Shown here: positions 1-64,000 of the stretch, in pieces
Numbering within the stretch: the stretch's first letter is position 1
Layout: the number at the start of each line of letters is the position of its first letter
Made by a program: the position numbers and the translations under genes
Notes under the pieces: generated by a model
What the model saw: the letters and a program-made list of their open reading frames with translations, nothing else
Databases searched by the model: none
What the model was told of the DNA's origin: nothing
Assembly: GCF_034350045.1 (NCBI RefSeq)
Contig: NZ_CP133781.1
Coordinates: 3,644,501-3,708,500 of the forward strand
Origin: Pseudomonas sp. CCI4.2
GTDB taxonomy: Bacteria; Pseudomonadota; Gammaproteobacteria; Pseudomonadales; Pseudomonadaceae
Direction of reading: 5' to 3'
Length of the DNA: 64,000 nucleotides

Positions 1-8
1 GAGAATGG

Positions 9-524
9 ATGAAAGCTGATATCAGCGATGCTCCCGAACGAGTCATCGGAAGACGTCACAAAAGTAGCGTTTTCTACATAGTCCTCAGTCTGGCGATTGG
101 AAGCATAGCCACGATAGCTGCACTGCAGTTTATAAGCCGAGCCCCTAGCATCAACTCAGCATACAAAAGGTCGATGAGTTCAACCGGGGGAAAAGAGGGG
201 CTGATTAGCGCAAGTGAGATACCGCCGCGGCAAGATCTCGACTCCTCGCGGCCTCAAGCATCATCGAACATACTTCTGCCAGCCAACACGACTCGGCAAA
301 CCGTCTTTAACGATCAGAACTTCATTTCCAAAGGTGCTGACAACGTAGTTACCCTTCGCGTTGGCGATGATGCTTTCCCACGGAAAGAGTTCTCAAAGAA
401 AGTAAAGCTAACCATCGTCAGGCAATCGCCCAGTATGAAAGAGCGTGCGTGCTGGCCCTATAAGCAGGGAAGTATCGAATCCCGAAACTGTCACGCTTTG
501 ATCGGCCTCAAGCATCGAGACTAG
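9..524 (+). CDS. Hypothetical protein with N-terminal membrane anchor
   Basis: 171 residues, family not recognised. A single hydrophobic helix at about residues 22-43 follows a charged N-terminus, so the protein is probably anchored in the inner membrane with the rest in the periplasm. The middle is rich in Ser, Pro and Gln and looks disordered. The C-terminal third (from the LRVGDD motif) looks folded and carries two cysteines in a Cys-Trp-Pro...Asn-Cys-His segment. The start lies only 8 bases inside the window, so the upstream context is unseen and a longer N-terminus is possible. No function is assigned. Confidence 0.55.
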   Translation: MKADISDAPERVIGRRHKSSVFYIVLSLAIGSIATIAALQFISRAPSINSAYKRSMSSTGGKEGLISASEIPPRQDLDSSRPQASSNILLPANTTRQTVFNDQNFISKGADNVVTLRVGDDAFPRKEFSKKVKLTIVRQSPSMKERACWPYKQGSIESRNCHALIGLKHRD

Positions 525-766
525 GCTTGAGCTAGTCACAGCAAAACCATGGTCACCACCTATGTGGCGAGTACGCATATACGCATAAGAGAAAGACATG
601 CGCCTTACCGGCCATTACCGGCTGGGAGTCACTTAGCGATGCTGGCGGTAACGGGCACAAATCGGCCAAAACCTGGCGGTCGGAATGCCCACCAAGTTAC
701 CCGACAACAGCCGTTGAAGACTTGATTTGAAGGCTGGCGACAGTGCGTGAAAGTTCGATCCCGGCG

Positions 767-1131
767 TCAACTCGGTTCGGCTAACGCCATCCGTTTGCGC
801 CAATTTATCCAGCCGATCACACATGACCATGTCGCCACAACGAGCGGTGGCATAGCGTGCCCCTATTCGCCGTGGATGATGACGGTCGCGAGGGCGGCAA
901 ACATGACAGTGCAGCCCAGAGCCGAGCCTAACAGGCGACTCGGGGCCCGGAAAAGCAAAATAGCAGCAGCGAGTTCCAGGGATCCGGTCACATAATGGAA
1001 CCAGCAGAGTACCCCCATTTAAGGTATTCCTCGTAGATAGATCCCAGGGCGAAGATGTTGCTAAGCAAACCCACCACGAAGAAAGCGGCGAGAGCCAAGG
1101 GTAAGACTTGGCGCCAAGAGATTTTAGACAT
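767..1131 (-). pseudogene. DoxX-like membrane protein, broken by frameshift and nonsense codon
   Basis: Reading leftward from ATG at 1131 gives MSKISWRQVLPLALAAFF and a hydrophobic segment, then YEEYLKWGY. There a single-base deletion (near 1020) shifts the frame. The continuation in the next frame (WFHYVTGSLELAAAILLF) matches the usual DoxX-like pattern, as does VMFAALATVIIHGE. This is followed by an in-frame TAG where a Tyr codon would be expected, and the homology continues (HAMPPLVVAT) to a TGA at 767. DoxX-like proteins are four-helix membrane proteins of about 120-140 residues, the length seen here if both lesions are repaired. The gene is decayed and not expected to be functional. Confidence 0.6.
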
Positions 1132-1179
1132 TTGTCCGACCTTAGATGATGAGTTTGAAAGAATACGTTCCGAAAGCCG

Positions 1180-1660
1180 TATCCGTCCGCAGACCCGCGG
1201 ACCTACGCTGTAGCGGCCTTATGGGTCGCCGCGAAGACGTCGCGGGCGGACGTTGTGCCAGGGACATGCTCCGAACCCTCCACCCCTAGGTCCATCCAGC
1301 CTGAGTTGCCAGGATTGATCTGGACCGCCTGCTAATCACCGATCACCGATCACGACCTGACCGCAGCCTTTCTGAATGATGAACAGTGCCACCAAGAGTG
1401 ACTGTGACCTTTGACGGTGTCGCCGGGCTTGAGCCATTGCATTGAAACCACCATGGCCGGGATCAGTTCACAGCCATCCAACCTTTGCTCGGAAGCAAGC
1501 GCCACGATGTCGACACCACAGTCTCCATCAATTGATCACGTGTCTGGCCCATGGCTGTGGCATTCCATACCCGTGCAGGGGTTGGGCTCTGTTTGAGGCT
1601 TTCGCGAAAATGCTGGTAGTTGAAAAACGCGCCTTGAATAGCGATCACAGAGTTCCTCTT
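1180..1660 (-). pseudogene. Probable decayed cupin-domain gene
   Basis: No intact gene occupies this stretch. On the minus strand one frame gives VSMQWLKPGDTVKGHSHS followed by WWH, a typical cupin motif 1 (G-x5-H-x-H). In a neighbouring frame it continues LFIIQKGCGQVVIGD, the usual next strand of the barrel. At least two frameshifts and stop codons (near 1350 and 1365) interrupt it, so it cannot encode a complete protein. It lies next to the DoxX-like pseudogene and just downstream of the RidA-like gene, and may be the decayed end of a former cluster. The identification rests on the motif alone. Confidence 0.4.
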
Positions 1661-1689
1661 GAGTCATACCGAAAAATAATGATCGTGCG

Positions 1690-2160
1690 TTAAACCACCG
1701 CCGCAATCAGGTCTATTTCGACGGGCGCGTTCTTAGGCAGCTGATAAACGCCCACCGAAGTGCGGGTATGAAGACCAGCCTCTCCCAGTACGCTGTGTAA
1801 GATGTGTGATGCGCCGTTAGCTACCTCACTCTGTTGGGTGAAGCCGTCGGCTGAATTGACGAAAACGGTCATTCGCAATATGGCCTCGATGCCGTCCAGC
1901 GACCCGATTTTTTGCCGTATCAGCGCAAGGCAGCGCAGCGCGCTGATTTGGGCGGCGTGCTGCGCTTCAGCAAGGCTGACCTGCGCGCCCACTCGGCCAG
2001 GATAAACCACCTGTTCGTCTACACGAGGCACCTGCCCACTGATGTAGAGGTGACTCCCGTGTTGTACGGCCGGGGCATAGTCCCCGCCCAATTTCAGACC
2101 GGAGTTAAATGAACAGCCCAGTTGCTTAAGAGCTGCTGCAAATCGTTGTTCACGGGACAT
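1690..2160 (-). CDS. RidA/YjgF-family protein (variant lacking the usual arginine)
   Basis: 156 residues from ATG 2160, chosen because AAGGAG sits 6-7 bases upstream; in-frame starts at 2178 and 2175 lack such a site. The YjgF/RidA fold is recognisable from YISGQVPR, LIRQKIGSLDGIEAILRMTVFVNS and QLPKNAPVEIDLIAAV. In canonical RidA an Arg (Arg105 of the E. coli protein) precedes LPK and binds the imine or carboxylate substrate. Here that position is Gln, so ordinary 2-aminoacrylate deaminase activity is doubtful. It is the third gene of a leftward unit behind the MFS and ATP-grasp genes (14 bases from the ATP-grasp stop). Inference: it handles a reactive intermediate of that pathway. Confidence 0.85.
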   Translation of the reverse strand: MSREQRFAAALKQLGCSFNSGLKLGGDYAPAVQHGSHLYISGQVPRVDEQVVYPGRVGAQVSLAEAQHAAQISALRCLALIRQKIGSLDGIEAILRMTVFVNSADGFTQQSEVANGASHILHSVLGEAGLHTRTSVGVYQLPKNAPVEIDLIAAVV

Positions 2161-2174
2161 GTTTATCTCCTTCA

Positions 2175-3446
2175 TCAAGCCTCCCTCGCAAGAAACTGCT
2201 GGCCAATACTTATGTTGGCCTGGACGCTTTCCGCCAATTGCAGAAGCTGCGTCTGCAAGCGCTTGGCGTCGGTATCAAACACGATGACATGGCCGATGAA
2301 GCCCATGTTGTCGACCACCACGGTAGAAACGCTGTCACCCGGCTCTTTGGTGTAGGCCGAATCTATAATTTCGATATCCAACGCATGTGCCAAGTGGGCG
2401 ATGTTCGGCAAGGAAATCAGCACACCATCTTCGGTCGCGCTGAGCAGCCTTATTCCGCAGTAGCCCCGGGCAATCAGTGGTCGATGATCCCGATAGCCTT
2501 CCACTGCCCATCGGACCCAGGTCTGCCAAGGGTCAAAGTCAGTGAAGGCATGTCGTGCCAGATCCCAGATATGCATTCCAGCAGGTCGCATATTTGTTTC
2601 CACTGCACTAGTACGACGGTCGTCTTTGAAGAAAATCTCGTTGTGGTAGGCACCGTTGCATGGAGCGACTATGCAACGGATATGCTCGCCTGCCACCTCG
2701 ACACGCTGGGCATCACTGCGCGCAAGGGGGGCCGGTACTATCTGTTGAATCTCTGCCCGATACGCGCCTTCAGTGGTGGTTTTTTCGGTGATCCAGCTGC
2801 GTCCCGCAACATAGTCCCAGCTGTACTCGCGAGCATCGGTTACTAAAGTTTCTACGATAATCCCACTGGCGTGATAGGGCTCAAGAGCGTTCCAGGCGCT
2901 AGCGCACCGCTCTACCCTTTCGATCACCTGGCAACCGCGGCTTGCGCCTTCGCAAGTCGGTTTTATAAAAGCGCGCCCGCCCATCCCTTTTACGCGCTGA
3001 ATCAGATTTTCTAGGTTATCTACGGGATAGGAAAGCACCGAATCATAGGTAGCAGGTGCCTCAGCATGGCTAATTTCGAGACTTCTGAGAACCTGCTTGT
3101 CGAGCCCGGCCCGCGCTTCAGCCGGTGTGATGCCGGGGAGGCTAAAGAGGGTTGCAAGCGCCGCACCCAGCAAGACGCCTCGGTCAGAGAACGGCAATAC
3201 GCCGATGATCTGAGGGCCATCGGACAGATGTTCCTGCATTTGCTTAACGGCGCTATCCAGCTCCGAGGGCGCGAATGATATCTGCACAACTTGGTCAGCC
3301 ACCAGATGATCGCGGTGGCTCAGGGTTTCAACCAGCAGGATCAACTGGGCGTCATAGCGCGCTGAGGCAATGCTGCGCAGTTTTGCAATGTCCATGACTC
3401 GGCTGCCGTTGTAGCCCACCACGATGATGCTTTTGAGTTTGTTCAT
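2175..3446 (-). CDS. ATP-grasp ligase of unknown product
   Basis: 423 residues. The ATP-grasp fold is indicated by FIKPTCEGASRG (Lys162 in the ATP-binding sheet), the HNEIFF strand (Glu270) and the Mg-binding signature ETNMRPAG (Glu283, Asn285, Arg287). A Rossmann-like N-terminal preATP-grasp region begins IIVVGYNGS. The length and architecture fit the family of L-amino acid ligases and related carboxylate-amine ligases (BacD, DdaF type), which activate a carboxylate as acyl phosphate and couple it to an amine. A GGAG site lies 6 bases before ATG. It sits 37 bases after the MFS gene and 14 bases before the RidA-like gene, with a divergent MocR regulator upstream. Substrate and product are unknown; a carbamoyl-phosphate- or biotin-type carboxylase is unlikely at this length. 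Confidence 0.8.
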   Translation of the reverse strand: MNKLKSIIVVGYNGSRVMDIAKLRSIASARYDAQLILLVETLSHRDHLVADQVVQISFAPSELDSAVKQMQEHLSDGPQIIGVLPFSDRGVLLGAALATLFSLPGITPAEARAGLDKQVLRSLEISHAEAPATYDSVLSYPVDNLENLIQRVKGMGGRAFIKPTCEGASRGCQVIERVERCASAWNALEPYHASGIIVETLVTDAREYSWDYVAGRSWITEKTTTEGAYRAEIQQIVPAPLARSDAQRVEVAGEHIRCIVAPCNGAYHNEIFFKDDRRTSAVETNMRPAGMHIWDLARHAFTDFDPWQTWVRWAVEGYRDHRPLIARGYCGIRLLSATEDGVLISLPNIAHLAHALDIEIIDSAYTKEPGDSVSTVVVDNMGFIGHVIVFDTDAKRLQTQLLQLAESVQANISIGQQFLAREA

Positions 3447-3483
3447 GAGTGCTCCGTGCCTCGCAGCAAGAATGGACGCTGGC

Positions 3484-4581
3484 CTATTGAGCCATGGCTG
3501 CCGAGTGTTTGCGGTTCATCAGGTACCAAGTCACTATTCCAACGATGCCCAGACAGCCTAGAAACAGAGCGTTGTAGGACGGAGGCACTACACGCATCAC
3601 TAGCACGGTCAGTCCAGCGCCGACGCCTAGGGCGACTTCCTTAGCGAACATGCCGTTTTGCTTGACTGAGAAATAGTCCAGGTAGCTGAATGCACACTCA
3701 GCCAAGGACAGCAACGCTACCCATACCAGAGCCCCTACAAGGGTTTGCACATGGAAAGCTGCGGGTATTGCCAGTACCACGAACCCCGCGGCAATGATGC
3801 CGATTACGGTAAATATCTTGAGGCTTCCGGTTTTTTCGATCAGACGCATGATGGGCACTTGCATGAAAACCACCACTGCGCTGTTGAGGATCAACATTCC
3901 CCCGTACCAGTAGGGCAATGCGCCCGACTCAAGCAGGATGGCCTGAGGCAGAATCGAAAAAACCCCGAATAGCTTGATACCCATGATGGTACCGGCAATC
4001 ACCCATGGCAGCTGATTACGCCACTGCGCAGAGGCTGACGATTTGGGTATGGAAGGTAATGCCTCGTGCTTAACGCCCATGGCAATGGGCAGGCAGAGCA
4101 ATACGAACAATGCGGCGCCCGTGAAAAAGACAGTCGGCGTCAACTCGGGTGTCAGCAGGATAAGTCCCGCGATCAGGCTTCCCGTGTTCATCGCGACACG
4201 GTTGTACGCGGCGCCTTCCTTGGTTTGTGCGGCCTCGCTTTTAATGAGGTAACCAGCAATGGCGATGCCATAAGCGAAGAGCATCGCGGCAAGCATGCCC
4301 AAGGTGGCCTGCTTACTCAGCGCCAGCAATGCCAAGCCCGCTGCCGCGCACAATAAGCTTGCACTGAGTGCCTTGCGGCCGAAAAACAGCAGGGTCAGCG
4401 GCAATAGTAATAACAGTGCCCGGTAGCCCAGTGCCAGAATGCTGTTGGTGGCGGTGTCCAGCCAAACGTTGGCTTTACCCAGCACGGCGAACAACGACAC
4501 GGCCGTGATGATCCGGATCAAGAACAGGCGGACATTAACAGCAGGTTTTGCGGCCTGGGTGGCAGAAAGGTCAAGGCTCAT
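3484..4581 (-). CDS. Major facilitator superfamily transporter
   Basis: 365 residues from ATG 4581, which has AGAAGAGAG upstream; an in-frame ATG at 4608 is possible. The protein is almost entirely hydrophobic, with about 11-12 membrane helices and short charged loops, as in MFS exporters. No substrate-specific signature was recognised. It is the first gene of the leftward unit and directly faces the MocR gene. Beside an ATP-grasp ligase an export role for the small-molecule product is the natural inference, but uptake cannot be excluded. Confidence 0.75.
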   Translation of the reverse strand: MSLDLSATQAAKPAVNVRLFLIRIITAVSLFAVLGKANVWLDTATNSILALGYRALLLLLPLTLLFFGRKALSASLLCAAAGLALLALSKQATLGMLAAMLFAYGIAIAGYLIKSEAAQTKEGAAYNRVAMNTGSLIAGLILLTPELTPTVFFTGAALFVLLCLPIAMGVKHEALPSIPKSSASAQWRNQLPWVIAGTIMGIKLFGVFSILPQAILLESGALPYWYGGMLILNSAVVVFMQVPIMRLIEKTGSLKIFTVIGIIAAGFVVLAIPAAFHVQTLVGALVWVALLSLAECAFSYLDYFSVKQNGMFAKEVALGVGAGLTVLVMRVVPPSYNALFLGCLGIVGIVTWYLMNRKHSAAMAQ

Positions 4582-4692
4582 AGTGGCTCTCTTCTGATTA
4601 CGTAGCACACCCTAAAGGCGAGCGACATGTGACTGGCGATGCAGTCTTGGCGAAAATAGGATGCTCATGCATAGTAGATAGGCGATGACGGT

Positions 4693-4709
4693 TTGGTCAG
4701 AGCAACCAA
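4693..4709. promoter_or_regulatory. Candidate MocR operator in divergent promoter region
   Basis: TTGGT-N7-ACCAA, a perfect 5-bp inverted repeat between the divergent MFS and MocR starts. MocR-type regulators usually bind near their own gene and control the divergent neighbour. The assignment is by position and symmetry only. Confidence 0.3.
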
Positions 4710-4751
4710 GCTTTAAAACCTCTGAACTTTATTGCTGGAGCCACCAGTACA

Positions 4752-6170
4752 ATGCAACGACAGCGTGCGGTCATTGCCGCCATCGAGTTCCAGCCCGGTC
4801 AGCCACTGGTACAGCAGATTGCCGACCACTTTACTCAGGTCATCGGCTTGGGCCACTTACAGCCGGGTACGCGGCTGCCGCCCATTCGTGAATTGACCAG
4901 TTTACTGAGCGTGGGGAAGTCGACCGTGGTCGATGCGCTGGATCGCCTGCGTGCTGCAGGACTTGTCGCCTCAAGGCAAGGGGCGGGGCACTATGTAACG
5001 CGTGATGCACTGGCCACACAAATCCATGTAGCACGGGACCTGTTACCCCAAGACACGCTGAGCGTATTACGCCACGCCTTGCTATTGGACAACGGTTCTC
5101 TGCGACCCGGTTGCGGATTTCTGCCCTCTTCGTGGTTACCCACAGACGACCTAATGAAGGCCATGCGGGGCACTCTTCGCGCGACTTCGTTGCGCATGGG
5201 AGAATATGGCGCTGCAGCCGGTTATCTGCCGTTGCGCCAGTGGTTGCGGGTCAAGCTCAATACCTTAGGCATCGATGTGCCAGTGGAGCAAATTGTCACC
5301 ACTGCCAATACCGTGCATGGGATAGACATGTTGCTGCGCATGTTACTGGCGCGCGGCGACCGGGTGCTGGTAGACGACCCTTGTTACTTCAATTTTCGGG
5401 CGAACCTGGCCTACCACGGTGCTACCCCAGTGGCCGTGGCCCGCAGTGTCGATGGCGTTGATTTCGACGCCTTAGAACACCTGTTGATCACCCAACGACC
5501 CAAGGTGTATCTGACCAACAGCGCCCTGCACAACCCCACCGGCCATTCGTTCTCAGCGGCGCAGGTCTATCGTTTGCTGGAGTTGTGCCATCGTTACGGC
5601 GTGCACATCATTGAGGACGATCTGTACTGCGACATCCAGCACAAGCGCACGCCTCGCCTGGCCGCCGCTGGCGGTCTGAAGTCGGTGAGCTACATTTCCG
5701 GCTTCTCAAAAACTCTAACGGCTAACAGCCGAGTCAGTTATGCGGTACTCAATGCTGAACTAGCTGGTCGCATGACGTCACTGAAGATGACAAGCGGGGG
5801 CGTAACCTCTGAGCTGACCGAACAGATCATTCACCGGATGCTGAGTGAAGGCAGCTATGAGCGTCATACCCGACGTATTGTTGACCGGCTCTGCGAATCG
5901 AGCGCTAGGGTGGCCAGTTGGCTGCGCGAATCTGGGTGCGAAGTCGCATCTAAGCAGGGCGAGGGCCTTTTCCTTTGGACCCAGTTGCCTACCGGAGTCG
6001 ACGCGCAAGCCTTGGCTCGGCAGGGGTTGCAGCACGAATTGGTCTTGGCCCCAGGCGCTTTGCTAAGTACACAGGCCGACGCTTGGCGTTACATGCGTTT
6101 CAACGTCGGCCACAGCGACAGCCAAGTGGTTCGCAACAGTTTTTTCCGCCTGTTGGATAGCCAAGCCTGA
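4752..6170 (+). CDS. MocR-type transcriptional regulator (GntR HTH fused to PLP aminotransferase fold)
   Basis: 472 residues. The N-terminal winged HTH of the GntR family covers about residues 10-85 (LVQQIADHF, GTRLPPIREL, STVVDALDRLRAAGL). A fold-type I aminotransferase domain follows, with the nucleotide-sugar-like DDPCYFNF segment, the NPTG motif in LHNPTGHSF, IIEDDLYCD and the PLP-binding Lys320 in ISGFSKTLT. MocR proteins use PLP or its amino-acid adduct as effector rather than performing transamination. The gene is divergent from MFS/ATP-grasp/RidA, so it most likely controls that unit in response to an amino acid or amine. A GGAG lies 11 bases before the ATG. Confidence 0.88.
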   Translation: MQRQRAVIAAIEFQPGQPLVQQIADHFTQVIGLGHLQPGTRLPPIRELTSLLSVGKSTVVDALDRLRAAGLVASRQGAGHYVTRDALATQIHVARDLLPQDTLSVLRHALLLDNGSLRPGCGFLPSSWLPTDDLMKAMRGTLRATSLRMGEYGAAAGYLPLRQWLRVKLNTLGIDVPVEQIVTTANTVHGIDMLLRMLLARGDRVLVDDPCYFNFRANLAYHGATPVAVARSVDGVDFDALEHLLITQRPKVYLTNSALHNPTGHSFSAAQVYRLLELCHRYGVHIIEDDLYCDIQHKRTPRLAAAGGLKSVSYISGFSKTLTANSRVSYAVLNAELAGRMTSLKMTSGGVTSELTEQIIHRMLSEGSYERHTRRIVDRLCESSARVASWLRESGCEVASKQGEGLFLWTQLPTGVDAQALARQGLQHELVLAPGALLSTQADAWRYMRFNVGHSDSQVVRNSFFRLLDSQA

Positions 6171-6178
6171 CAACAGTA

Positions 6179-6313
6179 TTACTGTCCGTTTAATAAACAC
6201 TCAAGCGGGTGGAGCCTAAATTCAGGCAACTTTTCAGCGATCATCTCCGCTGCGGCAGGCATTGACGGGTCCTGCTCGATAATCTGGCGGCGACTGCAAC
6301 CGAGCAGCATCAT
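6179..6313 (-). other. Short open frame, possible gene remnant
   Basis: A 44-codon frame beginning MMLLGCSRRQII and ending with PEFRLHPLECLLNGQ. The frame stays open about 20 codons upstream of the ATG and has no ribosome binding site, so it looks more like the 3-prime end of a lost gene than an independent one. Family not recognised. The remaining sequence to 6630 holds no convincing gene. Confidence 0.2.
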
Positions 6314-6629
6314 TGGTTTATATGACGCACTGGCGAGAATACTTTCCGCTACTTGGCAAGTGTTTGCAGTAGCCCACGGAGCCGTCTTCTGATTCTAGAC
6401 TTCTCGTGTTCGAAGTGGCCCTTACCAACGCGCAAATTCTGCCAATGAACAACCAACGAAGTGTCCAAACGTACGCAAGCCCTAAGCGTTCTGGTCTCGG
6501 TGCGCAGTAGACAAAATGTCCGCTTCTGGCCGAAAACTGCCCTATCCCAAAAGGCAACCCTTGCCTGCCGCCCCATCATCCGGCCTACTCCAGCGCTGGT
6601 CTTTCAGCCTCATACAGAGCATCCCCAAA

Positions 6630-7517
6630 ATGCTTTTTTCCACACTATTAAACGGTAAGCCGCTGGAGTCTGATCAATCCGAGGTCATCGTCCCTTGGTG
6701 GAGCTTTACCAAAACAGTGCTCGCATTAGCGGCGCTTTCATTGGTTCGAGACGGTTTGATTGAGCTGGATGCGTCTTTGTCGGAGGGTCAATTTACTCTG
6801 CGGCAACTGCTCAAGCACCAAGCGGGGCTGGCTGACTATGGAGAGCTGAAGGAATACCACGCGGCGGTTGCCGGAGGCGACGTCCCATGGTCAACGAAAG
6901 AAATGATGCAGCGTCTCGATGCTTCCAAGTTGCGTTGCGCGCCGGGCGCTGGCTGGCGGTATTCCAACGTGGGTTATATGTTCGTGGGAAGACTGATTGA
7001 GCGGGTGACGGGGCTTAGCCTTGGCGATGCCTTAGTTGAGCGCGTGTTTTCGCCCTTCGGTTTGTCCAACGTACGACTAGCAAAAACGCCAGAGGATTTG
7101 CTGGGTGTCTATCTCGGCTCTGCGTCGACTTATCACCCCGGTTGGGTCTATCACGGTCTGTTGGTCGGCCCACTTAATCAAACGACTGTTCTGCTGGACC
7201 AACTGCTGAATGGGTCATTCCTCTCATCTTTTTTGCAGAACGAGATGCTAGATGCAATCGTGCTCGGCGGACCGATGCCAGGACGGCCCTGGATTACTCC
7301 AGGCTATGGTCTCGGTCTTATGATTGGCGGCGTGAGTACCGGACAGACTCTTATCGGGCATACCGGCGCGGGGCCGGGCGGGGTTATTGCGGTGTATCAC
7401 TGTTCAAATGGAACAAGCACAGCCACCTGTTCAGTGTTCAGTGAAGGCAATGACGAAGGGAGCGTCGAAATGGAGGCATCGAGGCGGCTTTTGGCTGCTG
7501 TCCAGACAATGTGCTAG
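6630..7517 (+). CDS. Serine hydrolase, beta-lactamase/PBP-like family
   Basis: 295 residues from ATG 6630. Conserved motifs are Ser-x-x-Lys in WWSFTKTVLA near the N-terminus, Tyr-Ser-Asn in WRYSNVGYMF, and a His-Thr-Gly box in IGHTGAGPGG, which is the order of class C-like beta-lactamase family (PF00144) hydrolases. There is no signal peptide, so the enzyme is probably cytoplasmic, acting as an esterase or peptidase; the substrate is unknown. An upstream in-frame ATG at 6516 gives a low-complexity, proline-rich extension unlike the family and was not used. The ribosome site before 6630 is weak, leaving the start uncertain. Confidence 0.75.
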   Translation: MLFSTLLNGKPLESDQSEVIVPWWSFTKTVLALAALSLVRDGLIELDASLSEGQFTLRQLLKHQAGLADYGELKEYHAAVAGGDVPWSTKEMMQRLDASKLRCAPGAGWRYSNVGYMFVGRLIERVTGLSLGDALVERVFSPFGLSNVRLAKTPEDLLGVYLGSASTYHPGWVYHGLLVGPLNQTTVLLDQLLNGSFLSSFLQNEMLDAIVLGGPMPGRPWITPGYGLGLMIGGVSTGQTLIGHTGAGPGGVIAVYHCSNGTSTATCSVFSEGNDEGSVEMEASRRLLAAVQTMC

Positions 7518-7598
7518 CGGCGATACAGACCACTTCAAGTGAAAGCTAGGTTCGTCGATAACAATGTGCATTTACAGCGCGAAACAACAACAGCCCAC

Positions 7599-8033
7599 TC
7601 AAACATTCCCACCCCCCAACCGCGAAAACGAATACCGGTCAATATCAGTCCTTAACTGCCAACCCTGACTGTTCCAATAATCCGCCGCTGCCGTATTGGT
7701 CTTGATCACGTCGAGATGGCATTTAAGTATTCCGTGTTCCTCAAGCGTGGAAAGGCAGCGGTCCACCAACGCATTGGCGATGCCTTGCCGCCGATATTCG
7801 GGTGAGACGACCAAGTGCTGCAAATACCCTCGGCGGCCATCGTGGCCGGACATGATGCAGCCGCAGAGGACCGTTCCGTCTTCGGCGATGAAGCTCATTC
7901 CGGGGTTCCGTTCTAGATAGCGTGAGGTCGATTCACGGGAGTCGGCATCGCGGAAGGTGACGCCCGGAGTGGAGCGCATGAGGGCGATGACCGAGTCGTA
8001 ATCGTCTAGGGTCATGACGCGCAGCGTGAACAT
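7599..8033 (-). CDS. GNAT family N-acetyltransferase
   Basis: 144 residues, the length of a minimal GNAT domain. The acetyl-CoA loop is clear: LQHLVVSPEYRRQGIANALVDRC, matching the R/Q-x-x-G-x-G/A motif A. The last third (KTNTAAADYWNSQGW) is the usual motif B strand-helix. The N-terminal MTLDDYDSVIALM is typical for small soluble GNATs of unknown substrate. It lies alone between a serine hydrolase and a SnoaL-like gene; no operon partner suggests a substrate. Confidence 0.85.
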   Translation of the reverse strand: MFTLRVMTLDDYDSVIALMRSTPGVTFRDADSRESTSRYLERNPGMSFIAEDGTVLCGCIMSGHDGRRGYLQHLVVSPEYRRQGIANALVDRCLSTLEEHGILKCHLDVIKTNTAAADYWNSQGWQLRTDIDRYSFSRLGGGNV

Positions 8034-8100
8034 GGTTTGAGCCTGGCTTTGTCGGCGGTCGGGCTCGGCAGCCTAGCAGATCCCTTGAGCGCGCCGCAGG

Positions 8101-8511
8101 TCAGCGGGAATAATCGTTGTTACCCACTAGCTGCGCTTCGATAGCCGCTTTGTCGATGACCGACCAGACCTGTTCGATCTTTTCGCCGTTGAATCGGTAG
8201 AAGACGTTTTCGGTGAAGAACACTTTCTTTCCGTTCACCGGCAGGCCGAGAAATAGAGCTTTTGGGGTACACACGAAGTTTAGGCGAGCGGCTATGTAGT
8301 CCGATTCGGCAATCAGCAGCTGGATGTTGAAATGCAGGTCCGGGATTTGATCGAAGTCTCTTTCCAGCATTTCGCGGTAGCCGATGAGTCCGATACGGCG
8401 ATCGTTGTAGTACACGTCCTCATGCACAAAGGTGTCGAGCGCTGGCCAGTTTTGCTCGTTCAGGCAGGCGATGTAGCCGCGGTACAGGTTGGGAAGGTCG
8501 GTTTTGGTCAT
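8101..8511 (-). CDS. SnoaL-like / ester cyclase-type protein
   Basis: 136 residues from ATG 8511, chosen for the AAGGTGAC site just upstream; longer frames to 8697 give an atypical extension. The domain matches the NTF2-like SnoaL family: LYRGYIACLNEQNWPALDTFVHEDVYYND, MLERDFDQIPDLHFNIQLLIAESDYIAARL and GKKVFFTENVFYRFNGEKIEQVWSVID. Members include polyketide cyclases and many uncharacterised ester cyclase proteins that bind small hydrophobic ligands. Substrate unknown. Confidence 0.8.
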   Translation of the reverse strand: MTKTDLPNLYRGYIACLNEQNWPALDTFVHEDVYYNDRRIGLIGYREMLERDFDQIPDLHFNIQLLIAESDYIAARLNFVCTPKALFLGLPVNGKKVFFTENVFYRFNGEKIEQVWSVIDKAAIEAQLVGNNDYSR

Positions 8512-8870
8512 GGCTGTCACCTTGGTTTTCATCGGGTACGTTTGAAAATAGTTGATCACGAGCGCCGTCGGCATAGGGTTGCTTGGTTTTTTGTAGGGAA
8601 TGATGCCTGATCTCTGAGGTCGAATTGTCGAGCGGCTATTGGGACCGCTTCTCGGTTCATCGTGGGCAAGCACGCTCCTGCAGGTAATCTTTGTCATTCA
8701 ATAAGTTATGCAGTTTTTGGACGCGCGTTTCTTCGTTGGTAACAGAGAATACCTATCGAGCGCCTATGCTCTCTCTATTAGAACTCTCCCGGAAGGGGTC
8801 TAGTCTTGACCTAGCGTCGGCGTAAGCCGGCCCGCTGAAACCTGATAGGGAGATGCTCAACGCTTCGTGA

Positions 8871-11171
<2,301 letters not shown>

Positions 11172-11204
11172 AACCTGCGTTGGACCGTTGCCTCTGAAAA
11201 CCTG

Positions 11205-11236
11205 CAACGCCTCCCGTGTGGAGGCGTTGTGGTTTT
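11205..11236 (+). terminator. Rho-independent terminator of katG
   Basis: Ten-base-pair perfect stem CAACGCCTCC / GGAGGCGTTG with a CGTGT loop, followed by TGGTTTTT. Confidence 0.85.
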
Positions 11237-11245
11237 TGAGGCCAT

Positions 11246-11368
11246 TCAAACGCCGAAATCAGTATCAACTGTCGCAGCGCGAACCAGGTCAATCATCTTG
11301 TAGACGGCGTTAACGACGTAAAGCGTCATGGCGCTGAGCAATACAACATTGATGGCGTGGAAGATCAT
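11246..11368 (-). CDS. Small predicted single-helix membrane protein
   Basis: 40 residues, starting MIFHAINVVLLSAMTL. One hydrophobic helix spans about residues 5-22 and is followed by a short charged tail ending TDFGV. The ribosome site is weak. Its position immediately beyond the katG terminator on the opposite strand, together with the clean hydrophobic/charged pattern, suggests a real small gene, but the family is not recognised. Confidence 0.35.
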   Translation of the reverse strand: MIFHAINVVLLSAMTLYVVNAVYKMIDLVRAATVDTDFGV

Positions 11369-11493
11369 GGTCGTAGTCCCGGTCAGGTTTGGATGGCGCC
11401 ATTGTTACTGGCGAGGCTTCAAACCAGAAAGTGTCTGTGTCCATGGTGTTCATCGATGGGAATGATGGTTGAAGTCGCTATCCCCCAATCTGA

Positions 11494-11942
11494 GAGCCAA
11501 CTTGTTGGCATTTGGTAGACAGCGCGTATTTCTGAAGCACGATCAGATGTTCAGTGCCTACTATTCCGGTCTGCCAAAGCCTCTGTGGGAGTTCGCTTGC
11601 CAACGAAAGCAGCAATACAGGCGACCCAAGTTTCAAGTCGACATCAGCGGCGCGATGACCGGCTTCTTCGCAGGCAAGCCTGCTCCCACAGTTCATCTCT
11701 ACGGCTGCTTGCTATCAACTGTATCAATGAAATCTGAGCCAACTTGTTGGCGAAGGTCCTTTAGACCTTATCGCAGCCTTCGGCAGATCCTACAAAAATC
11801 TGTGCAGCGCCAACATCTGTGGGACCGAATTTATTCGGGAAGGCGTCAGCCCTGACACGCTGCAACCTCGAACTTTGTAGGAGCCAACTTGTTGGCGAGG
11901 CGGCGTTTCAGGCTTCCACACTTCTCGCCAACAAGTTGGCTC
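11494..11942. repeat. Cluster of short palindromic repeats (GAGCCAACTTGTTGGCGA family and others)
   Basis: The gene-free stretch from 11369 to 11949 is filled with repeats. GAGCCAACTTGTTGGC occurs at 11494, 11736 and 11881, and inverted at 11924-11942, so the last two form a large hairpin next to the CAP-protein gene end. Relatives lie at 20542 and 20581. A GGACCGAATTTATTCGGGAA unit is at 11822-11841. They resemble REP-type extragenic palindromes of Pseudomonas. Confidence 0.75.
11541..11742 (+). repeat. Composite dispersed repeat, copy A
   Basis: This block contains TGTGGGAGTTCGCTTGCCAA, then GCGACCCAAGTTTCAAGTCG, then CGCAGGCAAGCCTGCTCCCA and a tail with GGCTGCTTGCTATCAACTG. The same ordered pieces recur in reverse orientation at 23914-24128 and, without the tail, at 30484-30655. 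The shared order over more than 100 bases makes it one element rather than separate REPs. It has no coding capacity. Confidence 0.7.
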
Positions 11943-11949
11943 CACAGAT

Positions 11950-12801
11950 TTACTGCACCCCAAACATCGCGGTCCAGTAAATCCCCGCATCGCTCTTTGG
12001 ATCTACTGCATAGGCTGCGCCCAGCTCACGAAATTGTGGGTTCATTACGTTGGCGCAGTGGCCTGGACTGGTGAGCCAGCCATCCACCACTTTGCGACCG
12101 GAGTCTTGCCCAGCGGCAATGTTTTCGCCGATTTCACGGCCGATGTAGCCTGCCAGTTCGGCTCGATCACCCGGTGTGTGGTCATCGCGGTCTTTGTGAC
12201 CGAAGTAGTTGTTGTTGGCCATGTCTCGGGAGTGGGTATCCGTCGCGGTGGCCAGCATGGCGTTCCAGGTCAGCGGCGCCGTGGCGACAAAGGACTGCGT
12301 GCCGCATTGGCGCGGCTGGGCGCGGGCAGCATTGAGCATGACGAGGAGTTTCTGGCCTTCCGCTTGGGAAGTGCCTAGGCGGGCAGTCAACAGCGGACGC
12401 GCCAGCACAATGCGCCAATCACGTCCCTCTCGGCTGACACCGATATCAACGTATTGTGGGTCCAACACCACTTTGCAGAAGCTCTCTTGCACCATCTGCA
12501 GAGCCGCCTGTGCATCGCGCGGCCCAGACAACGTGATGGCCTGCACGTGGACCATGGGGTACGCCGCACTTGCCATCGCTTGTTTCAAGTCCGTATTACC
12601 TGTGGCGGGAAGGATCAGACGCGGATCCGCCGTCAACGGTGGCAACTCGTGGGACACCCCTTCAGCGCAACGCTGCGGTTGGCTGCGGTAGGCGTTGATG
12701 GAGTCAACCAGTTGGATTTCCTCGGTCGCCATCGCCGAAGCGGCAGAAAAAAGGCCTAACGACAACACAACAAGATGGATAACGGACAATACGACGCGCA
12801 T
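11950..12801 (-). CDS. Secreted CAP-domain (SCP/PR-1-like) protein
   Basis: 283 residues from ATG 12801, preceded by AAGGGAG at good distance; longer frames to 13038 run into the MerR gene and were rejected. A signal peptide (MRVVLSVIHLVVLSLGLFSAASAMA) points to the periplasm or outside. The C-terminal CAP domain holds MLNAARAQPRQCG, the His in DTHSRDMANNNYFGHKDRD, GENIAAGQDS and SPGHCANVMNP, the conserved cavity residues of the family. The N-terminal half begins with a similar SINAYRSQPQRC segment, suggesting a degenerate duplicated CAP domain. Function unknown; bacterial CAP proteins are proposed to bind lipids or act at the envelope. Confidence 0.85.
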   Translation of the reverse strand: MRVVLSVIHLVVLSLGLFSAASAMATEEIQLVDSINAYRSQPQRCAEGVSHELPPLTADPRLILPATGNTDLKQAMASAAYPMVHVQAITLSGPRDAQAALQMVQESFCKVVLDPQYVDIGVSREGRDWRIVLARPLLTARLGTSQAEGQKLLVMLNAARAQPRQCGTQSFVATAPLTWNAMLATATDTHSRDMANNNYFGHKDRDDHTPGDRAELAGYIGREIGENIAAGQDSGRKVVDGWLTSPGHCANVMNPQFRELGAAYAVDPKSDAGIYWTAMFGVQ

Positions 12802-12862
12802 AAAACTCTCCCTTGATATGACTGCGGCCATCATGCGCGATATCACTCGAGTGCTGCCAGAG

Positions 12863-13222
12863 CTATGGCAGCCGCAGCAACGGACATACCTGTTTTGCTC
12901 GTTCAGCCAAGGCCGCTCTAAGCACCTGCATCTGAATGATTCGCTGATCAATGATCTGAATTTTTTCCACAAAAATAGCGGCCAACAGTTCAGCCGATGC
13001 GGTGGTTGAAGACCAGAGTTCAGGTAGGTTTTCGCCAATTTCAGCGAGAGAAAAACCCAGTTGCTGCGCCAGTTTTATGTAGTCGACCAATTGCACCGCC
13101 TCTGCGGTGTAGCAGCGATAACCGTTGGCACTGCGTGTCGATTGGATAAGGCCCTTGTCTTCGTAAAATCGCAGAGCGTCCGGGCTGACACCGGTGAGTT
13201 TTGCCACTTCGCCTATTTTCAT
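12863..13222 (-). CDS. MerR family transcriptional regulator
   Basis: 119 residues from ATG 13222, which begins directly with the MerR helix-turn-helix MKIGEVAKLTGVSPDALRFY, then YEDKGLI and NGYRCYTAEAV. The rest is the coiled-coil dimerisation helix with a short effector tail. There are no paired metal-binding cysteines apart from one near the C-terminus, so a metal-sensing role is not supported. The gene lies 61 bases upstream of the CAP-protein gene on the same strand and could be cotranscribed with it. A longer in-frame start at 13234 is possible. Confidence 0.88.
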   Translation of the reverse strand: MKIGEVAKLTGVSPDALRFYEDKGLIQSTRSANGYRCYTAEAVQLVDYIKLAQQLGFSLAEIGENLPELWSSTTASAELLAAIFVEKIQIIDQRIIQMQVLRAALAERAKQVCPLLRLP

Positions 13223-13279
13223 CGTTTCTCTCATGGAAATGCTTTCATCAAACACCGCATAACCTGTTGAATTGTAGAT

Positions 13280-13430
13280 ATTAAATTGTAGGAGCGCGCT
13301 TGCCCGCGATGGGCCCGGGGTCGCGCTCGACCGAAGCGGTCCCAAATGCCCAGCCAACTGCAACAACCCAGCGGCCTGGTTTTACGACGGCTGCGCAGCC
13401 GATCGCGGTCAAGCGCGCCCCTACAATAGC
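13280..13430. repeat. REP-like palindromic sequences upstream of merR gene
   Basis: GTAGGAGCGCGCTTGCCCGCGAT at about 13289 and, inverted, GCCGATCGCGGTCAAGCGCG near 13400 form a loosely symmetric pair typical of Pseudomonas extragenic palindromes. No gene is present between 13235 and 13524. Confidence 0.55.
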
Positions 13431-13524
13431 GGCGGCATCTCCTACAGAGAATTCGCGTTGCTGCGCTTGACTCTGGACCTAGGTCAAGGCTTTAGGCTGA
13501 TGGCTCTGACAATGAGGGAACGCG

Positions 13525-14094
13525 ATGATCGACTCAAGACTGAATCTGAAAATTGTGCGGGCCAGCGCTGGGTATGACCTGGTTGCCACGGCGGGTTTTA
13601 TGACCCCCTGGACGGCCACCTTGCTGTTGGGTGGGCTCACGGGCTTGTCAGCTCAATTGGGATTGGAACGAGCGATTCCAGTAATCGACAGCACTGCGAT
13701 GTTGTTTGCCAATTTGCTCGGCAGCATCGTGGTGGTCTGGTCGATGTGGCGATTGCGCCACGCCAGTCAGCGGGTTGGACGCTACGATGCCTGCGCGAGG
13801 GGGCTTTTTGCGCTGTGGCAACTGTATGCCGTAAGCCAAGGTGCAAGCGTGTTGATCCTGGCGTTCACCGTCATGGAATTGGTATTTGCCGTGGCCCAGA
13901 GTTTGCCGGTGCACGCGCCGAATCGTCACCTAACGCCGACTCCCACGCGTACTCACGTCCACCCACACCGCCAGCACCAGAATGCTGCCTTTGACGATCA
14001 TCTGCCAGTAGCTGTCGACATCGAGCATCGACATGCCGTTGTCGAGGCTGGTGATGACCAGGGCGCCGAGCAGGGCGCCGTACACCGTGCCTGA
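13525..14094 (+). CDS. Predicted membrane protein whose 3-prime end runs into xylH
   Basis: 189 residues as it stands. The first ~135 (to SLPVHAPN) form a plausible membrane protein with about four hydrophobic helices (FMTPWTATLLLGGLTGL, AMLFANLLGSIVVVWSMW, ARGLFALWQLYAV, VLILAFTVMELVFAV). From about 13925 the frame lacks a stop and continues for 55 codons antisense to the end of xylH, giving a His-rich tail ([10 protein letters not shown]...) unlike the rest. The likely ancestral end is near 13925, so the original stop appears to have been lost. Family not recognised. Confidence 0.65.
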   Translation: MIDSRLNLKIVRASAGYDLVATAGFMTPWTATLLLGGLTGLSAQLGLERAIPVIDSTAMLFANLLGSIVVVWSMWRLRHASQRVGRYDACARGLFALWQLYAVSQGASVLILAFTVMELVFAVAQSLPVHAPNRHLTPTPTRTHVHPHRQHQNAAFDDHLPVAVDIEHRHAVVEAGDDQGAEQGAVHRA

Positions 14095-15066
14095 ACCGCC
14101 GCGCATGGAGGTGCCGCCGATGAAGCACGCGGCGATGGCGTCCAGTTCGCCCATGTTGCCAGCGGAGGGTGAGCCCGCCGCCAGCCGTGCAGTGTTAACC
14201 AGGCCGGCGAGGGCGCACATCACCCCCATGATCCCGAAAATCCAGAGCTTGATGGCTTGCACGTTGATGCCGGACAGCCGCGTGGCTTCCATGTTGCTGC
14301 CGACCGAATAGATCCGCCGCCCGAACACCGTCTGGCTGGTCACATAGCTGAACACGCCGAGCAAGGTCAGCAGGAGCAGCACCGGAACCGGAATGCCGTC
14401 GTAGCTGTTGAGGGTGTAGACAAAACCTGCCAACACCGCGCCGATCAGCACCACGCGCAGGGTGTCGCGCAGCATGGAGGGCACCGACAACCCGTGCAGC
14501 GCGCGGTTGTGGCGTTGGCGCCAGGTCAGGAACAACGTCAGGCCGAACAGCAGCACGCCGAGAACCACCCCGACCAGCGGCGGCAGATAGCCTTGGCCGA
14601 TGTAGACCAAATCGGCCGAGACCGGTGCAATCGTAGTACCGCCGGTGATCCCCAGCAGCACACCACGAAACGCCAGCATGCCGCCCAGCCCGACGATGAA
14701 GGAGGGGATGCGCAGGTACGCGGTCATGTAGCCATTGCCAAGGCCGATCAACAGCCCGCAGACCGCAACGATGGCGAGGTTAAGCGGTAGCGGCAGGTGA
14801 TAAACCACATCGAGAATCGCTGCCACGCCGCCGAGCAGGCCCAGCATCGAACCCACCGACAAATCGATCTCGCCACTGATGATCACCAGCACCATGCCGC
14901 AGGCGAGTATCCCGGTGATGGACATTTGCCGAAGCAGGTTCGACAGGTTGCGTGGCGTGATGAAACCGCCTTCGGTCTGCCAACTGAAGAACAGCCAGAT
15001 AATCACCACAGCGATCAATAGGGCGAGCATTTTGTAGCGGGTAAACAGCTGTTTGAGCTGATTCAT
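13930..15066 (-). CDS. xylH: Xylose ABC transporter permease XylH
   Basis: 378 residues, with about ten membrane helices of the RbsC/XylH (BPD_transp_2) family: [27 protein letters not shown] and the typical [22 protein letters not shown] near the end. It forms the inner-membrane channel with the XylG ATPase and receives xylose from XylF. Its start overlaps the end of xylG by 4 bases, indicating translational coupling. It is the last gene of the xylAFGH unit. Confidence 0.93.
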
Positions 15067-16622
15067 TTAGACGGATTTCCGCTCAATAGTGGCGTGCCGA
15101 TCGGCTGGCTGAGCGCGGCAGCGAGCACCCGCTCCTGAGTCAATTCCTGGTTGATGAAGTCGCCACGCAACTGGCCGTCGCCAATCACCAACACGCGGTC
15201 GGACACGCCCAGCACTTCGGCCAACTCCGACGAGACCATGATGATCGACACCCCTTCGGCCGCCAGCACCCCCATCAATTTGTAGATCTCGTATTTGGCA
15301 CCCACATCGACCCCGCGCGTGGGTTCGTCGAGAATTAGCACTCGGGGCTTGGTCAGCAGCATTTTGGCCAGTACCGCTTTTTGTTGATTGCCGCCCGACA
15401 GGCTGGTGATCGGCAGAAAAGGGTTGGCGGTTTTCAGGTGCATGCGGGCGATTTCCTGATGGACGCTGCCCAGCTCGGCCTCGGCGTCGATTCGGGTCAG
15501 CCGGGAGAAGGTGTCCAGCACCGCCAGCGTGATGTTTTGCCCGACGGCCAGGTCTGGCACGATGCCTTGACGCTTGCGGTCTTCAGGCACCATGCCCAGG
15601 CCGGCGTGAATCGACTTTTGCGGGGTGCGGGTGTCGATTCTCTTGCCGTCCAGCCAGACCTCGCCTTCAAATCGACCGGGATAGGAGCCGAACAATGCGG
15701 AGACCAATTCCGTGCGGCCTGCTCCGACCAATCCGGCGATGCCGAGGATTTCCCCACGGCGCAGGGAGAACGATATATCGTCAACCCGTTTGCGCCTGGG
15801 GTTGTCCACGTCGTAACAGGTGATGTGTCGGGCTTCGAACAACACCTCGCCGACTGCGTGCGGCTCGGTGGGGTAGAGGTTGCTGATTTCGCGGCCGACC
15901 ATTTGCGTGATGATCCGGGTGACGTCCATGTCGGCCATGGACGTGGTAGCGATGTGTTTGCCGTCGCGAATCACTGAAACGGTGTCGCAGATCGCCGACA
16001 CTTCGTCGAGCTTGTGCGAGATGTAAACGCAAGCGACGCCCTTGGCTTTGAGGCCACGGATGATGTCCAGCAGCACGTCGATCTCCGAACGGGTCAACGA
16101 AGACGAGGGTTCGTCGAGGATCAGCAACCGAGCCTTCTTGTTCAGCGCTTTGGCGATTTCCACCAGTTGCTGATAACCGCCGCCGTATTGCGAGACCGGC
16201 AGGGCGACGTTCATGTCCGGCACTTTCAGCTCACGCATCAGGGCTTCAGCGCGGTGCATCATGGCCGGGTAGTTCATTCGTCCGCCCGGCAGGGTCAGTT
16301 CATGGCCCATGAAGATGTTTTCCGCGACCGAGAGGTCGGGAACCAGGGTCAACTCTTGGTGGATGATGACGATCCCGGCGGCTTCGGTTTCGGCAATGGA
16401 GTGCGCCGTCAGCGGCTTGCCGTCCCAGATGATTTCACCTTCCCAGCTGCCGTAGGGGTAGACCGCCGACAACACTTTCATCAGCGTCGATTTACCCGCG
16501 CCGTTTTCGCCGCACAATCCCACGCATTCGCCGGGCTTGACCTTGATGTCGATGCCATTCAGCGCCCGGACGCCACCGAAGGCTTTGACGATGCCATTCA
16601 TTTCCAGCAGATAGTCGGACAT
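15063..16622 (-). CDS. xylG: Xylose ABC transporter ATP-binding protein XylG
   Basis: 519 residues from ATG 16622 (a GTG at 16631 is possible). Two fused ABC domains: the first has Walker [13 protein letters not shown] and Walker [12 protein letters not shown]; the second has a degenerate Walker A ([10 protein letters not shown]), signature [13 protein letters not shown] and Walker [21 protein letters not shown]. This tandem arrangement is typical of sugar importers of the RbsA/XylG type. It energises xylose import with XylF and XylH. The gap to xylF contains a large inverted repeat. Confidence 0.95.
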
Positions 16623-16675
16623 TGCGAGCACTCATTGCGCAGCGAAAAGGCAACCAAATCTGCCGGACCCCTAGG

Positions 16676-16758
16676 GGACCGAATTCATTCGGGAAAAGGC
16701 CGGTACATCCGACACAAATGTATGGCTGCGCTTGACCCTTCCCGAATGAATTTGGTCC
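16676..16758. repeat. Large inverted repeat between xylF and xylG
   Basis: A 20-base arm at 16676-16695 (ACCGAATTCATTCGGGAA core) pairs with 16739-16758 with one mismatch and a 43-base loop. Related arms occur at 11822, 23760 and 24155. In the transcript it would form a stable hairpin separating the binding-protein message from xylGH. Confidence 0.8.
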
Positions 16759-16781
16759 TACAGATTTCTATCGCAAACAGC

Positions 16782-17783
16782 TTAACTCCCGGCGATCTGC
16801 GCTTTGGTATAGAACCCGTCGTCTATCAGCACGTTGATGTTGTCCTTGGTCAGCGGGGTCGGTTTGAGGAGGATGCTGTCGACCTTTTTGCTGCCGTTAT
16901 CGTATTGCGAGTTGTAGGTGGGCTTCTCGTTGCGCACCAATTGCACCGAGAGTTTGGCGGCTTCGGAGGCGAGCAGTTTCAGGGGTTTGTAGACGGTCAT
17001 GGTCTGGGTCCCGGCGACAACCCGTTTGATCGCGGCCAAGTCGGCGTCTTGACCCGAGATCGGCACTTTACCGGCCAGTTTCTGCGCGGCGAGGGCTTGA
17101 ATAGCGCCGCCAGCGGTGGCGTCGTTGGAGGCGACGATGCCGTCAATTTTGTTGTTATTGGCGGTCAAGGCGTTCTCGATGATGCTTAGCGCCTCCGTCG
17201 GGTTCCATTCTTTCACCCATTGCTGCCCGACAATCTTGATGTCGCCCCTGTCGATGGCCGGTTGCAGGATTTTCATCTGGCCTTCGCGCAAGATTTTCGC
17301 GTTGTTATCGGTAGGCGCGCCGCCGAGCAGGAAGTAATTGCCTTTGGGTTGAGCATTCAACACGCCACTGGCCTGCATCTCGCCGACCTTCTCGTTATCG
17401 AAGGAAATATAGGCGTCGATATCGGCGTTCAGAATCAGCCGGTCGTACGACAGCACCTTGACCCCGGCCTTCTTCGCTTCGGCCACCACGTTGTTCAACA
17501 CCGTCGCATTGAACGGCACGATAACGATCACGTCGACGCCGCGCGAAATCAGGTTTTCGATCTGGGAAATCTGCCGTTGCTCGTTGGCGTCGGCAGACTG
17601 CACGTAGACCTTGGCGCCTAACTGCTCGGCCGCTGCGGTGAAGTAGTCACGGTCCCGCGCCCAGCGCTCAAGGCGCAAGTCATCAATGGAGAAACCGATT
17701 TTCGGGTGGGCCGCGTCGGCCATGGCCGAGTTGGCGAGCAGGGCCAGAACGCTGGCAAGTACGACGGGTTTAAGATTTTTCAT
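16782..17783 (-). CDS. xylF: Periplasmic xylose-binding protein XylF
   Basis: 333 residues. The signal peptide is MKNLKPVVLASVLALLANSAMA with cleavage after SAMA. The mature protein is a type I periplasmic sugar-binding fold: IGFSIDDLRLERWARDRDYF, VDVIVIVPFNATVLNNVV, LSYDRLILNADIDAYISFDNEKVG and ISGQDADLAAIKRVVAGTQTMTVYKP, all strongly XylF-like. It delivers xylose to XylGH. AAGAGGA lies upstream of ATG. It sits 69 bases after xylA on the same strand. Confidence 0.96.
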   Translation of the reverse strand: MKNLKPVVLASVLALLANSAMADAAHPKIGFSIDDLRLERWARDRDYFTAAAEQLGAKVYVQSADANEQRQISQIENLISRGVDVIVIVPFNATVLNNVVAEAKKAGVKVLSYDRLILNADIDAYISFDNEKVGEMQASGVLNAQPKGNYFLLGGAPTDNNAKILREGQMKILQPAIDRGDIKIVGQQWVKEWNPTEALSIIENALTANNNKIDGIVASNDATAGGAIQALAAQKLAGKVPISGQDADLAAIKRVVAGTQTMTVYKPLKLLASEAAKLSVQLVRNEKPTYNSQYDNGSKKVDSILLKPTPLTKDNINVLIDDGFYTKAQIAGS

Positions 17784-17852
17784 GGTGAGTCCTCTTATTG
17801 TTGTTTAGACGCACTTCAAGACCGGGAACGAGGTCCTCCGATAACGGCTGAT

Positions 17853-19169
17853 TTAAGGGTAAATAAAACGATTCACGACGCCTTCAAGCATCTCTTGGCG
17901 GCCGCTGACCGGTTGCGGGTTCAGGTCGTTGTTAAACGCGTGCTGAGCGAGGGTTTCCAGGCTGAAATCCCCGGCAAGCACGGCACGACCGAACGGCTGA
18001 CTCCAGCCCGCGTAGCGTTGAGTTTTGAATTGTTCGATCAAGTCGTTCTGGATCATAGACGCTGCACGCTCTAACGCTAGGGCGAGCACATCCATTGCGG
18101 CGACATGACCGTGAAACAGATCGACTTCTTCCAGGCTCTGGCGGCGCAGCTTGGAATCGAAGTTGAAGCCACCGCGGGTGAATCCGCCGGCCTTGAGAAT
18201 CTCGTAGGTGGCCAGGGTCATTTCTTCAACGCTGTTTGGAAATTGGTCGGTGTCCCAGCCGTTCTGCGGATCGCCTCGGTTGGCGTCGATGCTGCCGAAG
18301 ATGCCGAGGGATGCCGCTGTGGCAATTTCGTGCTGAAAACTGTGGCCGGCCAGGGTTGCATGATTGGCCTCGATATTGAGCTTGATCTCTTTTTCCAGCC
18401 CGAACTCATGAAGGAAGCCAAACACCGTGGCGCTGTCGTAATCGTACTGATGCTTGGTGGGCTCTTGCGGTTTGGGTTCGATCAGCAGGTCGCCGGTGAA
18501 ACCAATCTGGTATTTATGCTCGACCACCATCCGCATGAAACGCCCGAGTTGCTCGCGCTCGCGCTTGAGGTCGGTGTTGAGCAGGGTCTCGTAGCCTTCA
18601 CGACCGCCCCACAACACGTAGTTGGCGCCCTTGAGTCGCAGCGTGGCGTTCATCGCGCTAAACACTTGGGCCGCCGCGTACGCAAAGACTTCGGGGTTTG
18701 GGTTGCTCGCTGCACCTGCGGCAAAGCGTGGGTTGCTGAAACAGTTGGCGGTGCCCCACAGCAACTGAATGCCGGTTTCTTCTTGATGACGTTCGAGCTG
18801 GTCGACCATCTGCGCGAAGTTCTCGCGGTACTCTTTCAGGCTTGCACCTTCGGGGGCGACGTCGGTGTCGTGAAAGCTGTAGTAATCGATGCCCAACTTG
18901 GAGAAGAATTCGAACGCCGCTTCGGACTTGGCGCGGGCCATGTGCATCGGGTCGGCGGGTTGTTGCCACGGGCGTTTGAAGGTGCCGACGCCGAACATGT
19001 CGCTGCCGGGCCAGACGAAGCTGTGCCAGTAGCAGGCCGCCATCCGCAGGTGCTCGCGCATGGGTTTGCCGAGGACGATTTTGTTGGCATCGTAATGACG
19101 AAAAGCGAGGGGGGAGTCGCTATTTGGGCCTTCGTAATGAATTTTTTCGACCGCCGGAAAGTAGGGCAT
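17853..19169 (-). CDS. xylA: Xylose isomerase XylA
   Basis: 438 residues, matching class II xylose isomerases of about 440. It converts D-xylose to D-xylulose. Active-site segments are [10 protein letters not shown] (catalytic His and Asp), [33 protein letters not shown] (metal-binding Glu and catalytic Lys nearby), [12 protein letters not shown] and GSIDANRGD. Start 19169 has AAGGAAA 6 bases upstream; the longer open frame to 19865 is antisense to xylR. First gene of xylAFGH, facing xylR. No xylulokinase gene (xylB) is in the window. Confidence 0.97.
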
Positions 19170-19246
19170 TGCGATTTCCTTAGTTGTTTTTAGAAGGAAG
19201 ATGACCGTACTTCGAGCGTAGCAACCTCCCCGCGCCTGATGATTAT

Positions 19247-19275
19247 GAAAATCACCAAACCGGGGTTCGATTTTA
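19247..19275. promoter_or_regulatory. Candidate XylR operator between xylA and xylR
   Basis: GAAAATC at 19247-19253 and GATTTTA at 19269-19275 form an imperfect inverted repeat in the 165-base divergent spacer, where an AraC-type activator would be expected to bind. Exact site boundaries are inferred. Confidence 0.35.
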
Positions 19276-19334
19276 GTTATTGAGGCGGGCTGCGGGTGGG
19301 CATAGTCTGTGGCGATTGGATCGGAGGAAGCACC

Positions 19335-20534
19335 GTGAAGACCGTCCCGCCCGTGCACCGCATTGCTCTTTTGTTCAACGGCAACAAGATTTACGACCGT
19401 GGCATCATCAGCGGGATTGGTAACTACTTGAGCAGCACCCGAGCGTCCTGGGACCTGTTTCTTGAAGAGGACTTTCTCTGCCGGCTCAAAGGCATCGAGC
19501 GCTGGCACGGCGACGGCATCATCGCGGATTTCGACGACCCGACCATGGGCGCGGCGCTGGCGGGGATTGATTTGCCAGTGGTGGCGGTGGGCGGCTCGTA
19601 CGAGGATGAGGGCGCTTACCCGCGCAATATTCCTTACGTGGCCACCGACAATTTCGCACTGATCAAACTGGCCTATGAACACTTGATCGACGCCGGTCTG
19701 ACACGCTTTGCCTGTTTCAGTTTGCCCCAAGCGCAGATTAATCGCTGGGCCCAAGAGCGGGAAAAAGCCTTTCGCCGACTGCTCCAGCGCGATGGCGTAA
19801 CGGTGGAGATTTATCGGGGCCTGGAAACCAGCGCGCCGCTCTGGGACAGCGCCGTGGAACAGCAAATTGCCTGGCTACACAGCCTGCCCAAACCCATCGG
19901 CATCATCGCGGTCAGCGACGCGCGTGCCCGACAATTGCTGCAAGCCTGCCTGACCGCCGGCATTGCGGTGCCAGAACAGGTGGCGTTGATTGGCATCGAC
20001 AACGACCCGCTGACCCGAACCCTGACCCGGGTGCCACTTAGCTCGGTAATCCAGGGCACTGAAAGCATGGGGCGCACCGCCGCGCGGTTGTTGCATCAGA
20101 TGCTGCACGGCATGCCATCGACCGGCAGCCAGATTCTGGTGCCACCCGAAGCAATCAACGTGCAGACCTCAAGCCTGCACCAGCCATTGGGTGATACCTA
20201 CGTCATGCAAGGCCTGCATTTTATTCGTCAGTACGCATGCCAAGGGATCAAAACGGCGCAGGTAGCGAACTACGTCGGCGTCTCGCGCTCGTCCTTGGAA
20301 GCTCACTTTCGCAGCGAATTGGGCCGCAGCGTCCATGACGAAATCCTCCGATTCAAACTGGCGGCGGCCGCGACCCGTTTGGACACCACCACCGTGGGCA
20401 TCGCCGACATCGCCCGAGATTGCGGCTTCAAATCAGCGCAATACCTGCACACCGTGTTCAAACGCGAATTCGGCTGCACACCCCGTGAATATCAGGGTAA
20501 AGGTGTGGACGTAAGCCGCCATGCGAACAATTGA
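19335..20534 (+). CDS. xylR: Xylose-responsive AraC-family activator XylR
   Basis: 399 residues from GTG 19335, chosen for the GGAGGAAG site directly upstream. The N-terminal ~280 residues form a LacI/periplasmic-binding-like ligand domain ([60 protein letters not shown]). The C-terminal ~100 residues are an AraC HTH pair ([36 protein letters not shown]). This arrangement is that of E. coli XylR, which binds xylose and activates the divergent xylAFGH genes. Confidence 0.93.
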
Positions 20535-20541
20535 CCTGTGT

Positions 20542-20600
20542 GAGCCAACGTGTTGGCGAAGGGTATGTCAGGTAAACCGCTTCGCCAACACGTTGGCTCC
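20542..20600. repeat. Inverted repeat after xylR
   Basis: GAGCCAACGTGTTGGCGAAG at 20542 pairs with CTTCGCCAACACGTTGGCTC ending at 20599, around a ~20-base loop. It belongs to the same palindrome family as the cluster at 11494-11942. It lies between the convergent xylR and pcs genes and may end transcription from both. Confidence 0.75.
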
Positions 20601-20616
20601 TACAGAAATCGGTACA

Positions 20617-21336
20617 TTAGGCCCGCGATCGATCAAGGCGGTCGGCCAGTGTGCGCCATGCGCAGATGCCCAGAAAATACGCCGACATCAACAGCCACAG
20701 GCCCATCACCATGGGATTGATGTCGGGATGGTTGACCACCAGCGACAGACTGCACAGCAGCCACACGGACGTAACCGCAATATTGATCGGCATGAACTGA
20801 CGGACGCGGAAGGGGTGAAGAAACTTTATCCGGGTCACGGTCAGCAGTGAAAAGCCGACAACAGTGACCAGCGTTAACCAAGACGGCGGGGAGATGATGT
20901 AAATGCACAGCGCAACGACGTTCCACGCGGCCGGAAAACCCTGGAAATAGTTGTCCTTGCTCTTCATGTTCACGTTGCAAAAGCAGAACAGCGACGAGAC
21001 CAGAATCAAAGACACCGTCAGCAGCAGCGTGTAAGCCGGCAACGGAATATAGCGATAGATGAACAGCGCCGGGATGAATACATAGGTCAAGTAGTCGATA
21101 ACCAAGTCCAGAATCGACCCGTCGAAATTGGGCAATACCGATGAAACATTGACCTTGCGTGCCAGCGCTCCGTCCAGTCCATCCACGATCAGAGCAACCC
21201 CCAACCACAGTAGGCAGGCTTTGGGCTGACCGTCGAATAACGCAATCGTCGCCAAAAACGCCGTGACTACGCCCGTCGCGGTAAAACCATGGGCGCCCCA
21301 TGCTTTGAGCCTGGCAATGCTTAAACTAGATATCAC
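20617..21336 (-). CDS. pcs: Phosphatidylcholine synthase (CDP-alcohol phosphatidyltransferase)
   Basis: 239 residues from GTG 21336, preceded by GGAG at 9 bases and giving the usual family N-terminus VISSLSIARLKAWGAHG; an in-frame ATG at 21363 is the alternative. The CDP-alcohol phosphatidyltransferase signature DG-x2-DG-x2-AR-x8-G-x3-D-x3-D is fully present in DGLDGALARKV...NFDGSILDLVIDY. About eight membrane helices follow. Pcs makes phosphatidylcholine in one step from choline and CDP-diacylglycerol at the inner membrane. The NMKSKDNYFQGFPAAWN segment is characteristic of bacterial Pcs. Monocistronic. Confidence 0.88.
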   Translation of the reverse strand: MISSLSIARLKAWGAHGFTATGVVTAFLATIALFDGQPKACLLWLGVALIVDGLDGALARKVNVSSVLPNFDGSILDLVIDYLTYVFIPALFIYRYIPLPAYTLLLTVSLILVSSLFCFCNVNMKSKDNYFQGFPAAWNVVALCIYIISPPSWLTLVTVVGFSLLTVTRIKFLHPFRVRQFMPINIAVTSVWLLCSLSLVVNHPDINPMVMGLWLLMSAYFLGICAWRTLADRLDRSRA

Positions 21337-21568
21337 CGCATCGCTCTCCAGAAAGTTAAGCATGCAAGTTACCACCGTCCAAAGGAAACTGGAAAAACTT
21401 GCCAAGTGGCAACTATCGACCGGGTGGCCAACCCGAAGGTTCATCGAATCATGGGTGCGAGTTGACGGCGGGTAAGCACGCCGAACGAAGGTTTGCGGGC
21501 CATCAGGGCTTGCCAAATGGCCTCGACGTGGTGAAGATCCCGGCTCTTATCTGAGTAACGAGAAGTCC

Positions 21569-21898
21569 ATGAGCGCAGAACTGAGTGAGGAAGAGATGCG
21601 CGAAGCGCTATTCGGCCCTTCGAACACGCCTGATCCCGAGCCGCCAGCGGTGATACCCGAGCCGGAAATTGTCATAAAACCCAAGCCTAGCCCGAAAGCC
21701 CGTTCGGTTTCAAAACCGCTTTCGCCCAAGCTTAGGGTGACGTTGCACGTCACGAATGAGTTCGAAGGCGAGGAAGAAGTGTTTATTTATGATGCGAACA
21801 CTTTGAGCACTTTCGTCGCCGAGCAAGAAGCGAAGAATGAAGCGAAAAAGAAGAAGTTCAAGTATTTCGAAGTGATTTCGGTCAAGCCTATCGTTTAA
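21569..21898 (+). CDS. Hypothetical acidic/basic two-part protein
   Basis: 109 residues. The N-terminus is acidic (MSAELSEEEMREALFG), then a Pro-rich linker (PEPPAVIPEPEIVIKPKPSPK), then a compact C-terminal domain beginning LRVTLHVTNEFEGEEEVFIYD with a Lys-rich stretch (EAKKKKFKYFEV). No signal peptide or membrane segment. The family is not recognised; the layout suggests a disordered linker joined to a small beta-rich domain. Stands alone between pcs and the SleB-type hydrolase. Confidence 0.65.
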   Translation: MSAELSEEEMREALFGPSNTPDPEPPAVIPEPEIVIKPKPSPKARSVSKPLSPKLRVTLHVTNEFEGEEEVFIYDANTLSTFVAEQEAKNEAKKKKFKYFEVISVKPIV

Positions 21899-22093
21899 CC
21901 GCACAGGATTACCGGCGCTTGATGCGCAGAATTTCGCAGACTGTTGGAATGATTTGAACAGTGGCGTGTCGACTCTTTACCGCCAGATTTTAGTGCGAAT
22001 GTCTCTTTCACCCCATGACTGACTGGCCTTAATCCGTAGGTTAATCATGGCGTGATTGCAGGATCAATTTTGCCTCAATCATCAGGGTCGACC

Positions 22094-22714
22094 ATGCGCC
22101 TCATTTGGATAGCAACGTGCTGGGCAATTGTTGTTTTCGGGGGGCAGGCGAGCGGGGCGCAGAAAGATCCCAGCACGGAAGTCGCGGTGGTCAAAGCGCA
22201 GGTCCTTGAGCAGAAAGCGGCCGACAAGGAAAGCATTGCGCCTTTGCCTCAGGCCGCGACCATCACCAAATCTGAAATTCAGGCGGTTGACCCCGCAGGC
22301 GCAGCGCCGGTGGACGATGCGATCACGTGCTTGTCTCGGACGATTTACTGGGAAGCCAAGGGCGGAACATCGACTGACATGGAAGATGTCGCCAATGTGA
22401 TCTTGAATCGGATCGGCCACGACGGCTTTCCGGGTACGATTTGTGAAGTGGTCAAGCAAGGGGCTGAAAAGAAGGTATGTCAGTTCTCATGGTGGTGTGA
22501 CGGGCGTTCCGATCAGGTAGACGAGGACGACCGTTACACGGCTGCCAAGGAAATAGCGCGCAAAGCCCTCAACCAACAACTCAAGGATCGAACCGGTGGC
22601 GCCATGTATTTTCACGACAAAAAAGTGAACCCCAGTTGGGCAAAGGAATACATCAAGACCACTGAGACCGACACGTTCCTGTTCTACAAACCTCACGACG
22701 GCAAGGCGAAGTAA
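22094..22714 (+). CDS. SleB-type cell wall hydrolase (Hydrolase_2 domain)
   Basis: 206 residues from ATG 22094, with AGGGT upstream. The N-terminal hydrophobic segment (LIWIATCWAIVVFGGQASG) is a signal peptide. A linker of ~55 residues precedes the catalytic domain: CLSRTIYWEAKGG (catalytic Glu of the SleB family), VANVILNRI, GFPGTICEVV, CQFSWWCDG and AKEIARKAL. This is the organisation of SleB/CwlJ-type hydrolases found widely in proteobacteria, acting on peptidoglycan in the periplasm. Its role in a non-sporing bacterium is presumably wall turnover. Confidence 0.85.
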   Translation: MRLIWIATCWAIVVFGGQASGAQKDPSTEVAVVKAQVLEQKAADKESIAPLPQAATITKSEIQAVDPAGAAPVDDAITCLSRTIYWEAKGGTSTDMEDVANVILNRIGHDGFPGTICEVVKQGAEKKVCQFSWWCDGRSDQVDEDDRYTAAKEIARKALNQQLKDRTGGAMYFHDKKVNPSWAKEYIKTTETDTFLFYKPHDGKAK

Positions 22715-22717
22715 GGT

Positions 22718-23479
22718 TTACAGCGGGTCAGGTGAACCCATTCCTTTTTTTTGAAGAAGGCGCAACGTCTGTTTATCAGCGAGCGCTTTCATCAGGATCG
22801 CGGCATCAGCAGCGTGGCTGGAGTCGTTGGCGATACCGGCGGCATAACGGGTGTAGCTCTGTATTGCCTTCGGCAACGGCCCGACGTACTGGATGTTTTT
22901 AACTGCGAACAGCTCGCTGATTTGATGGATCGCCAAGGTTGCTTTGCCATCCACCAGCGTGGTGCCCACTAAACCGCCGTTGACCAGTACTGCTTTGTTC
23001 GCGATGTCATCCGCAATCCCCAGTCGGCTAAACAGCGCAGAAAGATAAACTCCCGATGAACCCCCTGATGAAGGACTGATATACGCCACCCGTTGCTGCG
23101 AGAGCAGGGTGTTTTTGAACCGGTCTACAGTTGATATATCGGGTTTCGGCGCGCCTAAGGGCACGGCGACCCCAATGCCCACCTTGGCCACGTTTCTAAC
23201 TGAGCCCTGCGCCAGTTTGCCGGAGCGTTCTAATGTCGACGCCAGGGTGTCCGTCAGGATCGCTACGTCGAAGGACTCTCCCGCGTCGATCCGTTTGCTC
23301 AACTCGCCAGCCGTTGCGTTGGAAATAATCAGGTTGATATGGGCTGATGTTTTGAGCCTCGGCGCCATCGCTACAAGGATTGGCTTGAACGCGCCTGCGG
23401 TCAGGACGTTCAAATCTCCAGCCTGCGCGTTGCTGAAAGCGGCTGACGTTATCAGCATGAACAGAAGCGTTAATCTCAT
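22718..23479 (-). CDS. ModA-like periplasmic substrate-binding protein
   Basis: 253 residues from ATG 23479 (GTG at 23488 possible). Signal peptide MRLTLLFMLITSAAFSNAQA. The mature domain is a type II binding protein of the molybdate/ModA group: LNVLTAGAFKPILVAMAP, IISNATAGELSKRIDAGESFDVAILTD, AYISPSSGGSSGVYLSALF. No modB or modC lies next to it, so it is an orphan and may bind an oxyanion or organic acid for another transporter or a sensor. Its 3-prime end nearly abuts the convergent hydrolase gene. Confidence 0.8.
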   Translation of the reverse strand: MRLTLLFMLITSAAFSNAQAGDLNVLTAGAFKPILVAMAPRLKTSAHINLIISNATAGELSKRIDAGESFDVAILTDTLASTLERSGKLAQGSVRNVAKVGIGVAVPLGAPKPDISTVDRFKNTLLSQQRVAYISPSSGGSSGVYLSALFSRLGIADDIANKAVLVNGGLVGTTLVDGKATLAIHQISELFAVKNIQYVGPLPKAIQSYTRYAAGIANDSSHAADAAILMKALADKQTLRLLQKKGMGSPDPL

Positions 23480-23558
23480 TTTCCGCACCGTATCGGTTGG
23501 TCTTAAGGTGTCTGTTTGAGGATGCGCTCAACGTTAAACGGTCTACAGGGGGAATTCC

Positions 23559-23720
23559 ATGACGCACCCGACTGTTTTCACCCGACGGAAAATACTGACA
23601 CTGGCTGCCGGTGCTTCTGCGGTTTTAATCTTCGATTCGTCCCCCCGCCGCGCTACATGGCCGAAAACGCCGGTGCTGACCGAGGCGCAGCGGCAACAGT
23701 TGATTGAGTGGGTGGCTTGA
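23559..23720 (+). CDS. Small protein with twin-arginine-like signal
   Basis: 53 residues from ATG 23559, which has AGGGGG at ideal distance. The N-terminus FTRRKILTLAAGASAVLIF resembles a Tat signal peptide; the short remainder ends TEAQRQQLIEWVA. It may be a genuine small exported protein or the truncated start of a longer Tat substrate such as an oxidoreductase subunit. Family not recognised. Confidence 0.4.
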   Translation: MTHPTVFTRRKILTLAAGASAVLIFDSSPRRATWPKTPVLTEAQRQQLIEWVA

Positions 23721-23913
23721 GTTAGCAACTCATGCGGTGTGTCAAATACAAAGGCCTCTCGAATGAATTCGGTCTCACACAGGCTGTGTGAAAACTACTG
23801 CGCTCGGCATTACTGCGTTAAAAACAGGCGTTTTCACACGGCCTGCACAGATAATCCGAGATTCCGTGTGGGTTCTATAGGCGCTGCCGAAGGCTGCGAG
23901 GTCGGCACGGCTC

Positions 23914-24128
23914 TGGGGTTTCGTTGACACGGTTGATAGCGAGCAGCCGTGGATACTGTGGGAGCAGGCTTGCCTGCGAAGGGGCCGTGTAATCGCGCCG
24001 CTGATGTCGAGCTGAAACCTGGGTCGCTTGCAATGATGTTTTCGTTGGCAAGCCAATCTCCCACAGAGACATCGGCAGACACGAAGTAGTAGGCACTGAA
24101 AATCGGATCGCAGCCTTAGCGCCTACAG
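23914..24128 (-). repeat. Composite dispersed repeat, copy B
   Basis: Reverse-orientation relative of copy A: GGTTGATAGCGAGCAGCC, GTGGGAGCAGGCTTGCCTGC, AGCTGAAACCTGGGTCGCTT, TCGTTGGCAAGCCAATCTCC and AGTAGTAGGCACTGAA occur in the same relative order. Open frames that cross it are repeat translations, not genes. The rest of 23721-24200 holds GGACCGAATTCATTCG half-arms (23760-23774 inverted, 24155-24170) and a hairpin around 23770-23845 (GTGTGAAAAC / GTTTTCACAC); no gene was found there. Confidence 0.7.
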
Positions 24129-24200
24129 AAATTTATGTGTCGCCAGAATCCGTAGGACCGAATTCATTCGTATCGGGGGGAATGCGACGCGGTGTTTCCG

Positions 24201-24839
24201 TCATACCGTAGCCCGACTTACTTCACTCAACCCCACCGAACTCCAGGCGGCTTCAGCGAGTTCTTCCCGGTAGGTCATGGGGCTGTGTTTCACGCGTCCG
24301 GACAGCCAGGCCCGGCAGTAATTTTCGGCCTGACCAATGATCAAAGACGGCACCAACTCCATGGGCAGTGCTTTTAGTTCGCGACTGTGGAGAGGGTCTT
24401 TTAACCAAACGGACAGTTTTGAATGACGCGACTTATTGGCCAGCACCAGTTGCTCATTGAAAGGACCTTTGGTCACCGCATGCCGCGCGTGGTACTGAAA
24501 CCTTGCCCAGTCGGGTTGGCTTTCCACCCAGTCGACGTAGCTGTAGACCAGCGCGTGCACCCATTCCCTAGAGGTTGTAGCTTCGGCCAGAAAGCTGTCA
24601 CGCAAGCGCGTCTGGTCCTCAATGGCGGTAAGAAACAGCGCGGCGACTACCCCATCTTTGTTGCCAAAGTGATGATAAATTGCGCCGACGCTGGTCTCGC
24701 ACGCGACCCGAAGGGTGTCGATGGTCGTGGCCTCTATCCCGTGCTCATTGAACAGTGACAGGGCTGTTTTAAGAATCGAGCGTTTCAGCTCGGCTCTTCT
24801 GCCGGGATAGCAGCGGTCGAGCAAGTCTAGGGTTTCCAT
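24201..24839 (-). CDS. TetR family transcriptional repressor
   Basis: 212 residues from ATG 24839. The N-terminal HTH is canonical for TetR (ILKTALSLFNEHGIEATTID, then TSVGAIYHHFGNKDGVVAALF). The C-terminal ligand domain starts YSYVDWVESQPDWARFQYHARH. The gene is divergent from a thioesterase-fold gene, and the spacer carries clear palindromes, so it very probably represses that gene and itself in response to an acyl or hydrophobic ligand. The ribosome site is weak and the start therefore somewhat uncertain. Confidence 0.88.
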   Translation of the reverse strand: METLDLLDRCYPGRRAELKRSILKTALSLFNEHGIEATTIDTLRVACETSVGAIYHHFGNKDGVVAALFLTAIEDQTRLRDSFLAEATTSREWVHALVYSYVDWVESQPDWARFQYHARHAVTKGPFNEQLVLANKSRHSKLSVWLKDPLHSRELKALPMELVPSLIIGQAENYCRAWLSGRVKHSPMTYREELAEAAWSSVGLSEVSRATV

Positions 24840-24921
24840 GCTGTTTGCCAGGCCAAAGGTTGCGATAGTAAGGCAGATCACGGCAGCGGGGGAATGCGCC
24901 GGATTGACAGGTGTGGAGTTT

Positions 24922-24965
24922 ACGGAATATTGTTCCTTTACGGAATAATATTCTGTAATTATTCC
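24922..24965. promoter_or_regulatory. TetR operator region with nested palindromes
   Basis: GGAATAAT-N8-ATTATTCC at 24942-24965 is a perfect 8-bp inverted repeat. Just upstream, GGAATATTGTTCC (24924-24936) is a second palindrome, and TTTACGGAATA occurs twice (24919 and 24938). The palindrome block ends about 20 bases before the thioesterase start, where a TetR dimer would block transcription. Confidence 0.65.
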
Positions 24966-24986
24966 ACTCCCACATCGAGGTGCGCT

Positions 24987-25427
24987 ATGAGCCAAACCCT
25001 TAGTCTTTACAACAGCGTCGGCCCTGCTGCATTCAGCAACATGGCCTGCACAATGGCCCCCTATTTCAGCTCCATTACCCCCGAAATCACCGAGCTCCGG
25101 CCGGGTTATTCGGTGGTGACAGCGCCGTTCCGCAAGGAAATTACCAACCATTTGGGCACGGTGCATGCGATAGCACTGTGCAACGCCGCCGAGCTGGCCG
25201 GCGGCACGATGACCGACGTATCGATCCCGGAAGGCGCACGCTGGATTCCCAAGGGCATGACCGTCGAATACCTGGCGAAAGCCAAAACCAACATTCGCGC
25301 CGTAGCGGACGGCAGTGCCATCGACTGGGCGACAGCAGGGGACAAAATCGTTCCCGTGGACATCTTCGATGAGGACGGGGTCAAAGTGTTTACGGCGAAA
25401 ATCACCATGAACGTGAAATTCGGGTGA
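24987..25427 (+). CDS. Hotdog-fold thioesterase (DUF4442-like)
   Basis: 146 residues from ATG 24987, with GAGG upstream. The hotdog pattern is clear: SITPEITELRPGYSVVTAPFRKEITNHLGTVHAIALCNAAELAGGTMTD, with the His-x-Gly-Thr-Val-His and Glu/Asn positions of PaaI/DUF4442 thioesterases, followed by WIPKGMTVEYLAKAKTNIRA. It likely hydrolyses an acyl-CoA thioester; the substrate is unknown. Divergent from a TetR repressor with operators in between. Confidence 0.82.
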   Translation: MSQTLSLYNSVGPAAFSNMACTMAPYFSSITPEITELRPGYSVVTAPFRKEITNHLGTVHAIALCNAAELAGGTMTDVSIPEGARWIPKGMTVEYLAKAKTNIRAVADGSAIDWATAGDKIVPVDIFDEDGVKVFTAKITMNVKFG

Positions 25428-25439
25428 TCCCACAGTATC

Positions 25440-25790
25440 TGCGCCCTATCACCGACATGTTTCTGGCCGATCGCTTGTAAGCTTTGAAGTCTATGAACAC
25501 CCGCAACTTGAGAGCAGGGTGCTTGTCCGGGGGCCACATGATCTTGAAGGTGCCGGATGCAGAACAGCCGGGAAGGATTCGGACCCGCTTGCCGCAGTCC
25601 AACCCTTCGCGGCTTCGAGAGTGTTGCAGACCATGGAGATCGGCAGTTGCAGATCAATCTCCTGCTGATCATTGCGCAGCGGCCAGACCTGTAACTTACG
25701 GGTGTTGGGGAAGCGAAATTGGATGCAGGCATGCTGCAACAGCCGTGGCAGAACTTTTGAAAAAACAGGATGGCATATGTCTACCACCGA
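25440..25790 (-). pseudogene. LysR-type regulator remnant (effector domain)
   Basis: In one minus-strand frame FRFPNTRKLQVWPLRNDQQ and IDLQLPISMVCNTLEAAKG match the middle of a LysR effector domain. In another frame GTFKIMWPPDKHPALKLRVFIDF matches its C-terminal end. The two are separated by a frameshift near 25600, and no HTH domain is found upstream, where the PEP-mutase-family gene begins. It is a 5-prime-truncated, frameshifted relic. Confidence 0.6.
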
Positions 25791-26604
25791 AAAAGCACTG
25801 ATATTCCAGCGTTGTCACAGACGGAACCAGCCGTTAATTGTTCCCAATCCTTGGGATGCAGGCAGCGCTAAGGTACTGGCGGCGCTTGGGTTTGAAGCGT
25901 TGGCCACCACCAGCGCGGGCTTGGCCTTCAGCTTGGGGAAAAAAGATGCTGAAGGAGCTCTATCGCGTGATGAGGTGCTTGAGAATGCACGGTGCATAGT
26001 TGAAGCAACTGATTTGCCGGTAAGCGCAGACCTAGAAAATGGATTTGGGGACTCGCCCGAAGAGGTGGCTTACACCATCCATGCCGCTGCGAAAGTCGGG
26101 CTTGTTGGGGGTTCAATCGAAGATGCAACCGGTCAGTTGAACCGTCCCCTCTATGATTTCAATCATGCCGTAGAGCGCGTTGCCGCGGGCGTCGAGGCAG
26201 CACGAAGTCTTCCGTTTCCTTTCGTCTTCGTGGCGCGCGCCGAAAATTACATCTGTGGTCGGCCTGACCTGGACGATACGCTTCGCCGGCTAATCGCTTT
26301 TCAAGAGGCGGGTGCCGATGTTTTGTTCGCACCTGGGTTACCTGATTTGGAAACCATTCGACTTGTCTGCGATGCGTTGGAAAAACCCGTCAATGTTGTG
26401 ATGGGGTTGAGCGGTTGTGCATTTACTGTCGATGAACTCGCTCACGCTGGGGTCCAGAGAATAAGTCTTGGCAGCTCGCTCGCAAGGGCTGCGCTGGGGG
26501 CGTTTATCCGCGCCGCCGAAGAGGTAAAAAACAACGGCACGTTTAGTTTTGCAGGCAGCGCTATAAGCTTTGCTGACGCGAACCGGTTAATGACTCGCCG
26601 CTGA
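25777..26604 (+). CDS. Isocitrate lyase/PEP phosphonomutase family enzyme
   Basis: 275 residues from ATG 25777 (AGGA upstream); a longer frame from 25672 overlaps the LysR relic and was rejected. The TIM-barrel family is evident from LIVPNPWDAGSAKVLAALGFEALATTSAG, LPVSADLENGFGDSPEEVA, GLVGGSIEDATG, RAENYICGRPDLDDTL and ADVLFAPGLPD. Members cleave or form C-C or C-P bonds next to a carboxylate with Mg2+; this subgroup (2-methylisocitrate lyase/oxaloacetate-decarboxylase-like) is mostly uncharacterised. Cytoplasmic. Stands alone. Confidence 0.85.
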   Translation: MSTTEKALIFQRCHRRNQPLIVPNPWDAGSAKVLAALGFEALATTSAGLAFSLGKKDAEGALSRDEVLENARCIVEATDLPVSADLENGFGDSPEEVAYTIHAAAKVGLVGGSIEDATGQLNRPLYDFNHAVERVAAGVEAARSLPFPFVFVARAENYICGRPDLDDTLRRLIAFQEAGADVLFAPGLPDLETIRLVCDALEKPVNVVMGLSGCAFTVDELAHAGVQRISLGSSLARAALGAFIRAAEEVKNNGTFSFAGSAISFADANRLMTRR

Positions 26605-26630
26605 TATAACCTGCAGTCAGGGATCTTGAT

Positions 26631-27155
26631 TCAGGCAATACCGGAGGTCCGATAAACCAGGCTGCTTTCTTTACCCGGAACGTCGTCTAACGTTCCGTAC
26701 AACTGCATGCCACTTTTTTGGAGAACATGTATCGACGCCAGATTGCTCGGCCTGACTAAGCCAAACACATACTCGCCGGGGTGGATGAGGGCGGCTTGCT
26801 GCAGGGCTGTCAGCGCAATCTCGGTTGCGAACCCTTTGCCCCACGCCTCAAAAGCTAATCGGTACCCTACATTCAGCCTGGTTGTTTCGTTGTAGGGATG
26901 AAAGGTAAGCCCTCCAAACCCCAGCGGCACGTCCGGTTCGTCCCTAGAAAGAATCGCCCACTGCCCAAACCCATGTTCATCCCAATGACCAATCAGCTTA
27001 CTCAGTGCCTGGTAGGCCGCCGCTTCATCCAGGATCGGGCCGGCGGGGTTGAATTGTTGGGTCCTGGGGTCACCAAATATCGTGAAGAACGTCGTTAAAT
27101 CGCTGATTTCCGGGCGCCGAAAGATGAGCCTTTTAGAGATTGTTAGTTCAGTCAT
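26631..27155 (-). CDS. GNAT acetyltransferase, RimJ/RimL-like
   Basis: 174 residues. ISKRLIFRRPEISDLTTFF is the typical start of RimJ/RimL-type GNATs. YRLAFEAWGKGFATEIALTALQQA is the acetyl-CoA loop and HVLQKSGMQLYG the last strand-helix. AAAGGA precedes ATG. Substrate unknown; relatives acetylate ribosomal proteins or small molecules. Confidence 0.87.
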   Translation of the reverse strand: MTELTISKRLIFRRPEISDLTTFFTIFGDPRTQQFNPAGPILDEAAAYQALSKLIGHWDEHGFGQWAILSRDEPDVPLGFGGLTFHPYNETTRLNVGYRLAFEAWGKGFATEIALTALQQAALIHPGEYVFGLVRPSNLASIHVLQKSGMQLYGTLDDVPGKESSLVYRTSGIA

Positions 27156-27376
27156 TTCGAATCCTTTGCTTTTCTTTCTCGGCTTTTAGAGTTTTACGGT
27201 GTTTTTTATACGGCGACCATTTTGTTTGGCGTCCTCAAAACACCAGTCAGCAATTGCTGTGAACCTGCACACACTCACTGGGTCGGAAAAATAAGCACGC
27301 CTGCCGGAAGCGTCTTAGCAGTGAATCGACGTTTTTGATGGGCGAAATGTCCGCTTATCGAATCGGAGAGTTACCC

Positions 27377-28234
27377 ATGAAATCGTACCCACGGCCGCCA
27401 TTTGCCGATCAACATCAGAGCGTTCCAGGTGATCAACAACGGATGAACCCAGTGCCTGACTGTGGCGAGGAGAGCTACAAAGGTTCAGGGCGTTTGGCCA
27501 ACAAAGTTGCGCTGATCACCGGCGCAGACAGCGGTATTGGTCGGGCGGTGGCGATCGCGTTTGCCCGTGAAGGCGCAGACATTGCCCTTTCTTATCTGGA
27601 TGAACACGAAGACGCCCAAGCCACTGCGCAACTGATCGAACAGGCGGGCCGTCAATGCTTGCTGATGCCCGGCGACCTTGCCCAACGCTCGCAGTGCCTG
27701 AGCATTGTCGATCAGACGGTGGAACGTTTCGGGCGTATCGACATTTTGGTCAATAACGCCGCCTTTCAAATGACCTATCAAAGCCTCGAAGAGATTCCGG
27801 ACGAGGAGTGGGTGCGGACCTTTGATGTGAACATCACCGCCATGTTTCGCATCACTCAGGCGGCGCTTAAATACATGGACAAGGGCAGCTCGATCATCAA
27901 CACCAGCTCGGTCAATTCCGACATGCCGAAGCCAACCTTACTCGCCTATGCTGCGACCAAAGGCGCCATCGCCAATTTCAGCGCCGGGCTCGCCGAATTG
28001 TTGGGCCAGAGAGGCATTAGGGTCAACAGTGTGGCGCCGGGCCCGATTTGGACGCCGCTGATTGTCTCGACCATGACCTCCGAGGACATCACTTCGTTCG
28101 GATCGCAGACGCCGTTGGGTCGGCCTGGCCAACCCGCAGAGCTGGCGCCGCTTTACGTGTTACTGGCGTCAGACGAATCCAGCTACATCTCTGGATCGAG
28201 GATCGGTGTTACGGGCGGTAAACCCATTCTTTGA
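27377..28234 (+). CDS. SDR-family oxidoreductase (YghA-like)
   Basis: 285 residues from ATG 27377, with GGAGAG upstream. The ~45-residue N-terminal extension with PFADQHQSVPGDQQRMNP is characteristic of YghA/GsiB-associated SDRs. The Rossmann core has ALITGADSGIGRAVAIAFA (TG-x3-G-x-G), LVNNAAFQ, and the catalytic Ser-Tyr-x3-Lys in INTSSVNS and LAYAATKGA. It is an NADP(H)- or NAD(H)-dependent reductase of unknown substrate, often linked to general stress. Monocistronic. Confidence 0.88.
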   Translation: MKSYPRPPFADQHQSVPGDQQRMNPVPDCGEESYKGSGRLANKVALITGADSGIGRAVAIAFAREGADIALSYLDEHEDAQATAQLIEQAGRQCLLMPGDLAQRSQCLSIVDQTVERFGRIDILVNNAAFQMTYQSLEEIPDEEWVRTFDVNITAMFRITQAALKYMDKGSSIINTSSVNSDMPKPTLLAYAATKGAIANFSAGLAELLGQRGIRVNSVAPGPIWTPLIVSTMTSEDITSFGSQTPLGRPGQPAELAPLYVLLASDESSYISGSRIGVTGGKPIL

Positions 28235-28272
28235 CGCCGCGATGGCCGTCGGTTTAAAGAGTAAGCGCGCAC

Positions 28273-29166
28273 CTAGCGTTGCAGCGGGTCGCGCTTTTCA
28301 AGGGTAAGGGAAATACGTTTTCCCGGTTTTGAGGCGATTTTGCTGGCTTGCCCATCCCTTTGCTTGCCGGTACGGGCCTCGCTGATCAGCGCGGGAATCA
28401 ACATGCCTTCAGGTAAATTCTTCCAGAAGCGCGCAGGCAGGTGCCCTTGCATGACTTTGGGGTTCAAGCGCGCCGGGTTGAAGATGTGGCTGTAATACGT
28501 CAGCCATAAATCGCCGCACGGATCGTCAATGTTTTGCGCCAAATGCTGCCAGTTGAGGGGGCAGTGGCGGTGATGAATCAACTGCTGGCCGTCGTAATAA
28601 ACCCCGTCCTGCGGCGTGGCTATCATCCAGCGCTGTTGCCCCATGCGACCGATGAAGTGGGCGCTGGCGCTGTGCAAAATGTCGTGCGCCGGTTCGTGCC
28701 AGGCAACGTACTGAGGCAGTTCGGCGGATTGGATAGGTTTGTCGGTCGCGGGGTGTTTGTCGTCCGAAATCTGATATGGCACCGCGACAAAACGCACAAA
28801 CGCGTGCAGATGATGCGCTTCTCGCTCCACTGTTTTGATCCGGCGGTGCAACTCGCTGCCCAGCTTGTCGCCGGCCAGCATGGCGGTGCGGTCACCATGA
28901 CTGACCCGCCATAACACTTCATACAGCAAACTCCAGCGCTGATCACCACGGTAGCGCGCGGCGTTTTCCATGAGGGCCAGCAACGTCAGGGGAATACGCG
29001 CCTGGAACGGTCCTTGGTGCTCGGAAATCGGTTCGTCGGTGGCAAACAGGTCGGCCGCACTGTGCCGCGACCAGCTCACGCGGGCGGGGTCGATCTGATG
29101 GCTGAGTAGCCAACGGGCTTGCTGTCGCCAGGTGCTGAACAGATCGTCGCAATCGAGGCTGATCAT
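28273..29166 (-). CDS. TIGR03915-type probable DNA metabolism protein
   Basis: About 297 residues from ATG 29166, whose ATGA overlaps the stop of the radical SAM gene; an ATG at 29172 is equally possible. SLDCDDLFSTWRQQARWLL begins the conserved domain; YEVLWRVSHGDRTAML, HLHAFVRFVAVPY, YVAWHEPAHDIL and FWKNLPEGMLIPAL are typical. The family (DUF4130) is always found beside a radical SAM protein and is related to uracil-DNA-glycosylase-linked systems; its activity is unknown. The overlap shows translational coupling to the radical SAM partner. Confidence 0.85.
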   Translation of the reverse strand: MISLDCDDLFSTWRQQARWLLSHQIDPARVSWSRHSAADLFATDEPISEHQGPFQARIPLTLLALMENAARYRGDQRWSLLYEVLWRVSHGDRTAMLAGDKLGSELHRRIKTVEREAHHLHAFVRFVAVPYQISDDKHPATDKPIQSAELPQYVAWHEPAHDILHSASAHFIGRMGQQRWMIATPQDGVYYDGQQLIHHRHCPLNWQHLAQNIDDPCGDLWLTYYSHIFNPARLNPKVMQGHLPARFWKNLPEGMLIPALISEARTGKQRDGQASKIASKPGKRISLTLEKRDPLQR

Positions 29167-30383
29167 CCCCATAAGCCCATTTGTTGCGGTTGTGGCCGAT
29201 CCTGCAATTGCTGACGCAACGACTGGCTGCTGCTGTCTGCTTGCCGAGGGTGGTAATCGCAAGTAATGAAGAATGGCTTGGCTTTGGCTAACACACAGCG
29301 CAAGCGGGTCAGGTCTTCGTAACGAATGCGCCGTTGGCGACGCAGTTCTACCAAGCGTTTGGTGGTGCGGATGCCGATGCCGGGGATGCGCGCGATCAAT
29401 GCGGGTTCGGCGCGGTTCAAGTCCAACGGAAAGACCTCGCGGTTCGCCAGTGCCCAAGCCAGTTTCGGGTCCATGTCCAGCGCCAGATCGCCGGGGCCTT
29501 GAAACAGTTCGCCGGCAGTGAAACCGTACGCACGCAGCAGAAAGTCAGCTTGATATAAGCGGTGTTCGCGCATCAGCGGCGGGGCGGCCAAGGGCACGCT
29601 TTTTGGGCTGTTGGGTATCGGGCTGAAAGCTGAGTAATAGACGCGACGCAAGCGGAAATGACCGTACAGCGATTCAGCAGTGTGCAGGATGGTGCTGTCG
29701 TCGGTGTCATCGGCGCCGACTATCATCTGCGTGCTTTGCCCGGCGGGAGCGAAACGTGGCGCGCGCGGTTCGTTACGCATGGTTTGTTCGCCGGTGTAGA
29801 TCGTCTGCATGGCACGTTTGATCGACGCGACGTCTTTTTCCGGCGCAAGGGTCTTGAGGCCGAGGTCAGTGGGTAACTCGATGTTGACGCTTAGCCGGTC
29901 TGCATAGCGCCCGGCTTCTTCGATCAATAATGGGTCGGCGTCGGGGATGGTCTTTAGATGAATGTAGCCGCGAAATTCGTGTTCTTCGCGCAGGAGTTTT
30001 GCGACCCGAATCAGCTGTTCCATGGTGTAGTCCGCTGAACGAATGATCCCGGAGCTCAGGAACAAACCGCTCACGCAATTGCGCCGATAAAAGTCCAGGG
30101 TCAACGTCACCACTTCCTCCGGCGTAAAGCGCGCGCGGGGCACGTCGCTGGAGCGGCGGTTGACGCAGTATTGGCAGTCGTACAAGCAGAAGTTGGTCAG
30201 CAGGATTTTCAGCAGTGAGACGCAGCGGCCATCGGGCGTGTAGCTGTGGCAAATGCCCATGCCATCGGTGGCCCCAAGCCCGGTCTTACCTTGCGAACTG
30301 CGCTTGGGCGCGCCGCTGCTGGCGCAAGAAGCGTCGTACTTGGCAGCGTCAGCAAGGATGCTCAGCTTTTCGATGAGTTGCAT
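29163..30383 (-). CDS. Putative DNA modification/repair radical SAM protein (TIGR03916 type)
   Basis: 406 residues. The radical SAM cluster motif is C-x3-C-x2-C in LTNFCLYDCQYCVNRR, followed by SGLFLSSGI (SAM-binding glycine motif) and IHLKTIP. A helix-hairpin-helix near the C-terminus (ALIARIPGIGIRTTKRLVELR) suggests DNA binding. Family members pair with a DUF4130 protein and are thought to act in DNA repair or base modification; the reaction is unproven. A LexA-type box lies 15 bases upstream of the start, so the pair is probably SOS-induced. Confidence 0.87.
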   Translation of the reverse strand: MQLIEKLSILADAAKYDASCASSGAPKRSSQGKTGLGATDGMGICHSYTPDGRCVSLLKILLTNFCLYDCQYCVNRRSSDVPRARFTPEEVVTLTLDFYRRNCVSGLFLSSGIIRSADYTMEQLIRVAKLLREEHEFRGYIHLKTIPDADPLLIEEAGRYADRLSVNIELPTDLGLKTLAPEKDVASIKRAMQTIYTGEQTMRNEPRAPRFAPAGQSTQMIVGADDTDDSTILHTAESLYGHFRLRRVYYSAFSPIPNSPKSVPLAAPPLMREHRLYQADFLLRAYGFTAGELFQGPGDLALDMDPKLAWALANREVFPLDLNRAEPALIARIPGIGIRTTKRLVELRRQRRIRYEDLTRLRCVLAKAKPFFITCDYHPRQADSSSQSLRQQLQDRPQPQQMGLWG

Positions 30384-30397
30384 GGTCGGCTCTTATA

Positions 30398-30413
30398 CTG
30401 GTTTTATGTACAG
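30398..30413. promoter_or_regulatory. LexA-type SOS box
   Basis: CTG-N10-CAG spacing (CTGGTTTTATGTACAG on the plus strand), 15 bases upstream of the radical SAM start. The outer trinucleotides and 10-base spacer match the gamma-proteobacterial LexA consensus; the core is AT-rich but only partly symmetric. Confidence 0.6.
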
Positions 30414-30483
30414 TACAAGGTCCCGAGGGATCGCTCAAGGGCCTGAGGATACCGATGGTCTGGCGCTCCGATTTCATTAGATA

Positions 30484-30655
30484 GTGTGGGAGCAGGCTTG
30501 CCTGCGAAGAGGCCAATGCCCCCCCCCGCTGATTTTGAGCAGAAACCTGGGTCGCAGGCACTGATGCTTTCGTTGGCAAGCCATCTACCACAGAACTTGG
30601 GCAGATCCAGAATAGTAGGCACCGAACGCCTATCGCAGCCTTCGGCAGCGCCTAC
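30484..30655 (-). repeat. Composite dispersed repeat, copy C
   Basis: GTGGGAGCAGGCTTGCCTGC, AGCAGAAACCTGGGTCGCAG, TTTCGTTGGCAAGCCATCTA and AATAGTAGGCACCGAA follow in the same order as in copy B, and reversed in copy A at 11541. It fills the space between the eptA-like gene end and the LexA box. No gene is present. Confidence 0.7.
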
Positions 30656-30674
30656 ACAAATCGATAACGATGAC

Positions 30675-32300
30675 TTAGGTGCCGGAGTGGCAGCTGTGGA
30701 AAATGTCCAGTGCGGGTTTATAAACGCCGGTCTGTACGCCGAACATACCCAGTACCGAATGGAACATGTTGTCGTGGCTCAAGTCCGTATTGTCACGCTT
30801 GGCGGCCAGGCATTTGCGGTCGACGGCGGCGTCGCTGAGGGTGCTGTTGCCGAACCACATGACCATCGGGATGTGGGTTTGCGCGACCGGGGCGATGGCG
30901 TAAGGGGCGGCGTGCAGGTACACGCCGTTCTCGCCCAGCGATTCGCCGTGGTCCGACACGTAGATCATTGAGGTGTCGTATTTGTCCTGATTTTTGCCCA
31001 GCAAATCGACCACTTTGGCGAGGAAGTGGTCGGTGTAAAGGATGGTGTTGTCGTAGACATTGATCAGCTCGTCCGAGCTGCAACTGCCCAACTGGTTGGT
31101 GTGGCAAACCGGGGCGAAGCGCTCAAGGCTTTTCGGGTAGCGCTCGTAATATTCCGGGCCATGACTGCCGTCGGCATGGAGCACGATGATTGCGTTGCCC
31201 TTGAGGCTGTCAATGTAGTCTTGAAGTCCGACCAGCAGGGATTCATCCAGGCAGGTGTTACCGTCGCAAAACGGGCTGGGCTGATTCTTTGGAATGTCCT
31301 TGTGCGGCACGCGCAGGCAAGTGCCTTTGCAGTCGCTGTTGTTGTCCAGCCACAAGACTTGCACGCCTGCACGTTGCAGGATATCGAGCATTCCTTCGTA
31401 GGTTTTACCCTTTTTATCGCTGTAATCAGTGCGCGGGAACATCGAGAACATGCACGGCACCGACACCGCGGTCGAGGTGCCGCACGAGCTGACTTGGGTG
31501 AAGTTGAGAATGTCGAGCTTCGACAGTTCTGGATTGGTGTCGCGTGGATAGCCATTGAGCGAAAAGTGGTCGGCGCGGGCGGTTTCACCGACAACGAAAA
31601 TCATCAGGCTCTTTTTGCTACGTTGCTGGGCGGCGGTGCTTAAGGTCGCGTCTTCACCCACGGTCTGGATTTTTAAATTTTGTTTGATTGCAAAGCGGTC
31701 TTTGGTCAACTTGCCAACCGCGTACACGTAGTTAGTCGGGTTGATGAAGTGGGTCAGCTCGTCTTGTTTACGGAAGATCGGTGCGTAGGTGGAATAGAAC
31801 GCGCCCACCGAGACTGCGATTATGATCACGCAACCGATCATGGCGAGAATCTTGTTCAGCAGCCCTGGCAGCACTTTGCGGTAAACGACCGGTACCCGCC
31901 AGATCACGATAATCGGCAGCAGCCCGAGCACGGCCAGGTACACGAACAGCTTGGCGCTCACCAGCGCAGTGGCTTCGGCGGGGTTGGTTTCCACGACGTT
32001 TTGGATCATCACCGTGTCGATGGAGATGCCGTAGTCGTTCATGAAATAAGCCGCAGACGCCGAGCAGAGGGCGATCAGGCTCAATATCGGTTTGAGCGTC
32101 GGTTTGAACGAGAACGGTAGTAATAGGAGGGTGAAGGCGGCCCACAGAAAAAATCCGAACGACAGCTCGAACAGCAGCGCCTTGAGGCCCTGCAACTGGG
32201 TAAGGCTGATCAACGCCTTCCAGGTGGCAAGGTTGTAAAACACCACCAGCGCCAACGAAAACAGGATGACTAACCGTGTAGAACTGACGCGCTTGAGCAT
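30675..32300 (-). CDS. eptA: Phosphoethanolamine-lipid A transferase, EptA-like
   Basis: 541 residues from ATG 32300; a longer frame to 32375 is unlikely. Five N-terminal membrane helices lead into a periplasmic alkaline-phosphatase-like domain: VVGETARADHFSLNGYPRDTNP (metal-binding Glu), SCGTSTAVSVPCMFS (the Thr nucleophile), DNNSDCKGTCLRVP, LHADGSHGPEYY and YVSDHGESLGENGVYLHAAPYA. This is the full EptA/MCR-type set, with the paired disulfide cysteines. The enzyme moves phosphoethanolamine from phosphatidylethanolamine to lipid A and reduces net negative charge. No two-component system genes are adjacent. Confidence 0.9.
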   Translation of the reverse strand: MLKRVSSTRLVILFSLALVVFYNLATWKALISLTQLQGLKALLFELSFGFFLWAAFTLLLLPFSFKPTLKPILSLIALCSASAAYFMNDYGISIDTVMIQNVVETNPAEATALVSAKLFVYLAVLGLLPIIVIWRVPVVYRKVLPGLLNKILAMIGCVIIIAVSVGAFYSTYAPIFRKQDELTHFINPTNYVYAVGKLTKDRFAIKQNLKIQTVGEDATLSTAAQQRSKKSLMIFVVGETARADHFSLNGYPRDTNPELSKLDILNFTQVSSCGTSTAVSVPCMFSMFPRTDYSDKKGKTYEGMLDILQRAGVQVLWLDNNSDCKGTCLRVPHKDIPKNQPSPFCDGNTCLDESLLVGLQDYIDSLKGNAIIVLHADGSHGPEYYERYPKSLERFAPVCHTNQLGSCSSDELINVYDNTILYTDHFLAKVVDLLGKNQDKYDTSMIYVSDHGESLGENGVYLHAAPYAIAPVAQTHIPMVMWFGNSTLSDAAVDRKCLAAKRDNTDLSHDNMFHSVLGMFGVQTGVYKPALDIFHSCHSGT

Positions 32301-32451
32301 GAACCCACCGAGGTCGACAAAAAGAGTGGCGCGATTCTCGCAGCTCCTTTCGTTTTGTTCACGGTGCTTTTTCAAGAACGGTACAGAAAAGCGGTTCAGC
32401 TTTTTTTAGGTGCCGAACGTCCTGCACGGCCAATCCCTGTGCAAACACTCG

Positions 32452-33093
32452 TTACATCGGTGGCGTAATACCGTTTTCTCCAGCTGAAACCGACAACGCG
32501 GTCATGCTGTTATCGGCCGCCTTTTGCGCGAACAAAACGATTTTGACGCCGGGTTTGAGCAAGCTACGGTCGCCGGGCACCAGGTTGACGATAGGGACGT
32601 CATCCGGTACGACCACGGTCTTTTCACCGCCTTTGTATTTCACGGTCATGGTGCGGCCGTTGCTGGTGACCAAATCACCGACGCTGCCATTGGTCATGGT
32701 GCTGTCTTTGGTCAGATCAAAAGCGCGGTGCCCGTCCCCGGTACCTGCCATTGATGGCGGGAAAACGTGTACTTCGAGGGCTTTCAAGGTTCCATCCGGC
32801 AACGGGACCGCGGCGGTGCCCACGTAGCTGCCGGGTTTAATGTCGGATATTTTCGCCAAGGTCACGCCGCGTACTTGGGTGTCTTTGGTCAAGTTGATGA
32901 CTAAGTCTTCACCACGGGTGGCGTGGACTTTCATGGCGTCACCGTCGAGCGCTGTGATCGCACCACGTACGCCGATTCGTGGCGCCGGCACCGCATCTTG
33001 AGCCTGTACGAAGCCTGCGGTCATGAGCGTTGCCGCGACAATTGTCGAGGCCAATACGCGGTTGCGCAGGCGCGTGCCGAAAATGAAATTCAT
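32452..33093 (-). CDS. Exported DUF5666-like protein
   Basis: 213 residues. AAGGAAA precedes ATG. The signal peptide (RVLASTIVAATLMTAGFVQAQ) sends it to the periplasm. The mature part is a beta-rich domain: GVRGAITALDGDAMKVHATRGEDLVINLTKDTQVRGV, SDIKPGSYVGTAAVPLPDGTLKALEVHVFP, and a second repeat GKTVVVPDD-like segment ending SMTALSVSAGENG. Such small repeated beta-domains (DUF5666) are usually of unknown function. Monocistronic between eptA and an MFS gene. Confidence 0.72.
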   Translation of the reverse strand: MNFIFGTRLRNRVLASTIVAATLMTAGFVQAQDAVPAPRIGVRGAITALDGDAMKVHATRGEDLVINLTKDTQVRGVTLAKISDIKPGSYVGTAAVPLPDGTLKALEVHVFPPSMAGTGDGHRAFDLTKDSTMTNGSVGDLVTSNGRTMTVKYKGGEKTVVVPDDVPIVNLVPGDRSLLKPGVKIVLFAQKAADNSMTALSVSAGENGITPPM

Positions 33094-33328
33094 GTCGGTA
33101 ATTTCCTTTGCTGGGACTAGGATTTTTCTTGAGGCCTGAGCTTATACCGATTATTGGAGGCGGGCGTTTTTTGCAGGGGCTGAACTCATCGGTGCTGAGG
33201 GGACTCACAATCCGTGTGTCCGCCAATGCATAAACTTTTACTATTAAAGGGTAGGAGCGCGCTCCCACAGCTATGCACGCGCGGAACTTTCTACACGCGT
33301 GGATTTTTAAATTCCTGCGGGGCATCGT

Positions 33329-34786
33329 ATGACAGCAGCTAATCAGCAGTCGCGCCTTTACCAAACCGATCTGCCTGCGCGTTTGGATCGATTGCCGTGG
33401 GGGCGGTTTCATACCTTGCTGGTAATAGCTCTGGGCATCACTTGGCTGTTGGACGGCTTGGAAGTGACATTAGCGGGCTCGGTGTCAGGGGCCTTGAAAA
33501 ACAGCCCGTTGTTGCATTTGTCCAACAGCGATATTGGCTTGGCCGGCGGGGCGTATCTGACCGGTGCGGTGGTGGGGGCGCTGTTCTTCGGATGGTTAAC
33601 CGACCGTTTAGGGCGTCGAAAACTATTTTTCATCACGCTGTTCATTTACGTCAGTGCAACCGCCGCCACGGCGTTTTCCTTCAGCCTGTGGAGCTTCGTG
33701 CTGTTCCGCTTTCTGACCGGGATGGGCATCGGTGGCGAGTACACGGCGATCAATTCAACGATTCAGGAATTCACCCCAGCGAGGTTCCGCGGCTGGGTTG
33801 ATTTGACCATCAACGGCACCTTCTGGCTGGGTGCTGCGCTGGGCGCGGGTGGCTCCATCGTCTTGCTCAATCCGAATATCGTCGGTGGCGATCTTGGCTG
33901 GCGTTTGTGCTTTGGGATCGGTGCGTTACTGGGGCTGGTGATATTGCTCATGCGCTTGTGGGTGCCCGAGAGCCCTCGGTGGTTGCTGATCCACAATCAG
34001 CCGGAGGAAGCGAAAAGGATTGTCGAAACCATCGAAGCGCGCTTTCGCGAACAAGGGCGCGAGTTGCAACCGTCTACGGCGCCGCCGTTGCGCTTGCTGT
34101 CCCGTGATCACACGCCGTTGCGGGAAGTCTTCGAGACGTTGTTCGTGACCTATCGTCGTCGCGCCCTGGTGGGACTGACGTTGCTCAGTGCCCAGGCGTT
34201 CTTTTATAACGCGATCTTCTTAACCTATGCGCTGGTGCTCACCGACTTTTACGACGTGCCCTATGAGCGTATCGGTTGGTATGTACTGCCATTGGCGTTG
34301 GGCAATTTCTGTGGTCCGTTGCTGTTGGGACGCTTATTCGATGTGATCGGTCGCCGGGTGATGATCAGCCTGACGTATGGGGTGTCAGGGGTGCTGCTGG
34401 CCATCAGTGGCTATCTGTTTCAGCAGGGCTTGTTCACGGTCACGCAGCAGGCCGTGGCCTGGATGGTCATTTTCTTTTTCGCCTCGGCAGCGGCCAGTTC
34501 TGCGTACCTGACCATCGCAGAAACCTTCCCGCTGGAAATCCGGGCATTGGCCATCGCTGTGTTCTACGCGTTTGGCACCGGGTTGGGAGGTATTGTCGGG
34601 CCGACGTTGTTTGGCCATCTGATCGAAACCCATAACCGCAGCAATGTGCTCATCGGTTATCTGATCGGCGCCGGGTTGATGCTGCTGGCCGCCATTGTTC
34701 AGGCGCTGTGGGGCGTTGCAGCGGAGCGCCAGTCGTTGGAGTCAGTGGCTCGGCCGCTTTCCCAGGCGCACGACGGTAACGTCTGA
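33329..34786 (+). CDS. MFS transporter, sugar/organic-acid porter type
   Basis: 485 residues, with 12 predicted helices. Diagnostic features are LDGLEVTLAG in helix 1, GWLTDRLGRRKLFF (the D-R-x-G-R-R loop 2-3 motif) and RFLTGMGIGGEYTAINSTIQEF, WRLCFGIGALL, VPESPRWLL and GRLFDVIGRRVMI in the second half. These resemble the sugar and aromatic-acid:H+ symporter branch. Substrate not determined from sequence. The convergent DUF3010 gene begins 9 bases beyond its stop. Confidence 0.87.
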   Translation: MTAANQQSRLYQTDLPARLDRLPWGRFHTLLVIALGITWLLDGLEVTLAGSVSGALKNSPLLHLSNSDIGLAGGAYLTGAVVGALFFGWLTDRLGRRKLFFITLFIYVSATAATAFSFSLWSFVLFRFLTGMGIGGEYTAINSTIQEFTPARFRGWVDLTINGTFWLGAALGAGGSIVLLNPNIVGGDLGWRLCFGIGALLGLVILLMRLWVPESPRWLLIHNQPEEAKRIVETIEARFREQGRELQPSTAPPLRLLSRDHTPLREVFETLFVTYRRRALVGLTLLSAQAFFYNAIFLTYALVLTDFYDVPYERIGWYVLPLALGNFCGPLLLGRLFDVIGRRVMISLTYGVSGVLLAISGYLFQQGLFTVTQQAVAWMVIFFFASAAASSAYLTIAETFPLEIRALAIAVFYAFGTGLGGIVGPTLFGHLIETHNRSNVLIGYLIGAGLMLLAAIVQALWGVAAERQSLESVARPLSQAHDGNV

Positions 34787-34794
34787 ACGCGCAT

Positions 34795-35214
34795 TCAGGA
34801 CGCTTTCATCAACGCTGAACAGGCGGTTTTATAGGCTTCGTGCTGGTACTTGTTCAATGACGCAGCCAGTGTGAAGTCGTGCTTCTTGTGCTGGGCACTG
34901 ACTGTCTGCGGCGACACCAAGGTCACGCTGCACTGGTTGAGCAATTGCAGAACGCCTTCGATTTTGAACGTGGTGGGCCCGCCCGCGAATTCACCTTTTT
35001 TGCTGCGCTTCTTGATTGCCAGATGCTCGATGCCATTGTCACGGACGAAGGCCTCGATAAGCGCCGCGAACGCTTTGACGTTCGATGACTCGTCATCGTC
35101 CTCAAGGGCAATTTTTTTGATGGGCAACGGCAGGTGTTCGAGGGTGTGGTCGCGCAGTGTAGCGACAGCGAAAATGGCTTCGCTGCCCTTGATTTCGATA
35201 CCGCAGATTTTCAT
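34795..35214 (-). CDS. DUF3010 family protein
   Basis: 139 residues. The N-terminus MKICGIEIKGSEAIFAVATL looks like an RNase H-fold strand pair, and the domain continues LAIKKRSKKGEFAGGPTTFKIEGVLQLL, as in DUF3010 proteins. These are small soluble proteins of unknown function in gamma-proteobacteria. No operon partner; convergent with the MFS gene. Confidence 0.8.
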   Translation of the reverse strand: MKICGIEIKGSEAIFAVATLRDHTLEHLPLPIKKIALEDDDESSNVKAFAALIEAFVRDNGIEHLAIKKRSKKGEFAGGPTTFKIEGVLQLLNQCSVTLVSPQTVSAQHKKHDFTLAASLNKYQHEAYKTACSALMKAS

Positions 35215-35227
35215 GTGAGAGCCGTAT

Positions 35228-35258
35228 AAAAGAGAAGGTCGCTATTTTCTTCTCTTTT
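35228..35258 (-). terminator. Hairpin downstream of DUF2214 gene
   Basis: AAAAGAGAAG and CTTCTCTTTT form a 10-bp perfect stem around an 11-base loop. It lies 12 bases beyond the DUF2214 stop and before the DUF3010 start, so it likely ends the DUF2214 transcript, although the stem is A-T rich. Confidence 0.45.
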
Positions 35259-35269
35259 GCCTGCGATGG

Positions 35270-35728
35270 CTAACTGATAAACATCCCACGTGCCATGCCG
35301 GACGCGGCGACCAGGATGACAATGATCAGCCCTACCTGAATGTGGCTGATCCTTGAGTAGAGCAGGGCACGATGGGTGTCGATGGGTGCGCCCACCTTGA
35401 ACGCGTTACGCCATTTAATCAGCGTCACCATCGGTGCGATTTCCAGCAGGATGATTGCGACAAACGCGGCCATCTTCAGATGAAACAGCGGTTGATGAAG
35501 ATAATAGAACGTGCCTTTTTCAAATCCTCCGAACGCGCGCATAGCCCCGGTTACAAGTAGTACGGCGGCAGCAATGCCCCAGAAGTTATCGGCGACGAAG
35601 ACGTCCCGAAGTTTGGAAGGGTTGGTTCTGTTCAACCGCCGTAGAGACCGCCCACGACTCAACACTGCCCCGAGTGCAACCCCATATGCCAAGAGATGCA
35701 ATGTTGCCAGGAACCATTTGAAGTACAT
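35270..35728 (-). CDS. DUF2214 family membrane protein
   Basis: 152 residues, with four helices: LATLHLLAYGVALGAVL, WGIAAAVLLVTGAMRAFGG, MAAFVAIILLEIAPMVTLI and VGLIIVILVAASGMARG. KWFLATLHLLAYG and GTFYYLHQPLFHLKM are family hallmarks. GGAG precedes ATG. Function unknown; conserved His residues in helix 1 and between helices 2 and 3 could bind metal or haem, which is speculation. Confidence 0.82.
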   Translation of the reverse strand: MYFKWFLATLHLLAYGVALGAVLSRGRSLRRLNRTNPSKLRDVFVADNFWGIAAAVLLVTGAMRAFGGFEKGTFYYLHQPLFHLKMAAFVAIILLEIAPMVTLIKWRNAFKVGAPIDTHRALLYSRISHIQVGLIIVILVAASGMARGMFIS

Positions 35729-36003
35729 GGTTTTTCATCTCCATTCATTAACGAAAAGCACATCACCCACCGACTGGCGGATAACTGAGTATTAGCTCAC
35801 CGTGTGAGTTTTGCCTGAGTCAGGTCTCACAAAGCGTTAATTTTTCGACACAGTTGGATGACTAATCAAACCGTTTGAAAGTTCATCCGATGCGTAAGCA
35901 CCGTCAGGGCCGATCAAGTACAGAGGCCCAATAAGGCCTAGGACGGTGCGCGGAACGCATCGCCCAGGGCTTATAAAGCAGGGCTTGTCAGGTGGTCAGG
36001 CAA

Positions 36004-36939
36004 CTATTCCTTGGCCTGGATCCCGATCTGCTGCATGGTCATGTTTTTCTCGTTCTTGTACAGCACTGCAACCTGTGGAGCCGGGCCGCTTTTACCGGTT
36101 TCCATCCAATTGCGCAGGCGGCCTGCATCGGCGAAGTGCGTGTATTTGCCGAAGGCGTCCAGAATCACTACCGATACCTGCCGGTTAGCCATGGTGGTCA
36201 GCAGCACCAAGCAGTGACCGGCCTGATTGGTGAATCCGGTTTTGGTGAGTTTGATGTCCCAGTTGGATTTTTTGATCAGGTGATCGGTGTTGTTGAATAC
36301 CAAGCTGTAGGTCGGTTTGTGAAAGGTGACGGTTTTATCGGGGGTGGTGCTCAGTTCGCTCAACATCGGGTATTGGCGCGCCGCGAGTGCCAGCTTGCTC
36401 AGGTCGCGGGCGGTGGAAACGTTGTAGACCGACAAGCCGGTAGGCTCTACATATACCGTGTGCTTCATGCCCAGCGATTTGGCTTTGGCGTTCATCGCGA
36501 TGATAAAAGCGCTATAGCCGCCCGGGTAGCTGTGGGCCAGGCTCGCGGCGGCACGGTTTTCAGACGACATCAGGGCAATCTGCAGCATGGTTTTGCGATC
36601 TAGCTCGCTGCCGATTTTGACGCGGGAAAACACACCTTTCATTTCCTTGGTGTCGACAATGGACACCGGAATCATTTCATTCATTGGCAGCTTGGCATCA
36701 AGCACTACTATTGCCGTCATCAACTTGGTAACTGAAGCGATGGGTACGACGACATCTGGATTGTTGGCAAACAGCACGTTGTTGGTTTTCAGGTCAACCA
36801 CCATGGCGCTGCCGGAGGCCAGGTGAAGTTGTGAAGGGTCGCGATTAAACGGAGCGGGTTCGTTTGCTGAAGCACTGTCGGTCAGTGCGGCGCCTGTACA
36901 TACAAATAATAGGCTCAGAAGGGAATGACGAATTTTCAC
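36004..36939 (-). CDS. pbpG: D-alanyl-D-alanine endopeptidase (PBP7/8 type)
   Basis: 311 residues from GTG 36939. Signal peptide [22 protein letters not shown]. The penicillin-binding triad is complete: Ser-x-x-Lys in [16 protein letters not shown], Ser-x-Asn in [19 protein letters not shown], and Lys-Thr-Gly in [13 protein letters not shown]. This combination and length fit PbpG, a periplasmic DD-endopeptidase that cuts cross-links in peptidoglycan during growth. Monocistronic; the 275 bases on its downstream side hold no gene. Confidence 0.93.
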
Positions 36940-37197
36940 GAGCGAGGCTCACTAATAATGGATATGCCGTTTAGCACGGGGTTTTCTATGAAATCTGTTG
37001 CAGTTTATTAGCAGCTCCTTGCGCTGTCGATATGTGTTGTGAGTTGAATCATGGTTAAACGCAGCTATGCGCTTTTATGGACGAAAAAGCCACAATTGCC
37101 GAGCAGATTAGCAATATCCGTGGTGTCTGAAGAGCGCAGCGATTAGCATCCTTCGCCATTGATACCAACACGCTCTCAACAATTGAGGAGTCAAACA

Positions 37198-37758
37198 ATG
37201 CCCAAGGGTTTTATCAGCAAGGATTACGTCGTACTGGTGACCGTTGCGGTTCTGGTTGCGGTGCTTTTACTTGGGATTGGCGCGTTTCAGAAGCCCGCAG
37301 ACTGGGCTGGCTGGATTCAGGCCATCGGTTTAATCGTCGGTTTGATGATGGCGATCTCAATCCCGGCGATTCAGAAAAAGCAGCATGCGGGCACCCAGCA
37401 CACCCAACTACGTGAGCGGGAAATAGGCTTTTCACGCCGAATGCAGTACCTGTGTGCCGAGTTGACCGAGTTACTGACAAAGATCAATGCCAATCTGGTC
37501 CACCTGCGTGCTACGGATCGGCACCGCTTGCAACACAACCTTCAAGACTATCTGCATCGTTTGTTTGAATCTCACAAGCAAGACTTGAACGATGATCGCG
37601 TTGTAATTGCCCATGAACTGCGGCAAGTGGTGAACGAACTGGTCGATGAACTTGAAAGCGGTCGATCGGACCGCGGCGTGTTGATGAACCTGGACAAGCG
37701 TTTGCAGAAGCTGGTGCACAAGACTCAAGTCAACGCGACGATGGCTGAGCGTCTCTGA
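37198..37758 (+). CDS. Hypothetical membrane protein with cytoplasmic helical domain
   Basis: 186 residues from ATG 37198, with GAGGAG upstream. Two closely spaced N-terminal helices (VVLVTVAVLVAVLLLGIGAF and GWIQAIGLIVGLMMAISIPAI) are followed by a Lys/Gln-rich loop and a long helical region (LTELLTKINANLVHL, LHRLFESHKQDLND, LRQVVNELVDELESG). The family is not recognised; it resembles DUF proteins that pair two helices with a coiled-coil domain. Confidence 0.65.
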   Translation: MPKGFISKDYVVLVTVAVLVAVLLLGIGAFQKPADWAGWIQAIGLIVGLMMAISIPAIQKKQHAGTQHTQLREREIGFSRRMQYLCAELTELLTKINANLVHLRATDRHRLQHNLQDYLHRLFESHKQDLNDDRVVIAHELRQVVNELVDELESGRSDRGVLMNLDKRLQKLVHKTQVNATMAERL

Positions 37759-37787
37759 TCCCACGTGCTTTCTGCGGCGCAAAAAAA

Positions 37788-37808
37788 ACCCGCATCAGGG
37801 ATGCGGGT
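37788..37808 (-). terminator. Rho-independent terminator for the gene at 37884
   Basis: ACCCGCATCCCTGATGCGGGT hairpin followed on the minus strand by TTTTTTTT (37780-37787 on the plus strand is the A run). The orientation fits the leftward gene that ends at 37884. Confidence 0.75.
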
Positions 37809-37883
37809 AAGGGATGTGCGGAGCAACGCACGATACTGGGTCAAGCATGATCGTTAAAAACTGGGCTTAAACGCGAAAACTGT

Positions 37884-38066
37884 TCAGGCGCTCAATCGGT
37901 GCGCCTCAAACGTTGCTGACAGCGCTTGCGCTGCTGGCAGTGATGTAAAGGGGCCGCAGACTGGCTCGCCGTTTTGTACCAAGTACCAGCAAGCCAACAA
38001 ACCTGACGCTCTGAGCGGGGCTGGGACTGCGCTACCAATGACCGACATAACTTGGACCTGGTTCAT
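37884..38066 (-). CDS. Small hypothetical protein
   Basis: 60 residues from ATG 38066, chosen for GGAGG at 6 bases upstream. Mildly hydrophobic middle (LLACWYLVQNGEPVCGPFTS) with two cysteines; LVQNGEPVCGPF resembles a short beta-hairpin such as a GYF-like or WW-like motif. Followed by a good terminator, so it is probably a real monocistronic gene. No function assigned. Confidence 0.55.
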   Translation of the reverse strand: MNQVQVMSVIGSAVPAPLRASGLLACWYLVQNGEPVCGPFTSLPAAQALSATFEAHRLSA

Positions 38067-38194
38067 AAGTGCCTCCATCAATCTATGGCGCTACTCTACG
38101 GCGCCAGGGGAGGCAGGGATAATCACCCCTCTCGATAGTGGACATTGACGGTAGCGAGATTCTTGATCGAGAACGACTGTACTGCCGCAGTCGA

Positions 38195-38389
38195 TCAATC
38201 AACCACTTGGTCAAGCATGTTCATGACTTCGTGGTCGCTGATGATCCCTTTCTCAACCAGGTTTTGCGCAAGCAACGATAGAAATTTTGCGCTGCGATGA
38301 CCTTCCAGGCTCTTGAGTTCGGTGAGTGCGCAATACACTTTGTTCGATGTGCACAAGCCCGCCGCGCGGTAGGGGTGTTGAGTTGGCAT
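38195..38389 (-). CDS. Small hypothetical helical protein
   Basis: 64 residues. AAGGAC lies 8 bases before ATG. Predicted mostly helical (ALTELKSLEGHRSAKFLSLLAQNLVEKG, DHEVMNMLDQVVD), no membrane segment, no signal peptide. The compact acidic C-terminus and good ribosome site favour a real gene; family not recognised. Confidence 0.5.
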   Translation of the reverse strand: MPTQHPYRAAGLCTSNKVYCALTELKSLEGHRSAKFLSLLAQNLVEKGIISDHEVMNMLDQVVD

Positions 38390-38567
38390 TGGGGACGTCC
38401 TTATTGTTAGGGAGGTGAAAAAGTTGATCGGTATTAACGAGCCAATGTTTGGCTGTGACGTTGTGACTGTTTTGATCGGTTAACAATTCATTGCGCGATT
38501 AGAAATGATGCCTGACTCCGCTAAAAAACGCTGTCTTGCCAGCGACCTCCAGCACACTAATATGTAC

Positions 38568-38615
38568 ACAAAAAAAAGCCCCGCCCTTTTCAGGGGCGAG
38601 GCCAGAGTCGGGGCT
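38568..38615 (-). terminator. Terminator of the glycine-rich protein gene
   Basis: On the minus strand AGCCCCGAC pairs with the later CGGGGCT, containing a nested GCCC/GGGC stem, and is followed by TTTTTTTT. Confidence 0.75.
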
Positions 38616-38616
38616 G

Positions 38617-38967
38617 TTAGTAGTGGCCGTAACCACCGCCGTAATAACCATGCGGGTGACCATAATAGCCGCGGGGCGGGCCGTAATACCCCGGGCGATA
38701 GTAACCAGGGCCAGGCGCTACAACCACCGGTTGGTAATAAACCGGAGGCGGTGGAGCTTGGTAATAAACCGGCTGCGGCGCATATACCGGTTGTGGTTGG
38801 ACATACACAGTCCGCGGTTGAGAGGCTACAACGCTACCGACAACAGCACCGACAACAGCGCCTACCGCAAGACCCGGACCCCAACCTCCGCCACCGTGGG
38901 CTGACGCCTGGGTTGCGATAGCTAGGGCACCTATTAAAAGGGCAACCTTGGGGATTTGACGAATCAT
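38617..38967 (-). CDS. Exported glycine-zipper protein with Tyr/Pro/Gly-rich tail
   Basis: 116 residues from ATG 38967, GAGGA upstream. Signal peptide MIRQIPKVALLIGALAIATQASA. A glycine-zipper helix follows (GLAVGAVVGAVVGSVVA). The rest is a low-complexity tail of Tyr, Pro and Gly (QPVYAPQPVYYQAPPP, GYYRPGYYGPPRGYYG). Such proteins associate with the outer membrane or surface; function unknown. The repeat-rich tail may vary in length between strains. Confidence 0.75.
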   Translation of the reverse strand: MIRQIPKVALLIGALAIATQASAHGGGGWGPGLAVGAVVGAVVGSVVASQPRTVYVQPQPVYAPQPVYYQAPPPPVYYQPVVVAPGPGYYRPGYYGPPRGYYGHPHGYYGGGYGHY

Positions 38968-39175
38968 GACTATTCCTCGACTTTCAATCCCGTTGTCGCG
39001 AGCTTGCGTTACTCTCAAGCACTGCCACGGGATACTTCTAAGACAGCGGTTTTGCAGCAATCTGCGAAACGCGTGAGTAAATATTGTGTAAGTGTGTCTG
39101 GGCACTCAGGGCACCATTATCGCCCACCCAGTGGCGTAAGCAATGGGAAGCGGACCAGCCGCTTACCCACAAGAC

Positions 39176-39835
39176 TTATTCCAGCTTCGCCAATCGCTCT
39201 TCCAAGGCGGCAATCCTGGCTTCCAGCTCATCAAAACGTTCGGCGGACGCGGCGTTGGCTACGCCTCCCGTGCGTTCAGGCTGAGTGCTTCGCGCCGCAA
39301 GAATCAAATCGATATCGCCAGGGTCTCCCAGCGAATGTACATAGCGATCTTCCCGCTGACCGGGTTGACGCGGCAACAGCACCGCCAGTCCCCGAGCGAT
39401 CAAGCGTTCCAATTGATGAACGACTTGCTCAACGTCTTCGAACTCATGCATGCGGTTGCTGCGGGTCAGCAGTTCATTGACGGTTTGCGGCCCGCGCAAG
39501 AACAACAATCCGCTCAGGATCACCTGAGCCGGGACCAACTCTAGCGCTCGGTCGACGCGGTGCTCCCAGCGGTCGGCTCGGCTGCCCATGACTAACCGGG
39601 TCAAGCCTTGACCTTCAAGTGCGCGAAGGCTTTGGCCGACTTGGCCTTGGGTCAGGCTCATCACCGGTTCGCGGCTGGTTTTCTGATTACAGGCAGTGAC
39701 CAACGCATTGAGCGTGAGGGGATAGGTCTCGGGGTTGGTGGCCTTCTTTTCGATAAGGCAGCCCAGGATGCGGATTTCCGCACTGTTGAGTTGCAGTTTA
39801 TCGGCAGAGTCGGTGGACACGGGCTCAGTAGACAT
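39176..39835 (-). CDS. yceH: YceH family (DUF480) protein
   Basis: 219 residues. AGGGAAC precedes ATG. Conserved signature [43 protein letters not shown], then [20 protein letters not shown], as in YceH, and [26 protein letters not shown]. The fold is two winged helix domains; the last ~20 residues form a coiled coil ([19 protein letters not shown]). Function unproven; E. coli YceH is described as a DUF480 regulator-like protein. Confidence 0.9.
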
Positions 39836-39950
39836 AGTGCGTTCCCTAGGCGTTCAAAGGCCACTAGCCTAGGGGCTCGGCGACATAAAAGACAAGCCGC
39901 TTCGCTGCCCGCCATGACTATAATCACTCACCTTAAACCCAGGACCTGCC

Positions 39951-40460
39951 ATGACTATCTCCCTGTACGCCACCTCCATTCCGGTTTTCAAGCAAATGCT
40001 CTCCGCGTTGAGCGACGTTCTGGCCAAGGCCGACGCGCATGCCACTGCCAAATCTATTGAGCCTGACGCACTGCTGCAAGCGCGCCTGTTCCCGGACATG
40101 TTCCAGCTGGTTCGCCAAGTGCAAATCGCTGTTGATTTCGCCAAAGGCGTCTCGTCTCGCTTGGCCGGCATTGATGCACCGAAGTACGACGACTCGGAAA
40201 AAACCTTTGCCGAGCTGCACGCTTTGATCGCCAAGACCCTGGCGTTCATCGCCACTATTCAACCCGAGCAGATTAACGGCCAGGAAGATCGCGAAATCAT
40301 CACCCGTCCGGGCACGCCAAAAGAAAAGCGCTTCGACGCTCAGACCTACTTGCTGGGGTATGGCCTGCCGCAGTTTTTCTTCCACGTCACCACGGCCTAC
40401 GCGATCCTTCGCCACAACGGTGTTGAAGTCGGCAAGCGCGATTTCATGGGCTCGTATTGA
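39951..40460 (+). CDS. DUF1993 family protein
   Basis: 169 residues, all soluble and helical. LYATSIPVFKQMLSALSDVLAKADAHA begins the domain; ALLQARLFPDMFQLVRQVQIAVDFAKGVSSRLAG and FHVTTAYAILRHNGVEVGKRDFMGSY are typical. The family belongs to the DinB/DUF1993 four-helix group, with a possible metal site. Function unknown. Terminator hairpin follows. Confidence 0.85.
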   Translation: MTISLYATSIPVFKQMLSALSDVLAKADAHATAKSIEPDALLQARLFPDMFQLVRQVQIAVDFAKGVSSRLAGIDAPKYDDSEKTFAELHALIAKTLAFIATIQPEQINGQEDREIITRPGTPKEKRFDAQTYLLGYGLPQFFFHVTTAYAILRHNGVEVGKRDFMGSY

Positions 40461-40507
40461 TTCACCTCGTACTGATGCATTGATCACGCTGCATCATTGA
40501 CACCCAA

Positions 40508-40543
40508 CCGCTGCCTGAGCCGTTTTCAGGCAGCGGTTTTTTT
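40508..40543 (+). terminator. Rho-independent terminator after DUF1993 gene
   Basis: CCGCTGCCTGA / TCAGGCAGCGG stem followed by TTTTTTT. Confidence 0.9.
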
Positions 40544-40647
40544 GCGCGCTTTAGCCTTGCGACAGTCTGTTACTATTCATTTTCCCCTGCGTATTCCCCT
40601 ACAGATCTTTCCTGTGGATTGATCCGTGTCGTCGTTCTGGAGTTTTC

Positions 40648-41802
40648 ATGTTGTTCCCCATTTTGCTGTTGTCGGCTGCCGGTTTTACCGTACTGACCAC
40701 AGAGTTCGTCATCGTCGGTCTATTGCCTGCCATCGCCCGTGACCTGGAGGTCAGCGTGTCGCAAGCGGGCCTGCTGGTGACGTTGTTCGCGTTCACCGTA
40801 GCGACATTCGGGCCATTTCTGACTGCTTACTTTTCGCGTTTTGAGCGCAAGCGTCTGTTCGTCACCATTCTGATCATGTTCGGCCTGTCCAACGTGCTGG
40901 CAGCACTGGCGCCCAACATCGAGGTGATGGCCTGTGCCCGGTTGCTTCCTGCGTTGGGGTTGCCGGTGTTCTGGGCGCTGGCCAGTGAAACGGCGGTCGA
41001 TATTGTCGGCCCGGAGTACGCCGGACGGGCTATTGCCAAAATCGGTTTCGGTATTGTCTGCGCGACGGTGTTTGGCATTCCGGTCGGCACCTTGATCTCC
41101 GATGCATTTGGCTGGCGCAGCGCCTTTGCGATCCTGGCGGTCGTGGCGTTTGCCAAGGCGCTATTGCTATGGATTTACCTGCCGGTGACTCACAAGCATG
41201 TTGCGCCAGCGTCCTTTTGGACTCAGTTCAAGATTCTGCGCAGTTCTTTGATGCTTGGGCATGTGTTGCTGTCGGTGCTGGTGTTCAGCGGCATGTTCAC
41301 GGCCTACACCTACTTGGCGGACATGCTCGAACGCTTGGCTGGCTTCAACGGCACCTTGGTGGGCTGGTGTTTGATGGGCTTCGGCGCTGTCGGCTTGCTG
41401 GGTAATTCGTTGGGCGGGCGCATGGTGGATCATCACCCGTTGATTGCCAGCCTGGTGTTTAGCGTGTTCATGGTCACCGGAATGGTGGCGGTTGTGCCGA
41501 GCATGCATTCAGCGTTGGGCCTGGCGTTGGCCTTGGGGGTGTGGGGTATTACTCAAGCGGCGCTGTTTTTGGTCAGTCACGTAAGACTGATGAAGGCCGC
41601 GCCCCACGCGCCAGCCTTTGCGGCGTCGTTGAACATCGCTGGCGCCAATTTGGGCATCGGCGTGGGGGCGATTATCGGCGGCCGTGTGATTGACCATCTC
41701 GGGCTGGGCAGTCTGGGGTTTGCCGCCGCCGGTATCATCGTGCTGTCGATTCTGTTGGCACTGTGGATGATGTTTTTCAAGCCGGTGCCGGTTTGCACTT
41801 AA
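40648..41802 (+). CDS. MFS transporter, DHA1 (drug/purine efflux-like)
   Basis: 384 residues, about 12 helices. LSAAGFTVLTTEFVIVGLLPAIARDL is the usual start of AraJ/PbuE-like DHA1 exporters; AFTVATFGPFLTAYFSRFERKRLF holds the loop 2-3 motif; GIPVGTLISDAFGWRSAFAIL matches motif C (antiporter motif). A proton-driven efflux role is likely; substrate not determined. Its stop overlaps the convergent nhaR-type gene by 4 bases. Confidence 0.88.
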   Translation: MLFPILLLSAAGFTVLTTEFVIVGLLPAIARDLEVSVSQAGLLVTLFAFTVATFGPFLTAYFSRFERKRLFVTILIMFGLSNVLAALAPNIEVMACARLLPALGLPVFWALASETAVDIVGPEYAGRAIAKIGFGIVCATVFGIPVGTLISDAFGWRSAFAILAVVAFAKALLLWIYLPVTHKHVAPASFWTQFKILRSSLMLGHVLLSVLVFSGMFTAYTYLADMLERLAGFNGTLVGWCLMGFGAVGLLGNSLGGRMVDHHPLIASLVFSVFMVTGMVAVVPSMHSALGLALALGVWGITQAALFLVSHVRLMKAAPHAPAFAASLNIAGANLGIGVGAIIGGRVIDHLGLGSLGFAAAGIIVLSILLALWMMFFKPVPVCT

Positions 41803-42701
41803 TCGGGCACCGTGAATAACTCGCGTCTAGCGCCTTCGGTGATGGCGACAATGCCGGGGTGTTTCACCTTGCGCTCAACGGAAATCGCGTAGAAAGACTC
41901 GGTGACTGCGTCGGTGTGGCCGATCAACTGCACGCCGTATTGGGACTGCACTTCGTCTGCGATCACGCTGGGCGCAATGAAAATTCCGCTGCCGGATTTG
42001 CCGAATGCTTTCATCAGTGCACTGTCATCGAACTCGCCCACGATGCGCGGCCGAATATTGTGCTCAGCGAACCAGCGCATCAGACGACTGCGCACTACCG
42101 TGTCTTGCCCCGGCACCAACAGCGGCGCGCCTTGCAAACCGGCGGGAAAGTCAGCGCCGTAGCGCTCGGCCAGCGCTTTGGTCGCGAAAAAGCTGATGCC
42201 ACATTGGCCCAGCTTCTGGCTGTAGCCTTTTATGTCTAGGTGCGAAGGCATGGGACTGTCGGAAATCACCAGATCGAGTCGCTGGATCGCCAAGTCAGCC
42301 AGCAAGCGCTCCAGTGTGTCTTCGCGGCAGGTAATGCGAATCGGCTCGGCCAACTCCATGGTGGGTGCAATCAGCCGGTACACGATGGATTTAGGTACGA
42401 CGTCTGCAACGCCGATGCGAAACAGAAGCTGTTGTTCATCTGGCTGCGCGCGGAGCAGGGCTTCCAGCTCGCCGCCTAGCTGAAACATTTGTTCGGCGTA
42501 GGGCAGGGCAAGGCGCCCGGCTTCGGTCAACTCCAACTGCCGACCCACCCGGCGAAACAAATCCATGCCATAAGTCTGTTCCAGCAGGCTGATCTGTCCG
42601 CTGATGGTCTGCGGCGTCAGGTTTAACTGTTCCGACGCGCGCGCCACGCTGCCGGTTTTCGCCACCACCCAGAAGTAGTGCAGTTGTCGATAATTGAGCA
42701 T
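41799..42701 (-). CDS. nhaR: NhaR-type LysR family regulator
   Basis: 300 residues. The N-terminus MLNYRQLHYFWVVAKTGSVARASEQLNLTPQTISGQI is characteristic of NhaR rather than other LysR proteins; SLLEQTYGMDLFRRVGR completes the HTH region. The C-terminal effector domain follows (IGVADVVPKSIVYRL, LDLVISDSPMPSHLDIKGY). In E. coli NhaR responds to Na+ and activates nhaA, but nhaA is not adjacent here, so its target is uncertain. Divergent from the terC-type gene; their spacer may hold its binding site. Confidence 0.87.
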   Translation of the reverse strand: MLNYRQLHYFWVVAKTGSVARASEQLNLTPQTISGQISLLEQTYGMDLFRRVGRQLELTEAGRLALPYAEQMFQLGGELEALLRAQPDEQQLLFRIGVADVVPKSIVYRLIAPTMELAEPIRITCREDTLERLLADLAIQRLDLVISDSPMPSHLDIKGYSQKLGQCGISFFATKALAERYGADFPAGLQGAPLLVPGQDTVVRSRLMRWFAEHNIRPRIVGEFDDSALMKAFGKSGSGIFIAPSVIADEVQSQYGVQLIGHTDAVTESFYAISVERKVKHPGIVAITEGARRELFTVPD

Positions 42702-42849
42702 GAGAATCGCCGATTCGTAAAAACCGAAGTATACACGGTGAAAATACGAATTTTCCTGATGTGTCGGTCTGCCTAGAATGCGCGCTGTTGTTACGCCTTA
42801 TGTCCAGGCACTCACTTAAATGCTTCACGCTGAATCAGGGTTCTCACAC

Positions 42850-43593
42850 ATGGAATATCTTTTACAACTGGCTGCCAGCCCCACCGCGTGGATTGCGTTG
42901 GCGACACTGGTGGTGATGGAAATCGTACTGGGTATCGACAACCTGATTTTTATCTCGATTCTGACCAACAAATTACCCGAGCATCAGCGCGCCAGAACGC
43001 GGCGTATCGGGATCAGCATGGCGCTGATTCTGCGGCTGGCCTTGCTCAGCACTGCGGCGTACATCGTGCGGTTGACTGAGCCGGTGATTGACGTGTTCGG
43101 CCAGGTATTTTCCTGGAAAGACATGATCCTGATCGCGGGCGGTTTGTTCCTGTTATGGAAAGCCACGACGGAGATTCACCACAGTGTCGCCCGCAAAACA
43201 GAGGAAGAAACAGTCACCACGTCGGGTGTGTCCCTTGGGTTCGCTGCGGCCATCGGCCAGATTCTATTGCTGGACATGGTGTTTTCCATCGACAGCATCA
43301 TCACCGCCGTCGGCATGACCGAGCATTTACCGATCATGATGATTGCTGTGATCGCCGCCGTGGTGGTGATGTTGGTGGCGGCAGAACCCCTGGCGAAATT
43401 CATCAACGACAACCCGACCATCGTGATGCTGGCGTTGGGTTTCTTGATCATGATTGGTATGACGTTGATCGCCGATGGTTTTGGCGTGCACATACCCAAA
43501 GGCTACATCTATGCCGCCATGACGTTCTCGGCAGCGATCGAATGCTTGAACATGCTGTCGCGCAAGGCGAAGCGGCATAGAACCGTGAATTAA
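42850..43593 (+). CDS. TerC family membrane protein
   Basis: 247 residues from ATG 42850, AGGG upstream. Seven or more helices, with the family's acidic membrane motifs [15 protein letters not shown] and [15 protein letters not shown], each with a Glu or Asp inside a helix. TerC/YgdQ proteins are linked to metal (Mn2+) export and tellurite resistance in other bacteria. A tellurite function is not implied here since no ter genes are nearby. Ends 4 bases inside a small convergent gene. Confidence 0.9.
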
Positions 43594-43757
43594 TGCGAAG
43601 CGACGGGGCGATTATGTCCGGCTGAGGTTTGTTCCGTAGGCGTGGGTTGTGCGTGCAGATGATGGTGGCGAGAAACGCGCATGACTCCCCATAGCATGGC
43701 TGATGCTACGGCTAACCAAGCCGAAACTAGCATTACGATTGTCAGTCCCAGGTTCAT
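43590..43757 (-). CDS. Small single-helix membrane protein
   Basis: 55 residues, GGGGGG six bases upstream of ATG. One helix ([24 protein letters not shown]) is followed by a cytoplasmic His-rich segment ([11 protein letters not shown]). Its stop overlaps the TerC stop by a few bases, so both genes are fully convergent. The strong ribosome site and clean topology favour a real gene; function unknown, though the His cluster beside TerC might hint at metal binding (speculation). Confidence 0.55.
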
Positions 43758-43975
43758 ACATCCCCCCCGATGTGGTGACGGTCTGCGTCTTACTAATCGA
43801 CAGTCTAGACCACGCTATGTTTCCGTCTGTTGACCAATGGTCTAAGGCGTATGACAGATTTGCTCTATTCAGAGCTGAAAACTGGCGTAAATGGAGCTAT
43901 ACCGCAGACGGGCAGCATCCTATGATCTGCGTTCAAGCGGGGTCGCGGGTTGCCCGGCGCTAGTCTTTTAAGCGA

Positions 43976-44671
43976 GTGAACATGCTGCTGGCCTTACCAC
44001 TATTTCATTCCGTTCAATCCAGGCGAATCGGTTTGGTGTTGGCGTTTATTCTGTCCCTGACAGCCTGTGCTAGCGGCGTGACGCCGGCGATGAAGCGCTT
44101 GCCAGACAGGGTCGAACTCAATTCGGTGCCGTTCTTTAGGGGCAACGTTTATCAAAGCGGGCCGGGAACCTTGGCCGCCATGCTGTCGCAGCAGGGTGTG
44201 ATCATTACCCCTGGCCTGTTGGACAAACCGCTGCAATTACCGGGTAGGGAAGCCAACCTCGAACAAAACATGCAAAACCTGGCGCGTGAATACGGCTTTA
44301 TGGTCTATCCGCTGGACGGCGAGTTGGACGCGCTGTTGACTCAGGTCTCCGCTGGATTCCCTGTCATGCTGCGTATCACCGAGGGTTCCGCATGGTGGTC
44401 CAAGCCTCGGTACGCCCTGCTGATTGGCTATAACCGCAACAAACAGACGGTTTTGCTGCACGCGGGCATGGACCGTCGAGTGTTGATGAGCTTCAGCAGC
44501 TTCACCTCGGCCTGGAAAGACGCTGGCCACTGGGCGGTGCTGATTCAAGGGCCACGGCAGCTTCCAGCGCAAGTCGATCAGCAACGCTGGTTGAATGCGG
44601 CTAAGGAGTTGGCTCAGGCCGGACAAGAACAGGCAGCAGGCGAAGCGACCAAGGCGTTGAAGGCGCAATAG
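43976..44671 (+). CDS. C39-like peptidase-fold lipoprotein without catalytic Cys
   Basis: 231 residues. A lipobox (LSLTACAS) with Cys31 gives an N-terminal lipoprotein. The domain has the C39 start VPFFRGNVYQSGPGTLAAMLSQQG; in active C39 peptidases the position after Gln is Cys, here it is Ser. The usual His region aligns with SKPRYALLIGYNRNKQTVLLHAG without a matching catalytic His. The protein therefore looks like a non-proteolytic C39 relative anchored in the periplasm. The last 40 residues are Ala/Gln-rich helical repeats. Followed by a terminator. Confidence 0.75.
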   Translation: MNMLLALPLFHSVQSRRIGLVLAFILSLTACASGVTPAMKRLPDRVELNSVPFFRGNVYQSGPGTLAAMLSQQGVIITPGLLDKPLQLPGREANLEQNMQNLAREYGFMVYPLDGELDALLTQVSAGFPVMLRITEGSAWWSKPRYALLIGYNRNKQTVLLHAGMDRRVLMSFSSFTSAWKDAGHWAVLIQGPRQLPAQVDQQRWLNAAKELAQAGQEQAAGEATKALKAQ

Positions 44672-44691
44672 TGTTTCTCGCTGAAAGAGAA

Positions 44692-44718
44692 AACGGCGCA
44701 CTGGGCGCCGTTTTTTTG
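44692..44718 (+). terminator. Rho-independent terminator
   Basis: AACGGCGC-actg-GGCGCCGTT stem followed by TTTTTT, just after the C39-like gene. Confidence 0.88.
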
Positions 44719-44725
44719 TACCTGA

Positions 44726-46009
44726 TCAGACCCCCAATTTATCCCGCAGTGAGTAATACAACGCACCTAAGGCTGTAAGCGGCGTGCGCAACAATTGGCC
44801 GCCGGGAAACGGATAGTGGGGCAGGCCGGCAAACGCATCGAACCGTTCTGCTTGACCGCGCAATGCTTCGGCCAATACCTTGCCAGCCAGATGGGTGTAC
44901 GTCACCCCGTGACCGCTACAGCCCTGAGAATAGTAAATGTTGTCGCCCAGCCGCCCGACTTGGGGTAGGCGAGACAGGGTGAGCAGGAAGTTTCCGGTCC
45001 ATGTGTAATCGATCTTTACGTTCTTGAGCTGCGCAAAGGCTTTCAACATTTTCGGCCGGATAACCGCTTCAATATCCGCTGGGTCCTTGGCGCCATAGAC
45101 CACACCGCCGCCGAAAATCAGGCGCTTGTCGGCCGAGAGGCGGTAATAGTCCAGCAGGTAATTACAGTCTTCGACGCAGTAGTCCTGCGGCAACAAACTG
45201 TGCGCCAGCTCGTCACTCAGCGGCTCGGTAGTGATCACTTGGCTGCCGCACGGCATCGATTTGGCCGCCAGCTCCGGCACCAGATTGCCCAAATAAGCGT
45301 TGCCGGCGACGATGATAAAGCTTGCCCGAACCCTGCCGTGTTCCGTGTGAACCACAGGCTGCGAGCCGCGTTCGATCCGAATCGCCGCGGATTGTTCGTG
45401 AATGACACCCCCCAATGACTCAACCGCCGCCGCTTCACCAAGGGCCAGGTTGAGTGGGTGAATATGCCCGCCGCTCATATCAAGCAAACCGCCGACGTAC
45501 AACTCGCTACCAATAACCTGACCGATACGACGCTTGTCCATCAATTTCAGCTGGGTATGCCCGTAGCGCTCCCAGAGTTTTTGTTGCCCTTCCAAATGCA
45601 CCATTTGCTTAGCCGTGACCGCCGCAAAGACACTGCCGTCTTTTAGATCGCAATCAATCTGGTACTTGGCCACCCGCTCACGAATAATCGCGCCGCCCTC
45701 AAACGCCATGCGCCCGAGCAACTGAGCCTGCTTTGGGCCTACTGTGCGCTCAATCACATCGATGTCACGGCTGTAGCTGTTAACTATCTGACCGCCGTTG
45801 CGCCCCGATGCACCGAAGCCGACTTTCGCGGCCTCCAGCACAGTGACCCGAAAACCGTGCTCCAGCAAAAACAACGCACTGGAAAGCCCGGTGTACCCGG
45901 CGCCGATGATGCAAACATCCGTTTCGACATCACCCTCCAATCGAGGGCGCACTGGGGCGTCGTTTGCCGACGCGGCGTAGTAAGACTGTGGATAAGGAGT
46001 GTTCGTCAT
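44726..46009 (-). CDS. FAD-dependent oxidase, PuuB/DadA-type
   Basis: 427 residues. FAD-binding Rossmann motif near residues 30-60 (VCIIGAGYTGLSSALFLLEHG) and GFGASGRNGGQIVNSYSRD, typical of gamma-glutamylputrescine oxidase PuuB. The substrate domain carries DCNYLLDYYRLSADKRLIFGGG and the C-terminal GCSGHGVTYTHLAGKVLAEAL. It oxidises an amine or amino acid with release of H2O2. No puu pathway genes are adjacent, so the substrate (glutamyl-putrescine, other polyamine conjugates or glycine-like amines) is open. Precedes the tRNA, opposite strand. Confidence 0.85.
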   Translation of the reverse strand: MTNTPYPQSYYAASANDAPVRPRLEGDVETDVCIIGAGYTGLSSALFLLEHGFRVTVLEAAKVGFGASGRNGGQIVNSYSRDIDVIERTVGPKQAQLLGRMAFEGGAIIRERVAKYQIDCDLKDGSVFAAVTAKQMVHLEGQQKLWERYGHTQLKLMDKRRIGQVIGSELYVGGLLDMSGGHIHPLNLALGEAAAVESLGGVIHEQSAAIRIERGSQPVVHTEHGRVRASFIIVAGNAYLGNLVPELAAKSMPCGSQVITTEPLSDELAHSLLPQDYCVEDCNYLLDYYRLSADKRLIFGGGVVYGAKDPADIEAVIRPKMLKAFAQLKNVKIDYTWTGNFLLTLSRLPQVGRLGDNIYYSQGCSGHGVTYTHLAGKVLAEALRGQAERFDAFAGLPHYPFPGGQLLRTPLTALGALYYSLRDKLGV

Positions 46010-46151
46010 CCTGCAACCTCTGTTTTATATTTTTTACGGATGACCAGATCCTACCTCAGAAGAAAAACCGTCACCAGCGAGGGGTGAAATCAGCTTCGTA
46101 GAGGCGGTTAAAAAAAATACGCATATTCAGGGAGTTAGCGTAAAAAAGAGG

Positions 46152-46179
46152 TTGACACACATTTGGATTTCCGTAGAAT
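46152..46179 (+). promoter_or_regulatory. Sigma70-type promoter of tRNA-Val
   Basis: TTGACA, 16-base spacer, TAGAAT; the tRNA starts 14 bases beyond the -10 box. Confidence 0.75.
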
Positions 46180-46192
46180 GCCGACCCACAGC

Positions 46193-46269
46193 AGGCGCGT
46201 AGCTCAGTTGGTTAGAGCACCACCTTGACATGGTGGGGGTCGCTGGTTCGAGTCCAGTCGCGCCTACCA
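46193..46269 (+). tRNA. tRNA-Val (GAC)
   Basis: 77 nt including the encoded CCA. Acceptor AGGCGCG pairs with CGCGCCT, D-arm GCTC/GAGC, anticodon stem CCACC/GGTGG with loop TTGACAT giving anticodon GAC, T-arm with GGTTCGAGTCC. Single tRNA, followed within 30-65 bases by a terminator. Confidence 0.96.
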
Positions 46270-46298
46270 CATAAAATCCGCTCCCTGCTGGGCGGTCT

Positions 46299-46334
46299 AG
46301 AAGGGGTTCACCGAAAGGTGGGCCCCTTTTTTGT
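46299..46334 (+). terminator. Terminator downstream of tRNA-Val
   Basis: AAGGGG ... CCCCTT stem with internal CACC/GGTG pairing, followed by TTTTT. Confidence 0.8.
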
Positions 46335-46483
46335 TGTTTGCGGTTTGCAAAACGTTTGCAAGTCACCCCGCCTCAAAATGCCAAATTGGCACCCACCTCG
46401 ACGTACTGAATTTCTTTCGACTCGGGGCTTGTAGTGGATTAGGTAGGGCGACCGGATCGGCGACTTAATGCATTCCGTTGCCT

Positions 46484-47170
46484 TCAGTTGCGAGCCAATT
46501 CAATGTTTTCGATTAGCTCCACCCCCTGACTCCGCACATTCCCAATAGCAGCCGACACCCGGAACCACTCAAACGTTTCTGTCGGCTCGCCCTTCAACAA
46601 GGCCATCTGTTCCGCGCGCTCTTTCGGCGTGGCCGGGTCAAGCCATTCCCTTGCCAGTTCTGGCGACATCACAACCGGTCTACGGTCATGCACATCCACC
46701 ATTCCCCCTTCGCTGTCGGCTGTAATAATCACAAACCCATCATCGTCGCGCGCCTCCTCTGCGGGAAATTGCCCGATAGATGCGCAGAAGATCGGTGCCC
46801 CATCCCTGCGCTGGATCAAATACGGCTGCTTCTTCGGCCCACCTTCGTCGACCCACTCGAACCAGCTGTCGATTGGCGTAATGGCTCGGTACGGCCAGAC
46901 ATTGCGGAAGAAAGGCCCGTGGGCGACTTTCTCGACGCGGGCATTGATCGGTGCCGCACGATCCTTCGCCCAGAACGGACGCCATCCCCAGCGCACGCGA
47001 TCCGCTCTCAATGTCTCGCCGTCCATATGGAGCAAGGCCACTTGAGTGGCCGGTGCCACGTTGTAACGCTCAAACGGCAGATCGCCCGTTGTGTTGATCA
47101 TCGGGTTCGGCATGCTCAGGGCTGCAACGAAATCGTGAATGCCCCGGTACTGGGTCAGTCTTCCGCACAT
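46484..47170 (-). CDS. yedK: SOS response-associated peptidase (YedK/HMCES)
   Basis: 228 residues. Begins MCGRLTQ, with the catalytic Cys2 exposed after Met removal; RYNVAPATQV, WRPFWAKDRAAPINARVEKV (conserved Asn and Glu), YRAITPIDSWFEW and VDVHDRRPVVM (conserved His) complete the SRAP signature. HMCES/YedK covalently attaches to abasic sites in single-stranded DNA and protects them. No clear LexA box was seen just upstream, so SOS control is not supported here. It opens the accessory stretch after the tRNA. Confidence 0.93.
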   Translation of the reverse strand: MCGRLTQYRGIHDFVAALSMPNPMINTTGDLPFERYNVAPATQVALLHMDGETLRADRVRWGWRPFWAKDRAAPINARVEKVAHGPFFRNVWPYRAITPIDSWFEWVDEGGPKKQPYLIQRRDGAPIFCASIGQFPAEEARDDDGFVIITADSEGGMVDVHDRRPVVMSPELAREWLDPATPKERAEQMALLKGEPTETFEWFRVSAAIGNVRSQGVELIENIELARN

Positions 47171-47357
47171 TTCAAATCTCCGCTTGGGTGGCCCGGCGCC
47201 CGTATTTTGTAGATTTGGTCACACACTTCTCGTAAGAGAATGCTTACAAAAACACCCTACAAATTCCGGCCACGCCACCTACTCAGCCTTGGCTCGCACA
47301 ATCCTCCCAGCCCGCACCTCACCTCATAACCCTTCAGCCGCCAGCTAATTTGTACCT

Positions 47358-47561
47358 TCAATGGAGAATTCTTCGACTCTCTCCAATTCTGATTCGATCA
47401 AGCGCCCGGTTTAACGCGTCCAAGGCATTGAGGAGAGCTTTCGCCTCAGCCTCTCGACCCTCTCCCCAAAGGCGTTCCGCCATTTTGTTCAGGGTCTGGA
47501 TAGAGCGCTCAATTTCAGCAGCAGTCGCTGCAACTTTACTTTCCGGTTGTTTCTTCGGCAT
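47358..47561 (-). CDS. Small helical hypothetical protein
   Basis: 67 residues, AAGGG upstream of ATG. Lys-rich start then a predominantly alpha-helical body (AAEIERSIQTLNKMAERLW, AKALLNALDALNRALDRIR) that could form a coiled coil. Family not recognised. One of several small leftward genes in the accessory region. Confidence 0.5.
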   Translation of the reverse strand: MPKKQPESKVAATAAEIERSIQTLNKMAERLWGEGREAEAKALLNALDALNRALDRIRIGESRRILH

Positions 47562-47637
47562 TCAGTTACCCTTCTGCAGGGTATTGCTTTGTCTTTCAAT
47601 TTTTAGCACGAGTGCGTCGTCCGCCAAAATACTTGGG

Positions 47638-47853
47638 CTAGTATCGCGAGTTATTCAGCCTTCCCCGCGCAATCCTTCCCGCCTTAACCTCGTCCGCATA
47701 AGTAGCTAGACAATCAATATCCTCATCACGGCGATTCACCAAGTGGAAAAAAATTGCGACGGCATGCTCTGCGTCAGCCCGAGAAGTCAGTCTCAGAGCG
47801 TCAATCGCCGTCTGCTCAGGGTTTAACGAAACATTTTTCAGGTTGCGCCGCAA
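47638..47853 (-). CDS. Small hypothetical protein, probable TTG start
   Basis: 71 residues, helical (NPEQTAIDALRLTSRADAEHAVAIFFHLVNRRD), then DCLATYADEVKAGRIARGR. The only plausible start is TTG at 47853 with AAGAG nearby, so the N-terminus is uncertain. No family recognised. The 389 bases downstream to 48242 hold no convincing gene. Confidence 0.4.
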   Translation of the reverse strand: MRRNLKNVSLNPEQTAIDALRLTSRADAEHAVAIFFHLVNRRDEDIDCLATYADEVKAGRIARGRLNNSRY

Positions 47854-48242
47854 CTCTTGATTCGGTTTTTAAGGCCCATAACTGCCTCCATCTAAACGTT
47901 ACAGATATCCGCCACGTCTGATCTGCTAGCCAACGCTACGGCCACGCCAAACAACACGTCTTCGCCAGGCGATGGCTAAATGCATAGCGCTCCAGACTAG
48001 GGCACATCGCCACCCCTATGCAACCGCTGTCGGCCAAGCATTAAATTTATGACGGCTCAATTGAGCTCATCAAATTGCCAGAGGTCAGACGGCTGACGGG
48101 AGTCAGTACGTCGACCATTTCCCAGTAACGCTTAGATGTATTCGTCTGGGAACTTTTGCCGTCCGTCCAACTATGGGCACTTGCTACATCGCCATCTCTC
48201 AAATTAAAGCACGGATATCCCGGGCTTTAACGGAGACCCATT

Positions 48243-48509
48243 ATGGACATCAATGAAAATGCGCCAGGGAACATATCTCAAAGGGGCGTAACGAGCGGTA
48301 CAGATAACGAAACAGGATTTGACCCTAGGTCGGATGAAGCCAAGTCGTCGCTAGACGAGGACGAATTGCGTGAGCGGCAAGAGCGAGGCCGCGAGGTGCT
48401 GACCGGTAACGAAAGTGAAATGCCTCTGGCTCGCGACGACGAAGCATCCGTCGATGAGGATATGTCGGATGTCGAGGTCAACAATTCGGTGTCGGATGAA
48501 GCCTCCTGA
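48243..48509 (+). CDS. Acidic hypothetical protein
   Basis: 88 residues, GGAGA upstream of ATG. Rich in Asp, Glu, Ser and Asn, no hydrophobic core: DEDELRERQERGREVLTGNESEM, SVDEDMSDVEVNN. Probably disordered; could be a DNA-mimic-like, stress or regulatory protein, but nothing specific is visible. The following stretch 48510-49072 holds only two short overlapping frames on opposite strands (48666-48860 plus, 48693-48899 minus) without supporting signals. Confidence 0.55.
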   Translation: MDINENAPGNISQRGVTSGTDNETGFDPRSDEAKSSLDEDELRERQERGREVLTGNESEMPLARDDEASVDEDMSDVEVNNSVSDEAS

Positions 48510-49072
48510 CTCGCTACAAATGCTGTGTTGAGGAACCCGGTAATTGAGCCGGGTTTCTGTTGTCATTTCTTTAGCTACTTTATGTCCAATCGTTCTTGAA
48601 AGTGATTGTCACTCCAAAGGCGACAGGTCTTTTATATTGATTCTATTTGAGTAGGGCGTAATTGAGTGGTTTTGGTCCAGACACCACTGTGGTTATGTCA
48701 GCCAAGCGTCCCTAATATGCCTGAGCATCCATTGGAATGGACTAGATTCACGAATTTTATAGTTACGGTGTTTCCGCGTTGGGAGTCGGACTCGGACGTT
48801 AATCTGCCCCCCGCTTTCGCCGTGCCAGTAACAGCAGTGGGAACAGTTAATCAATCGTGAAGTTGCCTGTTTTTTTGTTGCTGGCGCGATATTGAACACA
48901 ACGGTAACATCCGAGGCGATAGGGCCGATTTTACATCGCCCTCCGCTATTTTCATTAGCTATGGTCCAGATCCAACGTCTTGCATGGCTTTCGTTAGAGT
49001 AATTTCACTGGGTTGAGCTGTTTGCTGGAATAGTCTTCTAGACGCGTTGTTTGAGAGAAAAACGGCAACCCC

Positions 49073-49303
49073 CTACCTCAACAACGCCATCTTCCGATCA
49101 GTCGCCTTACCAAACAATCTTTCTAGCTCATCAAGGTGCTGAGGACTCACGGCCTTTAAACAGTCCAGCCCGAGCACAAACCCTTCAGCGACCCCTCCGG
49201 CCATGGTCGCATCGAGCATTCCTGTGGCGTCTTCGATGCGCTCGATGATGTCGGCGGCGGCGCGTTTGATTTCTGTGGGGATGTTCATTTCTTCGAGGGT
49301 CAC
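49073..49303 (-). CDS. Small hypothetical protein, GTG start
   Basis: 76 residues from GTG 49303, GGAG upstream; ATG 49288 is an alternative. Helical (IPTEIKRAAADIIERIEDATGML), then a Gly/Ala-rich stretch and LDELERLFGKATDRKMALLR. Lies beside an XRE repressor gene in the same orientation. Family not recognised. Confidence 0.5.
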   Translation of the reverse strand: MTLEEMNIPTEIKRAAADIIERIEDATGMLDATMAGGVAEGFVLGLDCLKAVSPQHLDELERLFGKATDRKMALLR

Positions 49304-49337
49304 GGCAGCTCCGGATAATTTAGTCGCGCTTTGCGCC

Positions 49338-49661
49338 TCAGTCAGATTTAAACAGTGTAGTAATCAGTTGCTTGATGTCTGTCTGAACATCTTTTGGCAG
49401 GCTGTCCAGTTCGCGCAAGACCTTGGTTTCTATGGCCGATATCCCGTCAGAAGCCTGCACTTTTTTCACGCCAGTAATGACATACAGAATGTCGACCCCG
49501 GAATCAGCGATTGACGAAAGGTAGGTGGCATTGGGAAAGCGTTGGCCTCGTTCATACATCCCTTGAGAATTGGGCTCAATTCCACCAATCGCCCCCAGCT
49601 TTGTCTGCGATAGACCGAGCCGTTTGCGTTCTTCCTTTAAACGAGTACCGATACCATTCAT
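49338..49661 (-). CDS. XRE family (Cro/CI-like) repressor
   Basis: 107 residues. HTH_3 in the first 65 residues (GTRLKEERKRLGLSQTKLGAIGGIEPNSQGMYERGQRFP), followed by YLSSIADSGVDILYVITG. The C-terminal ~40 residues form a short helix. No peptidase domain, so it does not self-cleave. The same layout recurs in the protein at 52321. An inverted repeat sits directly upstream, suggesting autoregulation. Such genes often derive from prophages or mobile elements. Confidence 0.88.
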   Translation of the reverse strand: MNGIGTRLKEERKRLGLSQTKLGAIGGIEPNSQGMYERGQRFPNATYLSSIADSGVDILYVITGVKKVQASDGISAIETKVLRELDSLPKDVQTDIKQLITTLFKSD

Positions 49662-49693
49662 TTGAGCTCCGCAGGAATTTTTTTAAATCCGTT

Positions 49694-49714
49694 CGAGGTT
49701 AAAATTACACCTCG
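49694..49714. promoter_or_regulatory. Candidate operator of the XRE gene
   Basis: CGAGGT-N9-ACCTCG, perfect 6-bp arms, about 35 bases upstream of the start of the leftward XRE gene. Confidence 0.5.
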
Positions 49715-49869
49715 TGGTGAGTGATTAGTATTTTATCTGACAGTGACCGTCGGAAAAATTCATCAATTGGCCAGTTAAAAGCACCAATCGTCTCCGCTAC
49801 CGAACCGCAAGTCGTTGCTGACCCTCCAATAGTTAGTGCTTGGTTTCCAAGCCTGACTGGAGGTTCGCC

Positions 49870-50112
49870 ATGAATAACGAAATCAGCTCGCCAGACGACG
49901 AGACCCCGGAATACCCGTTGCCATCGCCGACTAATCCTCTGAGCCCAGGTCTGGCGACGGTTAATCCGGACGATGAGGAGGGTATAGAACCGCTATCGGA
50001 CGTTGAGGGCGAGGGGGCTTTTGAGCCGGATGACGATAGCGGCGTCGACCCCGAGCGTACCCGTGAACAAACGGACACTGCCGTGCTGGATGGCGAACCC
50101 GATCCTCTTTGA
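49870..50112 (+). CDS. Acidic Pro-rich hypothetical protein
   Basis: 80 residues from ATG 49870, with GGAGG at good distance. Strongly acidic with Pro, Ser and Gly (SSPDDETPEYPLPSPTNPLSPG, GEGAFEPDDDSGVDPERT). Likely disordered. No family recognised, but it resembles the acidic protein at 48243 in composition, if not in alignable sequence. Confidence 0.5.
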   Translation: MNNEISSPDDETPEYPLPSPTNPLSPGLATVNPDDEEGIEPLSDVEGEGAFEPDDDSGVDPERTREQTDTAVLDGEPDPL

Positions 50113-50200
50113 TCCGCCGGTGTGAATCAAACCTCACAACTCGCGCGCGCCGGGTGGTCTGTGCCACGATGGGGGTGTTCGGCGCGCAAGGAGATTGGTC

Positions 50201-50905
50201 GTGAGCAAGTTCCAGCACTGTGAACGAAATATGAATGGCCGCGACTTTGCTGTCGGTGACATTCATGGACACTTCACCCGGCTGCGCGGCGCATTGAACG
50301 CTATTAGTTTTGATTCGGCAGTGGATCGCTTGTTTAGCGTCGGTGATATTGTCGATCGGGGGCCAGAAAGTAAGGATTCGCTTGAATGGTTGGCGCAACC
50401 GTGGTTTTTTGCGGTTCAGGGTAACCATGAGGCGCTGGCCATTCAGCATGTGCGGCAGCAAAGTCTCGACTATCAGATGTATCGCGCCAGCGGAGGCACT
50501 TGGTTTCTAAAGCTTTCACCCGGCTATCAGCGGCAATTCGCAGCTCGCTTCGCAGACATGCCGATTGCGATTGAGGTGGAAACGTCAGCGGGGCTTGTCG
50601 GAATCGTCCATGCGGATTGTCCGTCACCGACATGGCAACGGCTCAGGGAAACATTGAGCGGACAGTTTTCGGGTCAACAGCAGGTCGAGCAATACTGCCA
50701 ATGGTCACGTGAGCGTCTTCAGGATAGAAATTCGGCCGGCATTCCAGATATTCGTGCTTTGCTGGTTGGACATAGTCCTTTACGTAAGGCTGAGTGGCTG
50801 GGTAATGTCTTGTATATCGACACTGGCGGCTGGCGTTCGGATGGCAGCGGGTATTTCACGCTGGTGGACCTTGCGACGTTGGAGCCGGTTGCGATCACGG
50901 TGTAG
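50201..50905 (+). CDS. Metallophosphoesterase / serine-threonine phosphatase, PrpA-like
   Basis: 234 residues from GTG 50201, with AGGAG upstream. The three metallophosphatase boxes are present: GDIHGHF, GDIVDRGPES and GNHE, plus the later IVHADCPSPTW and LLVGHSPLRK. This is the PPP-type fold of bacterial PrpA/ApaH relatives, which remove phosphate from proteins or small nucleotides with two metal ions. Substrate unknown. No signal peptide. Confidence 0.88.
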   Translation: MSKFQHCERNMNGRDFAVGDIHGHFTRLRGALNAISFDSAVDRLFSVGDIVDRGPESKDSLEWLAQPWFFAVQGNHEALAIQHVRQQSLDYQMYRASGGTWFLKLSPGYQRQFAARFADMPIAIEVETSAGLVGIVHADCPSPTWQRLRETLSGQFSGQQQVEQYCQWSRERLQDRNSAGIPDIRALLVGHSPLRKAEWLGNVLYIDTGGWRSDGSGYFTLVDLATLEPVAITV

Positions 50906-50994
50906 GCGTTAGAGGGGAAGTCGCTCTGAATGGCAGGTCCTATTCAGTTAAATTGCTGACTACAGTTCAGGTGTCATAAATTAAGGATTGGGGT

Positions 50995-51240
50995 ATGAAT
51001 TGCTTGATTTGTAATGCCGCAGCGCAGCGCATCAAAACCATGGGTGATTGGGTTGAGCTTGATTGCCCGGAGTGTGGGCATTTTCGAGTCAGCGGCGCAC
51101 TGTTTGCCGAGATGAAAGCCAAAGGGCAGGCCTTCAACGTCGAGAAGTCGCGTAGGTTGCTTAGCCACCAACGTGGGGAGGTCAAGGGTGATCACTCTCC
51201 TTTGATTGATAGCTCGGACAGTCATTTGGTGATTTCGTAG
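50995..51240 (+). CDS. Small zinc-ribbon protein
   Basis: 81 residues. Two CxxC pairs, MNCLICNAAAQRI and LDCPECGHFRVSG, form a typical zinc ribbon of about 30 residues. The remainder is basic (VEKSRRLLSHQRGEV), possibly nucleic-acid contacting. Family not recognised. The stretch 51241-51499 holds no gene that I can support. Confidence 0.55.
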   Translation: MNCLICNAAAQRIKTMGDWVELDCPECGHFRVSGALFAEMKAKGQAFNVEKSRRLLSHQRGEVKGDHSPLIDSSDSHLVIS

Positions 51241-51499
51241 CTTCACTTCCCCTAACAACCCATAGCCTATTGATGCAAAAATTAACGTTGTATGAGCGGC
51301 GCGGAGGGGTTGCTTTTCGCTCGAGATAGCCCGCGATTAACGACAAGATGTCCGATGTGTGTGCCGACGTGGATCATTTTTCTTTGAGTCAAATTCGTTT
51401 GTACTGCCCACCTAGGCAAATGAAACGAAATCTGAATCTGCCGAAAAATTCAAACGTCTTTAGCGCTCTGCGCTTTTAACCCATTACGTCGAGGTCATT

Positions 51500-52013
51500 A
51501 TGTCCAAACTCATGTCCGCCGTTAACGTCGGCCCCTACTCGTTTTCCCATCGCGTGGTGCTCGCTCCGCGCTTTATCACGCCGGTCGCCAATCCCATGCC
51601 GACGTTCAACCGCAGGGTGTTCAACCTGTAGGTCCGTCTGCAGTCCCTCACGGCGGCGTGGCTTATACCGCTACCTTGCGTATATCCACCTGATTGAGCC
51701 GCGTATTTTAGGCAACGTCGATGACGACACCAAGGATCAAAACCCGGTAGCTGCACAACTGATTCGCAAGCACTACAAGGGCATCATTATCGCGGCGGGT
51801 GGCTTCAAGGGCGACACAGCCCAAGCCATCATCAACGCTGGCGATGCAGACATGGTGGCTTTCGGGCGCGACTTCATCGCCAACCCGGACCCGCCTGAGC
51901 GCATTCGTAACAAGCAACCATTGAACCTTTACGACCGCCCGAGTTTTTTTGGCGGGACGGAAATCGGCTACACGGATTACTCATTCTTTCGCGCACAGGA
52001 AATGACTGTTTAG
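51500..52013 (+). pseudogene. Old Yellow Enzyme (alkene reductase) remnant with large internal deletion
   Basis: Starts MSKLMSAVNVGPYSFSHRVVLAPR, the N-terminus of NemA/OYE proteins, for ~35 codons. After a short frame-disturbed stretch (51617-51680) the C-terminal third resumes: YIHLIEPRILGNV, QLIRKHYKGIIIAAGGFKG, AGDADMVAFGRDFIANPDPPERI and YDRPSFFGGTEIGYTDY, ending at TAG 52011. About 200 residues of the FMN barrel are missing. A terminator hairpin follows. Confidence 0.78.
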
Positions 52014-52036
52014 GTCCGATCATCTGACGTCACCGA

Positions 52037-52062
52037 TCGCCGAGGCTCATGCCTCGGCTTTT
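52037..52062 (+). terminator. Rho-independent terminator
   Basis: GCCGAGGC-tcat-GCCTCGGC stem followed by TTTTT. Confidence 0.85.
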
Positions 52063-52291
52063 TGTTGTGTGTTTTGTCCTAAACGGTCGGCGGATGGGGT
52101 TCCTTCGGTCAGACCGTGCAATTAAATTTTCGTTGAAATAAATGCGCCAATCGATGCCATTAAGCCCCATACATAAGGCCTGTGGAGCCGTTTGCCCAGC
52201 GCCGCGCGGCGATTTGACAACTCAAACCGCCACCTTATCCAGACGCTGATTTGATTGTTCAACCCCGTAAGCAAAGTGCGCGTATGGTTAT

Positions 52292-52305
52292 GAGTGATAT
52301 TACTC
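52292..52305. promoter_or_regulatory. Candidate operator of the second XRE gene
   Basis: GAGTGATATTACTC, arms GAGT/ACTC, ending 15 bases before the ATG of the XRE gene at 52321, in a position for autorepression. Confidence 0.45.
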
Positions 52306-52320
52306 TTTAGGTAAACCCAA

Positions 52321-52650
52321 ATGAATCATCTCGGTTCGCGGTTGAAAGAAGAGCGCAAGACGCTGGGGCTCTCTCAACATGATTTCGCCGCGATCGGCGG
52401 CGTCGAAGCCAACGCGCAGGGTAAATATGAAAGTGGCCAGCGCACGCCGCGCTCCGATTACCTGGCGGCCTTGAGTTTCAAGGGCGTTGACGTGCTTTAT
52501 TTGCTGTCTGGCCATCGAACGCCGCTGCGTATCGAAAGTCTGACCGAGGCCGAACGAATCGTCATCCTTCATTACCGCGCGCTCACGGGAGTCGATCAAG
52601 ACGCGATCGGTCAGCTCGCGCTGTCGCTTTCAGAATGTCTGACTGATTAA
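52321..52650 (+). CDS. XRE family repressor, paralogue of the gene at 49338
   Basis: 109 residues. MNHLGSRLKEERKTLGLSQHDFAAIGGVEANAQGKYESGQRTP then DVLYLLSGHRTP parallels the 49338 protein almost position by position in the HTH domain. The C-terminal helix (LTEAERIVILHYRALTGVDQDAI) is divergent. No cleavage or ligand domain. Shortly upstream of the ParD-like/map pair, on the same strand, but separated by about 120 bases. Confidence 0.88.
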   Translation: MNHLGSRLKEERKTLGLSQHDFAAIGGVEANAQGKYESGQRTPRSDYLAALSFKGVDVLYLLSGHRTPLRIESLTEAERIVILHYRALTGVDQDAIGQLALSLSECLTD

Positions 52651-52736
52651 TGCGATACCCCACCACCCTGATTTCTGCGCTTTCTTGATTATCCGCTTCA
52701 ATTCCATCCCTCCCTGTTGATCATTTATAAATGAAA

Positions 52737-52754
52737 CGTATATGCTTCGTATAT
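52737..52754. promoter_or_regulatory. Direct repeat upstream of ParD-like/map pair
   Basis: CGTATAT at 52737-52743 and 52748-52754, with 4 bases between, next to the promoter region of the pair. Direct or inverted repeats of this kind are typical antitoxin autoregulation sites. Confidence 0.3.
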
Positions 52755-52773
52755 TGATTGCGAGGTGTTAGAG

Positions 52774-53028
52774 ATGGGGCTGGTAAAAATATCGGAACAA
52801 ATGCATGCCAATGCGCGCGCTGCTAGCGCGGCGCTGAGTCGTTCTATCAATGCACAAGCCGAGCATTGGATGAAGGTCGGGATGATGGCGGAACTGCATC
52901 CTGCGTTGAATTACAGCGACATCTGCCAACTGCTCATTCGTGCCGAACACGCGGGTGGCAGTGTCTTATCGGCGACTCCATTTGACCTATCGGCTCAGAC
53001 TGGCCAATCCCAGGAAGCGTTGCAATGA
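52774..53028 (+). CDS. ParD-like antitoxin-family protein
   Basis: 84 residues from ATG 52774 (GTG 52765 possible). MGLVKISEQMHANARAASAALSRSINAQAEHWMKVG matches the ParD-like family (PF11903), with a ribbon-helix-helix-like N-terminus and a helical region ending ICQLLIRAEHAGG. The gene overlaps the following methionine aminopeptidase gene by 4 bases (ATGA), so the two are cotranslated. A ParE-type toxin is absent; the aminopeptidase takes the place of the expected toxin gene. Function uncertain. Confidence 0.8.
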   Translation: MGLVKISEQMHANARAASAALSRSINAQAEHWMKVGMMAELHPALNYSDICQLLIRAEHAGGSVLSATPFDLSAQTGQSQEALQ

Positions 53029-53816
53029 GCCCGAGCATCAGTATCAAGACCGAAGCCGATCTGGTTCAACTGCGAATCGCCGGCAGATTGGCCGCAGATG
53101 TACTGGCGATGATAGGTCCTCATGTAAAAGCCGGGATCAGCACCGAAGCGCTGGACGATATCTGCAACGATTACATCGTGAACGAGCTGAAAGTCATTCC
53201 GGCCAACGTGGGCTATCACGGTTTTACAAAAACCACCTGTATCTCTCCGAACACGGTGGTGTGCCACGGTATTCCGTCGCCAACAGACATCCTCAGGGAT
53301 GGTGACATCATCAACATCGATGTGGCAGTGATCAAAGACGGTTGGTTTGGCGACACTAGCCGCATGTATTTTGTGGGTGAAGTCAGCCCATTGGCACGGC
53401 GCCTGGTGGAGACCACGTATGAAGCCACCCGCGCCGGCATCCTCGCCGTTCGCCCCGGGGCAACGCTGGGCGATATCGGTTATGCCATTCAGAGCGTTGC
53501 CCATCGCGAAGGCTTTAGCGTGGTGCGCGAATACTGTGGGCACGGCATCGGCCGCGCCTACCACGAAGACCCGCAAGTGCTGCATTACGGCAGTGCCGGG
53601 CAGGGAATGAAATTGAAAATCGGCATGGTGTTCACCATTGAGCCGATGATCAACGCGGGGAAACCCGGCACCAAGGTATTACCCGATGGCTGGACGGTTC
53701 TGACCCGCGATCAATCCCTGTCTGCTCAGTGGGAGCACATGGTAGCGGTCACCGCTACCGGCTTTGAACTCTTGACGCCTTGGCCGGAAGGTACGGGTGA
53801 GTACCCCGCCATCTAA
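53025..53816 (+). CDS. map: Methionine aminopeptidase type I
   Basis: 263 residues, the normal length. The five metal ligands are all present: Asp and Asp in NIDVAVIKDGWFGDTSRMYF, His in YCGHGIGRAYHEDP, Glu in VFTIEPMINAG and Glu in SAQWEHMVAVT. The fold signature NDYIVNELKVIPANVGYHGFTKTTCISPNTVVCHGIP is typical. The enzyme removes the initiator Met from nascent proteins. A chromosomal housekeeping map normally lies next to rpsB; this copy, coupled to a ParD-like gene, is probably a second one with an accessory role. Confidence 0.93.
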   Translation: MSPSISIKTEADLVQLRIAGRLAADVLAMIGPHVKAGISTEALDDICNDYIVNELKVIPANVGYHGFTKTTCISPNTVVCHGIPSPTDILRDGDIINIDVAVIKDGWFGDTSRMYFVGEVSPLARRLVETTYEATRAGILAVRPGATLGDIGYAIQSVAHREGFSVVREYCGHGIGRAYHEDPQVLHYGSAGQGMKLKIGMVFTIEPMINAGKPGTKVLPDGWTVLTRDQSLSAQWEHMVAVTATGFELLTPWPEGTGEYPAI

Positions 53817-53822
53817 GAAGCT

Positions 53823-54050
53823 TTAACTCGATCGTTTCCACTGCACTTCAGTAATGCCGAGCCCTTCGGCTTGCTGGAGTGCCAATCGAAGCGGGCCTGC
53901 GGCCACCTGCGCATGGGTGCTCACAATCCCTGCGTGAAGGGTGGCCATGTGCAGCGCTTCACTTTCACACAAATGAGCGGCGTTATGAGCAAAGTGACGC
54001 TGCTCTCCGTTGAACTGATAACAAATTTCAAATCCTATTTGCTGGTCCAT
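53823..54050 (-). CDS. Small hypothetical protein
   Basis: 75 residues from ATG 54050, GGAGG seven bases upstream. Two conserved-looking features: FEICYQFNGEQRHFAHNAAHLCESEALHMA and a C-terminal LGITEVQWKRSS; several His residues and one Cys. No family recognised. Convergent with map. Confidence 0.5.
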   Translation of the reverse strand: MDQQIGFEICYQFNGEQRHFAHNAAHLCESEALHMATLHAGIVSTHAQVAAGPLRLALQQAEGLGITEVQWKRSS

Positions 54051-54342
54051 CAATGCGCCTCCGCCAGTTAACGTAAAAATGCGGCATGTCGATCACTTCA
54101 AGCAGCTACGGCGCAAGAGCTGTCGCTCGAAAAAACGTTTCTACAAAGCCTCTCTTTCGGACTTCTCACTGTCGAAGAAATTGCACCTTTTTGAACGACA
54201 TTGGACGATCTTCCGATGAGTGGAAACACGCAAAAATTGTAAAGGGCGCGCTTCAAGAATTGGCCTGTTTTCGGAACTGACTTACAACGTCCGGCGACGT
54301 CCGGTGTTACAGTGCCGTCTCTATTTAGACGAGGAAGTACGC

Positions 54343-54531
54343 ATGTCACTGCTAGATGATGAACAAGACATTTGGGATATGTTTGCAGCCTCGGCCTTGA
54401 CCGGTTTGATCGGCCGCGGCGCGATCGAGCCCGTCGACGCTGCCGAATTGGCCGCTGATTACGCGTCGGAGTTGATGATCCAGCGCTCCCTGCGTATCCA
54501 GGCTGAAGAGGATGCAGCCGACGCGTCATAA
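54343..54531 (+). CDS. Small acidic helical protein
   Basis: 62 residues from ATG 54343, GAGGAAG upstream. Helical and acidic (LLDDEQDIWDMFAASALTGLIGRG, DAAELAADYASELMIQRSL). No signal or membrane segment. Ends just before a strong terminator, so probably a genuine gene. Function unknown. The 290 bases upstream hold no supported feature. Confidence 0.55.
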   Translation: MSLLDDEQDIWDMFAASALTGLIGRGAIEPVDAAELAADYASELMIQRSLRIQAEEDAADAS

Positions 54532-54549
54532 GACGTCGTCCGGCTTCAT

Positions 54550-54590
54550 CAAAAAGCCCGGCACTTTCGCAAGTGTCGGGCTTTTTTGCG
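54550..54590. terminator. Bidirectional terminator
   Basis: AAAAAGCCCGGCACTT / AAGTGTCGGGCTTTTTT hairpin with A and T runs on both sides, between the rightward small gene and the leftward endonuclease gene. Confidence 0.9.
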
Positions 54591-54606
54591 TCGATTGTTT
54601 CGCTAG

Positions 54607-55296
54607 TCAGCTGCAGGACTTAAGATTCACCGGGCCGACAAACTCATTGCCTCGACCCATCACGCAGGCCACCCGCTGATTGCGTTGACTTTCCCACGGC
54701 TCTACCGGGTACGTCTTGTTCCAGGCTTCGTACAACTGGCGGTCTTGTTTCGACAGGGGCAGGGCGTATTGCTTGCTCATATAAAAATAGGTCCGGGCGA
54801 TCATTCCGCGAATCGATGGGCGTGGCATGACCTTCTTGGCTTTGAAATCGACTTGAGTCAGGCAAGAACCGTATTGCCCTGACCGGACGGGAAGCCAGCC
54901 AAAACTGAAGTTGCTTCGGTCACCGTTGACCTCCCCAATACTCGGCACCAGATTGTGCAAGTCGGCTTCGGCGTGCTGGTACATCGAATCGTTCTTGGTG
55001 CAGTTCTTACGTCCACCGTTTTGCCAACATTGGCGCAAATGGCCGATCTGCCAGGCCGGCATGATGTGCTCCCATTCAATGCGCTGGGCGCGGCTGGCAC
55101 TTTTGCGTGGGACATACCCGCATCCGGCGATATCGACCCGGTGTCCGCTGTATTTGCAGCCGCAATAAAACTCGGTCGATTGCGGCGCATAGAGACCCCA
55201 CGCGATTTTTTTGGCTTCACTGAAGGTGCGGGGTGCATCAGCATGGGCAGTGATGGAAAAGCTCAATGCTAGCAAGGCGATTATTCGTACAAACAC
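54607..55296 (-). CDS. endA: Endonuclease I (EndA family), secreted
   Basis: 229 residues from GTG 55296, following a GAGG. Signal peptide VFVRIIALLALSFSITAHA. The His-Me finger nuclease core is RIEWEHIMPAWQIG (catalytic His) and HAEADLHNLVPSIGEVNGDRSNFSFG, as in E. coli endonuclease I and Vibrio Dns. CGCKYSGHRVDIAGCGY and KNCTKN hold the disulfide cysteines. It degrades DNA in the periplasm or outside. It starts 4 bases after the DUF1654 stop, so the two form one unit driven from a LexA-box promoter. Confidence 0.92.
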   Translation of the reverse strand: MFVRIIALLALSFSITAHADAPRTFSEAKKIAWGLYAPQSTEFYCGCKYSGHRVDIAGCGYVPRKSASRAQRIEWEHIMPAWQIGHLRQCWQNGGRKNCTKNDSMYQHAEADLHNLVPSIGEVNGDRSNFSFGWLPVRSGQYGSCLTQVDFKAKKVMPRPSIRGMIARTYFYMSKQYALPLSKQDRQLYEAWNKTYPVEPWESQRNQRVACVMGRGNEFVGPVNLKSCS

Positions 55297-55300
55297 TGCC

Positions 55301-55552
55301 TCAATCTTCCTTCGGTACGGTCCAGAAAATCTGCACGCCGCCGTCGTCACGGTAGGCGAGGGTGACGTTATCGTTTTCTGCTATTTCGCCCAGTAGTTGA
55401 TTCCACTCATCTTCCAGCTCTTCTGGAAGACGCATAATCAGCGCGGTTCTCGATTTCTGTGCGTGAGTGGAATTGATGATCTTTTGAATCCGCACGCCAA
55501 GTAGTTCGTAGGAACTAGGGGCCTTGGGTGTCGCTGCAGTCGTCTTTGCCAC
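55301..55552 (-). CDS. DUF1654 family protein
   Basis: 83 residues from GTG 55552 (AAGGA upstream), starting VAKTTAATPKAPSSYELLGVRIQKIIN; the rest (ALIMRLPEELEDEWNQLLGEIAENDNVTLAYRDDGGVQIFWTVP) is the conserved DUF1654 core, a family largely confined to Pseudomonas and its phages. Helical then beta; no known activity. The LexA box lies 19 bases upstream and endA follows immediately. Frames extending to 55627 run through the box and were rejected. Confidence 0.88.
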   Translation of the reverse strand: MAKTTAATPKAPSSYELLGVRIQKIINSTHAQKSRTALIMRLPEELEDEWNQLLGEIAENDNVTLAYRDDGGVQIFWTVPKED

Positions 55553-55570
55553 GGAGGAATCCTTGGTTTG

Positions 55571-55586
55571 CTGTATGTGCATACAG
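55571..55586. promoter_or_regulatory. LexA SOS box
   Basis: CTGTATGTGCATACAG: CTG-N10-CAG and a nearly perfect 16-bp palindrome, matching the LexA consensus closely. It is the operator of the leftward DUF1654-endA unit. Confidence 0.88.
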
Positions 55587-55707
55587 TATTTCACTGTGGG
55601 AATTTTCGCAACCGACGGATTGATCAAATTCTAGGACCGACGTGATGGCGCCGTTAAGCAAACTCAATAAGTCACCGCGTTGCTCGTCAGGAGGCGTGAG
55701 TGGAGAG

Positions 55708-55735
55708 TTGACAAATCATTGCGTCGTTCTATAGT
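55708..55735 (+). promoter_or_regulatory. Sigma70-type promoter of the rbs operon
   Basis: TTGACA at 55708-55713 and TATAGT at 55730-55735, with a 16-base spacer; the operator begins 8 bases downstream. Confidence 0.7.
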
Positions 55736-55743
55736 CCCCTTCA

Positions 55744-55757
55744 CGCAAACGTTTGCG
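55744..55757. promoter_or_regulatory. RbsR operator
   Basis: CGCAAACGTTTGCG, a perfect 14-bp palindrome of LacI-family type, just downstream of the predicted transcription start and 48 bases before rbsB. RbsR, encoded in the same operon, is the obvious ligand. Confidence 0.85.
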
Positions 55758-55805
55758 CCTCCTCGCATTCGATGCTAAAAATAATCATAAGATCGGAGTG
55801 AACCC

Positions 55806-56762
55806 ATGAAGCTGCCATTCGCTGCTCGTCTTCTCGCTGTCGCTATGCTCACCGCCGCCTCGGCCATCCTTCCGCTGTCCGCAGCGCATGCTCAGACCCC
55901 TGAAAAACCAAAAGTTGCGTTGGTGATGAAGTCACTGGCCAATGAGTTTTTCCTGACCATGGAAGACGGCGCCAAGGCCTACCAAAAAGAACATTCGGCT
56001 GATTTCGACTTGATCTCTAACGGCATCAAGGACGAGTCCGACACCACTGCGCAAATCTCCATCGTCAACCAAATGATCGTGCAGAAAGTCAACGCACTGG
56101 TCATTGCCCCCGCCGACTCTAAAGCATTGGTGGCGGTGATCAAGAAGGCTCAAGACGCCGGTATCACGGTCATCAACATCGACAACCAACTTGACCCGGA
56201 CGTGCTGAAAAGCAAGGGCATGAGTGTGCCATTCGTAGGCCCTGACAACCGCAAAGGCGCGCGTATTGTAGGTGACTACTTGGCCAAGCAGTTGAAGTCT
56301 GGCGATGAGGTTGGAATCATCGAAGGGGTGTCAACCACCACCAATGCTCAGCAACGTACCGCCGGTTTTAAAGACGCCATGGACGCTGCCGGGATGAAAA
56401 TCGTCTCCACGCAGTCGGGTAATTGGGAAATCGATAAAGGCAACGCTGTAGCGTCGGCCATCCTCAACGAGTACCCGAACGTCAAGGCACTCTTGGCCGG
56501 TAACGACAGCATGGCATTGGGCGCTGTATCGGCCGTGCGCGCTGCGGGCAAGGCTGGCAAAGTGCAAGTGGTCGGCTATGACAACATCAACGCGATCAAG
56601 CCGATGCTCAAAGACGGCCGAGTGCTGGCGACTGCCGATCAGTTCGCTGCCAAGCAAGCGGTGTTCGGTATCGAAGCCGCGCTGAAAATCATCAAAGACG
56701 GTAAGGCCGACAGCGCCAGCGACCGGATTGAAACGCCCGTCGAGCTGGTTACTAAACCGTAA
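55806..56762 (+). CDS. rbsB: D-ribose-binding protein RbsB
   Basis: 318 residues. Signal peptide (RLLAVAMLTAASAILPLSAAHA). The mature type I binding protein is RbsB-like: VALVMKSLANEFFLTMEDGAKAY, VNALVIAPADSKALVAVIKKAQ, VPFVGPDNRKGARIVGDYLAKQL and LLAGNDSMALGAVSAVRAAG. It captures ribose in the periplasm for RbsAC. First gene of the operon, followed by an intercistronic hairpin. Weak ribosome site GGAGTG before ATG. Confidence 0.93.
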   Translation: MKLPFAARLLAVAMLTAASAILPLSAAHAQTPEKPKVALVMKSLANEFFLTMEDGAKAYQKEHSADFDLISNGIKDESDTTAQISIVNQMIVQKVNALVIAPADSKALVAVIKKAQDAGITVINIDNQLDPDVLKSKGMSVPFVGPDNRKGARIVGDYLAKQLKSGDEVGIIEGVSTTTNAQQRTAGFKDAMDAAGMKIVSTQSGNWEIDKGNAVASAILNEYPNVKALLAGNDSMALGAVSAVRAAGKAGKVQVVGYDNINAIKPMLKDGRVLATADQFAAKQAVFGIEAALKIIKDGKADSASDRIETPVELVTKP

Positions 56763-56794
56763 TACTCGGCAATAGTCGTTCTTCTGCAATAAGA

Positions 56795-56817
56795 GCGCCC
56801 GCTATCGCGGCGGGCGC
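56795..56817 (+). other. Intercistronic hairpin between rbsB and rbsA
   Basis: GCGCCCGC-N7-GCGGGCGC, perfect 8-bp GC stem without a T run. Such hairpins after a binding-protein gene stabilise its message and reduce downstream expression. Confidence 0.7.
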
Positions 56818-56829
56818 CTGGAGATTCTC

Positions 56830-58383
56830 ATGTCAGCGTCTGCTCAGGCGACGGTTCTATCGGTCAGCGGTATCGGCAAAACCTACGCTCAACCTGTGCT
56901 CGGCAACATCGACCTGACGCTATCGCGCGGTGAAGTGTTGGCTTTGACCGGTGAAAATGGTGCCGGTAAAAGTACGCTGTCGAAAATTATTGGTGGGCTG
57001 GTTACGCCAACCACGGGGCAGATGAAGTTTCAGGGTCAAGCTTACGCGCCCACCAGTCGAACCCAGGCCGAGCAGCTCGGGATCCGCATGGTCATGCAAG
57101 AGCTGAACCTGCTGCCAACGTTATCTGTGGCGGAAAACCTGTTCCTCGATAACTTGCCCAATCGTGGCGGCTGGATCAATCGCAAGCAATTGCGCGCTGA
57201 CGCCATTCAGGCCATGGCTCAGGTCGGACTGGATGCTATCGATCCAGACACCTTGGTCAGCGAGTTGGGGATAGGCCATCAACAGATGGTCGAGATAGCC
57301 CGCAACTTGATTGGCGATTGCCATGTACTGATTCTCGACGAACCGACGGCGATGCTGACGTCCCGTGAAGTCGAAATGCTTTTTGAACAGATCACCCGCC
57401 TGCAAGCACGCGGCGTGTCGATCATTTATATTTCCCACCGGCTGGAAGAGCTGGCCCGTGTCGCACAACGGATTGCGGTGCTGCGTGACGGTCAGTTGGT
57501 CTGCGTCGAGCCAATGGCCGATTACAACAGTGAGCAACTGGTCACGTTGATGGTCGGGCGCGAGCTGGGTGAGCATATTGACCTGGGCCCGCGCCAGATA
57601 GGCGAGGTGGCCTTGTCGGTCAAAGGACTGGGCCGCTCGAACAAGGTGATGGACGTGTCGTTCGAGGTCCGAAGTGGCGAGATTTTCGGCATTTCCGGGT
57701 TGATCGGCGCCGGTCGCACTGAGCTGTTACGGTTGATTTATGGTGCTGACATCGCGGACACCGGCACTATTGCGTTGGGGTTTCCTTCACGGCCGGTAAC
57801 CATTCGCTCTCCGGTCGACGCGGTTAAAGAGGGCATCGCGTTGATCACCGAAGACCGCAAGGGTGAAGGCTTGTTGCTGACGCAATCGATCAGCGCCAAC
57901 ATCGCGCTGGGTAACATGCCGTCGATCTCCAAAGGCGGTGTGGTTAACGGCCGCGATGAAATGCAACTGGCCCAACGTCAAGTCGATGCCATGCGCATCC
58001 GCAGTTCCAGCCCGACCCAATTAGTCTCCGAGCTGTCGGGTGGCAATCAACAGAAGGTCGTGATCGGTCGTTGGTTGGAGCGCGAGAGTACAGTGATGCT
58101 GTTCGACGAGCCGACTCGTGGTATCGATGTCGGCGCCAAGTTTGATATCTATGCGCTATTGGGCGAATTGACCCGCCAGGGCAGGGCGCTGGTCGTGGTC
58201 TCCAGTGATCTGCGTGAGTTGATGCTGATCTGTGATCGTATCGGCGTGCTGTCCGCTGGCCGCCTGATCGATACCTTCGAACGGGAGACCTGGACCCAGG
58301 ACGAACTGCTTGCCGCCGCGTTTGCCGGCTATCAAAAACGTGATGCGCTGCTGACTGAAGCCGCGCCCAGGAACGACTTATGA
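56830..58383 (+). CDS. rbsA: Ribose ABC transporter ATP-binding protein RbsA
   Basis: 517 residues, tandem ABC domains. The first has Walker [13 protein letters not shown] and [11 protein letters not shown]; the second a degenerate P-loop (GLIGAGRTELLRL), signature [16 protein letters not shown] and Walker B VMLFDEPTRGIDVGAKFD. It powers ribose uptake with RbsC and RbsB. Overlaps rbsC by 4 bases. Confidence 0.95.
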   Translation: MSASAQATVLSVSGIGKTYAQPVLGNIDLTLSRGEVLALTGENGAGKSTLSKIIGGLVTPTTGQMKFQGQAYAPTSRTQAEQLGIRMVMQELNLLPTLSVAENLFLDNLPNRGGWINRKQLRADAIQAMAQVGLDAIDPDTLVSELGIGHQQMVEIARNLIGDCHVLILDEPTAMLTSREVEMLFEQITRLQARGVSIIYISHRLEELARVAQRIAVLRDGQLVCVEPMADYNSEQLVTLMVGRELGEHIDLGPRQIGEVALSVKGLGRSNKVMDVSFEVRSGEIFGISGLIGAGRTELLRLIYGADIADTGTIALGFPSRPVTIRSPVDAVKEGIALITEDRKGEGLLLTQSISANIALGNMPSISKGGVVNGRDEMQLAQRQVDAMRIRSSSPTQLVSELSGGNQQKVVIGRWLERESTVMLFDEPTRGIDVGAKFDIYALLGELTRQGRALVVVSSDLRELMLICDRIGVLSAGRLIDTFERETWTQDELLAAAFAGYQKRDALLTEAAPRNDL

Positions 58384-59387
58384 AACCCTCTACCACCACG
58401 ACCCCGTCAAACCAGGCCGTGCCATCGCCCGGAAAACGCAGCGGTAACTATTATGGCCTTGGCACTTACTTGGGCCTGGCGGGCGCATTGGCCGCGATGA
58501 TTGTGCTGTTTTCCGCACTCAGCGATCACTTCTTGTCGTACGAAACATTCAGCACCTTGGCCAACCAGATCCCCGACTTGATGGTGCTGGCGGTGGGCAT
58601 GACATTCGTCCTGATCATCGGCGGCATCGACTTGTCGATCGGCTCAGTCCTGGCCTTGGCCGCGTCCGCCGTTAGCGTTGCCATCCTTGGATGGGGCTGG
58701 GGCGTTGTGCCTGCCGCGTTGTTGGGAATGGTTTGCGCTGCAATTGCCGGGACGATTACCGGCTCGATCACCGTGGCCTGGAAAATTCCGTCGTTTATCG
58801 TGTCCCTCGGTGTTCTGGAGATGGCCCGTGGCGTCGCCTACCAGATGACTGGCTCGCGTACTGCGTATATCGGCGATGCGTTCGCCTGGCTGTCGAACCC
58901 GATTGCGTTTGGGATTTCGCCTTCGTTCATCATTGCGCTGGCCGTGATCTTCATTGCCCAGGCCGTGCTGACCCGTACCGTTTTTGGCCGGTATCTGATC
59001 GGAATCGGTACCAACGAAGAGGCGGTGCGTCTGGCGGGGATTAATCCAAAACCCTACAAGATTCTGGTGTTTTCGCTGATGGGCCTGCTAGCCGGCGTTG
59101 CGGCGCTGTTCCAGATTTCACGCCTGGAAGCCGCCGATCCAAACGCGGGGTCTGGCTTAGAGTTGCAAGTGATTGCCGCCGTTGTCATCGGGGGCACCAG
59201 TTTGATGGGTGGCCGTGGATCGGTGATCAGCACGTTCTTCGGTGTCTTGATTATCTCGGTGCTGGCCGCCGGGTTGGCGCAAATCGGCGCAACTGAACCG
59301 ACCAAACGCATTATTACCGGCGCGGTGATTGTCGTCGCGGTGGTGCTGGATACCTACCGCAGCAACCGCGCACGTCGGCAGGCTTGA
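58380..59387 (+). CDS. rbsC: Ribose ABC transporter permease RbsC
   Basis: 335 residues, eight to ten helices. LMVLAVGMTFVLIIGGIDLSIGSVLAL and VIGGTSLMGGRGSVISTFFGVLII are the BPD_transp_2 signatures. The EAxxLxGI segment (EEAVRLAGINPK) is the contact site for the ATPase. Forms the ribose channel. One base precedes the rbsR start. Confidence 0.94.
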   Translation: MKPSTTTTPSNQAVPSPGKRSGNYYGLGTYLGLAGALAAMIVLFSALSDHFLSYETFSTLANQIPDLMVLAVGMTFVLIIGGIDLSIGSVLALAASAVSVAILGWGWGVVPAALLGMVCAAIAGTITGSITVAWKIPSFIVSLGVLEMARGVAYQMTGSRTAYIGDAFAWLSNPIAFGISPSFIIALAVIFIAQAVLTRTVFGRYLIGIGTNEEAVRLAGINPKPYKILVFSLMGLLAGVAALFQISRLEAADPNAGSGLELQVIAAVVIGGTSLMGGRGSVISTFFGVLIISVLAAGLAQIGATEPTKRIITGAVIVVAVVLDTYRSNRARRQA

Positions 59388-59388
59388 T

Positions 59389-60411
59389 ATGTCGACCATC
59401 AAGGATGTAGCTGCGCTGGCGGGGATTTCCTACACAACGGTGTCCCACGTTCTGAACAAAACCAGGCCCGTTAGTGACGAAGTAAGGATCAAGGTCGAGG
59501 CGGCCATCATTACCCTCGACTACGTACCCAGCGCCGTCGCCCGGTCGCTCAAGGCCAAGGCGACCTCGACCATTGGCTTGCTGATTCCCAATGGCAGCAA
59601 CCCGTATTTCGCTGAACTAGCGCGGGGCATTGAGGACTATTGCGAGCGCAACGGGTTTTGCGTGATTTTGTGCAACGCCGACGATAACCCAGACAAGCAA
59701 CGCAGTTACTTGCGCGTACTGCTGGAAAAACGCGTCGACGGTTTGATCGTCTCCTCTGTGGGCGGCGGCATCGGCATGGACGAAGGCCTGTCAGCGGTGC
59801 GTACGCCCATGGTGGTGGTCGACCGTGATCTGGAGGGCATCGTTGCTGATCTGGTGCGAATCGACCACGAATTGGGGGCTTATCTGGCCACCTGTCATCT
59901 GCTGGAGCTGGGGCATAGGCATATAGCCTGCATCTGCGGGCCTGCCAAAACCAGTGTCGCGCAGATGCGTCTGGCCGGTTATCGCCGGGCCATGTTTGAA
60001 GCTAAGGTGGTCGTGCCGGAAGAGTGGGTGGTGGAGAGCGATTTTACCAGTCCGGGCGGCTACCAGGCGGCGGTTGGCTTGTTAGACCACAACCCGCCAA
60101 CGGCCATCTTTGCCGGTAACGACATGATAGGTATCGGCGTATTACGGGCGGCTGCCGAGCGCAATGTGCGGGTGCCCGGCGACCTGTCGGTGATTGGTTT
60201 TGATGACATCCAAATGAGCCGCTTTGTTTACCCGGCGCTGACCACGGTCGGCCAGTCAATTTTGCAACTAGGTGAAATGGCTGCTGAGGTGCTGCTTCGG
60301 CGCATCTCTGCCCCAACCGACACCGCCATTGAGCAGCGCATCGTGGCGCCGAGTATCGTTATCCGGGAGTCCACGGCGCCGCCAACCACTGTTTTCAACG
60401 CCTTTCGTTGA
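59389..60411 (+). CDS. rbsR: Ribose operon repressor RbsR (LacI family)
   Basis: 340 residues from ATG 59389. LacI HTH: STIKDVAALAGISYTTVSHVLNKTRPVSDEVRIKV, then hinge YVPSAVARSLKAKATSTIGLL. The ligand domain (IGLLIPNGSNPYFAELARGIEDYCERNGF, AIFAGNDMIGIGVLRAA, LSVIGFDDIQMSRFVYPALTTV) is ribose-type. It lies inside the operon it controls, between rbsC and rbsK, and should bind the 14-bp palindrome at 55744. Confidence 0.94.
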   Translation: MSTIKDVAALAGISYTTVSHVLNKTRPVSDEVRIKVEAAIITLDYVPSAVARSLKAKATSTIGLLIPNGSNPYFAELARGIEDYCERNGFCVILCNADDNPDKQRSYLRVLLEKRVDGLIVSSVGGGIGMDEGLSAVRTPMVVVDRDLEGIVADLVRIDHELGAYLATCHLLELGHRHIACICGPAKTSVAQMRLAGYRRAMFEAKVVVPEEWVVESDFTSPGGYQAAVGLLDHNPPTAIFAGNDMIGIGVLRAAAERNVRVPGDLSVIGFDDIQMSRFVYPALTTVGQSILQLGEMAAEVLLRRISAPTDTAIEQRIVAPSIVIRESTAPPTTVFNAFR

Positions 60412-60464
60412 AACAGATAGCCGTAAACAGATAGCCGTTAAGACGGATCAAAGAGTGCTGACGC

Positions 60465-61385
60465 ATGCAAGCAAACGTAGTGGTAGTGGGCAGCTTAAAC
60501 ATGGATTTGGTCACTCGGGCGCAACGCCTGCCGCGTGCAGGTGAAACCTTGGCCGGTGAATCGTTTACCACCGTGCCGGGCGGTAAAGGTGCCAATCAAG
60601 CGGTGGCTGCGGCACGGCTGGGCGCCCACGTCGCGATGGTGGGTTGCGTCGGGGACGACGCGTATGGTGAACAGCTGCGTGCCGCATTGTTGACTGAACA
60701 GATTGATTGTGAGGCGGTGACCATCGCGACAGGTGTTTCCAGCGGCGTCGCGCTCATCGTGGTGGATGCCAGCAGCCAGAACGCGATTGTCATCGTGGCG
60801 GGTGGCAACCGGCGGTTAACCCCTGAGGTATTAGCAGGCTTTGACACCAAACTGGCTCAGGCCGACGTGATCATCTGCCAGCTTGAAGTCCCGATGGACA
60901 CCGTCGCGTACACCCTCAAGCGCGGTCGTGAATTGGGCAAGGTTGTCATCCTTAACCCGGCACCGGCCACGGGTCCATTGCCGAGCGCCTGGTTGCCGAT
61001 GATCGATTATTTGATTCCTAATGAAAGCGAGGCCGCTGCATTGAGCGGGCTGGCGGTGGACTCTCTGGCATCCGCCGAAAAAGCCGCGAACAAGCTGCTC
61101 GAAGCGGGCGTCGCAAAAGTCATCATCACCTTGGGCGCTCAGGGGTCGCTGTTCGCCGACGGTCAAGGTGTTCAGCATTTTCCGGCGCCCAAGGTCCAGC
61201 CGGTTGACACCACTGCGGCGGGCGACACCTTCGTCGGTGGTTTTGCCGCGGCATTGGCGCAGGGCAAGAGCGAGGCTCAGGCCATCCAGTTTGGTCAGAT
61301 TGCTGCGGCCTTGTCGGTCACGCGGGCGGGAGCACAACCTTCCATCCCCCACTTCAATGACGTTCAGAGTTTTCATCAACCATGA
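60465..61385 (+). CDS. rbsK: Ribokinase RbsK
   Basis: 306 residues. PfkB family: [24 protein letters not shown] near the N-terminus, [18 protein letters not shown], the C-terminal signature [20 protein letters not shown] with the catalytic Asp. It phosphorylates ribose to ribose 5-phosphate in the cytoplasm. Overlaps rbsD by 4 bases. Confidence 0.95.
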
Positions 61386-61786
61386 AAAAGACACCGCTGC
61401 TCAATATCGCTTTGTCGCGGGTTATCGCTTCGTTGGGCCATGGCGACATCTTGATGATCGTCGATGCCGGGATGCCGGTGCCGCCGGGTGTCGAGCTTAT
61501 CGATTTGGCGCTGACCCCAGGCATTCCCGATTTCGCCAGCGTGTTGCGGATCGTCCTGACAGAAATGCAGGTCGAGAGCCATGTGATTGCCGAGGAGATG
61601 TTTGATAAACAACCTCCGGCATTGGTTGTCGTTGAAGGCCTGCACCTCCAGGGTGGCTTGGGCCGGCAGTGTTCGGTCAGTCATGATGAGCTAAAAAAAC
61701 TGAGCCGTTCGGCACGAGCCATCGTGCGCACGGGTGAATGCCAGCCGTATACCAATATCGCTCTTGTCGCAGGCGTCACCTTCTAA
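61382..61786 (+). CDS. rbsD: D-ribose pyranase RbsD
   Basis: 134 residues, the normal length. [34 protein letters not shown] contains the catalytic His of LGHGD and the Asp of [25 protein letters not shown] is the typical C-terminus. It interconverts pyran and furan forms of ribose to feed RbsK. Translationally coupled to rbsK. Confidence 0.95.
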
Positions 61787-61831
61787 AAGGCGATGCTCAA
61801 GTAGTAAGCGCGTTTGAATAGGGAACTTCAC

Positions 61832-62860
61832 ATGTCACGCTATACCCACTACCTGCAACAACTTGTTCGGAGTGTCCTGCTTTTGTCCTTACTCAGTGTT
61901 AGCGCTGTGCAGGCCGCCGAAAAACGCGACCTGATCATCGATACCGATCCGGGCGCAGACGATGTGGTGGCGCTGCTGTTGGCATTGGCGTCGCCTGAAG
62001 AGTTGAATGTGCTGGCCATCACCACCGTGGCCGGTAATGTGCGGTTGGATAAGACCTCACGCAATGCCCGGTTGGCCCGGGAATGGGCGGGGCGCGAAGA
62101 AGTGCCTGTCTACGCAGGCGCACCCAAACCTTTAGTGCGCACGCCGATTTACGCCGAAAACATCCATGGTCAAGAAGGCCTGCCCGGTGTCGCGGTGCAT
62201 GAGCCCAAAGTGGGGTTGGCCAAAGGTAATGCGGTGGATTACCTGATTGAAACCTTGAGCAAAGCGCCGCCGCACAGTATTACCCTAGCGTTACTCGGCC
62301 CAGAGACCAATCTGGCACTGGCGCTGATACAAGCGCCGCACATCACTCAGGGCATTAAAGAAGTCATCGTCATGGGCGGCGCGCACTTCAACGGTGGCAA
62401 TATCACGCCCGTCGCGGAATTCAACATGTTTGCCGACCCGCACGCCGCGCAGGTGGTGCTGGCCAGCGGCGTGAAACTGACGTACATCCCATTGGACGTT
62501 ACTCATAAAATCCTAACCAGCGAGGCGCGACTCAAACAGATTGAGGCGCTAAACAATCAAGCGGGTAAGTTGGTCGGCGATATTCTTAACGAATACGTCA
62601 AGGCCGACATGGTGCATTACGGTCTGCCGGGTGGCCCGGTACATGACGCCAGCGTCATTGCTTACTTACTTAAACCAGAGCTGTTTTCCGGCAAGCAAGT
62701 CAACCTGGCGATAGACACTCGCGAGGGCATTACTTTCGGCCAGACCGTGGTTGATTGGTACGACACGCTCAAGCAAGACAAGAACGTATTCTGGGTTGAA
62801 AACGGCGATGCCCAAGGGTTCTTTGACCTGCTGACCGCGCGGCTGGGTCGCTTGAAGTAA
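61832..62860 (+). CDS. Periplasmic nucleoside hydrolase (inosine-uridine preferring)
   Basis: 342 residues from ATG 61832, AGGGAAC upstream. Signal peptide (SVLLLSLLSVSAVQA) indicates the periplasm, unusual among nucleoside hydrolases. Calcium site DTDPGADDVVALL, conserved TTVAGNV, LGPETNLALAL and MGGAHFNGGNITPVAEFNMFADPHAA, and the active-site His of GPVHDASVIAYLL. It cleaves nucleosides to base and ribose, supplying free ribose for RbsBAC, which explains its place at the end of the operon. Confidence 0.92.
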   Translation: MSRYTHYLQQLVRSVLLLSLLSVSAVQAAEKRDLIIDTDPGADDVVALLLALASPEELNVLAITTVAGNVRLDKTSRNARLAREWAGREEVPVYAGAPKPLVRTPIYAENIHGQEGLPGVAVHEPKVGLAKGNAVDYLIETLSKAPPHSITLALLGPETNLALALIQAPHITQGIKEVIVMGGAHFNGGNITPVAEFNMFADPHAAQVVLASGVKLTYIPLDVTHKILTSEARLKQIEALNNQAGKLVGDILNEYVKADMVHYGLPGGPVHDASVIAYLLKPELFSGKQVNLAIDTREGITFGQTVVDWYDTLKQDKNVFWVENGDAQGFFDLLTARLGRLK

Positions 62861-62900
62861 CTCGGTCATACGCCCTACGAAACCCTTATTGGGTGCTGCG

Positions 62901-63095
62901 TTACTCGCCGGCCTGTCCCGTAGGGTATTTCTCGAAAACCTGGCTGACAAACGCTTGGGCGCCTTCGGTGCCCAACTCTTTAACCAGCAAGTCTATGCCG
63001 ATAATCGCCATTTCTTCAGCGCTGCCCGGGCTATACGAGCACTGTCCCTGAGGCCACTTGGCCTTAATGTCCGCGTCAATTGATACAATTGCCAT
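62901..63095 (-). CDS. Small hypothetical protein
   Basis: 64 residues from ATG 63095; a longer frame to 63197 is possible but has no better start. VSIDADIKAKWPQGQCSYSPGSAEEMAIIGIDLLVKELGTEGAQAFVSQVF: acidic, mostly helical with one Cys. Family not recognised. Convergent with the nucleoside hydrolase gene. Confidence 0.45.
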   Translation of the reverse strand: MAIVSIDADIKAKWPQGQCSYSPGSAEEMAIIGIDLLVKELGTEGAQAFVSQVFEKYPTGQAGE

Positions 63096-63260
63096 TTCGA
63101 TCTCATCTGGTCCAAAAAAAGGCCCGGGTGCCTCTACTTCGCTGCAACCCTGCGCGCTAAAGCGGGTCAGTAAACCATCTTGGCCAGCATTTGGCACTCA
63201 GACTTAGGCATGACGAGAGGCTCATGCCAAACTTGTCGATACATTTACGAGGATGCCGCC

Positions 63261-63566
63261 GTGCACATTGATTTGAACAACGCTGCTAGTTTCACGTTAG
63301 ATGCCGTGCGCCAACTCATTGCCTCGGGCAACGATGAGGTACATAACCAATTGCGCGTGACCACGGCCGGTAACGCTTATATCTCGTCGTCGGCAGTGGG
63401 CGGGGTCGACATCGACGGCTTGCTGTTTCGTCTCGAAACCTGGTCTGCAGGTTCCGGCTGTGTAGGGCCTATTCCAGCCAGTGATGCGGTGTGGGTCATG
63501 CAGATATTCAATGCGCTAAAGGATAACTGGGCTAATCCGCGATTTGATTATGTGGATGTGTACTGA
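63261..63566 (+). CDS. Hypothetical protein, GTG start
   Basis: 101 residues from GTG 63261, with GAGGA upstream; a longer frame to 63180 overlaps the leftward gene's possible extension. HIDLNNAASFTLDAVRQLIASGNDEVHNQL then a beta-rich centre (RVTTAGNAYISSSAVGGVDIDGLLFRLETW) and NALKDNWANPRFDYVDVY. One Cys. Family not recognised; the size and mixed fold recall small immunity-type or ligand-binding proteins, but this is a guess. Confidence 0.5.
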   Translation: MHIDLNNAASFTLDAVRQLIASGNDEVHNQLRVTTAGNAYISSSAVGGVDIDGLLFRLETWSAGSGCVGPIPASDAVWVMQIFNALKDNWANPRFDYVDVY

Positions 63567-63720
63567 ACACGTTTTGACACGATTGGGCTGCGCGCCCGAT
63601 TACCGGCTGAGGCAGACTTCCCGGCTTCGAAGGCGGAGCTCAGCAGTGACAGCCTTTGCAGCAGAACCTTTTGGACGCTGTCGCAGGACGGCTCGATACC
63701 GTTATTTGAAAGGAGGTTGT

Positions 63721-64000
63721 ATGCCTTGGAAGTTTGCATCGTTTGGTGTTGTGGTCGCAGCAGCCTTACTGGCTGGGTGTGGCACGAAACCAATGCCCGC
63801 CCAGGACCCGGGAGTCACGGAGGAGGGGCGCAGCAGTTGCAACGCTGCCGCCGCTAATTTCGCCGTGGGTAAGAAAGCATCACCCGAACTGTTGGAGCAA
63901 GCTCGGATCAAGGCCGGCGCCTGGAGCGTTCGACTGCTTAAGCCCGATACTATCGTGACGCTCGAATACCGTTCAGATCGCCTGAATGTTAATGCGGATG
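63721..64000 (+). CDS. I78-family peptidase inhibitor lipoprotein (partial)
   Basis: 93 codons visible, running off the window end. AAGGAGG sits just upstream of ATG. Lipoprotein signal FGVVVAAALLAGCG with Cys20. The mature part CNAAAANFAVGKKASPELLEQARIKAGAWSVRLLKPDTIVTLEYRSDRLNV is the potato-inhibitor-I-like I78 domain found in bacterial periplasmic inhibitors. It likely protects the envelope from serine proteases. The C-terminal few residues are missing here. Confidence 0.82.
   Translation, partial: MPWKFASFGVVVAAALLAGCGTKPMPAQDPGVTEEGRSSCNAAAANFAVGKKASPELLEQARIKAGAWSVRLLKPDTIVTLEYRSDRLNVNAD

Follow-up and report, generated by a model that had tools for sequence, protein, structure and literature searches.

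The reverse strand of the window (i.e. the whole stretch of 64,000 nucleotides that was analysed) raises the question of why a gene for a secreted DNase should lie under a LexA (SOS) box and directly behind a small gene of the family DUF1654, and to which of the two genes the SOS control belongs. Our data point to a two-gene SOS operon in which DUF1654 would act as an SOS accessory protein, not as an inhibitor of EndA, and in which the DNase would be an exchangeable effector, a reading to which we give a probability of about 0.62.

Layout of the DUF1654–endA operon

The DUF1654 gene (55301..55552, minus strand; 83 aa) starts with GTG behind a ribosome site AAGGA (55560–55564, minus strand), read from the sequence, and ends with the stop TGA at 55303–55301. 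Its product matches PF07867 in Pfam with an E-value of 5.9e-30 (103.3 bits vs a gathering cut-off of 27) as well as phrog_2707, is acidic (net charge −4, pI 4.9, with a family mean net charge of −6) and is without a signal peptide. After a gap of 4 nt follows endA, encoding endonuclease I (54607..55296, minus strand; 229 aa, GTG start), whose ribosome site GAGG (55299–55302, minus strand) overlaps the DUF1654 stop. A terminator hairpin with flanking A/T runs is found 3′ of endA (54551..54586, minus strand), the RNA fold of 54545–54620 reaching −25.5 kcal/mol (z −3.2); it probably works in both directions, serving also a convergent 62-aa ORF (54343–54531, plus strand) for which there was no Pfam match. 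The original prediction had placed the DUF1654 stop 4 bases from the start of endA, which we confirm, and had taken the two genes as one transcription unit, which is supported by this terminator and by a gap of 4–7 nt in most of about 80 genomes with DUF1654 and endA in tandem. The neighbourhood also contains a DUF6555 gene (53823–54053, minus strand) and an odd pair at 52765–53816, i.e. an M24 gene (methionine aminopeptidase-type) whose start is overlapped by a ParD-like antitoxin-type gene (PF11903).

EndA belongs to PF04231 (E-value 8.3e-34, 117.8 bits vs a Pfam gathering cut-off of 25) and shares a 199-residue alignment with solved endonuclease I structures, among them Vibrio Vvn/EndA. Its residues E76-H77, R96 and N124 are in register with the Glu-His, Arg and Asn positions of Vvn (WEH, GGRKNC and EVNGDRSN), which we take to be catalytic. 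A signal peptide covers approximately residues 1–19, as judged by eye, and the secretion that had been predicted is supported in the form of probable Sec export. Against the NCBIfam deoxyribonuclease I equivalog PRK15137 the protein scores 264.4 bits, below the cut-off of 372; by sequence it is a homologue of this enterobacterial equivalog, not the equivalog itself.

Vvn, E. coli EndA and P. aeruginosa EndA share the PF04231 domain and the signal peptide with the EndA of the window. To our knowledge, none of the three is known as LexA-controlled, and unlike them the endA of the window is the second gene of a LexA-box operon. Overexpression of the P. aeruginosa EndA disperses biofilms (PMC9769550). 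Of the two EndA enzymes in P. putida, one is predicted to be periplasmic and the other is possibly released (PMC4230525).

Promoter and LexA box

Upstream of DUF1654, a sigma-70-type promoter can be read from the sequence on the minus strand, with the −35 element TTGCGA (55606..55611) and, 17 bp downstream, the −10 element TACTGT (55583..55588). The latter overlaps a LexA box, CTGTATGCACATACAG (55571..55586, minus strand), a palindrome whose two 7-bp arms are perfect and enclose a 2-bp centre; its outer edge lies at 55586, and the promoter extends to 55611. When at most 3 mismatches to the palindrome are allowed, this is the single match in the 64-kb window (0.05 expected), and pattern searches for LexA sites gave three occurrences of the exact core pattern CTGTATNNNNATACAG in the genome of 5.57 Mb. 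The near-perfect LexA palindrome of the original prediction thus stands; its distance of 19 bases to DUF1654 does not, as we count 18 nt from the 3′ edge of the box to the GTG at 55552. An in-frame ATG at 55582, inside the LexA box, was set aside as the DUF1654 start, being without a ribosome site.

A consensus scanner did not call the TTGCGA/TACTGT promoter, the pair falling off its thresholds. Across 102 distinct chromosomal DUF1654 promoters the −35 TTGC at the same spacing is invariant or nearly so, and it is conserved in the viral ones; in terms of information content, the two promoter elements (TTGC for the −35) and the box rise above flanks that drift, and the contrast is sharpest among viral promoters.

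The source genome has genes for RecA, for LexA and for a second LexA-like protein, and the upstream regions of its lexA and recA contain boxes of the same class that are less perfect. The second LexA-like gene (L395, C1:4112509) is followed by ORFs resembling an imuA-type cassette; therefore, two LexA regulons may coexist in this genome.

Conservation of the box at DUF1654

DUF1654 was found in 173 of the 199 Pseudomonas species genomes searched. The motif CTGT-N8-ACAG stands shortly upstream of it at 110 of the 111 chromosomal loci read and at 80/80 loci from named genomes, a set that overlaps the first in species; at viral loci the box is exact in 71/77 and near-consensus in the other six. 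Control 100-bp windows of the same loci contained the motif in only 17 of 10,413 cases (0.16 %). Since the genomes are related and the sets overlap, the loci do not count as independent events; yet many viral and other-family copies of DUF1654 are well diverged (about 25–60 % identity) and keep the box arrangement. Comparative genomics thus lends very strong support to the predicted LexA control, and the gene order in other Pseudomonas, i.e. the pairing of DUF1654 with the box and the usual order of DUF1654 before endA, holds across most of the genus. Literature searches combining LexA and endA in Pseudomonas found nothing on a DUF1654–endA operon.

DUF1654 beside umuDC, on plasmids and in phages

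DUF1654 also keeps other company. It lies upstream of umuDC at one chromosomal locus (L112), on a plasmid of Pseudomonas sp. HR96, where the box has one mismatch, and at a locus from another family of the order (L195), where the genes overlap. Six loci, mostly on prophage-type contigs, have umuDC and DUF1654 in divergent orientation, with a single LexA box in the approximately 50 bp between them. Plasmid copies adjoin a UmuC C-terminal-type gene (DUF4113), and another plasmid copy, with only half a box, is located near an SOS-response-associated peptidase. At the umuDC loci a LexA box accompanies DUF1654, as it does in the window, where the partner is a DNase and not a polymerase.

In prophages, near repressor genes, and in other families DUF1654 stands alone, nearly always with the box. 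At the phage loci read, it forms a unit of its own, under its own box and with a terminator-like hairpin behind it, and a CI-like repressor gene lies within 3 kb in 46/80 viral loci; among annotated phages, phi297, PS-1 and VW-6S carry DUF1654 near CI. The phage connection that the original prediction had proposed is borne out by these viral copies. Viral contigs with endA mostly resemble chromosomal flanks at contig ends.

These arrangements raise the alternative that DUF1654 originated in phages and is primarily a LexA-controlled antirepressor, or modulator of repressors, of the type of Tum (phage 186) or GfoA/GftA (Gifsy), with domesticated chromosomal copies that cross-talk with prophage or tailocin repressors. 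LexA-controlled antirepressors are known (PMC3121763), and a LexA box in temperate phages, which such a role calls for, is present in exact form at the 71 viral loci mentioned above, with more than 70 viral loci carrying DUF1654 as a separate LexA-box unit. However, an antirepressor role would leave the association with umuDC and with nucleases unexplained, and most genomes of Pseudomonas have kept DUF1654, probably irrespective of whether they carry a matching prophage. As an account of the family, we regard it as unlikely, at something like one chance in five.

endA with and without DUF1654

Wherever endA lies behind DUF1654, the box is present (85/85 loci, i.e. 80 plus five more), whereas only one of 60 endA loci without an upstream DUF1654 has it (by manual count, these 60 comprise about 26 short-type genes and about 34 that encode a longer paralogue). 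Therefore, endA appears to gain its SOS control from DUF1654, and on these comparisons the SOS control would belong to DUF1654. The sole exception is L183, where the box stands straight upstream of endA and DUF1654 was not detected, which suggests direct LexA control of endA at that locus. The longer EndA paralogue (about 310–330 aa, about 48 % identity) is without LexA box or DUF1654.

The reverse case, DUF1654 without endA behind it, was found at 31 of the 111 chromosomal loci as well as in phages. No PF04231 gene at all was found in 11 of the 199 genomes, and all 11 have, immediately downstream of DUF1654 and in the same orientation, a gene for a secreted PF03372-type (DNase I-like) nuclease (ten of these loci were read with the first chromosomal set and the one from G184 separately). 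A search for the PF03372-type nuclease matched exactly those 11 genomes plus three more, in which the copies are partial or less closely related. At L077, L101 and other EEP loci, the nuclease in place of EndA combines a DNase I-like domain with a weak C-terminal Ada-type zinc-binding match that is below cut-off. In several other genomes endA has been lost behind DUF1654, leaving only DUF1654 and the box, with a remnant of endA at L035. Several genomes without an SOS-linked endA keep a long EndA elsewhere, without a box; therefore, the SOS-controlled DNase is not indispensable.

Such losses would fit endA as a simple passenger, co-transcribed and made upon SOS induction without any selected function. 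In contrast, the presence of an unrelated secreted nuclease in the exact position of EndA in all 11 EndA-less genomes, and the LexA box directly on endA in L183, speak against mere co-transcription, which we consider rather improbable. Replacement by a non-homologous nuclease at one position argues instead that a secreted DNase under SOS control is selected for. By its distribution, the secreted DNase would be an exchangeable passenger or effector attached to DUF1654.

The same replacement bears on the proposal, already part of the original prediction, that DUF1654 regulates or inhibits EndA. In its widest form the proposal would have DUF1654 inhibit the nuclease expressed with it, confer immunity to it or act as its export chaperone, and be made ahead of it so that the DNase does no damage before secretion; indeed, DUF1654 is translated just ahead of the nuclease in about 85 loci, and in all 11 genomes without EndA it precedes the unrelated secreted nuclease. 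One small protein would, however, have to inhibit two unrelated nucleases, and since EndA is exported and disulfide-rich, there is less need for a cytoplasmic inhibitor. The strict co-occurrence of DUF1654 and endA that a nuclease–immunity or toxin–antitoxin pair would show was not found: DUF1654 and its box persist where endA is gone, where another nuclease has taken its place, beside umuDC (preceding it or diverging from it), and alone or beside umuDC in phages, plasmids and other families, all of which argues against an EndA inhibitor, and 59 of the 60 endA loci without an upstream DUF1654 are box-free. The claim of a specific EndA regulator or inhibitor is thus not upheld, and the wider role as immunity protein or chaperone is doubtful, with odds of little better than one in ten.

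Variation of the box and the promoter spacer

Chromosomal DUF1654 boxes share a core, CTGTAYGCNCRTACAG, that is GC-richer than the boxes of lexA or recA. They may therefore have a lower affinity for LexA, or the site may be shared with a second regulator. The −35/−10 spacer contains a further inverted repeat, CAGT-N5-ACTG (55584..55596, minus strand), conserved in chromosomal DUF1654 promoters and absent from viral ones, which is possibly a second operator. That the palindrome itself serves mainly another repressor (CI/PrtR-type or other factor), as this special core and the second conserved repeat might suggest, is very improbable, because ordinary AT-rich LexA boxes occupy the same place in the DUF1654 copies of viruses, plasmids and other families and a single box stands between divergent umuDC and DUF1654.

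The DUF1654 protein and small proteins in comparable settings

A published role for DUF1654 was not found in the open-access literature, where a single paper mentions the family by name, in line with the initial statement that the family has none. The family alignment shows R21, W50 and W77 to be invariant. A model built from 71 sequences, with four phage-collection rows left out, has the order helix-helix-strand-helix-strand-strand (i.e. three helices and three strands) at a pLDDT of 89.6. Neither a PDB profile search nor Foldseek returned a significant relative, and the best rows of VIA-align (Z 5–6) are tied between R3H, S8 and Smr folds and are too weak and mixed to point to a function; the argument on the role of DUF1654 therefore rests on context. 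A match to DinI was likewise not reported in Pfam, PDB-profile or fold searches, although such an absence is not proof. P. aeruginosa PA0922, a member of the LexA regulon divergent from dinB (PMC8944484) and induced 3.7-fold by peroxide (PMC1250226), was considered as a DUF1654 protein, but this could not be shown; the DUF1654 gene of genus g3 (L197) adjoins an isochorismatase-like gene, not dinB.

Several known proteins resemble DUF1654 in setting. Like it, DinI, Tum, GfoA/GftA and GIL01 gp7, a small protein acting on LexA (PMC4551915), are small, are under a LexA box or act on LexA, and occur on chromosomes and near prophage immunity genes, whereas similarity in sequence or significant similarity in fold to DUF1654 was not found. 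Given this genomic context, a DinI- or Tum-like role is the more likely one for DUF1654.

A model for the operon

In the two-gene SOS operon that we favour, LexA bound to the box overlapping the −10 element would block the DUF1654–endA promoter, which would open upon DNA damage through RecA-driven cleavage of LexA. A single mRNA would then yield DUF1654 and, after it, EndA. DUF1654, as the constant LexA-controlled member, would be a small acidic cytoplasmic protein serving the SOS programme, most likely by binding an SOS component (RecA, DNA, or a repressor of the LexA/UmuD/CI type), in the manner of DinI or Tum. To this SOS-controlled head gene the secreted DNase would be attached as an exchangeable effector; EndA, exported by the Sec route, would digest DNA in the periplasm or outside the cell, acting when SOS, prophage or tailocin induction lyses part of the population and releases DNA. 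In P. aeruginosa biofilms, explosive lysis of a sub-population has been described to release cell contents (PMC4834629). Degradation of released or incoming DNA by the DNase in connection with damage would follow naturally from this arrangement, and a role in biofilm or eDNA turnover, as had been suggested for this locus, is plausible.

A parallel exists in Serratia marcescens. Its extracellular nuclease NucA is SOS-inducible, with indirect control via a phage-type activator, and is likewise a secreted DNase made on DNA damage, which for EndA is a prediction from sequence. NucA is, however, unrelated to EndA, and its operon is not known to carry a direct LexA box or DUF1654.

It is tempting to extend this model to the family as a whole. 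DUF1654 would then be a core SOS family of Pseudomonas chromosomes, plasmids and temperate phages, i.e. a LexA-controlled modulator of RecA, LexA or UmuD-CI with exchangeable effectors (EndA, the DNase I-like nuclease, Pol V), a generalization that we put forward tentatively and rate at somewhat below even odds.

Implications

SOS-induced nucleases and LexA-controlled small proteins are kinds that were already known; what is new is that DUF1654 can be assigned to the SOS response and that EndA has been exchanged for an unrelated nuclease. A near-universal gene of Pseudomonas thereby gains a firm regulatory assignment, and most of the genus is seen to have a secreted DNase encoded under a DNA-damage switch, with two unrelated nucleases occupying one and the same position. 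Why damaged populations would make an extracellular or periplasmic DNase, e.g. for the clearance of eDNA after lysis, dispersal, nucleotide salvage or limits on incoming DNA, can now be tested, and DUF1654 is a pointer to an unstudied SOS protein shared by phages and their hosts.
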